A stretch of 50,419 bases of DNA from a candidate division WWE3 bacterium RIFCSPHIGHO2_02_FULL_38_14 (GTDB lineage: Bacteria; Patescibacteriota; WWE3; UBA101185; UBA10185): NCBI GenBank assembly GCA_001772865.1, contig MEVD01000003.1, positions 12,393-62,811 on the forward strand, written 5' to 3'. A program made the translations under genes and the position numbers. Of this stretch, positions 1 through 50,419 are shown in pieces (the stretch's first letter is position 1; every line of letters begins with the position of its first letter). The notes below the pieces were generated by a model that made no database searches, was not told the origin of the DNA, and was given only the letters and a program-made list of their open reading frames with translations.

Positions 1-2
1 TG

Positions 3-701
3 AAAAATGATCCGGTAATATCCGGGACATTCAGTTTGGAAACAGCTAATGCACTAAGTATTCAAATCAGGGCGGGAGCACTGCCAGTGCCGGTTGAAGT
101 GCTGGAGCAGAAAACCGTAGGCGCTACTTTGGGGAATGAATCGGTTAATAAAAGTTTTATTGCCGGAGGAGTGGGCTTGTGGCTGGTGTTTATGTTTTTG
201 GTTTTTATGTACAAAAGGCTTGGTATATTGGCAGGAATGGCGTTGCTGATTTATGCTTTGGCAACATTGGCGATATTCAAACTTATTCCTGTGGTTCTGA
301 CATTGCCGGGTATTGCCGGATTTGTGCTTTCTATAGGAATGGCAACCGATGCAAATATTTTGGTATTTGAAAGAATTAAAGAGGAGATTTTCTGGGGGAG
401 GCCGAAAAATCTGGCTATAAAACTGGGTTTTGACCGAGCATGGAATTCCATTAAAGATTCAAATATTTCATCACTTTTAACTTCGGCTGTTTTATTTTAT
501 TTCGGAAGCGGTCCGGTAAGAGGATTTGCTCTTACTTTGTCTATCGGAATATTAGTTTCACTATTCAGCTCTATTTTTGTTGTAAAAACATTTATTGAAG
601 TTTTCAGATTCGGTAATCAAAATAGTCCCGTAGCAGAAGTAAATTTAAAATGGGACCCGAAGCAGTTATTAAAATTAGTTAAAAAGGGAACCGGAAAATG
701 A
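3..701 (+). CDS. secD: Protein translocase subunit SecD, C-terminal part (5' end outside window)
   Basis: The frame is already open at the left edge, so only about 232 C-terminal residues are visible. SecD pairs with SecF in the membrane and uses the proton motive force to help SecYEG finish export. The visible part begins at the end of the periplasmic P1 domain (NALSIQIRAGALPVPVEV) and runs through several membrane helices. It carries the family signature ATDANILVFERIKEE and a later GSGPVRGFALTL segment, both typical of SecD. The TGA stop overlaps the secF start by four bases (ATGA), so the two are translationally coupled. There are no internal breaks. The identification is secure; only the true start is unknown. 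Confidence 0.95.
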   Translation, partial: KNDPVISGTFSLETANALSIQIRAGALPVPVEVLEQKTVGATLGNESVNKSFIAGGVGLWLVFMFLVFMYKRLGILAGMALLIYALATLAIFKLIPVVLTLPGIAGFVLSIGMATDANILVFERIKEEIFWGRPKNLAIKLGFDRAWNSIKDSNISSLLTSAVLFYFGSGPVRGFALTLSIGILVSLFSSIFVVKTFIEVFRFGNQNSPVAEVNLKWDPKQLLKLVKKGTGK

Positions 702-1615
702 ATATTATTAAATTTACAAAATTTTATTTAATACTTTCACTGCTGGTCCTTGTTCCGGGATTAATTTCTTTGGCGGTCAACGGGTTGAATCTGGCGATTG
801 ATTTCACAGGGGGTTCGATTTTCATGTATAAGTTTCCGTCCGGAATTGAAAATAAAGAAGAAACGGAAACATCTTTTAGGGAAATATTTTCATTAAAAGA
901 TATTGTTGTAGAAAATATAACTTTTGAAGATGATACAGTTGTATTAAAAACCGGACCTACTGATACTTATCAAAATACCGACATAAATAAAGAAATAGAG
1001 GGCAACTTTGAAGGAGTTACACAACAGTCTTATGAAACCATCGGTCCTTCGGTAGGCAGAGAGACAGCAAAGAACTCGTTTATAGCGGTAGCAATGGCTT
1101 CAGTAGGAATACTTTTATATATTGCCTTTGCATTTAGAAATGTTCCTAAACCTTATTCAAGTTTCAGGTTCGGTGTGTGTGCAGTTATTGCAATGCTGCA
1201 CGACGCATTTGTTGTTTTGGGGGTCTTCTCAATATTGGGATTTTTACTCAAAGTTGAAATAGACTCTCTTTTTATTACTGCTATGCTAACTGTTCTTGGT
1301 TTTTCAGTACACGATACTATAGTTGTGTTTGACAGAATCAGGGAAAACCTGCATAAACTTCCTAAAACCTGGCAGTTTTCGGAAATCGTAAATTATTCTC
1401 TGGTGGAAACTTTAAACAGATCTTTGGCAACCTCATTGACTGTAATAATAACATTGACATCACTTCTTATTTTAGGAGGCGAAACTATTAAGTATTTTGT
1501 TTTGGCTTTACTTATTGGAATTGTTTCCGGAACATACTCGTCTATTTTTAATGCCTCGCCTCTGCTGGTTCTTTGGGAACAATTTAATATAAAAAGAAGC
1601 GGAAAGAACATTTGA
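698..1615 (+). CDS. secF: Protein translocase subunit SecF
   Basis: SecF is the partner of SecD in the accessory Sec translocase complex. The 305-residue protein has the expected order: a first membrane helix (about residues 8-28), the GLNLAIDFTGG motif directly after it, a periplasmic domain to about residue 125, then five helices. The signature GFSVHDTIVVFDRIREN lies near residue 200. Length is normal for the family. The start overlaps the secD stop and the TGA stop shares its last base with the recJ start, so secD-secF-recJ are read as one operon. Nothing unusual is seen beyond the separate (not fused) SecD and SecF genes. Confidence 0.95.
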   Translation: MNIIKFTKFYLILSLLVLVPGLISLAVNGLNLAIDFTGGSIFMYKFPSGIENKEETETSFREIFSLKDIVVENITFEDDTVVLKTGPTDTYQNTDINKEIEGNFEGVTQQSYETIGPSVGRETAKNSFIAVAMASVGILLYIAFAFRNVPKPYSSFRFGVCAVIAMLHDAFVVLGVFSILGFLLKVEIDSLFITAMLTVLGFSVHDTIVVFDRIRENLHKLPKTWQFSEIVNYSLVETLNRSLATSLTVIITLTSLLILGGETIKYFVLALLIGIVSGTYSSIFNASPLLVLWEQFNIKRSGKNI

Positions 1616-3318
1616 TGCTTTTGAAAAAATGGAACCTGCTCAAAAATTATGACGGCTCTGTTCCCGTTGCCAAACAATTGCTGGAAAACCGGGGGATAAC
1701 CGGTGAAAGCGCGGTAGAAAAATTTCTTAATCCTCCTAAATCATTAGATTTAATTCAATTGCTCGATGATGACTTTAAAGTGTCTCTGGAAAGTTCTAAA
1801 AATATAATTCTCAAATCCATAAGCGAAAACGAGCCGATAATAGTTTACGGCGATTATGATGCCGACGGCGTTTGTGCAACGGCAATTTTATATAAGACAA
1901 TTACCGGAAAAATGAAATATGAAAACTGCTATTACTTTATACCTAACAGATTTGAGCACGGTTACGGTCTTTCCAATAAATCTATAGACCAGGCAATTGA
2001 AAAATCGGGCGGTCTCAACAATGACAGTCATGGAGTTTCTGACGGCCGCGTCAAAAACAACAAAAAAATCCTATTTATTACAGTAGACAGCGGCATAACC
2101 GCAGTAAATGAAACAGATTATATTAAATCATTAGGCTGCTCAATAATAATTACGGACCACCATCAAAAGCCCGAAATTCTACCTAAAGCCGATAATATTT
2201 TGTGGAACGATAAACTGGTTGGGTCCGGGATAGCTTTTGTTCTGGCTTGTTATTTGGGATTTTTTGACGAACATTTATTGTCATTGTCGGCAATTGCCAC
2301 AGTTACTGATCTGCAGCCTGTATTGGGCTTGAACAGGTCAATTGTTAAAGACGGTTTGGAAGTTTTAAATAATAATCCTCCGGTAGGTATTAAAACTTTG
2401 CTTAAACTCTCCGGAAAAAATATTACGGAAATAACAACCTATGACCTTGGGTGGATAATCGGCCCGAGGCTTAACTCTTCCGGAAGAATCGTAGACGCGG
2501 AAGATTCACTAAAATTATTGTTATCGAATTCTGAAGAAGAAGCTCAAACCTATGCATTAAAATTAAACAGCGTCAACTCCGAGCGTCAGGATAAAACTAT
2601 TGAAATGTATGAAGTAGCTTCAATTTATGAAACATCTAAAGCTCCAAAACTTATTCTTTCAAGCAGCGAGGATTACCATGAAGGAATTATCGGGCTTGTT
2701 GCTGCCAAACTGGTTCAAAAGTATTACAGGCCTTCTATTGTTGTAAGTTTGGGAGAGGAATACGGAAAAGGTTCTGTGAGGTCTATTCCGGGAGTGGATA
2801 TTATTTCGGCTCTAAGAAAATACAGCCATATGTTTGTCAGTTTGGGTGGACACCCGATGGCGGCGGGATTTACTATACTTCGGTCAAAACTTGAGGAAGC
2901 TCATTCTCTTCTTTTAGCCGAAATGGAAAAGTTAATTACGGAAGAACTTTTGACTCCTGCTATTGATATAGATTTAAAGATTCCACTTACTAAGGTTAAT
3001 CCGGAATTTGTTAGAGAAGTAAATTTACTAAAACCATTCGGTATGGGAAATCCTGAGCCGCTGTTTTTAAGCGAAAATGCCGGGATAGCTAATATGAATA
3101 TAGTCGGCAAAGACCGCCAGCATTTGTCATTTAGATTTTTCAGCGGATCAAATTATTATAAGGGTATATTTTTCGGCGGTGCAGAATATGCCAATTCACT
3201 TAATATAGGTGACAGGGTTGATGTTGTTTATTCCGTAAAAGAATCCGAATTTAACGGATCTAAGTATATTGAACTTATAATTAAAGATTTAAAGAAGAGT
3301 CTGGATATTAACCGATAA
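1615..3318 (+). CDS. recJ: Single-stranded-DNA-specific exonuclease RecJ
   Basis: RecJ degrades single-stranded DNA 5' to 3' in recombination and repair. The protein has about 567 residues. DHH-domain motifs are visible in order: DYDADG near residues 80-85, TVDSGITA near 158-165 and TDHH near 180-183, which supply the metal-binding aspartates and histidines. A DHHA1-type GGHPMAAGF motif lies near residue 410, followed by a C-terminal OB-like region with FGMGNPEP. I chose the ATG at 1615 over a TTG three bases upstream because it overlaps the secF stop (TGATG). Length fits the family. The short insertion around residues 135-150 (rich in Asn, Ser and Lys) is not a usual RecJ feature. Confidence 0.93.
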   Translation: MLLKKWNLLKNYDGSVPVAKQLLENRGITGESAVEKFLNPPKSLDLIQLLDDDFKVSLESSKNIILKSISENEPIIVYGDYDADGVCATAILYKTITGKMKYENCYYFIPNRFEHGYGLSNKSIDQAIEKSGGLNNDSHGVSDGRVKNNKKILFITVDSGITAVNETDYIKSLGCSIIITDHHQKPEILPKADNILWNDKLVGSGIAFVLACYLGFFDEHLLSLSAIATVTDLQPVLGLNRSIVKDGLEVLNNNPPVGIKTLLKLSGKNITEITTYDLGWIIGPRLNSSGRIVDAEDSLKLLLSNSEEEAQTYALKLNSVNSERQDKTIEMYEVASIYETSKAPKLILSSSEDYHEGIIGLVAAKLVQKYYRPSIVVSLGEEYGKGSVRSIPGVDIISALRKYSHMFVSLGGHPMAAGFTILRSKLEEAHSLLLAEMEKLITEELLTPAIDIDLKIPLTKVNPEFVREVNLLKPFGMGNPEPLFLSENAGIANMNIVGKDRQHLSFRFFSGSNYYKGIFFGGAEYANSLNIGDRVDVVYSVKESEFNGSKYIELIIKDLKKSLDINR

Positions 3319-3372
3319 ATGAATACTTGATTAGTAAGTAATTATTTGAGAGAATCACAATATTTTAAAAAT

Positions 3373-4779
3373 ATGAAACAACTAACTAGAACAATGTCTA
3401 TAGAAACTTTAAAAAAGGTGGGAGAAATAGTTTTGCTTCAAGGATGGGTGGATGTTAAAAGAGACCACGGAAAAATAACCTTTATAGATTTGCGCGACAG
3501 GACCGGCAGAGTTCAGTGCGTAGGAGTGGATAAAATGTCCGATCTGGTGGAGGAATCCGTAATTGAACTTTCCGGCGTGGTTAAAAGCCGGCCGGAGAAA
3601 ATGGTAAATCCGGATATGGAAACCGGAACCGTTGAAATTGAAGTGCAGGATTACAAAGTTCTCAGCAAAGTAAATGAGCTGCCGATACCGGTAAACGGAG
3701 ACGGTTATGAAATAAGCGAAGAAAAGCGATTAAAATACAGATATTTGGATCTGAGACGCGAAAGAATGTCTAAAATAATTAAACTTCGCTCCGCATATGC
3801 TAAAGAAATAAGAAATATTTTATATGAAAAAGAATTTACCGAAGTCGAAACTCCTATGCTCACGAAGTCCACAAAAGAAGGAGCAAGAGATTTTATAGTT
3901 CCGTCCAGGCATAATCCCGGAAAGTTTTATGCCCTTCCTCAAAGTCCCCAGCAGTATAAGCAGCTATTAATGACCGCAGGAGTAGAGAAGTATTTTCAAT
4001 TTGCCCGGGCGATCAGGGATGAAGATTTAAGAGCCGACAGAGGGTATGAACATACTCAGGTAGATTTGGAAATGAGTTTTGTTTCCAGAGAAGATGTTAT
4101 GGCGGTTGTGGAAGAAATAGTTAAAAGAGCTGTTAAAGCCGTGGGGGGAAAACTTCAAAAAGAAGAATTTCCGGTGTTTGATTATAAAGAAGCTATGGAA
4201 AAGTTCGGAGCCGATAAGTTTGATTTGAGAACAGAAAAGGAAAAAGATGAAGGTGTATTGGCGTTTGCCTGGGTAATAAATTTTCCGTTTTTTAAAAAAG
4301 TTGATGTTTCGGATGCGGCAGAAGTAGCAGACAGCAAAAGCGGATGGACTTTTACCCATAACCCGTTCAGCAATCCTATAGAATCTCATATGAAATGGCA
4401 TTTGAAAGGGGAAAATGTAGATCAAATTCTTACAACACAATATGATTTGGTATGCAATGGTTATGAAGCCGGTGGCGGAAGCATTAGAGCCCATTTACCC
4501 GAAGTTGTGAAAGCCACGTTTAGAATTATGGGGTACAGCGATGAGGAAATTAAAGCCAATGTTGGTCATATGCTGGAGGCATTTGAATTGGGAACACCTC
4601 CGCACGGTGGTATAGCTTTAGGTTTGGACAGGCATGTAATGATTTTGGCCGGAGAAAAATCCTTAAAAGAGGCAATTGCGTTTCCCATGACTTCTACCGG
4701 TAGGACTTCAGTAATGGACGCTCCGGGTGATGTGGATCCGGAATTATTAAAAGAGCTGCATATTTCCGTTAAAAAATAA
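3373..4779 (+). CDS. aspS: Aspartyl-tRNA synthetase, short form lacking the GAD insertion
   Basis: This class II synthetase charges tRNA-Asp (or Asp/Asn). An N-terminal OB anticodon-binding domain (about residues 1-110) includes GWVDVKRDHGKITFIDLRDR. The catalytic core has YALPQSPQQYKQLLM, motif 2 (FQFARAIRDEDLRADRGYEHTQ) and motif 3 (HGGIALGLDRHVMILAG). At about 468 residues it is some 120 shorter than usual bacterial AspRS: the GAD domain normally found between motifs 2 and 3 is missing, and the core passes from DLEMSF to VINFPFF with only a short linker. I chose ATG 3373 because the preceding residues in the open frame have no family counterpart. No SD is seen; a TATTTT box lies six bases before the ATG. 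Confidence 0.93.
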   Translation: MKQLTRTMSIETLKKVGEIVLLQGWVDVKRDHGKITFIDLRDRTGRVQCVGVDKMSDLVEESVIELSGVVKSRPEKMVNPDMETGTVEIEVQDYKVLSKVNELPIPVNGDGYEISEEKRLKYRYLDLRRERMSKIIKLRSAYAKEIRNILYEKEFTEVETPMLTKSTKEGARDFIVPSRHNPGKFYALPQSPQQYKQLLMTAGVEKYFQFARAIRDEDLRADRGYEHTQVDLEMSFVSREDVMAVVEEIVKRAVKAVGGKLQKEEFPVFDYKEAMEKFGADKFDLRTEKEKDEGVLAFAWVINFPFFKKVDVSDAAEVADSKSGWTFTHNPFSNPIESHMKWHLKGENVDQILTTQYDLVCNGYEAGGGSIRAHLPEVVKATFRIMGYSDEEIKANVGHMLEAFELGTPPHGGIALGLDRHVMILAGEKSLKEAIAFPMTSTGRTSVMDAPGDVDPELLKELHISVKK

Positions 4780-4804
4780 CGTTTTAATATCGCAAAATAT
4801 AAAT

Positions 4805-5266
4805 ATGACAGTACTTGAAAAAATATTGAAACTTTTTAACGATAACAGAATTGAATTTGAAAGAATTGATCACGAACCTGTTTATACTAGTGAAGACGCG
4901 GCGAAAATAAGAGATACCGTACTTTCTATGGGCGCTAAAGCATTAATACTTTATGCCGATAATAATTCTATATTGGCTGTAGTTCCCGGAGATAAAAAAC
5001 TGGATTTCAACAAATTTAAAAAAAATTTTGTGGTTAAAGACTTAAGAATGGCATCAAAAGATGAAGTATATAATTTAACCGGACTTGAAGTCGGGTCTAT
5101 TCCTCCTGTAGGAAAGTCAATTAATCTGAAGTCTTATTTTTCCGATGACTTTAAATTCAAAGATACGGTGGCTTTTAATGCAGGAATGCATACAGTTTCA
5201 ATAAAAATGAAAGTCGAAGATCTTCTGAAATTAGAAAATCCTGTAATAGGGGACTTTTCCAAATGA
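4805..5266 (+). CDS. YbaK/EbsC-type aminoacyl-tRNA deacylase
   Basis: This 153-residue protein belongs to the YbaK/ProX-like editing family, whose members hydrolyse mischarged aminoacyl-tRNAs such as Cys-tRNA-Pro or Ala-tRNA-Pro in trans. The whole protein is one domain. The recognisable features are the HEPVYTSEDAAKIR segment near residue 22, the DKKLDFNKFKK segment near residue 60, and the GSIPPVG loop near residue 97 that matches the family's G-x-(V/I)-PP-(F/V)-G. Its position just downstream of aspS fits a tRNA quality-control role, but its exact substrate cannot be read from sequence. The gap from aspS is 25 bases and contains no SD. Confidence 0.8.
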   Translation: MTVLEKILKLFNDNRIEFERIDHEPVYTSEDAAKIRDTVLSMGAKALILYADNNSILAVVPGDKKLDFNKFKKNFVVKDLRMASKDEVYNLTGLEVGSIPPVGKSINLKSYFSDDFKFKDTVAFNAGMHTVSIKMKVEDLLKLENPVIGDFSK

Positions 5267-5294
5267 AACAATTGCATTAGAATCGTTAAGTTAT

Positions 5295-6374
5295 ATGGAA
5301 ATGGCAGTAAATCAAAAAATCAAACTGTTTATTATAAAATTTTTTATTAATTTAATTTGGATACTGGATTATATTACCAGCTTCCCGTCGAAAATTTACT
5401 CCGGAGCAGCAGTAACGGCGGCATTAATGATATTGGTTTCATTCTATATTCCCGGTACCCCCACAAATATAAAACTGACTTGGGTTTCTAAAAAATATTC
5501 TTATATATCAGATTATTTTTATGAAAGCGTCAATTATCAAAATAAACATAATTATCCTCAGGTTTTAGGTGTCAAGACCACAAAAATCGATTATCCTTAT
5601 CTGGCTTCTTCTATTGAAATGCCTGCTATAAGCGCAAAATCGGCGATTATAATAGATAAAAACAGCGGAAAAACATTATTTGAACTAAATAAAAATCTGC
5701 ATTTAGCCCCCGCATCCACTACCAAGCTTATGACGGCTCTGGTGTCGCTTGATTTGTATAACCTGGAAGATTATTTGATTATTCCATATTTGTGTACATT
5801 GAGCGATAGTCAAAAAATAGGATTTTCCGTAGATTCAAAAGTCAGAGTAAGAGATTTGCTGATCGGTTTGCTGGTAGGTTCGGGAGGAGATTCTGCGTGC
5901 GCGCTATCAACCGGAAAAGTTACCGCCAATGAATTTTTGAATTTAATGAATAAAAAAGCTAAAGATCTGGGAATGGATAATACTCAGTTCACTAATCCGG
6001 TAGGATTAGACGGAGCGCATTTTTCCACTGCTGAAGATTTATACAAGCTTGCGCAATATGCCACTGAAAGCGAAGTTATAAAAAATATTGTAAAGCTGAA
6101 AAATATAGATATTCCCGTTTTAAATTCCGACGGGATAAATTCAAGTATTTCGGTTGTGAGCACAAATAAATTATTGTGGGATATCAAGGGAAGTGTGGGA
6201 ATTAAAACCGGGAAAACAGAAGCGGCGGGAGAAGTGCTTATTTATGAATACAAAAACGACAAGCTGGATAAAGACCTTATAATAATAGTTATGGGGAGCC
6301 AGGATAGATTTTTAGATACACAGAATCTGCTTTTCTGGACATTGAATTCTTATAAGTGGGAAAAAGACGCATAA
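5295..6374 (+). CDS. Membrane-anchored D-alanyl-D-alanine carboxypeptidase (S11 family)
   Basis: This 359-residue protein has an N-terminal membrane segment (about residues 35-52) that would anchor an extracytoplasmic penicillin-binding domain trimming peptidoglycan stem peptides. The catalytic SxxK motif is STTK at 141-144 (APASTTKLMTALVSLD). The KTG motif is at 304-306. The middle motif, usually SGN followed by DAA, reads SGGDSA at 196-201, so the conserved Asn is Gly. Either activity is altered or another residue takes its place. Start could be ATG 5295 or 5301; neither has a good SD. It converges with the next gene, with only three bases between the two stops. Confidence 0.85.
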   Translation: MEMAVNQKIKLFIIKFFINLIWILDYITSFPSKIYSGAAVTAALMILVSFYIPGTPTNIKLTWVSKKYSYISDYFYESVNYQNKHNYPQVLGVKTTKIDYPYLASSIEMPAISAKSAIIIDKNSGKTLFELNKNLHLAPASTTKLMTALVSLDLYNLEDYLIIPYLCTLSDSQKIGFSVDSKVRVRDLLIGLLVGSGGDSACALSTGKVTANEFLNLMNKKAKDLGMDNTQFTNPVGLDGAHFSTAEDLYKLAQYATESEVIKNIVKLKNIDIPVLNSDGINSSISVVSTNKLLWDIKGSVGIKTGKTEAAGEVLIYEYKNDKLDKDLIIIVMGSQDRFLDTQNLLFWTLNSYKWEKDA

Positions 6375-6377
6375 GAA

Positions 6378-7523
6378 TTATTGGTTGGATTCTGTAAGGT
6401 TTGGCGCGCTCTGCTTAATCCAGCTGCCGATAACTGCAGGATAATAAATCGTAATTTCCCCTCCGGCAGACCCTGCTGCCGAGTAGTTTCCTTCAAATAC
6501 ATAAATAGGCTGTAAAAACTTCTGGAACTTGGGGGTTTCATAATATGCAAGATAGATATCATTTATCAAAACCCTGTCAACTTTTACAGGTTTGTAATCC
6601 TGGAAGGCATTTGATTCTCTGGAAGTCACATTAGCTATTACTCCAGATCCTTTGCTAACTGCAGCCCATACGTCTTCCACCGGCGAAATCGGATATGTAG
6701 CGTTTGATTGCGTGTCTATATCCCAATAAGTGTATTCCAATAATGGATTATTTATAAAAGTCTCCGTAGTGCTGCTGATATAAACTCTTATAAGTCCTCT
6801 TTTCGGATCGGGTCCGAGAATAGGTATATCCTTAACCTGTCTATAAAAATCCACAGAAGCGAGTTGAGCTTCTTTTATTACTTCGGTAGGTATTATTGCG
6901 TTGCCTGAAAATTTTCCCATAACCACATTCGGCTGAGAATTTGCGTATAATGGATCTTCAAGCCTGTGAACACTGTTTAAAACACCTTTCGCTCTTCTTA
7001 TAGCTTCTTCCTGGGCTAGTCGTCCAGCTACTATCTTGTCTTGTTTTCCAATTAACTGCGTAAACATTTTAAGTTCCCTGGTGTCTATATTTATAGTCAG
7101 CGCCGATCCAGAAATAATATTTCTCCAGGAATAAATGTTTCCTTTAAGATCCGTTGTCAGGTCGCTGTCGGTAAAACCTAATGATTCCGCGTCGGCTTTT
7201 GCGTCTTTGCCCGCCTGATATGAAAATTTAGCTGGTTTGAATCTGTATACTGTCATGTTGTTCGGAAGATCCGAAGGTAGCCTGCCGGTTTTAGTATTCA
7301 GCACGTATGTTGGATTAGAGGTTTGCAATGCTTTTTGGGTGAATTCCAAAGGATCGAGCAAACCGTAGACAGGATTAGAGGTGTCTTTTGGCGGATTTAG
7401 TAATCTTACTATATTTCTTAACTGAGGATAAAACAATAAGGTAATTAAATAGTAGACAACAGCGAATAATATTAACAACTTTATGCTTCTTCTAAACTTT
7501 AATGATGTTGTTGTTAAACTCAT
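6378..7523 (-). CDS. Single-TM extracytoplasmic protein of unknown function
   Basis: I do not recognise this family securely. The 381-residue product (from ATG 7523) has a basic N-terminus, one membrane helix at about residues 13-32 (LLILFAVVYYLITLLFY), and a long polar outside domain. That domain contains two segments reminiscent of PepSY/YycH-I-like folds (AQEEAIRRAKGVLN and a C-terminal YLAYYETPKFQKFLQPIYVFEG), but this is a loose resemblance. ATG 7523 is preferred over an upstream ATG at 7541 because an extended -10 box sits eight bases before it. It is divergent from gltX, and their promoters overlap within about 35 bases. It is intact, with no frameshift. Confidence 0.7.
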   Translation of the reverse strand: MSLTTTSLKFRRSIKLLILFAVVYYLITLLFYPQLRNIVRLLNPPKDTSNPVYGLLDPLEFTQKALQTSNPTYVLNTKTGRLPSDLPNNMTVYRFKPAKFSYQAGKDAKADAESLGFTDSDLTTDLKGNIYSWRNIISGSALTINIDTRELKMFTQLIGKQDKIVAGRLAQEEAIRRAKGVLNSVHRLEDPLYANSQPNVVMGKFSGNAIIPTEVIKEAQLASVDFYRQVKDIPILGPDPKRGLIRVYISSTTETFINNPLLEYTYWDIDTQSNATYPISPVEDVWAAVSKGSGVIANVTSRESNAFQDYKPVKVDRVLINDIYLAYYETPKFQKFLQPIYVFEGNYSAAGSAGGEITIYYPAVIGSWIKQSAPNLTESNQ

Positions 7524-7531
7524 ACATGTAA

Positions 7532-7540
7532 ATATTAACA
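7532..7540 (-). promoter_or_regulatory. Extended -10 promoter, leaderless start of the 7523 gene
   Basis: Read on the minus strand the bases are TGT-TAATAT, followed by eight bases and then ATG at 7523. The expected transcription start falls on or one to two bases before the ATG, and there is no SD. The gltX -10 candidate (TATGAT, 7542-7547, plus strand, 11 bases before its ATG) is directly adjacent, so the two divergent promoters occupy the same short region. Confidence 0.55.
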
Positions 7541-7558
7541 TTATGATAGAATTCAGTC

Positions 7559-9043
7559 ATGCCGCAAGTTAGAACAAGAATGGCTCCAAGTCCTACGGGT
7601 GAATATCATATCGGAGGTATGAGGACTCTATTATATAATTACGCTTTTGCCAGAAAAAACAACGGAAAATTTATTTTAAGAATAGAGGATACGGATAGGG
7701 AAAGACATGTTGAAGGAGCAGCCGAAAGGTTGGTGCGGGTTATTAAAGATTACGGGTTAAATTGGGATGAAGGCCCTGAAGTAGGAGGACCGTTTGAACC
7801 TTATATTCAGTCACAGCGTCTGGATATTTATAAAAAACATGCCTTGGATCTGATAAATAAAGGACATGCCTACTATTGTTTTTGCACTGAAGAGAGACTG
7901 GAGAAAATGAGAGAAGAACAAAGAAAAACAGGACTTCCCACTACTAAATATGACAGACAGTGTTTAAATTTGGAAAAAGACGATGTGGAAAAAAGACTGA
8001 ATAACGGGGAGCCGCACGTTATAAGATTAAAAGTGCCGGAAAACGAGGAAATAATAGTAAAGGACTTAATTTTGGGGGAGATAAAATTTAACTCCCAGGA
8101 TATTGATGATCAAGTTTTGTTAAAGTCCGACGGCTTTCCGACTTATCATTTGGCTGTGGTAGTTGATGACCGTCTGATGGAAATTTCTCATGTGCTTAGA
8201 GGTTTGGAATGGCTTCCCTCTACTCCCAAGCATATTCTTTTATATAAATATTTCGGGTGGGAATTGCCTGTTTATGGGCATTTGCCTTTGTTAAAGGAAG
8301 TAGGGGAGAATAAAAAATTGTCCAAGAGAATGGGCTCAGTATCGGCGCAAGGTTTTTTGGAAGATGGCTACCTGCCGGAAGCACTGCTTAATTTTTTAAT
8401 GTTTCTGGGCTGGAATCCCGGAACAGAAAAAGAAATATATTCAATTGAAGAATTCATACAGGACTTTTCTCTGGAAAAAGTGCAGATTTCGGATATGGCT
8501 TCATTTGATAGGATGAAACTAAAGTGGTACAACTCATATTATATTAGAAATCTTTCGGAGGATGATTTTTATAACAGGTTAACTGAGTGGTCTGAAAAAT
8601 ACAATTATGATTTTAAAGTTAATGATTATATCCGGAAATATACAAAAGAGTATTTTTTAAAGGTATTAAAGCTTATTCACGAAAGACTGCAGGTTTTTAG
8701 TGATATTAAAGAACTTACTTCATATTTTTTTAAAGATCCTGTTGTAAATAAGGATATGCTTTTGGAAAAATCCAAAGATCGGGAGGCGGCTAAAGACATA
8801 TTGAATTCTTATATAAATCTATACAGTGAAATCATTGAATCCGACTGGAATAAAGAAAACCTTGATAAAAGATCTCACGAAGTTCTTTTGCTAAAAGGAT
8901 TTAAAACTAAAGAAGCGTTTATGACTTTAAGGATTGCTCTTACCGGAATGGAGGCAACGCCGCCATTGTTTGATGTTTTAGGATTAATGAAAAAAGAAAT
9001 CGTTCTGAAAAGACTGGAAGATGCTTTGAGTTTGGTTTCGTGA
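7559..9043 (+). CDS. gltX: Glutamyl-tRNA synthetase
   Basis: This class I synthetase charges tRNA-Glu (in many bacteria also tRNA-Gln for later amidation). The 494-residue length is normal. The HIGH-type motif is in APSPTGEYHIGGMRTLLYN (residues 10-28), RIEDTDRER follows, and the KMSKS-type loop is KKLSKRMGSVS near residue 260. The C-terminal third is the helical anticodon-binding region. Whether the enzyme is discriminating or not cannot be told here. There is no SD before the ATG; TATGAT lies 11 bases upstream. The gene stands alone between the divergent 7523 gene and the recA promoter region. Confidence 0.95.
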   Translation: MPQVRTRMAPSPTGEYHIGGMRTLLYNYAFARKNNGKFILRIEDTDRERHVEGAAERLVRVIKDYGLNWDEGPEVGGPFEPYIQSQRLDIYKKHALDLINKGHAYYCFCTEERLEKMREEQRKTGLPTTKYDRQCLNLEKDDVEKRLNNGEPHVIRLKVPENEEIIVKDLILGEIKFNSQDIDDQVLLKSDGFPTYHLAVVVDDRLMEISHVLRGLEWLPSTPKHILLYKYFGWELPVYGHLPLLKEVGENKKLSKRMGSVSAQGFLEDGYLPEALLNFLMFLGWNPGTEKEIYSIEEFIQDFSLEKVQISDMASFDRMKLKWYNSYYIRNLSEDDFYNRLTEWSEKYNYDFKVNDYIRKYTKEYFLKVLKLIHERLQVFSDIKELTSYFFKDPVVNKDMLLEKSKDREAAKDILNSYINLYSEIIESDWNKENLDKRSHEVLLLKGFKTKEAFMTLRIALTGMEATPPLFDVLGLMKKEIVLKRLEDALSLVS

Positions 9044-9063
9044 TGTTAAGGTGTTAGAAGCAA

Positions 9064-9117
9064 TTTCTATTAAATATAGAAACTCATAATTGCCAAACTC
9101 ATTTACATTGCTACAAT
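9064..9117 (+). promoter_or_regulatory. recA promoter with an upstream inverted repeat
   Basis: A promoter is visible: -35 TTGCCA (9090-9095), a 16-base spacer, and -10 TACAAT (9112-9117). Just upstream is a perfect inverted repeat TTTCTAT-N5-ATAGAAA (9064-9082). It has no U-run after it, so it is a poor terminator for gltX. Its place before recA makes it a candidate operator for a damage-response regulator. It does not match the E. coli LexA box (CTG-N10-CAG) or the Bacillus one (GAAC-N4-GTTC). The regulator is unknown. Confidence 0.5.
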
Positions 9118-9154
9118 ATAGGTATAGAGGCTGTATTAAATATTTTGGATAAGG

Positions 9155-9171
9155 TCGCAGGTGACGTGCGA
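9155..9171 (+). promoter_or_regulatory. Small hairpin next to the recA ribosome-binding site
   Basis: TCGCA-GGTGACG-TGCGA forms a five-pair stem that ends four bases before the strong SD AGGAGG (9175-9180) of recA. In the roughly 60-base leader expected from the -10 at 9112 it would be the last structure before the ribosome site. Function is a guess: mRNA stability or translation control. Confidence 0.35.
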
Positions 9172-9184
9172 GCAAGGAGGTTAA

Positions 9185-10291
9185 ATGACGCTTACAAAAG
9201 ATCCGAAAAATGCAAAAGAAGTATCAGTTGATATTGAAAGAAGAAATAAAGAAATAGCTTTAAAATCGGCGCTCGAGCAGATTGATAAATCTTACGGTAA
9301 GGGGTCAATTATGAAGCTTGGAGATAAAAGCACCGAAAAAAGCATTTCGGTAATTCCTACCGGTTCTATTGCATTAGATATAGCGCTGGGTGTAGGAGGC
9401 GTTCCCAGAGGTAGGATTGTAGAAATTTACGGTCAGGAATCTTCGGGTAAAACCACCTTGGCTCAACACATTATAGCCGAAGCGCAAAAGCTTGGCGGGA
9501 CAGCAGCTTTAATTGACGCGGAAAATGCCTTTGACCCTATTTACGCTGCCAGGTCCGGCGTTAAAGTCGAAGACTTGCTGGTATCTCAGCCTGATACAGG
9601 GGAGCAGGCGCTGGATATTGCCGAAACTTTGATTAGGTCAAATGCTGTAGATGTTATTGTTATAGACTCGGTGGCGGCATTGGTACCGCGGGCGGAAATA
9701 GAAGGAGAAATGGGTGATAGTTTCGTAGCTTTGCAGGCAAGGCTGATGAGCCAAGCATTGCGCAAGATCACAGGTGCTGTCAACAGGTCTCATTGCACGG
9801 TTATATTTACAAACCAATTGAGGTCTAAAATAGGAGTTATGTTCGGCAACCCGGAAACCACAACCGGAGGAAAAGCTTTAAAATATTATGCCTCCGTAAG
9901 GTTGGAAGTCAGACGGGTAGAATCACTTAAAGAAGGAGATACCGTAACGGGAATTAGAGTAAATGCCAAAGTAGTAAAAAACAAAGTTGCGCCTCCCTTC
10001 AGGTCTGCGGAATTCGATATTATGTTTAGTGAAGGAATCAGCAAAGAGGGAAATTTAATTGATGTGGGAGTTGAACTAGGTTTAATCAAGAAAAGCGGTT
10101 CATGGTTTGAATACAACGGGGAAAAATTAGGACAAGGAAGAGAAGCTGTAAGGGGATTTTTAAGGTCGAATTTAAAAGTGCGCGACGAAATTGAGAAAAA
10201 AATACGTGCAATAGTGCAGGAAAAAGCAAGTGTTCCGCTAAGGCTGGGAGCCGAAGAATCCAAAGAAGCCTCTTCTGATGATAGAGAATAA
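9185..10291 (+). CDS. recA: Recombinase RecA
   Basis: RecA coats single-stranded DNA and catalyses strand exchange. The 368 residues are full length. The Walker A motif GQESSGKTT lies at 83-91, the MAW-type region is intact, Walker B is [12 protein letters not shown] near residue 155, and the DNA-binding loop L2 region includes [23 protein letters not shown]. The C-terminus is acidic ([12 protein letters not shown]), as usual. One of the strongest SD sites of the window (AGGAGG, five bases before the ATG) precedes it. It overlaps recX by 14 bases, so the pair is one operon with the regulator second. Confidence 0.97.
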
Positions 10292-10784
10292 AAAACTGAA
10301 TTTTAAAATTCTCGATAAAGTTGTCAACTTTTTATCTTACCGGTTAAGGAGCAGTAAAGAAATATCCGACAGACTTGAGATTTATTTATCTAAGGAAAAA
10401 ATTACCGAAGAAGAAAAAGCGGCAATCAAATCGTGGGTAATTGCAGAACTTCAAACTCTGGGCATGATAAATGACTATAATTTTGCTTCAACCTTTGTGG
10501 AAGAAAAATCCCATTCCAGGAAACCTTTAAGCAGATTTGCCGTTCAAAACTATTTATACCGGCGGGGGATTTCCAAAGAAATAATCAAAGAGGTTCTCAT
10601 AGACTATACAAAAACCTATGAGTTGGCTTCAGCAATGGTCATAGCTGAAAAAAAACTGGGTAGTATGAAAAAAGGTTTGGACAAAATGACTGTAAAAAGA
10701 AAGCTGATTTCCTATCTTATCGGAAAAGGGTTTTCTCCTGAGTCTGTTTATACCGTTGTTGACACAAAATTCAAAGTAAAATAG
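10278..10784 (+). CDS. recX: Regulatory protein RecX
   Basis: RecX binds the RecA filament and limits its activity. The 168-residue protein is basic and almost all helical, made of repeated three-helix units. Family hallmarks are [15 protein letters not shown] near residue 14, the [15 protein letters not shown] segment near residue 60 and the [19 protein letters not shown] segment near residue 88. Its start ATG lies inside the end of recA (14-base overlap), the usual recA-recX arrangement. There is no separate SD, so it is presumably translated by coupling. Confidence 0.9.
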
Positions 10785-10844
10785 AATTCACATAGAAATT
10801 CATTTTTAGGATACTGACCGATTATTGTTTATAAGAGGTTTTTT

Positions 10845-10961
10845 ATGACTACTAAAGAAAAAACGCCTAATCGATTTATATTGATCATTAAGAGCCTTAT
10901 AGGGCGCGTTTATAGTTCCGCAGACTTTTCTTCAACCTTATTAATCGGTAAAGCTTCCTAA
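10845..10961 (+). CDS. Possible 38-residue small protein between recX and rny
   Basis: A short reading frame starts at ATG 10845 behind an SD-like AAGAGGT six bases upstream and ends with TAA. The product is basic at its N-terminus (MTTKEKTPNR) and then moderately hydrophobic (FILIIKSLIG), so a short membrane-associated peptide is possible. I recognise no family. It fills most of the 217-base gap between recX and rny. Support is limited to the SD spacing and the intact frame; it could also be a leader ORF for rny or chance. Confidence 0.35.
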   Translation: MTTKEKTPNRFILIIKSLIGRVYSSADFSSTLLIGKAS

Positions 10962-11001
10962 AAATCGACATTGTATTTGATTAGAATATTTAGGAGGTAA
11001 T

Positions 11002-12585
11002 ATGCCGGATATTTTCGTTATTATAATTGCAATATTATTATCCCTCGCAACTGGCGGTATTGTTATATATTTGATTGTTCAAAAAAGAATTGGTAGTTCT
11101 GTTCAAAGTCAACCGTCCCAGGTTAATCAACTTAATCAACAAGCTGCCGATCAGCCAAAAATTTACGATGTTTCACAGGACCCCGCAGTATTGGAAGCTA
11201 AAAGCAGGGCAAAAGAAATAATTCTAGAGGCCAAAGATTCTGCTTTAAAAATAAAAACCGAAGCCGAAAGCAGTATCCGAAGCTTGAGAGAACAGGATGC
11301 TTCGCTTGAAAAAGATATGCTTATTAGAAAGTCTCAGCTTGAAACTAGAGAAAAAGAAATTGAATCTAAGCTTAGGACTTTGAAACAGGCAAAAGAAGCT
11401 ATAGACAGGAAGCAGGAAGAAGTGGACAGCATGTACAAAAACCAGAAAGAGCAGCTTGAGAAGGTAGCTTCTCTTACGCGTGATGAAGCGAGAAAACTTC
11501 TCCTTGATAAGTTTGAAAAGGAAATTATTGAAGAAAAAGGAAAGAGAATAAGAGAAATTGAAGAAGAAATTAAAAAGACGTCGGAAGAAAAAGCAAAAGA
11601 AATTTTAATAGAAGCCATGAGATACGGCGCGACGGATTATGTGGTTGAATATACTACTTCAAAAGTTAAACTTCCGGATGAAGATATTAAAGGCAGAATA
11701 ATCGGAAAAGAAGGAAGAAATATTACAACCTTCGAAGAGTTAACCGGTGTGGAGCTTGATTTGGATTCTTCTCCGGGAGAAGTGATAGTATCTTCATTTG
11801 ACCCTGTCCGAAGAGAAATAGCTAAAATAGCATTAGAACGATTAATAGCTGACGGAAGGATTCAGCCCGCCAAAATAGAGGAAATAGTGGACAAAACAAG
11901 AAATGAAGTTGACCACATTATGTATAAAGAAGGAGATAACTTATGCCACAGGGTGGGGGTTTACAATCTTCCAAAAGATATTATTCAAATGCTAGGGAGA
12001 TTCAAATATAGATTTTCATACGGTCAGAATTTAATAGAACATACTTTAGAGGAGACCAGAATAGGTGTTGCGATTGCACATGAGTTAAAAGCCGATGTAG
12101 AAACAGTAAAACTTGGGTGTTTACTTCACGATATAGGAAAAGTTGTATCTGATGAAGAAGGAACGCATATTCAGCTTGGAGTTGATCTGCTTAAAAAATA
12201 CAACATTTCGCAAAAGGTTATTGACTGTGTTGCGGAGCACCATGAAGATAAACCGTTCAGCTCGGTGGAATCGGCTGTAGTAGGTTTAGCCGACCATGTA
12301 AGCGGTGCCAGGCCGGGGGCGCGATCTGAGGATTACGAATCATATGTAAAAAGGCTTAAAGATTTGGAGGAAGCAGCCTATTCATTTGACGGAGTAGAAA
12401 AAGTATATGCTATTTCAGCCGGACGGGAAGTAAGAGTTTTTGTTAAACCTCAAATTGTGGATGATGCCTCAACAGCATTACTCGCCCGCGAAATAGCCAA
12501 AAAAATAGAACTTGAACAAACTTATCCTGGCGTGGTAAAAGTTGTTGTAATCAGAGAGACCCGGGTCTCGGAGACGGCAAAGTAA
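11002..12585 (+). CDS. rny: Ribonuclease Y
   Basis: RNase Y is the membrane-bound endonuclease that starts bulk mRNA decay in bacteria lacking RNase E. The 527 residues follow the family order: N-terminal membrane helix (about 3-25), a long charged coiled coil (about 60-205), a KH domain with GRIIGKEGRNITTFEELTG, an HD domain with LGCLLHDIGK and the AEHHED segment, and the C-terminal RNY domain. Length is the usual one. A strong SD (AGGAGG, 5 bases before the ATG) is present. RNase J and PNPase, the other parts of this decay system, are also encoded in this window. Confidence 0.96.
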   Translation: MPDIFVIIIAILLSLATGGIVIYLIVQKRIGSSVQSQPSQVNQLNQQAADQPKIYDVSQDPAVLEAKSRAKEIILEAKDSALKIKTEAESSIRSLREQDASLEKDMLIRKSQLETREKEIESKLRTLKQAKEAIDRKQEEVDSMYKNQKEQLEKVASLTRDEARKLLLDKFEKEIIEEKGKRIREIEEEIKKTSEEKAKEILIEAMRYGATDYVVEYTTSKVKLPDEDIKGRIIGKEGRNITTFEELTGVELDLDSSPGEVIVSSFDPVRREIAKIALERLIADGRIQPAKIEEIVDKTRNEVDHIMYKEGDNLCHRVGVYNLPKDIIQMLGRFKYRFSYGQNLIEHTLEETRIGVAIAHELKADVETVKLGCLLHDIGKVVSDEEGTHIQLGVDLLKKYNISQKVIDCVAEHHEDKPFSSVESAVVGLADHVSGARPGARSEDYESYVKRLKDLEEAAYSFDGVEKVYAISAGREVRVFVKPQIVDDASTALLAREIAKKIELEQTYPGVVKVVVIRETRVSETAK

Positions 12586-12619
12586 TAGTGTGGAAAACAA
12601 ATTCAGTTAAAAAAATTCA

Positions 12620-12647
12620 CTTAAATTTACGGGTTGCCAAATTTAAG
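12620..12647 (+). other. Perfect 9-bp stem-loop after rny
   Basis: CTTAAATTT, ten loop bases, and AAATTTAAG form a perfect stem 34 bases after the rny stop. It is not followed by a U-run, so it is not a typical Rho-independent terminator. It may protect the rny 3' end or separate rny from the next genes. No function can be assigned. Confidence 0.4.
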
Positions 12648-12679
12648 CGTAGTTGATAGGATAGGAAGGCACATTGATT

Positions 12680-12895
12680 ATGTATTATTTTCTTGCCCTG
12701 TTATTATTCACAATTTTATTTATTGTTTTTGTGAAATTATTGAGTTCAGTTGTTAAAGGATGTATTAGCGCGCTGGCCCTGGCTTTATTGGTTATTTTTA
12801 TCTTGATCTTAATCAGATCAACTAAAGGTCCTGTAACATTGTTTGACAAAATTGAAATAGACAATTTTAGAATTAATAGATTGGAGGAGTTATGA
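12680..12895 (+). CDS. Small membrane protein before ymdB
   Basis: This 71-residue protein consists of two hydrophobic stretches (YYFLALLLFTILFIVFVKLL, then ALALALLVIFILILI) and a short polar tail ending [12 protein letters not shown] do not recognise the family. ATG 12680 is chosen; an in-frame TTG at 12674 is also possible and is closer to the AGGAAGG element. Its stop overlaps the ymdB start by four bases (ATGA), and a GGAGG just before that is the ymdB SD. The coupling indicates it is a real gene co-expressed with ymdB. Confidence 0.6.
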   Translation: MYYFLALLLFTILFIVFVKLLSSVVKGCISALALALLVIFILILIRSTKGPVTLFDKIEIDNFRINRLEEL

Positions 12896-13662
12896 GAGTT
12901 TTGTTTGTAGGTGATGTTGTAGCTTCTCCCGGCAGAAAAGCCGTAGTAAAACTCGTCCCCGATATAATAAGGGAAAAAAATATAGATTATGTTATTGCAA
13001 ACGCTGAAAATGTTTCGCACGGTAGAGGTGTAACTCAAGATGATTTAGCGGAAATGCAGGAAGCAGGTGTAAATTACTTTACCAGCGGCGACCATCTTTT
13101 TTGGCAGAGAGGCACGGAAAATATTATTGATACACTGCCTATTATAAGACCGGCGAATTATCCCAAAAGAGTTCCCGGAACCGGACACAAACTTTTAACT
13201 GTAGGAAATAAAGGCACTCTTTTACTTATAAACCTTATCGGAAGAACATTTTTAAATGAAAGACTCGACGACCCTTTTACCAAAGCGGATGAAATATTAA
13301 GCCAATATGAATCCAGCAATCCGGATTATATTATTGTGGACTTTCACGCAGAATCTTCGAGTGAGAAACACGCTTTGGGATTTTATTTAGACGGAAGAGT
13401 TAATGCAGTTGTGGGATCTCATACCCATGTGCCCACATGTGACGCCAGAGTTTTTCCAAATGGCACATTATATGTTTCGGATATTGGCATGACAGGGAAC
13501 ATTGATTCGGTTTTGGGAGTTAAAAAAGAAATAATTTTGGAATTATATTTAACGGGACTAAACCAGCGGTTTGAGTGGGAATATAGTGGCAGAAATGCTT
13601 TCAGGAGCGTAATATTAGATTTGAATCAAAGCAAAATTGAGAGGCTGGATTTAGAAATTTGA
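12892..13662 (+). CDS. ymdB: YmdB-type metallophosphoesterase
   Basis: The 256-residue protein matches the YmdB family (calcineurin-like fold, 2',3'-cyclic nucleotide phosphodiesterase in Bacillus). Metal-binding motifs are all there: [10 protein letters not shown] at residues 6-15, NAENVSHG near 42, SGDHLFW near 64, [14 protein letters not shown] near 150 and [10 protein letters not shown] near 180. In Bacillus ymdB lies directly after rny; here the same pair is kept with a small membrane protein between them, which supports a link to RNA decay. A strong SD (GGAGGAG) precedes the ATG. The length matches the family. Confidence 0.9.
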
Positions 13663-13693
13663 AAAAGTTAAATTTGAAAGGAGGTGTTTTATA

Positions 13694-13966
13694 ATGACCA
13701 AGCAAGATTTAGTAAATAAGCTGGCTGATATGGCTGGAATGACGAAAGTTGATGCCGCAAAAGCACTCGATACACTTTCTGATGTTGTAACCGCAGCTCT
13801 TAAGAAAGGCGAAAAAGTCACATGGACCGGATTTGGTACATTTGAAGTAAGATCGAGAGCAGCAAGAATGGGAAGAAACCCGCAGACCGGTGCACCAATG
13901 CACATAGCTGCCAGCAAAACACCTGCTTTCAAAGCCGGTAAGAGCTTAAAAGACTCAGTCAGATAA
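13694..13966 (+). CDS. hup: DNA-binding protein HU
   Basis: This is a 90-residue histone-like protein that bends and compacts DNA as a dimer. It is full length and matches the HU/IHF fold: helix pair (residues 3-40), the [21 protein letters not shown] beta arm (about 48-68), and the C-terminal [12 protein letters not shown]. The RNP at the arm tip is the intercalating proline site. A long SD (AAAGGAGGTG) precedes the ATG and the gene is followed by a strong terminator, consistent with high expression. It lies 31 bases after ymdB. Confidence 0.96.
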
Positions 13967-14053
13967 TCTGACAGATTTTTATAGGATGTCCTGCTCGAAG
14001 GGAATTTGTTACTGCAGATACAATTTCCCCAAGAGTTCTACGTAGAAAAAAAG

Positions 14054-14090
14054 AAAGGCCCCGTCAAAAGCGGGGTCTTTTGTTTTATTT
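14054..14090 (+). terminator. Rho-independent terminator after hup
   Basis: AAAGGCCCCG, a seven-base loop, and CGGGGTCTTT make a ten-pair stem (one G-U) followed by TGTTTTATTTT. This is the clearest intrinsic terminator of the window and closes the rny-ymdB-hup block. Further structure in the same 3' region includes an imperfect stem at about 14000-14030 and the perfect palindrome TTCTACGTAGAA at 14036-14047. Confidence 0.85.
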
Positions 14091-14121
14091 TCATATGATG
14101 CTTTAGTTTTTAAGGCATTTT

Positions 14122-14130
14122 TGTTAATAT
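14122..14130 (+). promoter_or_regulatory. Extended -10 promoter, leaderless start of ileS
   Basis: TGT-TAATAT is followed by six bases and the ATG at 14137. Transcription would begin on the start codon. There is no SD and no convincing -35. It directly follows the hup terminator, so ileS needs its own promoter. Confidence 0.6.
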
Positions 14131-14136
14131 AGCTGC

Positions 14137-17022
14137 ATGTTTACGCAGCTGTCTTCAATTCCTGACCTGGCGGATCAGGAAAAAAAGCTTATAGATTACT
14201 GGAATAGTTTAAATATAGTAGAGCTTTTAAAAAGTGAACGTAAAGATATGCCTGAAAAAGTTTATTATGACGGGCCTATAACCGCCAATAATATGCCTCA
14301 TTATGGGCATGTAATAACTTGGACTATGAAAGATATAGTTCCAAGGTATTGGAGTATGAAAGGTTATTTTGTATCAAGAAATATGGGTTGGGATTGTCAA
14401 GGAATTCCGGTAGAGTATGAAGTTGAAAAAGAGCTTGGTTTTAAAGAAAAAAAAGATATAGAAAAATATGGTGTGGAGAAATTCAATCAACTATGCAAAC
14501 AGTCGGTATTTAAATACAGGGATTCAATTTTTAATTATGAAACGCGTGTAGGTCGCTGGTTTGATGACAAAGATGTGTATTACACAATGGATAAGAACTT
14601 TATAGAAAGTATGTGGTGGTCTCTTAGTGAATTGTATAAAAAAGGATTGTTGTATGAAGGATATAAAGTAGTTGCATATTCAACCAGAGCGGGATCCACA
14701 TTGTCTACACATGAAGTGAATGATGGCGGTTATAAAGACATTGAAGATCCTTATGTTACAGTGAAATTTCAGGTACTTGATAATCCAAAGCTAGGTGATA
14801 ATACTGTATTAACTGAAAATACTTATTTTCTTGCATGGACTACTACCCCCTGGACTATACCGGGCAATTTATTACTAGCAGTGGGTAAAAATATAGATTA
14901 TGTTTTAGTCGAATCAAAAAAAAATCAATATATTTTAGCAAAAGAGATGTTAGAAGATGTTTTTAAAGACAGAGATTACAATGTTATTTTGGATACTATT
15001 AAAGGCAGAGATTTGGAGAATTTAAAATACAAGCCTCCATTTAATTATTTTGAACATAAAAGAGAAGAAGGATGTTTTGTAGTTGTTGTTGCATCTCATG
15101 CTAACACAGATGAAGGTACAGGTATTGTCCATCTTGCGCCATATGGAGCAGAGGATTTTGAAGTGTTTCAGATCAGGAATATAGAGATATTTGATTATCT
15201 TGACGATTCAGCTAACTTTACGGAAATGATTCCGGAGTATGCTGGCCAGTTTTATAAGCAGGCTAATGAAAAACTAATCAGCGATCTGCAAAAAAAAGAA
15301 AAGCTTTTTGATTCCGGCAAACTAGTTCATAGAATGCCGATGTGCTGGAGAACCGACACACCTTTAATTTATAAACCTATAAAAAGCTGGTATATAGCAG
15401 TGACCAAAATAAAAGAGAAAATGCTTGAGGAAAATCAAAAGGTTAATTGGCTTCCGGAACATTTGAAAGACGGTAATTCCGGCATATGGATTTCTAACGT
15501 CAGATACTGGGCTTTAAGCAGAAAAAGATATTGGGGTACTCCGCTACCTGTTTGGATAAATGATAAGACCGGAGAAAAAGTTGTTATTGGTTCGTTTGCA
15601 GAACTAAAAGAAAAATCGGGTGTGGAAATAGAAGATCCTCACAAACCCTATGTAGACGGAATAACATGGGAAGACACAGTTAATGGCGGTGTATACAGGA
15701 GAATTCCGGATGTAATAGATGTCTGGTACGATTCCGGTTCAGTACCCTTTGCAAAACTGCATTATCCTTTCGAAAACGAGGAAAGATTTAAGCAAACAAT
15801 TCCTGCAGAATATATTTCGGAAGGACTCGATCAGGTAAGATTATGGTTTTATGTTATGCATGTATTAGGTGTTGCTTTGTTTGATATGGTTCCTTATCAA
15901 AATGTTGTCACAACAGGAATAATGCTTTCAAAAGACGGCGAAAAACTGAGCAAGCGTAAAAAGAATTTTCCTCCGATGGATTATGTTTTAGATACTTATG
16001 GAGCGGATGTCTTGAGATTGTTTATTTTAACCTCACCAATAGTTCAAGGTGAAAGTGCACGTTTTTACGAGGAAGCTTTAGTAGATATTAAGAGAGAATT
16101 CTTTTTGCCGTTATGGAATTCCATGAAATATTTTTTTACTTATGCTGAAGCTAATAATTTTTCACCTACACTTAATAAACCGGAGCCCGCACATTTATTG
16201 GATAAATGGATATTACTTAGATTATCTGAGACGCAAAATAAATTTAATGAGAATATGGATAGATATTACATAATGGATGCGTCCAGAGTACTTTCCCCAT
16301 TTGTGACCGACTTATCTACATGGTATGTGAGGAGATCAAGAGACCGAATTAAAGGAGGAGACGAGGAGTCTATTTTAACTCTTTATTATGTTTTGTCGGA
16401 ATTTTGTAAATTAATTGCCCCAATGACACCTTTTATGGCTGACACAATGTTTGAACTATTGAAATTGCGTGAATTAACAGGTAAACAGTCTGTTCATTTA
16501 TGTTTATTGCCGGAACAGGCCGTATTAAACACTAATGATGATTCTTTGTTAATGAACATGAAAAACACCAGGAATATAGTGTCGTTGGCTCTATCAATTC
16601 GTATGAGTGAAGGTATAAAAGTTAGACAACCTCTTTCCAATTTGTATATTGAAATGAAAAATGAAGAAAATAAAAAATACTATGAAGATTTAATAAAAGA
16701 AGAAGTGAATGTTAAGGAAATCAAAGAATTAGCAGATGTCGAAAAAAGCCAACTGAAAGCTGCAGAGAATTCCGATTTTGTAGTTTATCTTGATACTACG
16801 ATTACCAAAGAGCTGGAGCTAGAAGGCAGATCTAGAGAGTTTATAAGAAGTGTTCAGGATTTAAGAAAGTCGAAAGGTATTAACATTAGTGAGTTAGTAG
16901 ATATTGAATATGTTAATAGTGAAGAATTGAAGGAATTGTTAACTGTGTACGGTGACCATATAAAGAAAAAAGCCGGAGTAAAAGAATTTATAGCAGGTTC
17001 GGAATTAAAAATTACAGGCTGA
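14137..17022 (+). CDS. ileS: Isoleucyl-tRNA synthetase
   Basis: This class I synthetase charges tRNA-Ile. The 961 residues carry PITANNMPHYGHVITW near residue 48 (HIGH motif as HYGH), a large CP1 editing domain (about residues 190-400, including WTTTPWTIPGNL), GLDQVRLWFYVMH, the KMSKS-type loop GEKLSKRKKNFPPMDYV near residue 600, and a helical anticodon domain. The absence of a C-terminal zinc finger and the overall style resemble the eukaryote/archaea-like IleRS type found in many CPR bacteria. That subtype call is inferred. The gene is leaderless by its promoter position. No frame breaks. Confidence 0.95.
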   Translation: MFTQLSSIPDLADQEKKLIDYWNSLNIVELLKSERKDMPEKVYYDGPITANNMPHYGHVITWTMKDIVPRYWSMKGYFVSRNMGWDCQGIPVEYEVEKELGFKEKKDIEKYGVEKFNQLCKQSVFKYRDSIFNYETRVGRWFDDKDVYYTMDKNFIESMWWSLSELYKKGLLYEGYKVVAYSTRAGSTLSTHEVNDGGYKDIEDPYVTVKFQVLDNPKLGDNTVLTENTYFLAWTTTPWTIPGNLLLAVGKNIDYVLVESKKNQYILAKEMLEDVFKDRDYNVILDTIKGRDLENLKYKPPFNYFEHKREEGCFVVVVASHANTDEGTGIVHLAPYGAEDFEVFQIRNIEIFDYLDDSANFTEMIPEYAGQFYKQANEKLISDLQKKEKLFDSGKLVHRMPMCWRTDTPLIYKPIKSWYIAVTKIKEKMLEENQKVNWLPEHLKDGNSGIWISNVRYWALSRKRYWGTPLPVWINDKTGEKVVIGSFAELKEKSGVEIEDPHKPYVDGITWEDTVNGGVYRRIPDVIDVWYDSGSVPFAKLHYPFENEERFKQTIPAEYISEGLDQVRLWFYVMHVLGVALFDMVPYQNVVTTGIMLSKDGEKLSKRKKNFPPMDYVLDTYGADVLRLFILTSPIVQGESARFYEEALVDIKREFFLPLWNSMKYFFTYAEANNFSPTLNKPEPAHLLDKWILLRLSETQNKFNENMDRYYIMDASRVLSPFVTDLSTWYVRRSRDRIKGGDEESILTLYYVLSEFCKLIAPMTPFMADTMFELLKLRELTGKQSVHLCLLPEQAVLNTNDDSLLMNMKNTRNIVSLALSIRMSEGIKVRQPLSNLYIEMKNEENKKYYEDLIKEEVNVKEIKELADVEKSQLKAAENSDFVVYLDTTITKELELEGRSREFIRSVQDLRKSKGINISELVDIEYVNSEELKELLTVYGDHIKKKAGVKEFIAGSELKITG

Positions 17023-17045
17023 TAATAGCAACCTTCTATTACAAG

Positions 17046-17054
17046 TGCTAATAT
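17046..17054 (+). promoter_or_regulatory. Extended -10 promoter, leaderless start of dnaJ
   Basis: TGC-TAATAT is followed by six bases and the dnaJ ATG at 17061. The layout (same hexamer, same spacing) is identical to that of ileS. No SD is present. Confidence 0.6.
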
Positions 17055-17060
17055 ATCCGT

Positions 17061-18032
17061 ATGCCGACAACAAAAGATTACTACGAAATACTTGGTGTAT
17101 CCAAAAACGCCACCGATGATCAAATTAAACAAGCATACCGTAGATTAGCCAGAGAGCACCATCCTGATGTTGTTAAAGACGGAGATAAATCCTCAGCTGA
17201 AGCCAGATTTAAAGAAATCAATGAAGCTTATCAGGTATTAAGTGACTCTCAAAAAAGAAAGATGTATGACCAGTTCGGGCAAGCAGGATTCGGAGGAGGT
17301 CAGAACGGACAGGGGGGTTTCAGCGGTTTTGGAGGATTCGGAAGCCAGCAGGGTCAGTGGGGTCCGTTTACCTATTCTTATACTACTTCCGGAAGTCCCG
17401 GATCAGGCGCCGGAGCTTCTCCTTTTGAAGATTTTGATCCTTTTGATGTGTTCGAGCAGTTTTTCGGGTTTAGAGGATTTGGCGGCTCGGGTGCCGGAAG
17501 AGCGCCAAAAAGAGGCAAGAATCTTTACTACGAAATGGAAATTAGCTTTGGCGATGCTGTAAGAGGTATTGAAAAAGAGATAAGAGTTGAAAGCGGCAGT
17601 CTTAAAATAAAAATCCCGGCGGGTGTAAATAACGGAACTGAAATCAAATACCCGGGAAAAGGTATGGCAGGGCCGAATAATGCTCCTTCCGGCGATTTGT
17701 TTCTGACTATAAAAGTATCCACTCCTAAAGAATTTCAGAGATTCGGAGAAAATCTTGCAATATCAATAGAGATAGATTTCATTCAGGCGATTCTTGGAGA
17801 TACGGTGGAAGTTCCTGTTGTAGATTCTGAACAAAGGTTCGGTGTGGGTAAAGCGGAGTTAAAAATACCTGCAGGAACAAAACCGGGGTCGCAGATCAGA
17901 ATGAAAGGAAAAGGCATGCCAAGAATAAGAGACGGAGGCCGTGGAGATGTAGTTGTTCAGATTTTGGTTGGCATACCGAGTAAATTAAACAGGAGGCAGA
18001 GGGAACTTTTAGAAGAATTTAAGAAGTCGTAA
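17061..18032 (+). CDS. DnaJ/CbpA-type co-chaperone without zinc fingers
   Basis: This 323-residue J-domain protein stimulates the ATPase of DnaK. The J domain (residues 5-75) has the HPD motif at 34-36. A Gly/Phe-rich region follows (about 80-150, with [19 protein letters not shown]). The two C-terminal substrate-binding domains begin at [13 protein letters not shown]. There are no CxxCxGxG repeats, so it is a type II (CbpA-like) DnaJ rather than canonical DnaJ. No grpE or dnaK is adjacent. An intergenic attenuator-like region separates it from nusA. Confidence 0.9.
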
Positions 18033-18049
18033 TGATTTATCTTGTATTG

Positions 18050-18131
18050 TTGACCACGCCCCCCACTTGTGGTAATTTAAAGCTGTATTTTAAGGTATTT
18101 GTTTGACAGAGGTGGGGCGATCCCGCCTTTT
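18050..18131 (+). promoter_or_regulatory. Candidate nusA promoter followed by a terminator-like hairpin
   Basis: A promoter with -35 TTGACC (18050-18055), a 17-base spacer and -10 TAATTT (18073-18078) lies after dnaJ. About 30 bases into its transcript is GGTGGG-GCGAT-CCCGCC-TTTTT (18111-18132), a compact intrinsic-terminator shape, about 24 bases before the nusA ATG. The hairpin may simply end dnaJ transcripts, but transcripts from this promoter would also meet it, so it could attenuate nusA. The upstream C-rich run at 18057-18066 could pair with the hairpin's 5' arm in read-through RNA. Confidence 0.5.
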
Positions 18132-18155
18132 TAGTTAGAAGAATAAGGTTTAATT

Positions 18156-19346
18156 ATGCCAATTACAGAATTCAGCGCGGCATTAAAGCAGGTTGCAACG
18201 GAAAGAGGAATCTCCGAAGACAGCGTTTTGGAGTCTATACGAGCCGCTTTAGTATCTGCCTACAGAAAAGACTATAGTGACGTGGAGCCTGAAGAAATAG
18301 AAGTGGAACTAGATCCTTCTACCGGTGAAGCCAAAATATTAAGGGAGGGTAAAGATGTAACTCCTTCGGGTTTCGGCCGGATAGCCGCCCAAACGGCAAA
18401 ACAAGTTATTCTGCAGAAAATCAGAGAAACTGAGAAAAACGTTATATTAAACGAGTTCAGGAATAAAGTTGGAACTATAGTAAACGGCCACGTTTTTAGG
18501 ATGGAAAGCGGGGTCGTTATTTTGGATCTCGGAAAGGCTCACGGTGTTTTACCGCAGTCTGAGCAAGTACAATCCGAAACGTACAGGCTGAATCAGCGGT
18601 TAAAAGTTTTAATAAAAGATATTAGAGAAACAACACGCGGCACAGAAATTATAGTAAGCCGGGCAGATCCGGAGTTTGTGAAAAAGCTTTTTGAGCAGGA
18701 GGTGCCTGAAATTGCATCAGGAACAGTAGTGATAAAAGCTATAGCCAGAGAAGCCGGTTCGCGTACAAAAATGGCAGTTTATTCAAACGACGAGAAAATT
18801 GACCCGGTAGGAAGCTGCGTCGGCCAAAAAGGTGTGAGAGTGCAGTCTATAATATCTGAAATTTTCGGAGAAAAAATCGACATCGTCCCGTTTTCCACCA
18901 GCACGGAAAAGTTTGTAGCTGCCAGCCTTTCTCCTGCTAAAGTTACAGAAGTTGAGCTTGATAATGAAAATAGAAGAGCCGTGGTATCAGTTCCGGAAGA
19001 TCAGCAAAGTCTGGCAATAGGCAAAGAAGGGCAAAACGCAAGACTTGCAAATAAGCTTACAAAGTGGAAAATTGATATAAAGGGTGCGTCAAATATCTTT
19101 TATCCTGAAACCAGTACCGAAAAAGAAGATAAAAATGTTGTAAGGGGAGTTTGGGATGAGGATATAAAGGAAAAAAGCGCTGAAGCGGAGGCGAAGGCGG
19201 AAGCAAAGGCTGAGGCTAAAAGAGCCGAGGCTGAAGCGGAAAAATCCGAAAAAGACGTGAAGGATAGTCAAGATACACAGGAAGAAGACAAGAAAACCGG
19301 TGAAACAGGTCAAAGCTTGGGGCAGGACCAAGAGCCAAACAAATAA
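18156..19346 (+). CDS. nusA: Transcription factor NusA
   Basis: NusA binds RNA polymerase and controls pausing, termination and antitermination. The 396-residue protein has the N-terminal polymerase-binding domain (about 1-125), an S1 domain around FRNKVGTIVNGHVFRMESG (about 108-185), and two KH domains including DPVGSCVGQKGVRVQSI and SLAIGKEGQNARLA. After about residue 315 it ends in an Ala/Glu/Lys repetitive tail (EAKAEAKAEAKRAEAEAEK) rather than acidic repeat domains. The weak SD AAGG lies seven bases before the ATG. It heads the nusA-infB-rpsO-pnp cluster; rimP, which usually precedes nusA, is replaced by dnaJ. Confidence 0.94.
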   Translation: MPITEFSAALKQVATERGISEDSVLESIRAALVSAYRKDYSDVEPEEIEVELDPSTGEAKILREGKDVTPSGFGRIAAQTAKQVILQKIRETEKNVILNEFRNKVGTIVNGHVFRMESGVVILDLGKAHGVLPQSEQVQSETYRLNQRLKVLIKDIRETTRGTEIIVSRADPEFVKKLFEQEVPEIASGTVVIKAIAREAGSRTKMAVYSNDEKIDPVGSCVGQKGVRVQSIISEIFGEKIDIVPFSTSTEKFVAASLSPAKVTEVELDNENRRAVVSVPEDQQSLAIGKEGQNARLANKLTKWKIDIKGASNIFYPETSTEKEDKNVVRGVWDEDIKEKSAEAEAKAEAKAEAKRAEAEAEKSEKDVKDSQDTQEEDKKTGETGQSLGQDQEPNK

Positions 19347-19400
19347 AACCATGAATCCGGAGACTTTATTAAAAATGAATACGATGAGATTTGTAAAATT

Positions 19401-20891
19401 ATGTCTGAAACTAAAGTTAGTACAAATGAAGACTTCATTAGGCCGCCTGTGGTTACGGTTATGGGTCATGTTGATCACGGGAAAACGAGCATTCTTGATG
19501 CTATCAGACATACAAATGTCCAAAGTAAGGAATATGGTGGTATAACTCAGCACATCGGTGCATATCAAATAGTTCATAACTTACATAAAATTACATTTAT
19601 AGATACTCCCGGGCATGCGGCCTTTATGAAAATGAGAGCCAGGGGAGGAAGAGCTGCTGATATTGTAGTTTTAGTAGTAGCTGCAGATGAAGGAGTTAAA
19701 CCTCAGACCAAGGAAGCAATTTATCACGCCAGAGCTGCAAACACAAGCATAATTGTTGCATTAAATAAAATTGATCTGCCTGGAGCCGATCCCCAAAAGG
19801 TTAAACAAGAACTGGCTCAGGAAAATATTTTAGTTGAAGACTGGGGCGGAGATATTTTATGCATTGAGGTATCTGCCAAGTCGGGAAAAAATCTTGATAA
19901 ACTTTTAGATGCCATATTGGCGGTAGCCGAAATCTCCAATTTAAAAGCAAATCCAACCGGAGAGTTGGAGGCGGTAATTATTGAATCAAAACTTGATAGA
20001 AAACGCGGAACAGTAGTTTCTTGTATTGTTAAAAATGGAACATTAAAAGTGGGAGACAAGGTAGTTGCCAGCGGTTATGAAGCTGTGGTCAGGTCTTTAA
20101 TGGATGATAAAGGAATTATTTTGAAAGAAGCCCCACCATCCACTCCTGTTGAAGTATTAGGTTTTAAAGAAACTCCTAATGTTGGTGATCTGCTTGTAGA
20201 AAAAGGCAGCGAGCTTGAACAGCTGGCGGTTGACGAATCAAGAGTAGAGATTGTGGGAAAAAACACAAAGAAAATGGTTGGCATTATAATCAGAGCCGAT
20301 TCTCAGGGAACACTTGAAGCCGTAAAAGAAAGCCTGGCAAACTTAGTCACATCCTCCGTCGGTCAGTCCTATTCGTTAAAGTTTTTACGGTGCTCAACTG
20401 GAGATATAACAGACTCCGATGTAATGCTTGCGAGCAGCGCTAACGGAGTTATTGTAGGGTTTAGCGTAAAGCTTTCTTCCGAAATTGAAGATTTTGCGGA
20501 AGAATTTAAAGTTCAGGTTAAAACTTATAAGACTATTTATGAACTTATAGATGACACTAAAGATCTTCTGGAAGGAACGGCTACCGAAGCTGAAGCCAAA
20601 ATAAAAGGCCGGGCGCGGGTAATAAAAATATTTAAACTCTCTTCGGGGGATCTGATAGCCGGTAGCAAAGTTATTGCAGGAGCTTTAAAAGTAGAAAGCA
20701 GAATTTCAATTTATGATAAAGATCCCAACGATTTGACAAAAGAGGATATACCCTTGTACACAGGGATAATCAGAAAGCTTAAAAAGGGTAAAGATGAGGT
20801 AAAAATGGTAGGAAAAGACAATGAATGCGGAGTGCTTTTAAAGCCTCAATATAACGAAATAGCAGAAGGCATGTGGATAGAATCCCGTTAA
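19401..20891 (+). CDS. infB: Translation initiation factor IF-2, short form
   Basis: IF-2 is the GTPase that places initiator tRNA on the ribosome. The G-domain starts almost at once: VTVMGHVDHGKTS (G1) near residue 20, DTPGHAAF (G3) near 67, LNKIDLPG (G4) near 120. Domains II, III and IV follow through the C-terminus. At 496 residues it lacks the long N-terminal region of most bacterial IF-2 proteins, a reduction also common in small genomes. A 54-base gap follows nusA and holds no SD. rbfA, the usual next gene, is absent. Confidence 0.95.
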   Translation: MSETKVSTNEDFIRPPVVTVMGHVDHGKTSILDAIRHTNVQSKEYGGITQHIGAYQIVHNLHKITFIDTPGHAAFMKMRARGGRAADIVVLVVAADEGVKPQTKEAIYHARAANTSIIVALNKIDLPGADPQKVKQELAQENILVEDWGGDILCIEVSAKSGKNLDKLLDAILAVAEISNLKANPTGELEAVIIESKLDRKRGTVVSCIVKNGTLKVGDKVVASGYEAVVRSLMDDKGIILKEAPPSTPVEVLGFKETPNVGDLLVEKGSELEQLAVDESRVEIVGKNTKKMVGIIIRADSQGTLEAVKESLANLVTSSVGQSYSLKFLRCSTGDITDSDVMLASSANGVIVGFSVKLSSEIEDFAEEFKVQVKTYKTIYELIDDTKDLLEGTATEAEAKIKGRARVIKIFKLSSGDLIAGSKVIAGALKVESRISIYDKDPNDLTKEDIPLYTGIIRKLKKGKDEVKMVGKDNECGVLLKPQYNEIAEGMWIESR

Positions 20892-20905
20892 TTTCAACCC
20901 CATAT

Positions 20906-20934
20906 TTGATTCTATAGGTCTTATATAGTAAAAT
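20906..20934 (+). promoter_or_regulatory. Candidate promoter before the nrnA-like gene
   Basis: TTGATT, a 17-base spacer and TAAAAT form a good sigma-70-type promoter just after the infB stop. It would give a leader of about 50 bases before ATG 20990 and could drive the nrnA-like gene, rpsO and pnp. Confidence 0.45.
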
Positions 20935-20989
20935 AACTTGATAAATAATATTCTGCCCATTTTCCTGTCTATAACAACTAAAAACTAAT

Positions 20990-21676
20990 ATGCCGGATGA
21001 ATCTTTTGATAAAAAGCAAATACTTACTCTTATTAAGGGTGCTAAGCACATTGGAATTGTGCCGTCTAAGATGTCGCTCGCAGACTCACTAAGCGCAGCT
21101 GCCGGACTATATTTTATGATTCTGGAAGAACTAGATAAAGAAGAGCTGAGAAAAGAAGAAAGGAAAACAGTTAGTTTGGTGTTTGACGAGGAAATTCCCG
21201 AAAGTTGTACTAATGTGCTTAACAAATTAGATGTAACTTCAAAGATTTCCGAAAGAGAACTTCAGGTAACTATTGATTACGCAGGGTCGGGCGCCGACGC
21301 TTTTAGGTGGACAAACGACAAGCAGTTGTTAACTGTGTTTTTGGGCCCGGTAGAAAAAGATTTTGACCGAAACCGTATTAAAAGCGCTGTTTTAGGATTT
21401 GATTTTGATATTGTTTTCACTATAGGTATGCAGGGATTTGATGATATTGAGCAAATGTATGCGACGATTAATAAAGAAGTCAAAAGATCGAGGATAGTTA
21501 ATTTGGATAATACAAGTTTGAATACCAGATTCGGATTTGTAAACATTGTTGACACCTCAGCAGATACGCTAAGTCTGTTGGTTTTGCAGAAGGCAGTTGA
21601 ATGGGGGCTTAAACCCAACACTAAGTCGGCAAAGGCGTTGTTAAACGGAATAACCTCTCTACCCGTTGCTAAGTAA
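20990..21676 (+). CDS. Degenerate NrnA/DHH-family protein, probably catalytically inactive
   Basis: The gene sits between infB and rpsO, where many bacteria keep nrnA, the DHH-family nanoRNase/pAp phosphatase. The fold can still be followed: a helix after strand 1, then a segment near residue 165 reading [23 protein letters not shown], which aligns with the family's IDHH-x-SN-x-FG-x-N pattern. However, the DHH is replaced by DNT and the first motif (H-x-x-PDGDA) by [10 protein letters not shown]. The C-terminal DHHA1 half with its GGH is missing: 228 residues against about 310-330. I infer a non-catalytic remnant or a protein with a new role. The reading frame is intact, so it is not an obvious pseudogene. 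Confidence 0.65.
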
Positions 21677-21685
21677 TTTCAGTTT

Positions 21686-21694
21686 TGGTAATAT
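21686..21694 (+). promoter_or_regulatory. Extended -10 promoter candidate for rpsO
   Basis: TGG-TAATAT ends 11 bases before the rpsO ATG at 21706, giving a leader of about five bases. An overlapping TATTAT (21692-21697) would make it leaderless. The SD-like AAGG at 21699-21702 is too close to the ATG to be useful. Confidence 0.4.
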
Positions 21695-21705
21695 TATCAA
21701 GGTTT

Positions 21706-21975
21706 ATGACTTTAGTTAAGGAAAAAAAAGTACAAATTATAAAATCTCACAGAATGCATGAATCCGACACGGGATCCCCCGAAGTTCAGATAGCACTTCT
21801 CTCGGAACAGATTGTCAAACTTACTGATCATCTGAAAGGTCATAAAAAAGACAACCATTCCAGAAGGGGTTTGCTTCAGATGGTTAATAAAAGAAGAAGG
21901 CTTATATCTTATTTAAAGAAAAAAGATGAAGACAGATATTCGTCGCTTCTTGAGAAGCTTGATTTGTCCAAGTAA
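21706..21975 (+). CDS. rpsO: 30S ribosomal protein uS15
   Basis: The 89-residue protein is full-length uS15, which binds the central domain of 16S rRNA. Helices are recognisable by [15 protein letters not shown] (residues 16-31), [19 protein letters not shown] and [18 protein letters not shown] 21706 is preferred because MTLVKEKK matches the family's start; the frame is open a little further upstream but begins with TTG. It is followed by pnp, the same rpsO-pnp order seen in many bacteria. Confidence 0.95.
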
Positions 21976-22006
21976 TTAATTAATTTTAAGGATTGGGTGC
22001 TTATCT

Positions 22007-22062
22007 ACGGATTAGGGTATGATATATTTCACATTTGCCTTGGCAAGTATGAAATATTCCGT
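22007..22062 (+). promoter_or_regulatory. Long structured leader between rpsO and pnp
   Basis: The 186-base gap contains nested inverted repeats: ACGGA (22007-22011) with TCCGT (22058-22062), ATATTTCA (22024-22031) with TGAAATAT (22050-22057), and TTGCC (22035-22039) with GGCAA (22042-22046). Together they form a long interrupted stem-loop with no U-run after it. In E. coli a stem-loop at this position is cut by RNase III and mediates PNPase autocontrol; by analogy this could be the target of similar feedback. Confidence 0.5.
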
Positions 22063-22105
22063 GTCTTAGTCCATTAGATATAAGTCCCCCCGGAAAGTAA
22101 AAAAA

Positions 22106-22165
22106 ATGAATAAATATGTAAATACTGCCTCTTCCAAATTTTTTAGAAAGGAAGCCTGTATATGA
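22106..22165 (+). CDS. Possible 19-residue leader peptide overlapping the pnp start
   Basis: A short frame (MNKYVNTASSKFFRKEACI) starts at ATG 22106 with an SD-like GGAAAG about eight bases upstream. Its TGA overlaps the pnp ATG (ATGA). The pnp SD (AAGGAAG) lies within it, so its translation would affect access to the pnp start. It could equally be chance in an AT-rich leader. Confidence 0.35.
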   Translation: MNKYVNTASSKFFRKEACI

Positions 22166-24408
22166 AAAATATTGTAAAAAAAGAGTTAGATTTTTTCAGC
22201 AAGAAACTGGAGCTTGAAACAGGACAGTTGGCCTTTCAATCAAATATGGCTGTAAAAGCTACTTATGGAGATACTGTAATTTTAGTTACAGCAGTAGCAA
22301 ATAAACCTTCTGTAGAAACCGATTTTTTTCCTTTAACAGTTAACTATGAAGAAAAACTGTATGCCAGCGGATTTATTAAGTCTTCCAGATTTATCAAAAG
22401 AGACGGCAGAGCTACAGACGAGGCGGTAGTATCGAGAAGAATGATAGATCACGCGATCAGGCCGCTTTTTCCAAAGGACTATAAAGATGAAGTTCAGGTA
22501 ATAGTTACAATACTATCGTTGGACAGTACTTCGAATCCTGAGTTTCTGGCAATGCTTGGTGTGTCGGCTTGTTTGACAGCATCGGATATTCCTTTCCACG
22601 GGCTTATGAGTTCTTTGGAGGTGGGATATATTGACGGGAATTACATTGCAAACCCTAATTATGATATGGTTGAGCATTCGCTGATAGATATGATGGTTTC
22701 CTTTTCAGGTGAAGATAAAAAATTTCTGGCAGTAGAGGCTGAGGTAAAAGTTCAGCCTGAAGAAATAGTGCTCGGTGCCATAGAATTTGCCTTCAATAAT
22801 GTAGATCCCTTAATTAAACTTGTTGATGAATTCGCAAAAGAAGTAAATCCGGAAGGCAAAAAATACGAGTATGAGTCAAAAGCGCTGAGTCCCGAAATTT
22901 TAGATGATGTAAGCGGTGCAGCTAAAGGCAAATTAGTAGAAATGCTAGGGATGGGTTTTGACAAAACAAAGCTAAGGGATTCTCTTGATGAGCTTAAAAC
23001 CGGTGTATTAACACAGTTTGAAGGGAAGTATAAAAAAGTAGATATTTTAAGCGCGTTGGAGGAAGTGGAAAAGCATTCAGTACAACATTTAATTTTGGAC
23101 GAAGGTAAAAGACCCGATGGCAGAGGGGTGAAAGATATCAGACAAATTTCAGGTTCTGTTGCTGTTCTTCCCCGCACGCACGGCAGCGCATTATTTACCA
23201 GGGGCGTGACACAGGTTTTGACCGTTACAACGCTAGGATCTCCTTCTCAGGAGTTGTTTATTCAGGATATGTACGGTGAAAAAACCAAGAGATTTATCCA
23301 CTATTACAACTTTCCTCCGTTTTCGTCTGGGGAAACCGGAAAAATCGGATCTCCCGGCTCCAGAGAAATCGGACACGGACTGCTGGCTGAAAGGGCTTTA
23401 AGAGCTGTTATTCCTTCTCAGAAAGAATTTCCGTATATGATAATTCTGGTATCCGAAACATTATCTTCCAGCGGTTCCAGCTCTATGGCTTCAGCGTGTG
23501 CTTCGGCTATGGCTTTAATGGATGCCGGTGTTCCTATTAAAGAAATGGTAGGAGGTGTTGGAGTCGGACTTATTGTAAATGATGACATGAGCAAGGTTAA
23601 AATAATGACGGATCTTGCCTATATGGAAGATGCTTTTGGATTTTTGGATTTTAAAATGACCGGAACCCGCACGGGTGTAACAGCAATGCAGGCAGATATG
23701 AAGCTGCCCGGAATTCCTATGAGTCTTCTTCCGAAAATAATTGAGCAGTCAAAAGAAGGAAGAATGCAGGTTTTGGACGAAATGGAAAAAGTCATAAGCG
23801 CTCCGAGAGATCAGGTTTCGCAGTATGCTCCAAAAACAGTGGTTGTAAAAATAGATACCGATAAAATCGGAGTGGTAATAGGCGCAGGCGGGAGAACCAT
23901 AAAAGATATTCAGGATAAAACTGAAACGGTGCTGACTATAGAGCAAGATGGAAGTGTGGTTATAACTTCTGCTACCGAGGAAAACGCCCATAAAGCTGCG
24001 GAGATGGTTATAGGTCTTGTTAAGGATGTAAAACCCGGAGAAGTTTATGAAGGTACAGTGAGCGATGTAGTTGATTTTGGCGCATTCGTGGAAATTCTGC
24101 CGAACAAAGACGGACTGCTGCATATAAGTGAAATCAGCAACGAATATGTAAATGATGTAAGCGACTTTTTAAAAGTCGGAGACAAAGTTAAAGTTAAAGT
24201 TCTTGCTGTTGAAAACGGAAAAATCAGCCTTTCTAAAAAAGCTTTGGAAAGTAATGACTATGACAGCTCGCCAAGGCCAACCGATCACAGAACCGGAGGA
24301 GGCAGAGACAGAGATGGCCGCGGTAGGGACAGGGACGGCAGAGATAGGGACCGGGGTAGGGACAGAAGCGGCGGAAAACTTTTCGGCGGCGACAGAAGAA
24401 GACGCTGA
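22162..24408 (+). CDS. pnp: Polyribonucleotide nucleotidyltransferase (PNPase)
   Basis: PNPase degrades RNA 3' to 5' with phosphate and is part of the degradosome. The 748 residues show two RNase PH domains (KSSRFIKRDGRATDEAVVSRR near residue 75; the second, active core begins near 315 with GKRPDGRGVKDIR and includes TGTRTGVTAMQADMK), a KH domain (GVVIGAGGRTIKDIQ near 570) and an S1 domain (GTVSDVVDFGAFVEI near 632). The last roughly 45 residues are an extreme Arg/Asp/Gly tail (GRDRDGRGRDRDGRDRDRG), probably disordered and RNA-contacting. The SD AAGGAAG precedes the ATG. The gene follows a structured leader. Confidence 0.95.
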   Translation: MKNIVKKELDFFSKKLELETGQLAFQSNMAVKATYGDTVILVTAVANKPSVETDFFPLTVNYEEKLYASGFIKSSRFIKRDGRATDEAVVSRRMIDHAIRPLFPKDYKDEVQVIVTILSLDSTSNPEFLAMLGVSACLTASDIPFHGLMSSLEVGYIDGNYIANPNYDMVEHSLIDMMVSFSGEDKKFLAVEAEVKVQPEEIVLGAIEFAFNNVDPLIKLVDEFAKEVNPEGKKYEYESKALSPEILDDVSGAAKGKLVEMLGMGFDKTKLRDSLDELKTGVLTQFEGKYKKVDILSALEEVEKHSVQHLILDEGKRPDGRGVKDIRQISGSVAVLPRTHGSALFTRGVTQVLTVTTLGSPSQELFIQDMYGEKTKRFIHYYNFPPFSSGETGKIGSPGSREIGHGLLAERALRAVIPSQKEFPYMIILVSETLSSSGSSSMASACASAMALMDAGVPIKEMVGGVGVGLIVNDDMSKVKIMTDLAYMEDAFGFLDFKMTGTRTGVTAMQADMKLPGIPMSLLPKIIEQSKEGRMQVLDEMEKVISAPRDQVSQYAPKTVVVKIDTDKIGVVIGAGGRTIKDIQDKTETVLTIEQDGSVVITSATEENAHKAAEMVIGLVKDVKPGEVYEGTVSDVVDFGAFVEILPNKDGLLHISEISNEYVNDVSDFLKVGDKVKVKVLAVENGKISLSKKALESNDYDSSPRPTDHRTGGGRDRDGRGRDRDGRDRDRGRDRSGGKLFGGDRRRR

Positions 24409-24447
24409 TACTTGTAACAAGTTGAAGTTCAGGTTTTAATATAATTA

Positions 24448-25392
24448 ATGTCTGTAAGACTCTGTCCAAAATGTCAACATGAATTAAAAAGCTACGATCA
24501 TTTCTTTTGTAGCAACTGCGGTGAAACTCTTCCCGAAAATGTTTCCGATCCGAACGTGCCGATAAAAACTTTGGTATCTTATTATACTTTTGAGGAATCT
24601 AAATCACCCAAAACGGTAAAAGTTTTAAAGCATTTTGTATCCGGTGTGAAAGCCAAAGAAAACAGAAAATACATAGTTATAGCTTTATTACTGATTTTTG
24701 CCGGGGTTATAAGTGAAAGACTTTACGGCGTGATAATGAACAATTCCGAAATAGTACTTACTCCCAAAAAAACGGTTGAGATCCCGCCGTCTCCCTCTAT
24801 AGAAATCATTAACACTCCTTTGAGTCTACAAAAGGGTCCGTTTTTAAATAATGATTTTGCTAAATTAGTGCCTTCGGATATTTCGATTTATTTGGAGTTT
24901 AATGACCTTTCTTTTTTAGAGTTTGTTACGGAAAATGATTTAGGTATTAAAGATAAGTCAGCAGGTAAAGCAGCATTATTTAAGACGAATAAAGATTTGG
25001 ATAACGGATGGGGTGCAATAATAGAATTAAAGCAGGAAAGTATTGTGGAGGTAGCTGCGGAATTGGATCAATTTAAAGAAAAAGGGCTGAAAGCCGGGAT
25101 TTCGGATAAATATCTACTGGTTTCGGCTTCGGAAAATATTTACGAGAATATGCTGAGAGCTAAAGACAGCCTTATACTTAATCTCGTTCGTAATCCCTTT
25201 TATTCTCAGACAAAAGCTAAAGCAGTTCCGGAAGGAAAAATATTAATTTTGAAAATGTCTCAGGTCAACGATGCCGCATTAGAAGAAGTGCTTAAGTTTA
25301 ATTATTTTGGCAGCGGAGAGAATTTGAGCAATATTTCTCAGCTTATGGAACGGATTTTGAATTCCAGATACAATGAATTGGTAATTAATTAG
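24448..25392 (+). CDS. Zinc-ribbon, single-TM protein of unknown function
   Basis: The 314-residue protein begins with a zinc ribbon (CPKC at residues 6-9 and CSNC at 21-24). A linker follows, then one membrane helix near residues 76-93 (VIALLLIFAGVISERLYG) and an outside domain of about 200 residues containing LVPSDISIYLEFNDLSFLEF. The latter loosely recalls DUF3352-type proteins, but I cannot assign it. The zinc ribbon is predicted to be inside and the C-terminal domain outside. There is no SD; TAATAT/TATAAT overlap 24437-24445 just before the ATG, so a leaderless start is possible. The next gene (Lon-like) is 16 bases away, suggesting joint expression. Confidence 0.6.
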   Translation: MSVRLCPKCQHELKSYDHFFCSNCGETLPENVSDPNVPIKTLVSYYTFEESKSPKTVKVLKHFVSGVKAKENRKYIVIALLLIFAGVISERLYGVIMNNSEIVLTPKKTVEIPPSPSIEIINTPLSLQKGPFLNNDFAKLVPSDISIYLEFNDLSFLEFVTENDLGIKDKSAGKAALFKTNKDLDNGWGAIIELKQESIVEVAAELDQFKEKGLKAGISDKYLLVSASENIYENMLRAKDSLILNLVRNPFYSQTKAKAVPEGKILILKMSQVNDAALEEVLKFNYFGSGENLSNISQLMERILNSRYNELVIN

Positions 25393-25408
25393 TTTTTATT
25401 AATATTTT

Positions 25409-26503
25409 ATGCCTGATAAAAATCTTAAACCGTTAGACAAACAAACTACCGAAGAATATATATTTAAAGAACTTACCGCGTTGTCGGAAAAAGTAAACAA
25501 TACTTTGGGAATGCCTGAAGATTTACGCGAAAGGCTGGATCAAATGCTTAACAGGCTTAACAGAATGGCGAAACTTGGCCATTACGCCGCGGAATTTGAT
25601 ACTCTTTCAAGATATATTGATGTAGTAAGCATGATTCCCTGGGATAAAAAATCTGAGGATATACTGGATTTAGAGGCAACTAAAAAAGTGTTGGATAAGA
25701 ATCACTTCGGATTGGAAGATGTTAAAGAAAGGATGCTTGAATATTTGGCCACAATGATTCTGATAAAAAGCAGAGGAGGAGACGCAATCGCTAAATCTCC
25801 TGTACTTCTTTTCGTAGGATTGCAAGGTATAGGAAAAACTACTTTGGCGATGTCCATTGCGGAAGCACTTGGTAAAAAGTTTATTAGGATTGCTCTTGGT
25901 GCTATCGGGTCTACTCTAGAATTGAGGGGTAGAAGCAAAGTTTTTCCCGAAGCAGAGCCCGGTCAGATTATTAAAGCTTTGATGAGAACCGGAGTTATGA
26001 ATCCGGTTATACTGCTTGATGAATTAGAGAAATCCAGCGGAGAACACGGGTTGAGATCTGATGTTATGGCTACTCTGCTTGAAATTTTAGATCCGAACCA
26101 AAGCAATGAGTTCAGAGATCATTATATTGATTTTCCAGTTAATCTCTCACAGGTGCTATTTATTTGTTCGGCTAACAATACGGGAAATATTTCTACCGCA
26201 TTGATGGACAGAATGGAAGTAATAAAAATGCCTTCTTACACGGATGCAGAAAAAGCAGTTATAGCCAGAGATTACCTGCTTCCGAAAATTATTGAAAAAT
26301 CCGGACTCCGGGAAGGAGAGCTAGTGATTGACCCGAATTTATGGCCGGGAATTGTAAGGCCGTTCGGTTTCGATTCCGGAATCAGAAGTTTAGGCAGGAC
26401 TTTAGATAGTATTTGCAGAAAAGTGGCTAAAGAAATTGTTGAAGGTAAAACCAAACAAGTTTATTTAACCGCGGAGAACCTGAAATATTATCTTCCAAAG
26501 TAA
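25409..26503 (+). CDS. Lon-type AAA+ ATPase lacking both the N-terminal and peptidase domains
   Basis: The 364-residue protein aligns with the central ATPase part of Lon: the helical linker ending in SRYIDVVSMIPWDKKSED (near residues 66-84), LDKNHFGLEDVKERMLEYLA, Walker A GLQGIGKT at 137-144, Walker B VILLDELEK at 200-208, and the sensor-2 region GIRSLGRTLDSICRKVAKEI near 325. The N-terminal substrate domain is almost gone. The S16 peptidase domain with its Ser-Lys dyad is entirely absent: the stop comes soon after the AAA+ lid and the next 16 bases lead into another gene. It is therefore probably an unfoldase or remodelling ATPase, not a protease. No frameshift remnant is visible. Confidence 0.8.
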   Translation: MPDKNLKPLDKQTTEEYIFKELTALSEKVNNTLGMPEDLRERLDQMLNRLNRMAKLGHYAAEFDTLSRYIDVVSMIPWDKKSEDILDLEATKKVLDKNHFGLEDVKERMLEYLATMILIKSRGGDAIAKSPVLLFVGLQGIGKTTLAMSIAEALGKKFIRIALGAIGSTLELRGRSKVFPEAEPGQIIKALMRTGVMNPVILLDELEKSSGEHGLRSDVMATLLEILDPNQSNEFRDHYIDFPVNLSQVLFICSANNTGNISTALMDRMEVIKMPSYTDAEKAVIARDYLLPKIIEKSGLREGELVIDPNLWPGIVRPFGFDSGIRSLGRTLDSICRKVAKEIVEGKTKQVYLTAENLKYYLPK

Positions 26504-26519
26504 CTTAGTCCAAAAAAAA

Positions 26520-27167
26520 ATGTCTGATAAAAAAACTCTGTTAGAGGAAATAGAAAAAAATATCAAAATATGCCAAAAATGCAGGTTGTGCAAATTTGCC
26601 AAAAATGCAGTTCCTGGTGAAGGTAATATAAATACGGATATTGCTTTTATTGGAGAAGCTCCTGGTGAAGTAGAAGATGCTACCGGCAGGCCGTTCGTTG
26701 GAAGAGCCGGAAAATTACTTGAAAGTTTGTTGGGTGGTATAGGATATAAAAGATCCGATGTCTGGATTGGGAATATAATTAAACACCGGCCCCCCGAAAA
26801 CAGAGACCCTTTTCCCGATGAAATCGAAGCCTGCCAGCCTTACCTGACTTTGCAGCTTAAGTTATTGGCGCCGAAATTAATAGTGACTCTGGGAAGGTTT
26901 TCCATGAATCATTTTTATAAGGAAGGAAAAATTTCACGCGATCACGGCAGCTTATTTATGTCACATGGATATAATATCTTTCCCGTTTATCATCCTGCGG
27001 CTGCTCTTAGAAATCCTGAAATGTCCATTGCGCTTAAAAAGGATTTTGTGAAGATTCCGGAAGTTTTAGGTAAAATAAAGGACGGAACCGCTTTCAAAAA
27101 CGACAACGAAATTAAAACAGATAATAAAAATTTGCAGCCTAAAGGACAGCTGGGATTAAATTTTTAA
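26520..27167 (+). CDS. Family 4 uracil-DNA glycosylase
   Basis: This enzyme removes uracil from DNA at the start of base-excision repair. The 215 residues show the family 4 signature GEAPGEVEDATGRPFVGRAG (near 45-64), the IIKHRPPENRDPFPDE segment (87-101) and the HPAAALRNP motif near 160. Family 4 enzymes hold a [4Fe-4S] cluster with four Cys. Here C18, C21 and C105 are in place, but the third ligand position is His89 (KHRPP instead of KCRPP). The cluster may use His or a nearby extra Cys (C24), or be lost. The gene follows the Lon-like ATPase by 16 bases and abuts the RNase J gene. Confidence 0.88.
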   Translation: MSDKKTLLEEIEKNIKICQKCRLCKFAKNAVPGEGNINTDIAFIGEAPGEVEDATGRPFVGRAGKLLESLLGGIGYKRSDVWIGNIIKHRPPENRDPFPDEIEACQPYLTLQLKLLAPKLIVTLGRFSMNHFYKEGKISRDHGSLFMSHGYNIFPVYHPAAALRNPEMSIALKKDFVKIPEVLGKIKDGTAFKNDNEIKTDNKNLQPKGQLGLNF

Positions 27168-28883
27168 ATGCAATTTGCAAATACGAAAAAAGAGAATATT
27201 AATATTTCCAAACCCCCTCTAAAAATTATAACTTTGAGCGGAACTGAAAGCGTTACCAGGAATATGACTCTGTACGAATGCGGGGAGGATATCATTGCGG
27301 TCGACTGCGGAGTAGGTTTTCCGGATAGTGAAATGTACGGAGTAGACGTTGTTATTCCCGACATGACTTATTTATACGAAAATGCCCATAGAGTAAGAGG
27401 ATTGTTTATTACTCACGGTCATGAGGATCACATAGGTTCAATTCCATATTTGTTGAGGGAATTAAACATTCCGATTTATGCGAACAAACTGGTGCAGGGA
27501 TTTATTAAAGAGAAGCTCAGCGATAAGTTTTTTAAAGATATTTTCGAAAAAACAAAGTTTGTATTGATTTCGCCTGAATCTGAAGAAGTGACAGTAGGCT
27601 GTTTTAAAATATCAGCCTTTAGAGTAAATCATTCTGTTCCTTCATCAATGGGATTTGCCATAAGAACTCCCCAAGGGACAGTTATACATATGGCGGATTA
27701 TAAAATTGACTGGACGCCGGTTCTTGATAAACCGATAGATTTGGCAACAATCGCAAAACTCGGTGATTCAGGTGTTTTGTGTTTATTGTCAGACTGCCTA
27801 GGAGCTACAACCGAAGGCTTTTCGAAGACTGAAAGAAGCATGGACAACACATTCAGCGATTTATTTGAGCAAGGAGAAGGAAGGCAAGTGTTAATTACAA
27901 CTATATCTTCCAATATTTCAAGAATGTACCAGATTATTGATTCGGCGCTCAAGCACCAAAGAAAAGTAGTTTTAGCCGGAAGATCAATTCACCAAAGCGT
28001 GTCTGTAGCAAAGCAGCTGGGATATCTGCCGTTTGACGAAGATGTTTATGTAAACGAATCCGGTTCGTCAGATTTCGCTCAGAAAGATTTAGTATATATA
28101 ATTGCGGGCTGTTACGGTCAGCAGGGATCCGCATTGGACAGACTAAGCAGAAGTGAAAATGAAAATATTAGTTTGGAGGATAATGCCATGGTAGTATTTT
28201 CTGCCGATCCGAACCCTCCGGGTGTGGCCGAAGCAGTTGAAAGAATGATGGATAATTTGACTCTGGCGGGTGCTGAAGTAATTTACAGTAAAATTCAGGA
28301 GAATTTGCATGTATCCGGCCACGGAACCCGCGGAGATTTAATCACCGTTGCGGCAATTGCAAAACCTAAATACTTTATTCCCATAGGCGGTACGGTAACT
28401 AAAATGAGAGCCTACAGAAACTTGGTCGGCACACTTGGAGTTCAAAAAGGGCAGGTATTTGAATTACTGGAAGGTGAAAGTGTTGTATTTGAGAACGGTA
28501 GGGCTAAAAAAGGTGGCAAGCTGGAACTGAAGCCGGTTTTTGTTGACGGTTCGGGGGTTGGCGATATAGGGCCGGTTGTCATGAAAGACAGAGAACAGCT
28601 TTCTTCCGACGGGGTATTCGTAGTAGTGATTCCCACAAACAAAGAAGGAAATAAAGTTGTAGGCAGCGTTGATGTAATTACCAGAGGATTTGTATATGTG
28701 AAAGAATCTAAAGCATTAATGGGCAAATCCAGAGATGTTGTGAATAAAGTATTGGATAAATATAAAGATAATATTGACGATTGGGGAAATGTGAAAAGAA
28801 AAATTGAAAGAGAAACCGCTCGCTTCTTGTTTAAAGAAACCGGGAGGAAACCGCTGATAATTGTTCATTCCATCACCATTTAA
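27168..28883 (+). CDS. rnj: Ribonuclease J
   Basis: RNase J is a metallo-beta-lactamase-fold endo- and 5'-exoribonuclease for mRNA decay and rRNA maturation. The 571-residue protein has the HGHEDH motif at residues 83-88, the beta-CASP domain with SDCLGATTEGFSKTE and DRLSR segments, the later HVSGHGTRGDL motif, and the roughly 100-residue C-terminal domain. Length is typical. It starts directly after the UDG stop (TAA-ATG), so the two are translated from one mRNA. With RNase Y and PNPase it completes a Bacillus-type RNA decay set. Confidence 0.95.
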   Translation: MQFANTKKENINISKPPLKIITLSGTESVTRNMTLYECGEDIIAVDCGVGFPDSEMYGVDVVIPDMTYLYENAHRVRGLFITHGHEDHIGSIPYLLRELNIPIYANKLVQGFIKEKLSDKFFKDIFEKTKFVLISPESEEVTVGCFKISAFRVNHSVPSSMGFAIRTPQGTVIHMADYKIDWTPVLDKPIDLATIAKLGDSGVLCLLSDCLGATTEGFSKTERSMDNTFSDLFEQGEGRQVLITTISSNISRMYQIIDSALKHQRKVVLAGRSIHQSVSVAKQLGYLPFDEDVYVNESGSSDFAQKDLVYIIAGCYGQQGSALDRLSRSENENISLEDNAMVVFSADPNPPGVAEAVERMMDNLTLAGAEVIYSKIQENLHVSGHGTRGDLITVAAIAKPKYFIPIGGTVTKMRAYRNLVGTLGVQKGQVFELLEGESVVFENGRAKKGGKLELKPVFVDGSGVGDIGPVVMKDREQLSSDGVFVVVIPTNKEGNKVVGSVDVITRGFVYVKESKALMGKSRDVVNKVLDKYKDNIDDWGNVKRKIERETARFLFKETGRKPLIIVHSITI

Positions 28884-28909
28884 CCTAAATGCGTAGGGGA
28901 GTCATTCTG

Positions 28910-28918
28910 TGTTATTAT
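28910..28918 (+). promoter_or_regulatory. Extended -10 promoter, leaderless start of ftsK
   Basis: TGT-TATTAT is followed by seven bases and the ATG at 28926. No SD is present. It separates ftsK from the UDG-RNase J operon. Confidence 0.55.
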
Positions 28919-28925
28919 AGCCTTA

Positions 28926-31163
28926 ATGCCTAGAGGTCGAAAAAAGAAATTTAAGCTACATTTCAATATTAAACCTGAAACTTTAAAGTCGATATTAGCC
29001 GTATCTCTTATATTATTTGCAGTTTTGGGTTTGATTTCATTTGTTGCTACGGATTATCCATTAAACGGCAGAATTAACGGCATGTTAAAAGGCCTTTTCG
29101 GTATGGCATCTCTGCTCTTTCCTTTTGTTATCTTTGATATGGCGCTTTTTTTAATAGAATCCATTAAATGGAAAATAAAAGAGCCGAGAATTTTTGTCGG
29201 TATGTTGTTAGCAATAATATTTTTGGCCGGATTTTTACACATTTTTTACGGTGTGGAAAAAGGATCGGAAGACGCCAAAGATGGGGCCGGAGGAGGAATT
29301 GTGGGGTATATGGTCGCAAAGGTTTTAGTCGGAACTATAAGCAAGTTCGGCGCAATTGTCGCATTATTGGCAGGTTTTGCGATTTCGGCATTTTTGGTAT
29401 TTGACGTTTCGCTTAACCAGATAATGGAAAAAGCTTCAAAATATAAAGATGCAGCCACAGCTTTAAAAGTAAGAAGGAATGAAGGAAAAACAGATAATAA
29501 TGTTCAGATCACTTCCGGGGCTGATTCGATTACATCGAATCAGAACGAGAACGGCGAGATGCCATTTGTTGATGATGTAGAACCGGTAAAACCTTCTTTT
29601 GAAATCGTTCCTTCAATGTCCGAGCCGCAAGATAAAAATGCAAGTTTTCCGGACTCAGTAACTTTATCCGGCACTCCATTGATAAATCCGCATCTGCCTT
29701 ATGCTAATAAAGTATGGGAAACTCCACCTCTGGATTTATTGGTTGAGCCAAGCAATGCTGTTCCGGACAGTGGAGACACAAAAGAACGCGCCAAAAAAAT
29801 AAAAGATACTTTGAAATCTTTTGGAATAAACGTTGAAGTTGCTGACATTCAGGCCGGTCCTACTGTAACTCAGTATGCATTGGAACCTGAATCCGGTACA
29901 AAAATTTCAAGAATTGCCAGTCTTCAATATGAAATTGCGATGGCGCTTTCATCATCTACCGGTTCCGTAAGAATTGAAGCACCTATACCGGGAAAATCCC
30001 AGATCGGTATAGAAGTGCCTAATAGTATGCGCGCAACTGTAAGCTTTAAATCTCTGTATACTTCTGATCCGATGAAAGTTATTAAGTCCAAGCTGGGAGT
30101 AGTTCTGGGAAAGGATGTAGGAGGAACAACGAGAGTTTATGATATCGGCAGAATGCCTCATCTTCTTGTAGCAGGCGCAACCGGATCTGGAAAATCGGTT
30201 TTTCTGCATTCTTTGATATTTTCAATGCTCTACAGAGCTAGTCCGCATGAAGTTAAATTTATATTAATGGACCCTAAACGAACCGAATTGGTTCATTATA
30301 ACGAAATACCTCATTTATTAACCCCGGTGATCACAGAAGTTGAAAAGGCTCCGTCCGCTTTTAAATGGGCGGTTGAGGAAATGAACAAAAGGTATAAGCT
30401 GTTTGAAAGCGCCAAAGTCAGAAATATTGAAGGATATAATGAAAAGTCAGGGTTTCAGGCGCTGCCTTACATTGTAATTATGGTGGACGAACTGGCGGAA
30501 ATAATGATCGTAGATCCGGCGGCAGTTGAAAAGAGCATTATTAGAATAGCCCAGCTTGCTAGGGCGACCGGGATACATTTGGTTTTAGCAGTACAAAGAC
30601 CGTCTACAAATATCATTACAGGTCTGATAAAAGCGAATATTACTTGCAGAGTAGCCTTTAATGTGGCCAGCCAGATAGATTCCAGAGTTATTATAGACCA
30701 GCCGGGAGCGGAAAAATTGTTAGGAAAAGGAGACATGCTTTTTGTTCCACCCGATGCAAAACCGGTTAGATTGCAGGGCTCTTTTATAACAGACAGAGAA
30801 ATAAACAATTTAGTCAACTACCTTAAAGCCCAGGGGATGCCTCCCGAATATAAACAGGAAATATTTGACATGCATGAAAAAGTTAACAAAAGAGTTGCCG
30901 CGGGAGGCGGGGAAGTAGATGAACATTTTGAAGAGGCTAAGGAAATAGTTCTGTCTACAGGAAAAGCGTCAGCATCATTACTACAAAGAAGGCTGGCGGT
31001 AGGTTATGCCAGAGCCGCCAGAATTATTGATGAACTTGAGCAGAAGGGAATTATCGGGCCTGCAAGCGGAAGCAAACCAAGGGAAATTCTGGTTCCCAAA
31101 AATAAAACTGATGAATTTACTGAAGAAGTCGATACTATTGAAGGAGATGAGTATGTATCTTAA
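28926..31163 (+). CDS. ftsK: DNA translocase FtsK/SpoIIIE
   Basis: FtsK pumps chromosomal DNA at the division septum. The 745 residues have four membrane helices within about 20-165, a variable acidic linker (about 180-260), then the alpha and beta motor domains. Walker A is in AGATGSGKSVF near 415, followed by MDPKRTELVHYNEIPHLLTP, Walker B VIMVDELAEIM near 515, and RATGIHLVLAVQRPS. The C-terminal winged-helix gamma domain is present (near 665-725: LLQRRLAVGYARAARIID...). The linker is short compared with E. coli. Gamma-domain presence implies KOPS-like polarity sequences in the genome. Confidence 0.95.
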   Translation: MPRGRKKKFKLHFNIKPETLKSILAVSLILFAVLGLISFVATDYPLNGRINGMLKGLFGMASLLFPFVIFDMALFLIESIKWKIKEPRIFVGMLLAIIFLAGFLHIFYGVEKGSEDAKDGAGGGIVGYMVAKVLVGTISKFGAIVALLAGFAISAFLVFDVSLNQIMEKASKYKDAATALKVRRNEGKTDNNVQITSGADSITSNQNENGEMPFVDDVEPVKPSFEIVPSMSEPQDKNASFPDSVTLSGTPLINPHLPYANKVWETPPLDLLVEPSNAVPDSGDTKERAKKIKDTLKSFGINVEVADIQAGPTVTQYALEPESGTKISRIASLQYEIAMALSSSTGSVRIEAPIPGKSQIGIEVPNSMRATVSFKSLYTSDPMKVIKSKLGVVLGKDVGGTTRVYDIGRMPHLLVAGATGSGKSVFLHSLIFSMLYRASPHEVKFILMDPKRTELVHYNEIPHLLTPVITEVEKAPSAFKWAVEEMNKRYKLFESAKVRNIEGYNEKSGFQALPYIVIMVDELAEIMIVDPAAVEKSIIRIAQLARATGIHLVLAVQRPSTNIITGLIKANITCRVAFNVASQIDSRVIIDQPGAEKLLGKGDMLFVPPDAKPVRLQGSFITDREINNLVNYLKAQGMPPEYKQEIFDMHEKVNKRVAAGGGEVDEHFEEAKEIVLSTGKASASLLQRRLAVGYARAARIIDELEQKGIIGPASGSKPREILVPKNKTDEFTEEVDTIEGDEYVS

Positions 31164-31177
31164 TAATTAAGTAAGAG

Positions 31178-31205
31178 TAGACATCCCATTAAAATCGTTT
31201 AGAAT
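31178..31205 (+). promoter_or_regulatory. Candidate promoter for the RodZ-like gene
   Basis: TAGACA, a 16-base spacer and TAGAAT precede the ATG at 31218 by 12 bases, giving a leader of about six bases without an SD. The -35 is imperfect, so this is a moderate call. Confidence 0.35.
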
Positions 31206-31217
31206 CAATTGCAAAGT

Positions 31218-31931
31218 ATGACCAAGTCCATAGGTAAATTATTAGTGTCTCAAAGGGAAAAAAAGAAACTTACCGTTGAAGATATATATAAATTTATAAA
31301 AATTCATCCGAAATATTTATTTGCACTGGAAAATGACGATTACTCTGTATTTAAAGGCAAAGTGCACGCAAAAGGATTTTTAAAAGTGTATTCCGAATTT
31401 CTTGATTTGAATTTGGATGAAGTGTTGGCATTATGGAGAAGAGAATATGAAGGCGGTTTCGAAGCTGCAGAAGAAGAGAAAAAAGTAAGATTGAAAAACC
31501 TGGAAACCTATTCGTTTGTATTAACTCCCCAGATAATTTTAACTGCCCTTGGAGTCTTGTTTTGTATTCTGTTTTTCAGCTATTTATTTTATCAGTATAA
31601 AAACTATACTGACGCACCCAAACTGGATATTTACTATCCTCAGAATAACCTGCTTTTGGAGCAAGATGTTTTGGACGTGACCGGTAGAACGGATATTGAC
31701 TCAGAAGTTTTTATAAATAACCAAAAAATAATCCTAAACCCTGACGGAAGTTTTGCCACTTCTATAAAATTGAAAGAGGGTATTAATAGCTTAAAAATTA
31801 CCGCTGTGAATAAATTATCCAAAAAGACCGAATTGATCAGAACGGTGATCTATCGCCCAAGTAAAATTAATTTGGAAAAAACCGAAGAAACTTCTGAAGC
31901 AACCGAATCCACAAAATCGAACGAAATGTGA
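31218..31931 (+). CDS. RodZ-like HTH membrane protein
   Basis: This 237-residue protein starts with a RodZ-type helix-turn-helix (about residues 5-75: LLVSQREKKKLTVEDIYKFIKIHPKYLFALENDDY and the HAKGFLKVYSEFLDLN segment). One membrane helix follows at about 103-125 and then a C-terminal extracytoplasmic Ig-like beta domain (SEVFINNQKIILNPDGSF...). RodZ links the MreB cytoskeleton to the cell wall; here the outside domain resembles the Ig-like domains used by CPR and Firmicutes versions. ATG 31218 is preferred over an upstream TTG at 31209. Whether it has a RodZ function depends on mreB elsewhere in the genome. Confidence 0.75.
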   Translation: MTKSIGKLLVSQREKKKLTVEDIYKFIKIHPKYLFALENDDYSVFKGKVHAKGFLKVYSEFLDLNLDEVLALWRREYEGGFEAAEEEKKVRLKNLETYSFVLTPQIILTALGVLFCILFFSYLFYQYKNYTDAPKLDIYYPQNNLLLEQDVLDVTGRTDIDSEVFINNQKIILNPDGSFATSIKLKEGINSLKITAVNKLSKKTELIRTVIYRPSKINLEKTEETSEATESTKSNEM

Positions 31932-31937
31932 TATTCT
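31929..31937 (+). promoter_or_regulatory. Extended -10 promoter, leaderless start of the 31944 gene
   Basis: TGA-TATTCT overlaps the end of the RodZ-like gene (its stop is the TGA at 31929-31931), followed by six bases and ATG 31944. The same TGATATTCT with the same spacing is found before clpC on the opposite strand. Confidence 0.5.
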
Positions 31938-31943
31938 ATCTGC

Positions 31944-32222
31944 ATGTCGAGAAAAAACCGAAACCAGGAAAAAAAGCTTAGAAGAGAGCTGGAAATATTA
32001 AGAGCTGAACTTAGGAGTAGGAATAATGGTGATCAAGAGGTCGTTCAATCTCCGAATATTACCGATCTTACGAATTCAATTCCGTCTCAAAGTAGCAACA
32101 AAAAAAATTCTTTTAATTTTGATTTATCCGTCGGAACTATAAAAAAAGATCTTTTAAAAACCATTTTCTTTGCTGTTTTTGCTCTTTTTGTGATTGTAGC
32201 TCTTAAAATGAGGGGTATTTAG
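31944..32222 (+). CDS. Small coiled-coil, tail-anchored protein of unknown function
   Basis: This 92-residue product has a charged coiled-coil N-terminus (KNRNQEKKLRRELEILRAEL), a polar middle, and a C-terminal hydrophobic helix at about 70-88 (LLKTIFFAVFALFVIVALK). It therefore looks like a tail-anchored or single-pass membrane protein. I do not recognise a family. Its position right after the RodZ-like gene suggests a linked role at the membrane. It converges with prfB, with only six bases between the stops. Confidence 0.55.
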   Translation: MSRKNRNQEKKLRRELEILRAELRSRNNGDQEVVQSPNITDLTNSIPSQSSNKKNSFNFDLSVGTIKKDLLKTIFFAVFALFVIVALKMRGI

Positions 32223-32228
32223 CGACTT

Positions 32229-33239
32229 TTATTGACCTAATCTGACTTCCGCGTCAATAAATTCCTCGATTCCGCCGTCTAATACATATTCCGGATTAGT
32301 GCTTTCAATATCGGTTCTTAAATCTTTTACGAGTTTGTAAGGATGAAGAATGTAGTTTCTGATCTGATTACCCCAGCCGGGTGTTCTATAATCACCCTTT
32401 AATTTTCTTTTTTCCTCGTCAATTTTTTGCATTTCCAACGCGTAAAGTTTTGATCTGAGTACCTGCATAGCCTTTTCCCTGTTTCTGCCCTGGTATCTTT
32501 CTGTTTGATTTTCAACCACAATGCCTGTGGGAAGGTGTTTTATTCTGACAGCGGTAGAAACTTTATTTACATTCTGTCCTCCGTGCCCTCCCGATCTAAA
32601 TGCTTCAAATTCAATTTCTTCCGGTTTAATTTCTATTTCCACATCATCTTCTATTACAGGTATAACTTCAACTAGTGCAAAAGAGGTCTGCCTTAAATCA
32701 TTAGCATTAAAAGGGGATTGTCTTACCAGCCTATGTACTCCGGATTCATTTTTAAGAAACCCGTATGCAAACTTGCCTTTAATCTCAATTGTAACTGTTT
32801 TAATTCCCGCTTCCTCACCCGGAGTGCTGTTTATTAATTCTGTTTCCCATCTGTTTTTTTCTGCATATCTCATGTACATTCGCAGGAGCATCTCCGTCCA
32901 ATCCATCGCTTCGGTGCCTCCCTGGCCTGCGTGAATTGAAAGAAGAGCATTGTTCTTGTCATGTTTTCCCGATAAAAAGGTTTTGAACTCGAGTTTTTTG
33001 ATTACATTCTCAAATTCGCTTTCGTTGCCCTCCTCTGCAATGAGTTCAAGCATATCATAGTCTTCAACATCTTTCTGAAGGGAAGCAAGGTCCTGAGAAA
33101 CCTTTTGCCCTTCTTCCCAGTCTTTCCATAATGACTCGTCATTAAGCCTTGTTTTTAATCCGGCGATTTTCTCTCTTTTTTCATCGATATATAAGGTTTT
33201 TTTCAGCTCGTGGAGCCTTTTTTCAAGCTCTTCGTTCAT
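32229..33239 (-). CDS. prfB: Peptide chain release factor 2
   Basis: RF2 ends translation at UGA and UAA. The 336 residues show the RF2-specific SPF tripeptide in RLVRQSPFNANDLRQTSF and the catalytic GGQ in SGGHGGQNVNKVSTAVR. Unlike E. coli and many bacteria there is no +1 frameshift site in the early codons: the region equivalent to the frameshift (LKKTLYIDEKRE) reads straight through. Since RF2 is encoded and many genes here end in UGA, the code is standard. On the minus strand TATAAT (33249-33254) ends nine bases before the ATG, again nearly leaderless and with no SD. Confidence 0.95.
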   Translation of the reverse strand: MNEELEKRLHELKKTLYIDEKREKIAGLKTRLNDESLWKDWEEGQKVSQDLASLQKDVEDYDMLELIAEEGNESEFENVIKKLEFKTFLSGKHDKNNALLSIHAGQGGTEAMDWTEMLLRMYMRYAEKNRWETELINSTPGEEAGIKTVTIEIKGKFAYGFLKNESGVHRLVRQSPFNANDLRQTSFALVEVIPVIEDDVEIEIKPEEIEFEAFRSGGHGGQNVNKVSTAVRIKHLPTGIVVENQTERYQGRNREKAMQVLRSKLYALEMQKIDEEKRKLKGDYRTPGWGNQIRNYILHPYKLVKDLRTDIESTNPEYVLDGGIEEFIDAEVRLGQ

Positions 33240-33248
33240 AACTAGGGA

Positions 33249-33254
33249 ATTATA
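33249..33254 (-). promoter_or_regulatory. -10 box of prfB
   Basis: TATAAT on the minus strand, nine bases before the prfB ATG at 33239, gives a leader of two to three bases and no SD. The preceding bases are CGT, so it lacks the TGN extension seen elsewhere. It lies in the 41-base gap after clpC. Confidence 0.5.
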
Positions 33255-33280
33255 ACGTTTATTTGTTGTGGTGGCGATCT

Positions 33281-35848
33281 TTACTGTTCAAATACTTCCA
33301 GACCCAAAGAAACTCTATCACCCATTTTTAATACTTTAGCAATCATTTTCTCAGCCAAATAAGATTCTACTGTGTCTTCGATAACTCTGGCTAAAGGTCT
33401 GGCTCCCCATTGCGGGTTGTAGCCTCTTCTTATTAATTCGTTAATTAATTCCGGTTTAAAGAAAACGCTTATTCCTTTATCCTCTGCCGTTTTCTTAATT
33501 CTGTTAAGCTGCAGAAGGGTGATTTTTTGGAGTGAATCCATATTAAGAGGCCTGAATACTATAATCCCGTTGAATCTGTTTAAAAATTCAGGAGCGAATT
33601 TTTCCCTTACCTCGCCCATAGCTACTTCCTGCATTTCCTCAAATGCCCCGTCTCTGTTTGCTATTTCCTGAATAGCTTTAGTACCTACATTACTTGTGGA
33701 GATAATTATTGTGTTTGTAAAGTCTATTACTCTGCCTGTTGAATCTGTAATTCTGCCGTCGTCCAACACCTGCAGAAACAACAGCAGAATATTCGGGTGA
33801 GCTTTTTCTATTTCATCCAGTAGCACTAAAGCAAATGGAGCGGATCTGACTGCCTCGGTCAAAATGCCTTTTGACCTGCCGTCCGGAGTTCCGATCAGTC
33901 TGTTAATGCTTTCCAGCTGCTGGTATTCACTCATATCTACTCTGATCATTGTTTTTTCATTTCCGAAATAGGTACTGGCTAATGCCTTAGCAGTTTCGGT
34001 TTTTCCTACTCCCGTAGTTCCCACAAATAAAAAGCTGGCAATCGGTTTGTTTTCATTTCTGATTCCTACTCTGGCCCTTTTTAACGCTTTGCCTATTTGA
34101 TTTATTGCCTGATCCTGCCCTATCACTCTCTGTTTCATTTCATTTTCTATATTTAAAAGTTTTTCGGATTCATCCTCGGAAATAGCAGTTACAGGCACGT
34201 GAGTCATTTCCGAAACTTCTCTCGCAGCATCTTCGGCAGTTAAATATTTTGTTGTTTTAACAACTGATACTACTGTTCTATTTAAAATATCTATTCCTTT
34301 GTCGGGGAATACCCTGTCATGCATAAGTTTGTCCGACAGATCTATAATCTTTTTTAGTGCCGGCATGGTAATTGTGATATCATAGGTTTTTTCCAAATCT
34401 CTTCCGACATTTTTTAAAACTTCCATGGTTTCTTCTTTGGAAGCCGGAGGTATCTCTACAATGTTAAACAGCCTTGAAAATGCACCGTTCGGTTCTATAT
34501 ATTTTCTGTAATTTTCTATATTTGTAGCGCCTATAAATTGGATTCTTCCCGAAGATAAGTGCGGCTCTAAAATGGAGAAGGCGCTCGAAAGTTCCGCGTT
34601 CTGCTCTCCGCTGCTTGCTACAAGATTATGAATTTCATCTATGAATAAAATTATATCCCCTGATTTTTCAGCCTCGTCCATGATTTTTTTAAATCTCAAA
34701 GCCAGGTCTCCGGGTGTTCTTGTTCCGGCTATCAATGCTCCTGATTCAAGGCTGACAATTCTTTTGAATTTTAAAGAACCGAATTCAGTTCCTTTAATTA
34801 CTTTGTAGGCGATATTTCTTACCACCGACGTTTTTCCGCTTCCGGGATCGCCTATTATTAAAACGTTTACTTTGGACCCGCTCAATATTTCCGCGATTTT
34901 CCGGATTTCTTTTTCGTGGATTATATAATTGTCCGACCTAATATATCGGGCTTTTTTTGTAAAATCTTCCGAGACCGAATTAAGTTCCGGAGTTACGCGG
35001 CCGGTTAATCCTTTACCGATACCACCCATGTGAGGCATAGCATAGTCATCCTGCCAAAAATGTTTCTTAGAAGTGTCTTCTCTTGGCCTTACAATCCAGT
35101 CTACTGTTGATTCTATGTTTTGCAGTGTAGAACCATATATTGAAAGAATCTGGTCTATTTTTGATATATTTGCCAGTAAAGCATAAAACAAGTGTTCGTT
35201 TTCAACATACCGACATTTATATTTAACAGAAAGTCTGTGAGCGGCAGCAGCTATTTCAAAGAAGTTAACCTGTGGTGCACCGGAGAGTTTATGCAAAAAA
35301 TCGGTATTTTTAATTTCAATTTTTTTAAATAGAAAAGCAATCTGCGGGTCAGAAAAAAACTGAGATAGATACTCTAATCCCCGGTCGGACAAAAGTTCAA
35401 AATGTGATTTAGTTTTAGGTCTGAAAGATTTTAATACTTCTTTTCCGCTCACATCGGACGATTTATTTTTAGGGATTTCGGAATTATGAGCTTCCCATAT
35501 TACAAATATTAAAAAGACCAACGGAATAATTAATAATTTGATTTTAATAATTAAATAAAACGGAAGCGTCCACCAGGCAAACGGAGCGATGAAAGAAATT
35601 ATCAGAATAAATCCTACAAGAACCATGCCAAACAACACCTCAAGTATTCTTACGAAAAATCCGATTAGCCTGCCTACTCTGGTGTAGTCACCGTACAGAG
35701 GAGTAAAAAACAACCGCAAATTCAGAGTAAATGAAATCTCATTATTTATTAGTAATGCAAATCTTTTTAGTACAGTATGGATTTTTTTCGGTGCTCTTAA
35801 AAGCCACCAAAGATCAAAATCTAATACGTCTACAGGCAGTTTGTACAT
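33281..35848 (-). CDS. Membrane-anchored ClpC-like double-AAA+ ATPase
   Basis: The 855-residue protein is a Clp/Hsp100 unfoldase with an unusual N-terminus: residues 1-120 hold two hydrophobic stretches (about 71-95 and 103-118) that predict a membrane anchor. A Clp-N-like repeat follows (about 150-250; NEHLFYALLA matches the EHLLLALL pattern). AAA1 has Walker A GDPGSGKT at 333-340 and Walker B ILFIDEIHNL near 400-409. AAA2 has GTTGVGKT at 610-617 and LVLLDEIEKAHP, ending with the WGARPLARVIEDTVE sensor-2 region. The ClpP-binding (I/L/V)GF loop expected before the FAPEFLNRF segment is not apparent, so coupling to ClpP is doubtful. It is leaderless. Confidence 0.85.
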   Translation of the reverse strand: MYKLPVDVLDFDLWWLLRAPKKIHTVLKRFALLINNEISFTLNLRLFFTPLYGDYTRVGRLIGFFVRILEVLFGMVLVGFILIISFIAPFAWWTLPFYLIIKIKLLIIPLVFLIFVIWEAHNSEIPKNKSSDVSGKEVLKSFRPKTKSHFELLSDRGLEYLSQFFSDPQIAFLFKKIEIKNTDFLHKLSGAPQVNFFEIAAAAHRLSVKYKCRYVENEHLFYALLANISKIDQILSIYGSTLQNIESTVDWIVRPREDTSKKHFWQDDYAMPHMGGIGKGLTGRVTPELNSVSEDFTKKARYIRSDNYIIHEKEIRKIAEILSGSKVNVLIIGDPGSGKTSVVRNIAYKVIKGTEFGSLKFKRIVSLESGALIAGTRTPGDLALRFKKIMDEAEKSGDIILFIDEIHNLVASSGEQNAELSSAFSILEPHLSSGRIQFIGATNIENYRKYIEPNGAFSRLFNIVEIPPASKEETMEVLKNVGRDLEKTYDITITMPALKKIIDLSDKLMHDRVFPDKGIDILNRTVVSVVKTTKYLTAEDAAREVSEMTHVPVTAISEDESEKLLNIENEMKQRVIGQDQAINQIGKALKRARVGIRNENKPIASFLFVGTTGVGKTETAKALASTYFGNEKTMIRVDMSEYQQLESINRLIGTPDGRSKGILTEAVRSAPFALVLLDEIEKAHPNILLLFLQVLDDGRITDSTGRVIDFTNTIIISTSNVGTKAIQEIANRDGAFEEMQEVAMGEVREKFAPEFLNRFNGIIVFRPLNMDSLQKITLLQLNRIKKTAEDKGISVFFKPELINELIRRGYNPQWGARPLARVIEDTVESYLAEKMIAKVLKMGDRVSLGLEVFEQ

Positions 35849-35854
35849 AATAAG

Positions 35855-35863
35855 AGAATATCA
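35855..35863 (-). promoter_or_regulatory. Extended -10 promoter, leaderless start of clpC-like gene
   Basis: On the minus strand TGA-TATTCT is followed by six bases and the ATG at 35848. Sequence and spacing are identical to the promoter at 31929. There is no SD. Confidence 0.55.
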
Positions 35864-35887
35864 GAAATAATTGATCTAAGGTAGTTC

Positions 35888-35918
35888 CGCATCCGCCAGT
35901 TAGGATGTGGCGGATGCG
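35888..35918. repeat. Strong GC-rich palindrome between the TasA-like and clpC genes
   Basis: CGCATCCGCC, an 11-base loop and GGCGGATGCG form a perfect ten-pair stem in otherwise AT-rich DNA. Outer GTAG/CTAC arms at 35881-35884 and 35924-35927 could extend it. It lies after the 3' end of the TasA-like gene and could end its transcript, although the U-rich side (TATTTTACT) is on the plus strand. Its composition suggests a REP-like element that may recur elsewhere in the genome. Confidence 0.55.
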
Positions 35919-35925
35919 TATTTTA

Positions 35926-36507
35926 CTACAAGCTAAGTGAATTGAATTCAAAATCAAATAAACCTGATTTTCCTTGTTTAGTATCTGTAACTGACGGGGT
36001 GGAAAATGTGAGTAAAAATCCGCTTGTCTGCGCGCTATCCATCTGTCCCATGTCTATTCCGTCATTTTTCCATCTGAGTATAGTTTTAGGAGCGCCGAAA
36101 GAAGCTCCTTTTTCTTCAGAGTCGTATAATCCGTTATAGTTTGAATCGTTCCATTCGAATACTTCCACATAAATAATGTCCCTTAAATTATCAGGATCAT
36201 TTGCGGTTGTATAGTTTGCCCTGCTGGATAAATTAATTCTGGTTGTGCCGCTGTTGAATATTTTTATAGGGTACTCGTATTTCCAACCTTCCGAAATATT
36301 GTCAAATAAAGGTCCCGGCAGCTCATCAGTTAAGTTTGAAGTATCCGGTCCGATAGACAAATCCTGAAGCAGTTTTATTACTGCGCTGCCTATAGTAAAT
36401 GTTGATCCGATGTATTTGTTTTTGTAAGTGAAAGCAGCCAAAACTATTCCCAGTGAGATTACACTTAACAAAACAATGCACACATAAATATAAAATATTT
36501 TCTTCAT
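35926..36507 (-). CDS. TasA/camelysin-like secreted protein
   Basis: The 193-residue protein has an N-terminal signal or anchor segment (MKKIFYIYVCIVLLSVISLGIVLAAF). A beta-rich domain follows with the look of the TasA/camelysin (M73) family: an early alkaline-lacking segment GSTFTIGSAVI, then PIKIFNSGTTRINLSSRANYT and a WNDSNYNGLYDSEEKG stretch resembling a calcium-binding loop. The usual role is in surface fibres or sheaths; here it is inferred. ATG 36507 is chosen because a very strong SD (AAAGGAGGTG) precedes it. That SD lies in the end of radC, so the gene is co-transcribed with radC. Confidence 0.6.
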   Translation of the reverse strand: MKKIFYIYVCIVLLSVISLGIVLAAFTYKNKYIGSTFTIGSAVIKLLQDLSIGPDTSNLTDELPGPLFDNISEGWKYEYPIKIFNSGTTRINLSSRANYTTANDPDNLRDIIYVEVFEWNDSNYNGLYDSEEKGASFGAPKTILRWKNDGIDMGQMDSAQTSGFLLTFSTPSVTDTKQGKSGLFDFEFNSLSL

Positions 36508-36511
36508 GTTC

Positions 36512-37204
36512 TCACCTCCTTTCAAATAAATTTAATGATTTTAAACTTACCCAATTGGTGTCGGTTACAATTAAATGGTCAATTAAGGAAATGCCTATGT
36601 TAGTTCCGGCTTTATAAATTTTCTCGGTAATTTTTATATCACCTTCGCTGGGGTTCGGGTCTCCCGATGGATGGTTATGGACTAAAATAATAGAAACAGC
36701 GTTTTTTTCCAGAGCTGATTTGAAGATTTCTCTTGGGTGTACCAAAGTTTCGTTTACCGTTCCGATAGAAATAAGGTCAATTGATATTAGCCTGTTCCTT
36801 GAATCTAAAGATAATAGGTATAAGTGTTCCTTTTCTTTATTGAAGAAGAACTTTTTTACCGATTCATAAACGTCCTTAGGCTTGTTGATATTGATTTTGG
36901 ATAATTCTTTTTCGGTGAATATTCTTTTGGATATTTCGCACACAGCCTTAATGCTCGCAGCCTTTGCTAATCCGACATTTTTAAATGAGATTAATTTGTT
37001 GTAGTCAGTTCTGTACAGTCCTTTAAATCCCCTCAGGTCGCTGAGGATTTTTGATGACAGTTCAAACACCGACTCGTTTTTTCCTCCCGCGCCTAAGATG
37101 ATGGACAATAACTCTATATCTGAAAGCGATTCGGCACCGAGTGCGGCAAGCCTTTCCCGCGGCAGATCATTCCGATTGACGGTTTTTAATAAAGAATTAA
37201 TCAT
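36512..37204 (-). CDS. radC: RadC-family JAB/MPN metalloprotease-like protein
   Basis: The 230-residue protein (from ATG 37204) has an N-terminal helix-hairpin-helix region (ESLSDIELLSIILGAG, then FKNVGLAKAASIKAV) and a C-terminal JAB domain. The metal motif is the LVHNHPSGDPNPSEGD segment with its H-x-H-x(7)-D zinc signature. RadC's cellular role is unsettled, despite the old DNA-repair name. The promoter is clear (see 37212-37240) and leaderless. Downstream is the TasA-like gene, an odd pairing. The HTH gene is divergent. Confidence 0.92.
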   Translation of the reverse strand: MINSLLKTVNRNDLPRERLAALGAESLSDIELLSIILGAGGKNESVFELSSKILSDLRGFKGLYRTDYNKLISFKNVGLAKAASIKAVCEISKRIFTEKELSKININKPKDVYESVKKFFFNKEKEHLYLLSLDSRNRLISIDLISIGTVNETLVHPREIFKSALEKNAVSIILVHNHPSGDPNPSEGDIKITEKIYKAGTNIGISLIDHLIVTDTNWVSLKSLNLFERR

Positions 37205-37211
37205 TTTTATT

Positions 37212-37240
37212 AAACTACTATCCAAAGGTATTCAATACAA
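37212..37240 (-). promoter_or_regulatory. radC promoter, leaderless
   Basis: On the minus strand TTGTAT (37240-37235), a 17-base spacer and TAGTTT (37217-37212) end seven bases before the radC ATG at 37204. This is one of the few leaderless genes here that also has a recognisable -35. Confidence 0.5.
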
Positions 37241-37304
37241 TGCACGTTAATCTATTTAAACGAGAAATATAAAATAAGTTGGTGCAGTTTAATAAATAAT
37301 TAAA

Positions 37305-37580
37305 ATGAATAATATAAATAAAAAAATTAAAAAATTGAGAGAAAGCAAAAACCTCTCCCAGGAAAGGTTCGGTAGAAAATTAGGGCTGTCGGGAAAGACT
37401 ATTTCTTCTTACGAAACAGGAAGATGTATTCCGCCACTTTATATTCTGGATAAAATCTCATTTATCTATAAAGCGGAATTGTTTGAGGTTAATGAGGATA
37501 CTAAATGCAAATTGAAGCAGGCACTTTCCCAGCTTCAGGAACTGATTAAATCGCTGGAAATAATATTATTATCTGATTGA
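37305..37580 (+). CDS. Small Cro/CI-type HTH regulator
   Basis: A 91-residue protein with a xenobiotic-response-type helix-turn-helix: KKIKKLRESKNLSQERFGRKLGLSGKTISSYETGR spans helices 1-3, and SYETGR is the classic recognition-helix end. A short C-terminal helix (LKQALSQLQELIKSLEIILL) may dimerise. It is divergent from radC, separated by about 100 bases of AT-rich DNA that could contain its operator. It converges with rpsI, with four bases between the stops. Its target is unknown; autoregulation and control of radC/TasA-like are possible. Confidence 0.8.
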   Translation: MNNINKKIKKLRESKNLSQERFGRKLGLSGKTISSYETGRCIPPLYILDKISFIYKAELFEVNEDTKCKLKQALSQLQELIKSLEIILLSD

Positions 37581-37584
37581 AATA

Positions 37585-38028
37585 CTATCTCTTGGAATAT
37601 TGTGGGGTCTTTCTGGCTTTTCTGAACCAGTACTTCTTTCTTTCTACCATTCTAGGATCTCTGGTTAATAGACCTTGTTTTCTTAATGTTTGAGAGTATT
37701 CTTCACTTATTTTAGATAATGTTCTGGAAAGTCCGTGTATTATTGCGTTTAATTGAGATGACCTGCCGGATCCGTAAACTTTGATTGTCGCGCTGAACTG
37801 AGAGTTAGGGTGGGAAACACCGATTACATGAAAAGGGCGCATCCATTTAATTTTCTCTTTTTCGTTTGGAAAATAATCATTGATTGAAATGCCGTTAACT
37901 GTAAAATCACCTTTGTCTTTGTATAAAAACACTCTTGCAACTGAAGTTTTTCTTCTACCTGTTCCCGAAACAAAATCTTTGGGGGTCGTTTCTTTTACTT
38001 GTTCTACTTCTTTTTTTACTCTAGGCAT
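37585..38028 (-). CDS. rpsI: 30S ribosomal protein uS9
   Basis: The 147-residue protein is uS9, which contacts the P-site tRNA with its C-terminal tail. GTGRRKTSVARVFL near residue 23, VYGSGRSSQLNAIIHGLSRTL and the basic end ARKTPQYSKR match the family. There is a roughly 20-residue N-terminal extension (KKEVEQVKETTPKDFV) compared with E. coli. It overlaps rplM by eight bases and ends the ribosomal operon. Confidence 0.95.
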   Translation of the reverse strand: MPRVKKEVEQVKETTPKDFVSGTGRRKTSVARVFLYKDKGDFTVNGISINDYFPNEKEKIKWMRPFHVIGVSHPNSQFSATIKVYGSGRSSQLNAIIHGLSRTLSKISEEYSQTLRKQGLLTRDPRMVERKKYWFRKARKTPQYSKR

Positions 38029-38443
38029 TTTTTAATAATTGAGCATTGTGCGGGTGCTCTCCGCTTTCATAAATATATAAATTGCTCATTCTAACTTTAT
38101 GCAGCTTGTTCTTGGGGAGCATGCCGCTTACTGCTTTTCTTAATATTTCTGTAGGTTTTTTGTTCATTAATTCTTCTGCTTTTGTGCTTCTCAAACCTCC
38201 GGGATATCCTGTGTGGTGGTAATAAATTTTATTTTTTAGCTTTCTTCCGGTTAAAACAACATTTTTTGCATTAGTAACCACTACTTTGTCTCCTAAATCC
38301 ATATGTGGGCTGTACGTTGCTTTATTTTTCCCGATTAATATATTTGCCGCTTCAACTGCAACTTTTCCTAAAATCTTGTTAGAAGCGTCTATATGAACCC
38401 ATTTCTTTTGTAATTTTTTAGAACTTGGACTGTATGTTTTCAT
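38021..38443 (-). CDS. rplM: 50S ribosomal protein uL13
   Basis: The 140-residue protein matches uL13: WVHIDASNKILGKVAVEAANIL near residue 15, GDKVVVTNAKNVVLTGRKLKNK, YYHHTGYPGGLRS, and AVSGMLPKNKLHKVRMSNLYIY. Full length. The start is three bases after the rplQ stop and the end overlaps rpsI, the usual rplM-rpsI couple. Confidence 0.95.
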   Translation of the reverse strand: MKTYSPSSKKLQKKWVHIDASNKILGKVAVEAANILIGKNKATYSPHMDLGDKVVVTNAKNVVLTGRKLKNKIYYHHTGYPGGLRSTKAEELMNKKPTEILRKAVSGMLPKNKLHKVRMSNLYIYESGEHPHNAQLLKNA

Positions 38444-38445
38444 AT

Positions 38446-38916
38446 TTATAACACAGCTCCCTCTTGAACATTATTTGTGTTCACGGTTTCTTTAATTTCT
38501 GCGGATTTATCCTGTTTTTCTGCCTTTTTAGAGTTTTTCTTGGCGGATTTAGCCTCTTTTGGGAGTATTAATTCTATCCTCGCCATTTCGGCGTTATCTC
38601 CGCTTCTGTTTCCTGTTCTAATTATCCTGGTATAACCGCCGGCCTTGCTCTTTAGTTTAGGGGCAATGTCTTTAAAAAGCTTTTTTACGGTGCTTTCCAA
38701 GTACAATTCGTTTCTAGCCTTTTTTATAGAATTGAAATTATTGGTTTTTATAGCAGTTGAAATTAACTTTTCAACATAAGGTCTAACATACTTAGCTTTT
38801 GCGAGAGTAGTTTCAACTTTTCCTTTTACCAAAAGTGAATCGGAAAGGTTTCTTAATAAAGCCTTTCTATGAGACTCATCCCTGTTCAGCTTTTTGGTAA
38901 CTACTCTATGCCTCAT
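38446..38916 (-). CDS. rplQ: 50S ribosomal protein bL17
   Basis: bL17 lies at the polypeptide exit side of the large subunit. The N-terminal MRHRVVTKKLNRDESHRKAL segment and the RIIRTGNRSGDNAEMARIEL segment identify it. The core is about 120 residues, followed by a low-complexity Lys/Glu/Asn tail (about 30 residues) not found in E. coli. It starts immediately after the rpoA stop. Confidence 0.95.
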   Translation of the reverse strand: MRHRVVTKKLNRDESHRKALLRNLSDSLLVKGKVETTLAKAKYVRPYVEKLISTAIKTNNFNSIKKARNELYLESTVKKLFKDIAPKLKSKAGGYTRIIRTGNRSGDNAEMARIELILPKEAKSAKKNSKKAEKQDKSAEIKETVNTNNVQEGAVL

Positions 38917-39843
38917 TTATAAAAGTCCTTCTTTCTTTAAAAGCTTCTTTATTTCTTCCACTGATTTTTCTCCTAAGTTCTTGACATCAGCTAATTCCTC
39001 ATCGCTTTTTTCGGCAAGCTGGTCAAGCGTTTCGATTCCTTGTTTTTTCAAAGCATTTATGGTTCTGGTGGGGAGGGGCAATTCTTCGACCGATATTTTT
39101 TCTGTCATTACTCTTTTTTCGTTGCCTGTAATAGTATTTTCCCCTTCCGGTTCTTGTGCGGGAGAAATCCATTCCTGCATTTTGGCTGCAAAATCTTTAA
39201 GCAGTTCAGCAGATCTTTTTACTGCTTCTGAGGGTTTTATACTACCGTCAGTCTCGACAGTTAAAATAAGATTATCAAGGTTAATATCTTTTCCGAATCT
39301 TGCCGATTCAACGTTGTACGAAACGCTTTTAACTGGTGAAAAGTCCGCGTCTAAAATTATTACACCTATTTTGGATGATTGCCTTTCCTCCATAGGAGAA
39401 TATCCTGCTCCGGATTCAACGATCAGTTCCATTTTTAAATTGGTGTTTTTATCGGCTAAAGAGGCTATATGCTGGTTTTTGTTCATAACTTCCATGTCTG
39501 ATGTAAGTTCAATATCGGCAGCTGTAACTTCCCCCGGCCCTTTCTTGTTTATATTCAAAACAACCGGATTATCTCCGTACACTTTAAATCTTATTCTTTT
39601 AAGATTTAATGTTATCTCCACGACATCTTCTTTAACTCCCGGAATAGTGGTAAATTGGTGATCCGAACCGGCAATTTTGACTTGGGTAATTACAGCTCCT
39701 TTTAATGAGGTCAGCAAAATTCTTTTTAGAGAATTTCCAATAGTATGACCGAAATTAGTAGGTAGCGGTTCAAAAGAAAATACACCCTTATTTTTATCTT
39801 CCGAAATTGTAGTGATTTTAAGCTCTGAGGGGTTTAATAACAT
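38917..39843 (-). CDS. rpoA: RNA polymerase alpha subunit
   Basis: The 308-residue protein has the N-terminal dimerisation domain (FSFEPLPTNFGHTIGNSLKRILLTS near 23-47; AGYSPMEER near 146) and the C-terminal domain (about 245-308: LPLPTRTINALKKQGIETLDQLAEK, then LGEKSVEEIKKLLKKEG). The C-terminal domain is complete, so activator and UP-element contacts are possible. A linker of about 20 acidic residues separates the two. A GGAGA SD precedes the ATG. Confidence 0.97.
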   Translation of the reverse strand: MLLNPSELKITTISEDKNKGVFSFEPLPTNFGHTIGNSLKRILLTSLKGAVITQVKIAGSDHQFTTIPGVKEDVVEITLNLKRIRFKVYGDNPVVLNINKKGPGEVTAADIELTSDMEVMNKNQHIASLADKNTNLKMELIVESGAGYSPMEERQSSKIGVIILDADFSPVKSVSYNVESARFGKDINLDNLILTVETDGSIKPSEAVKRSAELLKDFAAKMQEWISPAQEPEGENTITGNEKRVMTEKISVEELPLPTRTINALKKQGIETLDQLAEKSDEELADVKNLGEKSVEEIKKLLKKEGLL

Positions 39844-39857
39844 AAATTTATCTCCTT

Positions 39858-40460
39858 TTATCTTGAATAGAACTCAATAATTAACTGAACATTTAAATTT
39901 TCTCCTAAATTGTCTAAAGTTGGAAGCTTTGAATATTTAATATATTTATCTTTAACATTTGCATCAAGCCATTCAGGAAGCACAAATCCCTCTCTCAAAT
40001 GAATTTTTCCGAAATCTATCGGTTTTACAATATCTCCAATGCTTATCTGCTCGGACGGAACTTTTTTTACTTCCCCGTTGACCAAAAACAATCCGTTTCT
40101 AATAAACTGTCGGGCCTGCGATCTGGAAACTGCAAAACCGCTTCTATATACGACGTTGTCAAGTCTTGATTCAAGTCTTTGCAATAATGCTTCACCTGTA
40201 ACTCCTTTAGATTTTAGTGCTTGGTCAACGTACAATTTAAATTGCTTTTCGAGCAGGCCGTATATTCTTTTAGCTTTTTGCTTTTCTCTCATTTGAACAC
40301 CATATTCAGATAGTCTTCTTCTGCTTGTACCATGTTGACCGGGAGCTTGGTGTCTTTTAGAAACAGCGCATTTCTCGCTTTCGCAGCGAGCGCCCTTTAA
40401 ATATAGTTTTACGCCTTCTCTTCGGCATAATCTGCATTTTGGTCCTTTATATCTTGCCAT
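39858..40460 (-). CDS. rpsD: 30S ribosomal protein uS4, zinc-binding type
   Basis: The 200-residue protein is an assembly-initiating S4. It starts MARYKGPKCRLCRREG, and four cysteines (C9, C12, C26, C31) form the zinc knuckle of the C+ type. The S4 RNA-binding domain (RLESRLDNVVYRSGFAVSRSQARQFIRNG, about 90-118) is normal. Gene order (rpsK-rpsD-rpoA) is that of the alpha operon. It could autoregulate the operon by analogy with E. coli, but no pseudoknot is evident. Confidence 0.96.
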   Translation of the reverse strand: MARYKGPKCRLCRREGVKLYLKGARCESEKCAVSKRHQAPGQHGTSRRRLSEYGVQMREKQKAKRIYGLLEKQFKLYVDQALKSKGVTGEALLQRLESRLDNVVYRSGFAVSRSQARQFIRNGLFLVNGEVKKVPSEQISIGDIVKPIDFGKIHLREGFVLPEWLDANVKDKYIKYSKLPTLDNLGENLNVQLIIEFYSR

Positions 40461-40480
40461 AATTTGAACGTCTTTTCGCG

Positions 40481-40516
40481 AAAATTACTTCGCTTTAACG
40501 AAATAATTAAACTCTT
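40481..40516. repeat. Intercistronic repeat, copy 1 (between rpsK and rpsD)
   Basis: On the plus strand this spacer reads AAAATTACTTCGCTTTAACG then AAATAATTAAACTCTT. A closely similar segment is found between infA and rpmJ (41451-41505). It is preceded by the palindrome TTTTCGCGAAAA (40473-40484). The repeat and its hairpins lie at two cistron junctions of the same operon and may be RNA processing or stability elements. Confidence 0.4.
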
Positions 40517-40881
40517 CTCCTTTTCTTAGGTCTGCACCCGTTGTGCGGAATCGGTGTGATATCGGAAATTGCCGTAACATTAAGCCCAGCGGTCTTTAAT
40601 GCTTTTATCGAAGACACTCTGCCAAGTCCCGGACCTTTTACAAAAACCGAAACGTCCTTCACTCCTGCTCCATGAGCTCTTCTTGCTACTTCTTCAGCGG
40701 CTTTTGTAGCTGCATAAGGAGTTGATTTTCTCGATCCTTTAAAACCCGATGCACCTGAACTTCCTGTATATAATGTATTCCCTTCAAAGTCGGTAATAGT
40801 AATAATAGTGTTGTTAAACCCCGCTGTTATATAAACTCTTCCGGATGACGGTATTTTCTTTTCATTAGTTTTTTTAGCCAT
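40507..40881 (-). CDS. rpsK: 30S ribosomal protein uS11
   Basis: The 124-residue protein is uS11: [18 protein letters not shown] near residue 14, [19 protein letters not shown] near 42, and [12 protein letters not shown] and [17 protein letters not shown] at the end. The conserved NPHNGC-type region is PHNGCRPKK. It follows rpsM by six bases. Full length. Confidence 0.96.
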
Positions 40882-40887
40882 ACTGAA

Positions 40888-41274
40888 TTATTTCTTTGCT
40901 AACTTCTTTTTCATTCCTCCTACTGTCTTTCTTTTTCCTTTTCTTGTCCTGGCATTGCTTCTGGTTCTCTGACCTCTGGTGGGCAACCCGAGCTTATGCC
41001 TCAAACCTCTGTAGCTTCCTATTTCCTGAAGTCTCCTGATATTTTGAGATACTACCCTTCTTAGTTCACCTTCTACCGGGATACTCATTTCCGTAATTTT
41101 GCTTCTGATAGATGCAATATCGCTTTCGGTGAGATCTTTTACTCTGGTATCTAAACTTATTCCGGCCTCGCTCAATATTCGTTTTGAAAGTGTTGGGCCG
41201 ATTCCATAGACATATGTAAGTGCTGTTTCTATTCTTTTTTCGTTAGGAATGTCGACTCCTGCTATTCTGGCCAT
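40888..41274 (-). CDS. rpsM: 30S ribosomal protein uS13
   Basis: The 128-residue protein starts [25 protein letters not shown], with the helix-two-turns-helix middle and the C-terminal [22 protein letters not shown] segment that touches tRNA, then a basic Lys-rich tail. Full length. It lies eight bases after rpmJ. Confidence 0.96.
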
Positions 41275-41282
41275 AATACTTT

Positions 41283-41399
41283 TTATCCTTGCCTCTGCTT
41301 ATGTTTCGGATTTTTTTTGCAAATAACCAAAACAACTCCTTTTCTTCTGATTACTTTACAGTCTCTGCACATAGGTTTTACCGATGATCTAACTTTCAT
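41283..41399 (-). CDS. rpmJ: 50S ribosomal protein bL36
   Basis: This 38-residue protein reads [20 protein letters not shown], followed by a GVVLVICKK segment and ending NPKHKQRQG. The zinc ligands C11, C14, C27 and H33 are present, so it is the zinc-binding form of bL36. It is too short for simple ORF calling but its place between infA and rpsM is the standard one. A spacer of about 104 bases with hairpins lies between infA and rpmJ. Confidence 0.95.
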
Positions 41400-41450
41400 A
41401 TACTTGTTTATGAATGCGTGCTGATAAGCACAACTTTCATAATTTTGTTA

Positions 41451-41505
41451 AAAATTACTCTGCGTTAGCAAAATAATTTGAGCGCTTTCGCTAATTTAAA
41501 CTCTT
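41451..41505. repeat. Intercistronic repeat, copy 2 (between infA and rpmJ)
   Basis: Plus-strand AAAATTACTCTGCGTTAGCA then AAATAATTT, with a 14-base AGCGCTTTCGCT hairpin insert, then AATTTAAACTCTT. Apart from that insert it parallels the segment at 40481-40516. ATTTTG...CAAAAT arms around 41440-41475 could fold it. Confidence 0.4.
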
Positions 41506-41722
41506 ATCTATACCTGTATGAAACTCTCCCGCGAGTCAGGTCGTGGGGTGAAAATTCAACCTTCACCTTATCACCGGGAAGTATTCTGATCTTGAACTTA
41601 CGCATTTTACCAGATAGAGAGGCTAAAACAAACTCCCCATCCGCAAGCTCTACTCTAAACATGCCTGCCATTAAAGCTTCTTTTACTGTTCCGTCTTTTG
41701 TAATAACTTCTTTAGTGCTCAT
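41504..41722 (-). CDS. infA: Translation initiation factor IF-1
   Basis: The 72-residue IF-1 is an S1/OB-fold protein that occupies the A site during initiation. It matches throughout: [20 protein letters not shown] near residue 12, [20 protein letters not shown] near 37, and [11 protein letters not shown] at the end. It is the first gene of the minus-strand operon infA-rpmJ-rpsM-rpsK-rpsD-rpoA-rplQ-rplM-rpsI. It has its own consensus promoter and a leader with alternative hairpins. secY, adk and map, which often precede it, are not here. Confidence 0.96.
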
Positions 41723-41724
41723 TA

Positions 41725-41786
41725 TTTTCGAAGCGAAAAGACCTTTGGTACTTTTCCGCGATAAAAGAAGAGAGTTTTATCTCTTC
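41725..41786 (-). promoter_or_regulatory. infA leader with mutually exclusive hairpins
   Basis: In the minus-strand leader GAAGAGA (41786-41780) can pair with TCTCTTC (41773-41767), and GATAAAA (41781-41775) can pair with TTTTATC (41766-41760). The two seven-pair stems share bases and cannot form together in a simple fold. The first would be followed by TTTTATC, a weak terminator shape. A third hairpin, TTTTCG-CTT-CGAAAA (41739-41725), ends two bases before the infA ATG and may mask the start region. Confidence 0.45.
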
Positions 41787-41801
41787 ATTTTGACGCGCCT
41801 G

Positions 41802-41830
41802 ATTGTATCAAACCTACTTATAGAGGTCAA
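41802..41830 (-). promoter_or_regulatory. Promoter of the infA ribosomal operon
   Basis: On the minus strand TTGACC (41830-41825), a 17-base spacer ending in TGA, and TACAAT (41807-41802) form a near-consensus promoter that also has the TGN extension. The leader to infA is about 70 bases. It is the strongest-looking promoter in the window, fitting a ribosomal operon. Its -35 lies only ten bases from the serS -35 on the opposite strand. Confidence 0.7.
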
Positions 41831-41840
41831 TGAAAAGTCG

Positions 41841-41869
41841 TTGACAACGTTCAAAGCAATATTTAGTAT
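41841..41869 (+). promoter_or_regulatory. Promoter of serS
   Basis: TTGACA (perfect -35), a 17-base spacer and TAGTAT form a good sigma-70-type promoter. Transcription should begin near 41876 and give a leader of about 188 bases. It is divergent from the infA promoter. Confidence 0.65.
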
Positions 41870-41875
41870 TATATC

Positions 41876-42063
41876 CATAATTTAAATGGCGTCAAAGAGG
41901 GAATTTCCGCCCTTTCAGCCGTTTGGGTGAACCTTTCCGCTTATAGGGAAAAAGTATTCCGAACCGGGGATGCCCGTTATAGCTGTAAATGAGTGATGCA
42001 TTAGGTGGCACCGTCATTAATTGAGATAATGACCCTGGCGAGAGAGCGGGGTTGTTTTTGTTT
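41876..42063 (+). promoter_or_regulatory. Candidate T-box leader upstream of serS
   Basis: The leader contains AGGTGGCACCG (42003-42013), the T-box consensus core GGUGGNACCG. In T-boxes the UGGN pairs with the NCCA end of uncharged tRNA; here N is C, which fits the G discriminator usual for tRNA-Ser. AATGA (41988-41992) can pair with TCATT (42014-42018) around the T-box bulge. The same bases can instead form GTCATTA/TAATGAC (42013-42019 with 42027-42033), an either/or pair typical of such switches. CCCTG/CGGGG followed by TTGTTTTTG (42033-42060) resembles a terminator just before the ATG. An upstream GGAAT/ATTCC stem could be stem I, with AGU at 41953-41955 as a possible specifier (uncertain). 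This fills the only gene-free stretch over 300 bases, together with the infA leader. Confidence 0.6.
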
Positions 42064-43371
42064 ATGTTGAACATAAAAAATATTAGAGAAAATGAAAATA
42101 TAGTTAGGAAAGCCATAAAGGATAAGCAGCTAGATAATAAAGTAGATTTGGACGAAGTTTTGAAAGTTGACGGAGAATATGTGTCAATTCTTCATAAAGT
42201 TGAATCAATTCGTGCTCTAAGAAATATTGAAACTAAAAACATTTCCAAAGTAGAAGGATCAGAAAGAAAAGATTTAATTGAAAAAGCAAATAAAACAAAA
42301 GAAGAGCTGAAAGAATTGGAAATAAAACTATCGAATATTACTGGAATCAGGGAGGATTTATTAAAAAAAATACCAAATCTTATACATGAGAGCGTTCCTT
42401 ACGGAATAGATGATTCTGAAAATGTTTCTATTAAAAAGTGGGGTGAGCCGAAAAAACTTGACTTTCCGCCAAGAGATCATATTGAATTGGGGAAATCTCT
42501 TGGGATTATAGATACGGAAAAAGCTTCTATAGTAGCCGGTACTAGATTCACATATTTATTTGGAGAAGCAACCCTAATGCAATTCGCGCTTATACAATTT
42601 GTTTTTGAGACACTAACTGATTCAAAAGTGATAAAAATGCTTGCTGAACAGGTAGGGAATCCAAATTTTGAAACATTTATTCCTGTATTGCCTCCGGTAA
42701 TGATTAGATCGGAAATTTTGGATAAAATGGACCGATTGGAGCCAAAAGAAGAGAGATACGTTCTTGATGAGGATAATCTAGTTCTTATAGGAAGTGCAGA
42801 ACACACTATGGGTCCGCTACATATGGATGAAATGATATCAAAAGAACAGCTGCCGAAAAGATACATAGGTTATTCAACTTCTTTTAGAAGAGAAGCGGGG
42901 AATTACGGAAAAGATGTACGGGGAATTTTCCGAGTTCACCAGTTTGATAAACTTGAAATGGAAAGTTTTACATCATCTCAAACAGGATTTGTTGAGCAGG
43001 ATTTTCTAGTAGCTGTTCAGGAATATATAGTCCAGAAGCTAGGGATTCCCTATCAGGTTGTAATGGTTTGTACAGGAGATATGGGCAAACCCGACTTCAG
43101 GCAAATTGATATAGAATGCTGGATGCCAGGACAGAATAAATACAGAGAAACACACACAAGTGATTATATGACAGACTATCAGTCAAGAAGATTAAACATA
43201 AAAGAAAAAAACGGAGATTTTGTACATATGAATGATGCGACTGCTTTAGCAATAGGCAGAACTTTGATTGCCATTTTGGAAAATTATCAACTGGAAGACG
43301 GAAGTGTGAAAGTTCCAAACGTGCTGCAAAAGTATTTAAATTTTAAAGATATAAAACCTAAAAAAAAGTAG
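42064..43371 (+). CDS. serS: Seryl-tRNA synthetase
   Basis: This class II synthetase charges tRNA-Ser. The 435 residues begin MLNIKNIRENENIVRKAI, the family's usual N-terminus, so ATG 42064 is chosen over an in-frame TTG 12 bases upstream inside the U-rich tract. The N-terminal coiled-coil arm (about 25-105) grips the long variable arm of the tRNA. The catalytic core shows YIGYSTSFRREAGNYGKDVRGIFRVHQFDK (motif 2 region) and, near the end, a motif-3 region with ATALAIGRTLIAILENYQ. It is preceded by a candidate T-box leader and followed 33 bases later by the spermidine-synthase-like gene. Confidence 0.95.
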   Translation: MLNIKNIRENENIVRKAIKDKQLDNKVDLDEVLKVDGEYVSILHKVESIRALRNIETKNISKVEGSERKDLIEKANKTKEELKELEIKLSNITGIREDLLKKIPNLIHESVPYGIDDSENVSIKKWGEPKKLDFPPRDHIELGKSLGIIDTEKASIVAGTRFTYLFGEATLMQFALIQFVFETLTDSKVIKMLAEQVGNPNFETFIPVLPPVMIRSEILDKMDRLEPKEERYVLDEDNLVLIGSAEHTMGPLHMDEMISKEQLPKRYIGYSTSFRREAGNYGKDVRGIFRVHQFDKLEMESFTSSQTGFVEQDFLVAVQEYIVQKLGIPYQVVMVCTGDMGKPDFRQIDIECWMPGQNKYRETHTSDYMTDYQSRRLNIKEKNGDFVHMNDATALAIGRTLIAILENYQLEDGSVKVPNVLQKYLNFKDIKPKKK

Positions 43372-43404
43372 ATTAAAACTATTTGAGGTTGTATATTGTA
43401 AATA

Positions 43405-44097
43405 ATGTCGGTAATACAAAATTTGAGTTTACCCAAAGTAATATACGAAACTGATTCACCTTATAACGGGCATATACAGGTGGTTGAGGCGGGCAAGACG
43501 CGGAGAGTAATTGTAGATAAAATTACACAGTCATTAAATTGGGACTCTCCGTCAGCGCAGCAAAGGGTGTGGGGAAGAGTAGTGGAAGTTTTAAAAGCAA
43601 ATGAGCCGAATTTAACTAATATTTTGATTTTAGGTTTAGGCGGTGGCACGATGCAGCACCTGATTTCCAGGGTGTATGACAGACTGCATATAGTAAGCGT
43701 AGATATAGACCCGGTAATGGTGGATATAGCAAAAAGGTACTTTGATTTGGATAGTATCCCAAACCATAAAGTGATTGTTGAAGACGCCTGCAGATTTATA
43801 GTTGAGCCAGAGAAATATAATTACAATCCTAATGTGTTTAATGCTGTGGTTGTCGATATATATGTTGGCAGCAGATATCCGGATCTGGGCAAATCCGGTA
43901 ATTTTATAACCGCTGTAAAAAATCTGGTCAGGCCGGGCGGATTAGTAGTATTTAATAGAATTTATACCAATGAACATCAGGATGAAGTGAATATATTTAT
44001 TGATACTGTTGAAATGTATTTAACCGACGTTAAATCTGTGATAGTAGCCGGCACAACAAATTCCGATAATGTAATAATTTACGGTAGGGCATACTAA
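43405..44097 (+). CDS. Spermidine-synthase-like Rossmann methyltransferase-fold protein
   Basis: The 230-residue protein has the core of the spermidine synthase/SAM-methyltransferase fold: the nucleotide-binding motif ILILGLGGGTMQHLISR near 72-88, an acidic residue after the second strand (VSVDIDPVMVDIAKRYF), VVVDIYVG near 152 and LVRPGGLVVFNRI near 175. It lacks clear polyamine-site residues, so the substrate is unknown; many CPR genomes carry such orphans. TATATT (43392-43397) ends seven bases before the ATG, and no SD is seen, so it may be leaderless. Confidence 0.7.
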   Translation: MSVIQNLSLPKVIYETDSPYNGHIQVVEAGKTRRVIVDKITQSLNWDSPSAQQRVWGRVVEVLKANEPNLTNILILGLGGGTMQHLISRVYDRLHIVSVDIDPVMVDIAKRYFDLDSIPNHKVIVEDACRFIVEPEKYNYNPNVFNAVVVDIYVGSRYPDLGKSGNFITAVKNLVRPGGLVVFNRIYTNEHQDEVNIFIDTVEMYLTDVKSVIVAGTTNSDNVIIYGRAY

Positions 44098-44110
44098 GGT
44101 TTTTTGAAAT

Positions 44111-44926
44111 ATGATAATATTTCAGGCACTTGTTCTAGGTGCCGTGCAAGGATTAACAGAATTTCTGCCTGTATCCTCGTCGGCACATTTAATAATTGTT
44201 CCCTCTCTGCTTGGATGGGATAAGCAGCCTTTAGTTTTTGACACAACATTGCACTTAGCTACCGCATTAGCACTGGTTATTTATTTTTTTAATGACCTTA
44301 AGAAGATTCTATCGGCTCTATTTTCAGATTATTATTCATCGAAACTCGTTTTTAATAAGTATTCATCCGAAGGTAAGTTGGGCATATATATTTTAATTGG
44401 AACAATCCCGGCTGGAGTTGTTGGATTATTGTTCGGTAATTTAATTGAAAATTCTTTCAGAGAAATAACGGGGACGATTACTTTTTTGGCAGTGGGAACT
44501 TTTTTACTGTTACTAGCTGAAAAATATTATTCAAAAAAAAACGGAAAAGTTTTAGGTGAAAAACTAAATTTTGCGAAAAGCTTATTTATCGGGTTTTTCC
44601 AGTCGCTGGCGCTACTTCCGGGAATTTCCAGGTCCGGGGCGACCATTTCGTCTGGGATGTTTTCAGGTTTAAGTCGGGAAGAAGCCGCCAGATTTTCTTT
44701 TTTACTTTCGGTGCCGGTGGTTATAATGGCAGCTATGTTTAAGATACTGTCTTCTTCGCAGGATTTTAATCAGGCTTTTCTACCTGAAATACTGGCAGGA
44801 TTTGTATCAAGTATTATTTTCAGTTTAATAGCAATAAAGTTTTTAATGTCCTTTGTAAAAAAGAATAAACTTTATATATTTGCTGTATACAGAATTTTAT
44901 TGATAATTGTTCTTTTATTTTTATAG
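44111..44926 (+). CDS. uppP: Undecaprenyl-diphosphate phosphatase (BacA/UppP)
   Basis: UppP recycles the lipid carrier for peptidoglycan and surface polymers. The 271 residues form a multi-helix membrane protein with the two repeat motifs: AVQGLTEFLPVSSSAHL (near residues 11-27) and LLPGISRSGATISSG (near 172-186). These contain the conserved Glu, the SSSAH and the Ser-Arg-Ser-Gly catalytic segment. Length is standard. It starts 14 bases after the previous stop and converges with the nucleotidyltransferase remnant. Confidence 0.95.
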   Translation: MIIFQALVLGAVQGLTEFLPVSSSAHLIIVPSLLGWDKQPLVFDTTLHLATALALVIYFFNDLKKILSALFSDYYSSKLVFNKYSSEGKLGIYILIGTIPAGVVGLLFGNLIENSFREITGTITFLAVGTFLLLLAEKYYSKKNGKVLGEKLNFAKSLFIGFFQSLALLPGISRSGATISSGMFSGLSREEAARFSFLLSVPVVIMAAMFKILSSSQDFNQAFLPEILAGFVSSIIFSLIAIKFLMSFVKKNKLYIFAVYRILLIIVLLFL

Positions 44927-44949
44927 AAAATAATATTGGTTAACTCTCT

Positions 44950-45333
44950 TTATTCGAAATTTCTTCCGTAAGTCATGATATTCGGAAAAAATCTGTCGTA
45001 CATTTCCAGATAGAATTTTTCTTCGTTGTAGTTTATTTTGTCTATTAAAAATACAAAGTCCACTGCTTTGTGGTTAAGAAGTATTTCAATTCTCTGCTTC
45101 TCGGGAATTATCGGTCTTGTTATGCCTTTGATTTTTCCGGTTTTTTCGTCGGAGTCAATTCCGACAATTAATATATCTCCTTCTTTTTTTGACTGATTTA
45201 GAAAATATGAGTGTCCTGCGTGAAACAGGTCGAAAGTCCCGTGGGAGAATTGTTCAAAATGCGTGACTGATGAGCGAGGTCTACAATTGTATCCGCTTTT
45301 AAGAAGTATCCCTCTTTTTGGAATATATAACAT
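44950..45333 (-). CDS. Truncated cytidylyltransferase-like nucleotidyltransferase (possible pseudogene)
   Basis: The 127-residue protein has the nucleotidyltransferase signature HGTFDLFHAGHSYFLNQSKK (HxGH at 38-41) and VGIDSDEKTGKIKGITRPIIPEKQRIEIL, as in RfaE-C/TagD-like enzymes. The first strand before the motif is odd (CRPRSSVTHFEQFS instead of a hydrophobic strand). The protein ends at TYGRNFE without the usual C-terminal ISSTxxR-type motif, and no remainder is found before uppP. It may be a decayed gene or a minimal form. Between it and secA (minus-strand upstream, 45334-45423) I see no clear promoter for it. Confidence 0.55.
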   Translation of the reverse strand: MLYIPKRGILLKSGYNCRPRSSVTHFEQFSHGTFDLFHAGHSYFLNQSKKEGDILIVGIDSDEKTGKIKGITRPIIPEKQRIEILLNHKAVDFVFLIDKINYNEEKFYLEMYDRFFPNIMTYGRNFE

Positions 45334-45405
45334 ATTGATATAAATCGCAGTATCTAAAAATATTTTTGTCTAATTATTCCACAGAAAAATCCCCCCACTA
45401 ACTGA

Positions 45406-45414
45406 TGATATAAT
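45406..45414 (+). promoter_or_regulatory. Extended -10 promoter of secA
   Basis: TGA-TATAAT (perfect -10) is followed by nine bases and the ATG at 45424, leaving a leader of two to three bases and no SD. This is the best -10 of the leaderless group. Confidence 0.6.
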
Positions 45415-45423
45415 CAGCTAGTT

Positions 45424-47967
45424 ATGTTTAAAGGGCTTTTTGATTCAAATGAAAGACAACTTAGCAAGCTTAGATTGGTTGTTGAACAAATAAATAGTTT
45501 TGAAGGTGAAACCGAAAAAATGAGTCCGGAAGAGATTAAAAATAAAACGAATAAATGTAAAGAAGAACTAAGAAATTTACCGGAAGATGAACAAACTGCA
45601 TACATAAATAAAATTCTGCCCGAAGCTTTTGCCGTAGTTAGAGAAGCATCGAAAAGAACTTTGAATAAAAGACATTTTGACGTTCAAATGATGGCAGGTA
45701 TTGTTTTGCATGAGGGAAAGATTTCCGAACAGAAAACAGGTGAGGGAAAAACTTTAACAGCTACCTTGCCTTTATATTTAAATTCGCTATCCGGAAAAGG
45801 TGTTCATCTGGTAACTCCTAACGACTACTTATCCAGACACGGATTGGGATGGATGGGACCTATTTATAATATGCTGGGAGTGTCGGCCAGCGTTATTATG
45901 GACCGAAGAGCCTTTGTTTATGATCCCGCATTTAATGGTACAGAGTTTGAAGATGAATACACAATACATTTAAAAGAATGCTCAAAAAGAGATGCATATT
46001 CATGCGATATTGTGTATGGAACCAATCACGAGTTCGGCTTTGATTACCTGCGCGACAATATGGCTTACAGGCTTTCGGATATTGTGCAAACCAATCCTTT
46101 GGGACATTTCGGGGTTCATAATTACGCAATTGTAGATGAAGTAGATTCGATTTTGATAGACGTTGCCAGAACTCCGCTGATTATTTCTGCATCCGCGTAT
46201 CAGGCTACTGAAAGATACCACCAGTCATCTTCTATCGTAAAAACTTTACTGAATAAAACTGATTATGAAGTTGACGAAAAGTTCAGAACTTCCACTCTTA
46301 CTGATCTGGGTATAAGGAAGGTAGAAAAGATGCTCGGGATTTCAAATTTATATGAACAGGATTTCGAGATGGTCCATTTAATTGAGCAGGCTTTAGTTGC
46401 GAATACTTTATATGAAAAAGATAAGGATTATGTGGTTAAAGAAGGCAAGGTGGTAATAGTAGACCAGTTTACCGGCAGACTTCTACCTTCCAACAGGTAT
46501 TCAAACGGCCTTCATCAGGCTATTGAGGCCAAGGAAAGTGTCGAAATACAGGAAGAATCGCGGACTTTAGCAGAAATCTCATATCAGAATTATTTCAGAA
46601 TGTATACAAAACTAGCAGGTATGACCGGGACAGCAGTTACAGAAGCCGAAGAATTTTATAAAATATATAAATTAGATGTAGTAGTTATACCTACAAACAA
46701 GCCAATTACCAGAAAAGATTTTAATGACGTTGTATATAAATCGGAAGCCGCAAAATTCGGTGCTGTAGCTGATGAAATAGTTGAGCGCAACCGAAAAGGA
46801 CAACCGGTACTGGTAGGAACGACTTCGGTGGAAAAAAGCCAGCTACTGCATGAACTGTTGAAAAGGCGGGGTTTATCACACGAAATTCTGAATGCAAAAA
46901 ATCATGAAAGAGAGGCTTTGATTATTGCCCAGGCCGGCAGAAAAGGTGCCGTTACCGTTTCTACTAATATGGCGGGAAGAGGTGTAGACATTATTTTGGG
47001 AGGCGATCCTCCAGATCTCAAAGAGCAGGAAAATGTAAAGTCATTTGGAGGCTTACATGTTATTGGCACCGAAAGACATGAGTCAAGAAGAATAGACAAC
47101 CAGTTGAGAGGCCGTGCGGGAAGACTTGGCGACTCCGGTTCTTCAAGATTTTTCGTTTCTTTGCAGGATGATTTAATGAGGATTTTTGGAGGTGCTCAGG
47201 TTGAAGGGCTTATGAATAGGTTCGGTATGGACGAAAACATTCCATTGGAGTCTTCATTAGTTACCAGGGCAATAGAAAATGCCCAGAAAAAAGTTGAAGG
47301 ATTTAACTTTGACAGAAGGAAGCACGTGGTGGAAATGGATGACGTGATTAATTCTCACAGGGATGTGGTGTATAAATTGAGAAGACGTATTTTAGGATTT
47401 GAAAACGGCGAAGCAGAACATAAAGAATGGTTTATAGACAAGTTAAATGAATTTTCAGATTTTGACAAGGACAAGAATTGGAATGAACACGAGTCTAAGC
47501 TTGGAGAGAAAGTCTGGTTGAATATTGTTGCACAGCTTAGTCTTCCTGTTGTGGATCTGCATTGGATGGAGCACTTAGTTGATATGGACCAGGTGCGCGA
47601 AGGAATAGGTTTGCGCGGATATGCCCAGCGTGATCCGATGGTTGAGTATAAGCGGGAAGGTCATGAAAGATTTGAATCTTTGGTTACTACTATATATAAA
47701 TCCGTTTCGGAAAGAATATCAAAGATAGCAAATATTGAAGCTGTTGCAAAAAGCGAAAAAGGCTTAGTATCCGCTACTGATGTTTCATATCTTCACGGCG
47801 AGCTTGAGAGCGGGGTGAGTACTGAGGGGGGCGAACTGGCTGCGTCAAAATCAGGCATGCCGGGTATAAAAGTTCAGGAAGTGAAGTCAGGGGTAAAGAA
47901 AGTAGGGCGTAACGATCCGTGTCCGTGCGGAAGCGGAAAAAAGTTTAAAAATTGTCACGGGAAATGA
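45424..47967 (+). CDS. secA: Preprotein translocase ATPase SecA
   Basis: SecA drives secretory proteins through SecYEG. The 847 residues show the motor: HFDVQMMAGIVLHEGKISEQKTGEGKTLTATL near residue 82 (Walker A GEGKT), VDEVDSILID near 235 (Walker B), the preprotein cross-linking domain, MAGRGVDIILGG near 517 and the RGRAGRLGDSGSS segment. The C-terminal zinc-binding SEC-C motif (NDPCPCGSGKKFKNCHG) is intact. The length is typical. It has its own -10 promoter. secD/secF are at the other end of the window. Confidence 0.97.
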   Translation: MFKGLFDSNERQLSKLRLVVEQINSFEGETEKMSPEEIKNKTNKCKEELRNLPEDEQTAYINKILPEAFAVVREASKRTLNKRHFDVQMMAGIVLHEGKISEQKTGEGKTLTATLPLYLNSLSGKGVHLVTPNDYLSRHGLGWMGPIYNMLGVSASVIMDRRAFVYDPAFNGTEFEDEYTIHLKECSKRDAYSCDIVYGTNHEFGFDYLRDNMAYRLSDIVQTNPLGHFGVHNYAIVDEVDSILIDVARTPLIISASAYQATERYHQSSSIVKTLLNKTDYEVDEKFRTSTLTDLGIRKVEKMLGISNLYEQDFEMVHLIEQALVANTLYEKDKDYVVKEGKVVIVDQFTGRLLPSNRYSNGLHQAIEAKESVEIQEESRTLAEISYQNYFRMYTKLAGMTGTAVTEAEEFYKIYKLDVVVIPTNKPITRKDFNDVVYKSEAAKFGAVADEIVERNRKGQPVLVGTTSVEKSQLLHELLKRRGLSHEILNAKNHEREALIIAQAGRKGAVTVSTNMAGRGVDIILGGDPPDLKEQENVKSFGGLHVIGTERHESRRIDNQLRGRAGRLGDSGSSRFFVSLQDDLMRIFGGAQVEGLMNRFGMDENIPLESSLVTRAIENAQKKVEGFNFDRRKHVVEMDDVINSHRDVVYKLRRRILGFENGEAEHKEWFIDKLNEFSDFDKDKNWNEHESKLGEKVWLNIVAQLSLPVVDLHWMEHLVDMDQVREGIGLRGYAQRDPMVEYKREGHERFESLVTTIYKSVSERISKIANIEAVAKSEKGLVSATDVSYLHGELESGVSTEGGELAASKSGMPGIKVQEVKSGVKKVGRNDPCPCGSGKKFKNCHGK

Positions 47968-47999
47968 CAACATTTCGATATTCTATCTAAAAAATTGTC

Positions 48000-48968
48000 A
48001 TGGTAAAAACCCCCAACTTAAAAACAGAAAAATTTCTGAGTAAGATTCATGATATTTATCACGATAAATATTTTGATATTGAGAAATATTTTTATATTAA
48101 TAAACCTGTTACATTCAGAATAAATAGGCTTAAATTGAATAGCATTTCTTCCGAGCAGATAATTGAGAATTTAAAGAATCAGGGATTTGAAGTTACCAGC
48201 GGTCCGGTTAAAGATTCGTATATTTGTAATTCCGGGAAAACCGAAATTAAATTATCCGAAACAGAAGAAGTTTTAAAAGGGCTTATCTATATCCAAAAAC
48301 TGTCGAGTATGCTTCCCGCAATATATATGAACCTAAAACCCGGACAAAATATACTTGATATGTGTGCTTCTCCTGGTAGTAAAACATCTCAAATTGCCGC
48401 GGATTTAAATAACAACTGTTTTATAACTGCCGTAGAGAATAATAAAAAAAGATTCTATATTCTTAAAAAAAACCTGGAAACTTTAGGAGTAAATTGTGTT
48501 AAAGCTATTTACGAAAATTCTGTGACTCTTCCTTTAAAATACCCCAATCTTATGGAAAGTTTTGACAGAGTGCTTTTGGACCTTCCCTGCTCTAATGAAG
48601 GTTACGTGAATCTTGAGAACCAAAAATCCCTGGATAAATGGAATTACAAAACGGCGGAAAGGTTGTCAAAATTGCAAAAAACACTTTTGTACTCGGGGGT
48701 TTCTATGCTCAAACCTGGCGGGTTGCTTCTTTATTCCACCTGTACATATAGTGTAGAGGAAAATGAAGTAGTAATAGACTGGGCTTTGAAAAAATTTGGG
48801 AATCTGAATATTCAGGAGATTGAAGTGGGCTTGAAAAATGCATTGCAGGGGTTTACAAAGTGGAATAATGTAAATTTTGATGACCGGTTGACTAAAACAA
48901 CTCGTATATTACCCACGGAATTATTTTCAGGTTTTTATTTTGCTTTATTAAAAAAGACTATTGGATAG
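48000..48968 (+). CDS. RsmB/NSUN-family RNA m5C methyltransferase
   Basis: The 322-residue protein uses SAM to methylate a cytosine in rRNA or tRNA. The SAM motif ILDMCASPGSKTSQIA lies near 118-133. The two catalytic cysteine motifs are LDLPCSNEGYV near 198 (motif IV) and YSTCTYSVEENE near 248 (motif VI), both with Cys present. The N-terminal region (about 1-80) is a short RNA-binding PUA/NusB-free domain. Whether it corresponds to RsmB, RsmF or another member cannot be told. TATTCTATC lies about 15 bases upstream of the ATG, and the ATG falls in a repeat (TTGTCAT, 47995-48001) that mirrors ATGACAA at 47964. The end overlaps the next gene by 11 bases, tail to tail. Confidence 0.88.
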   Translation: MVKTPNLKTEKFLSKIHDIYHDKYFDIEKYFYINKPVTFRINRLKLNSISSEQIIENLKNQGFEVTSGPVKDSYICNSGKTEIKLSETEEVLKGLIYIQKLSSMLPAIYMNLKPGQNILDMCASPGSKTSQIAADLNNNCFITAVENNKKRFYILKKNLETLGVNCVKAIYENSVTLPLKYPNLMESFDRVLLDLPCSNEGYVNLENQKSLDKWNYKTAERLSKLQKTLLYSGVSMLKPGGLLLYSTCTYSVEENEVVIDWALKKFGNLNIQEIEVGLKNALQGFTKWNNVNFDDRLTKTTRILPTELFSGFYFALLKKTIG

Positions 48969-50419
48969 AGTTTAATTTAATTAAAAGAGTGGTTGCCTTT
49001 TCGTATTCAGGATTCACTTCCAAAGTTTTATTTAAGTAGTCTATTGCTTTCGCACGGTCGTTTTTTTGTATTTCAACAGCTGCTAATCCAAACCAGGCCT
49101 GGTATAAAATAGGATTCAGTTCAACAGCTTTTTTAAAACCTAATTCGGCTTGTTCGTAGTTTTTTTTAGCTAAATAAACTCTGGCAAGATTATGATATGC
49201 GAATGAATAAGTCGGGTTGATTTTTATAGCATTGGAAAAATTCAAAGCAGCGTTTTGAAAATCATTTAATTTATAATAAGTTTCTCCTAAATTGTTGAGT
49301 ACTTTCTCCGGATAAGGAGTTTTATTTACAGCTGAAAGCCACAAATTGGTTTCGTTCTGCCAGTCGTTGTTTCTGGTTACAATTTTATATGAAAAAAGTA
49401 CCAGCAAAATTAAAGTTATTGCTACAGGAAGTTTCTTAAAATTCAATCTATCGGAAACTGCCAGAATTATTTTTGTAATTATTACGGAATAAAAAACCGC
49501 AGCTATATATAAATACCTTTCAGCAGTTACCCAAGTAATCATTTGAGGAGCAAAAACCGGAGTCAGCGTTATATAAATTAATAATATTAATATACTTAGT
49601 CTGCGGTTGTAGAAAAATAAAAATATTGTCATTCCGATTATTACTAAAGATAGTAATTGTGCATTAAGCAGGTTCTGCTCGCGGGGATCAACTTCATGAT
49701 ATATACTCAGTTCGGAGGGAAATACTAAAAGCTTTGCGCTGGCAGAAATTGAATATGGTACTCTCATTATCCAGGGAATATTAAGTTCTTTTGATTCATT
49801 AAAAAAACTAACGTGTTCGATTCTTGGATTAATTAAATTAGAATTTACGTACAGGAAAAAATAAATCAGTGTCGGGATAATAAAAGGAAGCGAATACAGG
49901 ATTTTTTTTGATAGTTTTCCTTTTAGGAAAAACAAATCAAGTATAAATATTAAAGCCGGAGTAGTCATAGTCCACTGATGTCCAAGTAAAACCAGGCTTA
50001 AAATATAAATTACCAATGATATATACAAGTAAACCTTCTTATTTGAATATCTGAATAAAAAATAGAAAATTAAAATAAGAAAGGTAACAGTACCATTGAA
50101 TAAATAGTTATTTGCTGAAATCCAGGAGACGGTTTCAGAATTTACCGGATGGAAGGCAAAAAGAAAAGTCGCAATTCCAGCAACTCTTTTTCCAAACAAC
50201 ATAAATAATAAAATAAATACCAAAAAAGAATTTATTATATGTACAGCTATTGATATTAAATGAAGAACTATATTATTTAATCCGAATACCTTGTAAACAA
50301 GCGCGTACATTAAATTTTGAATTCGGAAAGTTTCCACTGTCCAGACTCCGTTTATAACACTAGGGTTTTCCACAAATCCAGGAATATCATCGACCAGAAA
50401 CTTTCCGCTAATGCTGTTA
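48958..50419 (-). CDS. Polytopic membrane protein with C-terminal TPR repeats (N-terminus outside window)
   Basis: The frame is open to the right edge, so the gene starts beyond the window; about 487 residues are visible. It begins NSISGKFLVDDIPGFVENP, a D-D motif with following NP that recalls the first loop of TMTC/PMT-type (GT39-like) glycosyltransferases. About ten membrane helices follow to around residue 335, and finally TPR repeats (about 360-480: KVLNNLGETYYKLNDFQNAALNFSNAI and similar units of 34 residues). The family is common in CPR bacteria. The function is probably protein O-glycosylation or lipid-linked sugar transfer, but this is inferred. Confidence 0.7.
   Translation of the reverse strand, partial: NSISGKFLVDDIPGFVENPSVINGVWTVETFRIQNLMYALVYKVFGLNNIVLHLISIAVHIINSFLVFILLFMLFGKRVAGIATFLFAFHPVNSETVSWISANNYLFNGTVTFLILIFYFLFRYSNKKVYLYISLVIYILSLVLLGHQWTMTTPALIFILDLFFLKGKLSKKILYSLPFIIPTLIYFFLYVNSNLINPRIEHVSFFNESKELNIPWIMRVPYSISASAKLLVFPSELSIYHEVDPREQNLLNAQLLSLVIIGMTIFLFFYNRRLSILILLIYITLTPVFAPQMITWVTAERYLYIAAVFYSVIITKIILAVSDRLNFKKLPVAITLILLVLFSYKIVTRNNDWQNETNLWLSAVNKTPYPEKVLNNLGETYYKLNDFQNAALNFSNAIKINPTYSFAYHNLARVYLAKKNYEQAELGFKKAVELNPILYQAWFGLAAVEIQKNDRAKAIDYLNKTLEVNPEYEKATTLLIKLNSIQ

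Follow-up and report, generated by a model that had tools for sequence, protein, structure and literature searches.

Does a bacterium of the Patescibacteria (CPR), the candidate division WWE3 bacterium RIFCSPHIGHO2_02_FULL_38_14, place its seryl-tRNA synthetase gene under the control of a tRNA-sensing RNA leader? T-boxes have been described mainly in Firmicutes and Actinobacteria, and a small number are known from Chloroflexi, Deinococcus and Proteobacteria (PMC2494555). A preliminary description of the 50,419-base stretch analysed here (the window, to whose plus strand all coordinates refer unless stated otherwise) proposed a T-box-like riboswitch in front of serS. The identity of the gene (42064-43371) is borne out by a match to TIGR00414 (390.9 bits against a cut-off of 301.65), and we consider its leader to be, with high probability, a T-box riboswitch that attenuates transcription and has an ultrashort Stem I.

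The Infernal comparison suggested in that description was positive: RF00230 aligned to 41883-42040 over its whole length (model positions 1-219 of 219), with 28.3 bits and E=1.7e-4 for 501 bases searched against 4227 Rfam families. Because 28.3 bits is below the curated gathering score of RF00230, which is 93, a standard annotation run leaves this leader blank, and no family passes in an Rfam scan of the window at gathering thresholds. The gathering score is a curator's cut-off rather than an anatomical feature; thresholds have been re-set in a study that lists the T-box as an exception (PMC12452182). The score falls so far short because Stem I of this leader lacks the upper half, with its elbow-binding IDTM, and carries the specifier in its terminal loop.

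Since MAFFT did not align the window correctly with relatives that are shorter, we built an independent covariance model, R1, without the window, which was kept as a blind test. The training set, from which every serS leader was likewise excluded, consisted of seven T-boxes from other related genomes, all preceding aspartyl/asparaginyl- or isoleucyl-tRNA synthetase genes. Within the 50,419 bases, R1 found a single match, again at 41883-42040 (E=1.3e-10), which, together with the full-length RF00230 match, upholds the proposed identity of the element. Furthermore, 93.7% of the cells were paired in the unfitted alignment of the seven relatives, compared with at most 47% when the partners were slid, and both sides had changed in 20 of the 27 pairs; none of 500 shuffles came as high. 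Among 68 matches, 96.4% of the cells pair, in an alignment that leans towards the model because it was fitted to it. Both Stem I helices of the serS element covary among relatives. A chance resemblance, or a plain terminator/promoter region of the divergent ribosomal-protein operon, might be read from the low Rfam score and from a promoter-like site on the minus strand of this region, but such a reading is at odds with the E-value of the independent model, with the presence of T-boxes before glyS, proS and valS in the same genome, and with a specifier and a bulge that both match serS. The independent model and the specifier and UGGN statistics described below refute it for practical purposes, and the probability that we leave to it is negligible.

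The architecture of the leader can be followed from its 5′ end. A promoter-like site (TTGACA-17-TAGTAT, 41841-41869), recognized by consensus match only (10/12 positions), predicts a transcription start at about 41876. Stem I (41886-41922; minimum-free-energy fold of -11.8 kcal/mol, covariation in relatives) is composed, according to the energy fold, of a base helix (41886-41890/41918-41922), an upper helix (41896-41901/41910-41915) and the terminal loop AAUUUCCG (41902-41909). It thus spans only ~37 bases and presents its codon in the terminal loop, rather than being a long Stem I with an IDTM and a specifier in a side bulge. The predicted specifier, missed in the preliminary description, is UCC (Ser) at 41906-41908, followed by G41909; the sequence, the presence of tRNA-Ser(GGA) in the genome and a position rule all indicate that it would pair with the anticodon GGA. 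As another candidate, UCA at 41915-41917 on the 3′ side of Stem I was rejected, because in relatives the same place belongs to a K-turn GGA/UGA regardless of the amino acid. In the serS Stem I, 41891-41895/41916-41917 read GUCAA/CA and not GAUGA/GA, and the tandem G.A pairs of a K-turn are absent. The 5′ strand of this K-turn, CGTCAA, is also the -35 box (TTGACG, minus strand) of the divergent promoter-like site (TTGACG-16-TATAAT, 11/12, window 41868-41895, minus strand), which faces infA and the ribosomal-protein operon, and this double use may be the reason for the degeneration of the K-turn.

Stem II, with its S-turn motif (UGAA.../...AGUA), occupies 41921-41964 (fold of -11.5 kcal/mol), aligns to Stem II of RF00230 and is able to compete with Stem I for 41921-41922. 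It is followed by the Stem IIA/B region CGGGGAUGCCCGUUA (41965-41979), identified from the RF00230 and R1 matches and the sequence, within which lies the F-box CCGUUA (41974-41979). A candidate for the Stem III purine string (RRRNG-Stem III-AA) is AAAUGAGUG (41987-41995), and Stem III itself is hardly present in the RF00230 alignment.

The antiterminator (42001-42038; fold of -6.6 kcal/mol), contained in both the RF00230 and R1 matches, comprises helix A1, UUAGG/CCUGG (42001-42005/42034-42038), the seven-base bulge UGGCACC (42006-42012) and helix A2, GTCATTA/TAATGAC (42013-42019/42027-42033), the helices being taken from the energy fold; the last pair of A2 is G-C instead of the usual G-U. The core GGTGGCACCG is indeed found where it was first seen (42004-42013), and the pairing suggested for its UGGC (42006-42009) with the GCCA end of tRNA-Ser holds as a prediction, given that the genome encodes four tRNA-Ser genes (anticodons GGA, CGA, UGA and GCU), all of which end in GCCA. 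The stems around this core need to be reassigned. The base helix of the antiterminator is A1 and not the AATGA/TCATT stem originally put in this role, and the GTCATTA/TAATGAC hairpin, although real, is A2 and not the competing terminator. The latter lies further 3′: the predicted intrinsic terminator (42031-42063) has, in the energy fold, the stem GACCCUG/CGGGGUU (42031-42037/42047-42053), after which GUUUUUGUUU extends to the ATG of serS at 42064, and the same layout precedes serS in two relatives (G002 and G006). Since both structures use 42031-42037, they are mutually exclusive. The folding energies favour the terminator when tRNA is left out of the calculation, at -9.7 kcal/mol for the bare 7-pair stem and -12.1 kcal/mol for the best fold of the stretch (z -2.74), compared with -6.6 kcal/mol for the antiterminator, which by itself shows no advantage over shuffled sequence (z -0.29).

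Sequence, family fit, covariation among relatives, the specifier and discriminator matches and the mutually overlapping folds are thus established for the serS leader, and from them tRNA binding, a response to charging and termination can be predicted. The transcript would begin near 41876, the loop at the tip of Stem I would offer UCC to the anticodon of tRNA-Ser(GGA), and Stem II with its S-turn, together with the IIA/B element, would hold the codon–anticodon pair, as in actinobacterial ileS T-boxes. The GCCA end of an uncharged tRNA-Ser would then pair with UGGC at 42006-42009 and stabilize the antiterminator, allowing RNA polymerase to continue into serS, whereas the end of a charged tRNA-Ser would be unable to pair, so that the more stable terminator would form from the shared strand and transcription would stop just before the start codon.

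A translational T-box, in which the 3′ hairpin hides the GGGG ribosome-binding sequence (42048-42051) instead of, or besides, terminating transcription, would agree with the end of the hairpin only ~10 bases before the ATG, with its containing the only G-rich stretch nearby, and with the mostly translational action of known ultrashort Stem I T-boxes (PMC7583486). However, a U-run directly follows the hairpin, and terminators with U-runs occur in 55/86 related T-boxes, as opposed to 2/86 after shuffling of the 3′ part; moreover, a distance of 12 bases to the ATG makes GGGG remote for a Shine-Dalgarno sequence, and in relatives the start codon is mostly found tens of bases past the terminator. 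We therefore regard a translational mode as improbable and retain transcription attenuation.

The serS leader is one of four T-boxes in its genome, the others preceding glyS (specifier GGC; UGGA facing UCCA), proS (CCC; UGGU facing ACCA) and valS (GUC; UGGU). A search of this genome with RF00230 recovered those of glyS and proS and missed that of serS, which, along with that of valS, was added by the lineage model. The examination of related genomes called for earlier was positive as well: serS T-boxes are present in two genomes of the same family (G002 and G006), two of the same class (G040 and G044), L179 (bacterium CSMAG_1234) and L207 (Ca. Gribaldobacteria), and the terminal loop of all six contains a Ser codon (UCC in G002, G006 and L179, UCA in L207, AGC in G040 and G044). 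The bulge reads UGGU in L179 and G006, where it would wobble with G73. The neighbours of this SerRS are almost all from Patescibacteria, which, together with a genome size of 0.94 Mb, points to this phylum. The distribution of serS T-boxes is patchy: in 78 of the 80 named SerRS relatives a T-box before serS is absent at E<=1. One could see in the low Rfam score, the degenerate K-turn and the almost absent Stem III the signs of a decayed T-box that has lost its response to tRNA. Yet the specifier, UGGC, both antiterminator helices, the terminator, the S-turn and the F-box are all intact, specifier and bulge would not stay matched to the gene under drift, and Stem III is missing in other T-boxes of the lineage, too. 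Decay is therefore very unlikely, and a working attenuator remains our reading of the leader.

Contrary to the initial view that T-boxes are exceptional here, RF00230 matches at E<=1e-5 occur in at least 116 of 380 genomes sampled evenly across the phylum, a minimum estimate, given that only few candidates were scored in each genome. At the same threshold, the only control genomes with matches belonged to Firmicutes, Deinococcus-Thermus and one actinobacterium. For phylum T-boxes with a synthetase downstream, the latter labelled by NCBIfam matches of cluster representatives and transferred within similarity clusters, a script picked the Stem I hairpin from pairing alone and read the codon four to two bases from the 3′ end of the loop. 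The codon at this fixed position agreed with the downstream synthetase in 42 of 82 cases, while permuted labels averaged 8.7 and reached at most 24 in 5000 rounds; many of the disagreements concern long Stem I forms or hairpins picked in error. With reference bases from the tRNAs of the serS-leader genome, the N of UGGN and the discriminator base are complementary in 77/83 T-boxes (permutation mean 31.4, maximum 49 in 10000). The terminator-like structures counted above (55/86) combine a stem with a T-run.

Several T-boxes from this survey stand before other genes or in unusual arrangements. At L064, L065 and L154, an AstE/AspA-like hydrolase gene is preceded by strong T-boxes (98-112 bits) that have a long Stem I and UAC (Tyr); L154 has two tRNA-Tyr genes further downstream. 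A trpD-like (glycosyltransferase family 3) gene follows the T-boxes at L018, L019, L067 and L072, whose Stem I is of an unusual, intermediate kind and whose specifier is probably UGG, and at L242 (minus strand, 1817-1643) a gene of the Glu/Leu/Phe/Val dehydrogenase family has a T-box in front of it whose apical loop contains UGG (Trp). Two consecutive matches precede one glyS on the minus strand of L253 (G210:C3:25376-25508 and 25541-25700). Finally, AAC (Asn) specifiers at L044, L046, L043 and L061 accompany genes whose cluster representative is an aspartate--tRNA(Asn) ligase; these genes encode either AsnRS or a non-discriminating AspRS sensed through tRNA-Asn.

In a sample of 161 T-boxes, which is not random because it was drawn from the best T-box matches, eight lie 42-61 bases upstream of a tRNA gene in the same orientation, which in every case encodes the tRNA cognate to the specifier (read by eye). 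They precede tRNA-His (CAC; L024 1501-1842 and L049 257-628), tRNA-Trp (UGG; L053 180-513), tRNA-Tyr (UAC; L312 51-462 and, on the minus strand, L335 1854-1526) and three successive tRNA-Arg genes (AGA; L309 51-595, where argS follows, and, on the minus strand, L311 1862-1273 and L314 2001-1401). All three Arg cases (L309, L311 and L314) contain TATAAT between the terminator and the first tRNA-Arg gene, which may represent a separate promoter. A literature search for a T-box governing the gene of its own ligand, covering few subscription journals, returned no report, which does not prove absence.

The serS element has the anatomy of the T-box family, without being a canonical class I or a canonical actinobacterial T-box. 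With the class I transcriptional T-boxes of RF00230 it shares the specifier codon of the synthetase, a UGGN bulge opposite the tRNA 3′ end, mutually exclusive antiterminator and terminator, the Stem II S-turn and the F-box, but its Stem I lacks the elbow-binding IDTM upper half and bears the specifier in the terminal loop, not in a side bulge. Firmicute serS T-boxes serve the identical gene and amino acid, with the specifier in a side bulge of a long Stem I, whereas Stem I is short here. Ultrashort Stem I forms have been described for translational T-boxes, mostly actinobacterial (PMC7583486), including those of ileS (Sherwood 2015, as cited in PMC7583486). The apical-loop specifier, the Stem II S-turn and the IIA/B element are common to the ileS T-boxes and the serS element; however, the former sequester the Shine-Dalgarno sequence and have no intrinsic terminator, while the latter has one with a U-run. 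In addition, the patescibacterial design belongs to another phylum and serves Ser, Gly, Pro, Val, Ile, Asp/Asn, Trp, Thr, Ala and Tyr synthetases. What sets the present form apart is that a terminator accompanies a short Stem I, the T-box family itself being already known. Our literature search combining T-box with CPR names found nothing relevant, in a scope of few subscription journals that excluded the contents of TBDB, and absence is not proved by it.

On balance, we lean towards the broader view that T-boxes are phylum-wide in Patescibacteria, that many of them combine an ultrashort Stem I with transcription termination, that they precede most synthetase genes, and that some regulate the gene for the very tRNA they sense (tRNA-Arg x3-argS, tRNA-His, -Trp and -Tyr). 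If this is true, an uncharged tRNA would raise its own transcription along with that of its synthetase. Most patescibacterial T-boxes are missed at standard Rfam thresholds. The ultrashort, terminator-linked form, a small RNA open to testing, calls into question the general need of transcriptional T-boxes for a long Stem I (PMC7583486). Present in at least 30% of the genomes sampled from a phylum whose members are tiny and mostly depend on hosts, these leaders suggest how such cells could match the supply of synthetases to host-derived amino acids without protein regulators.
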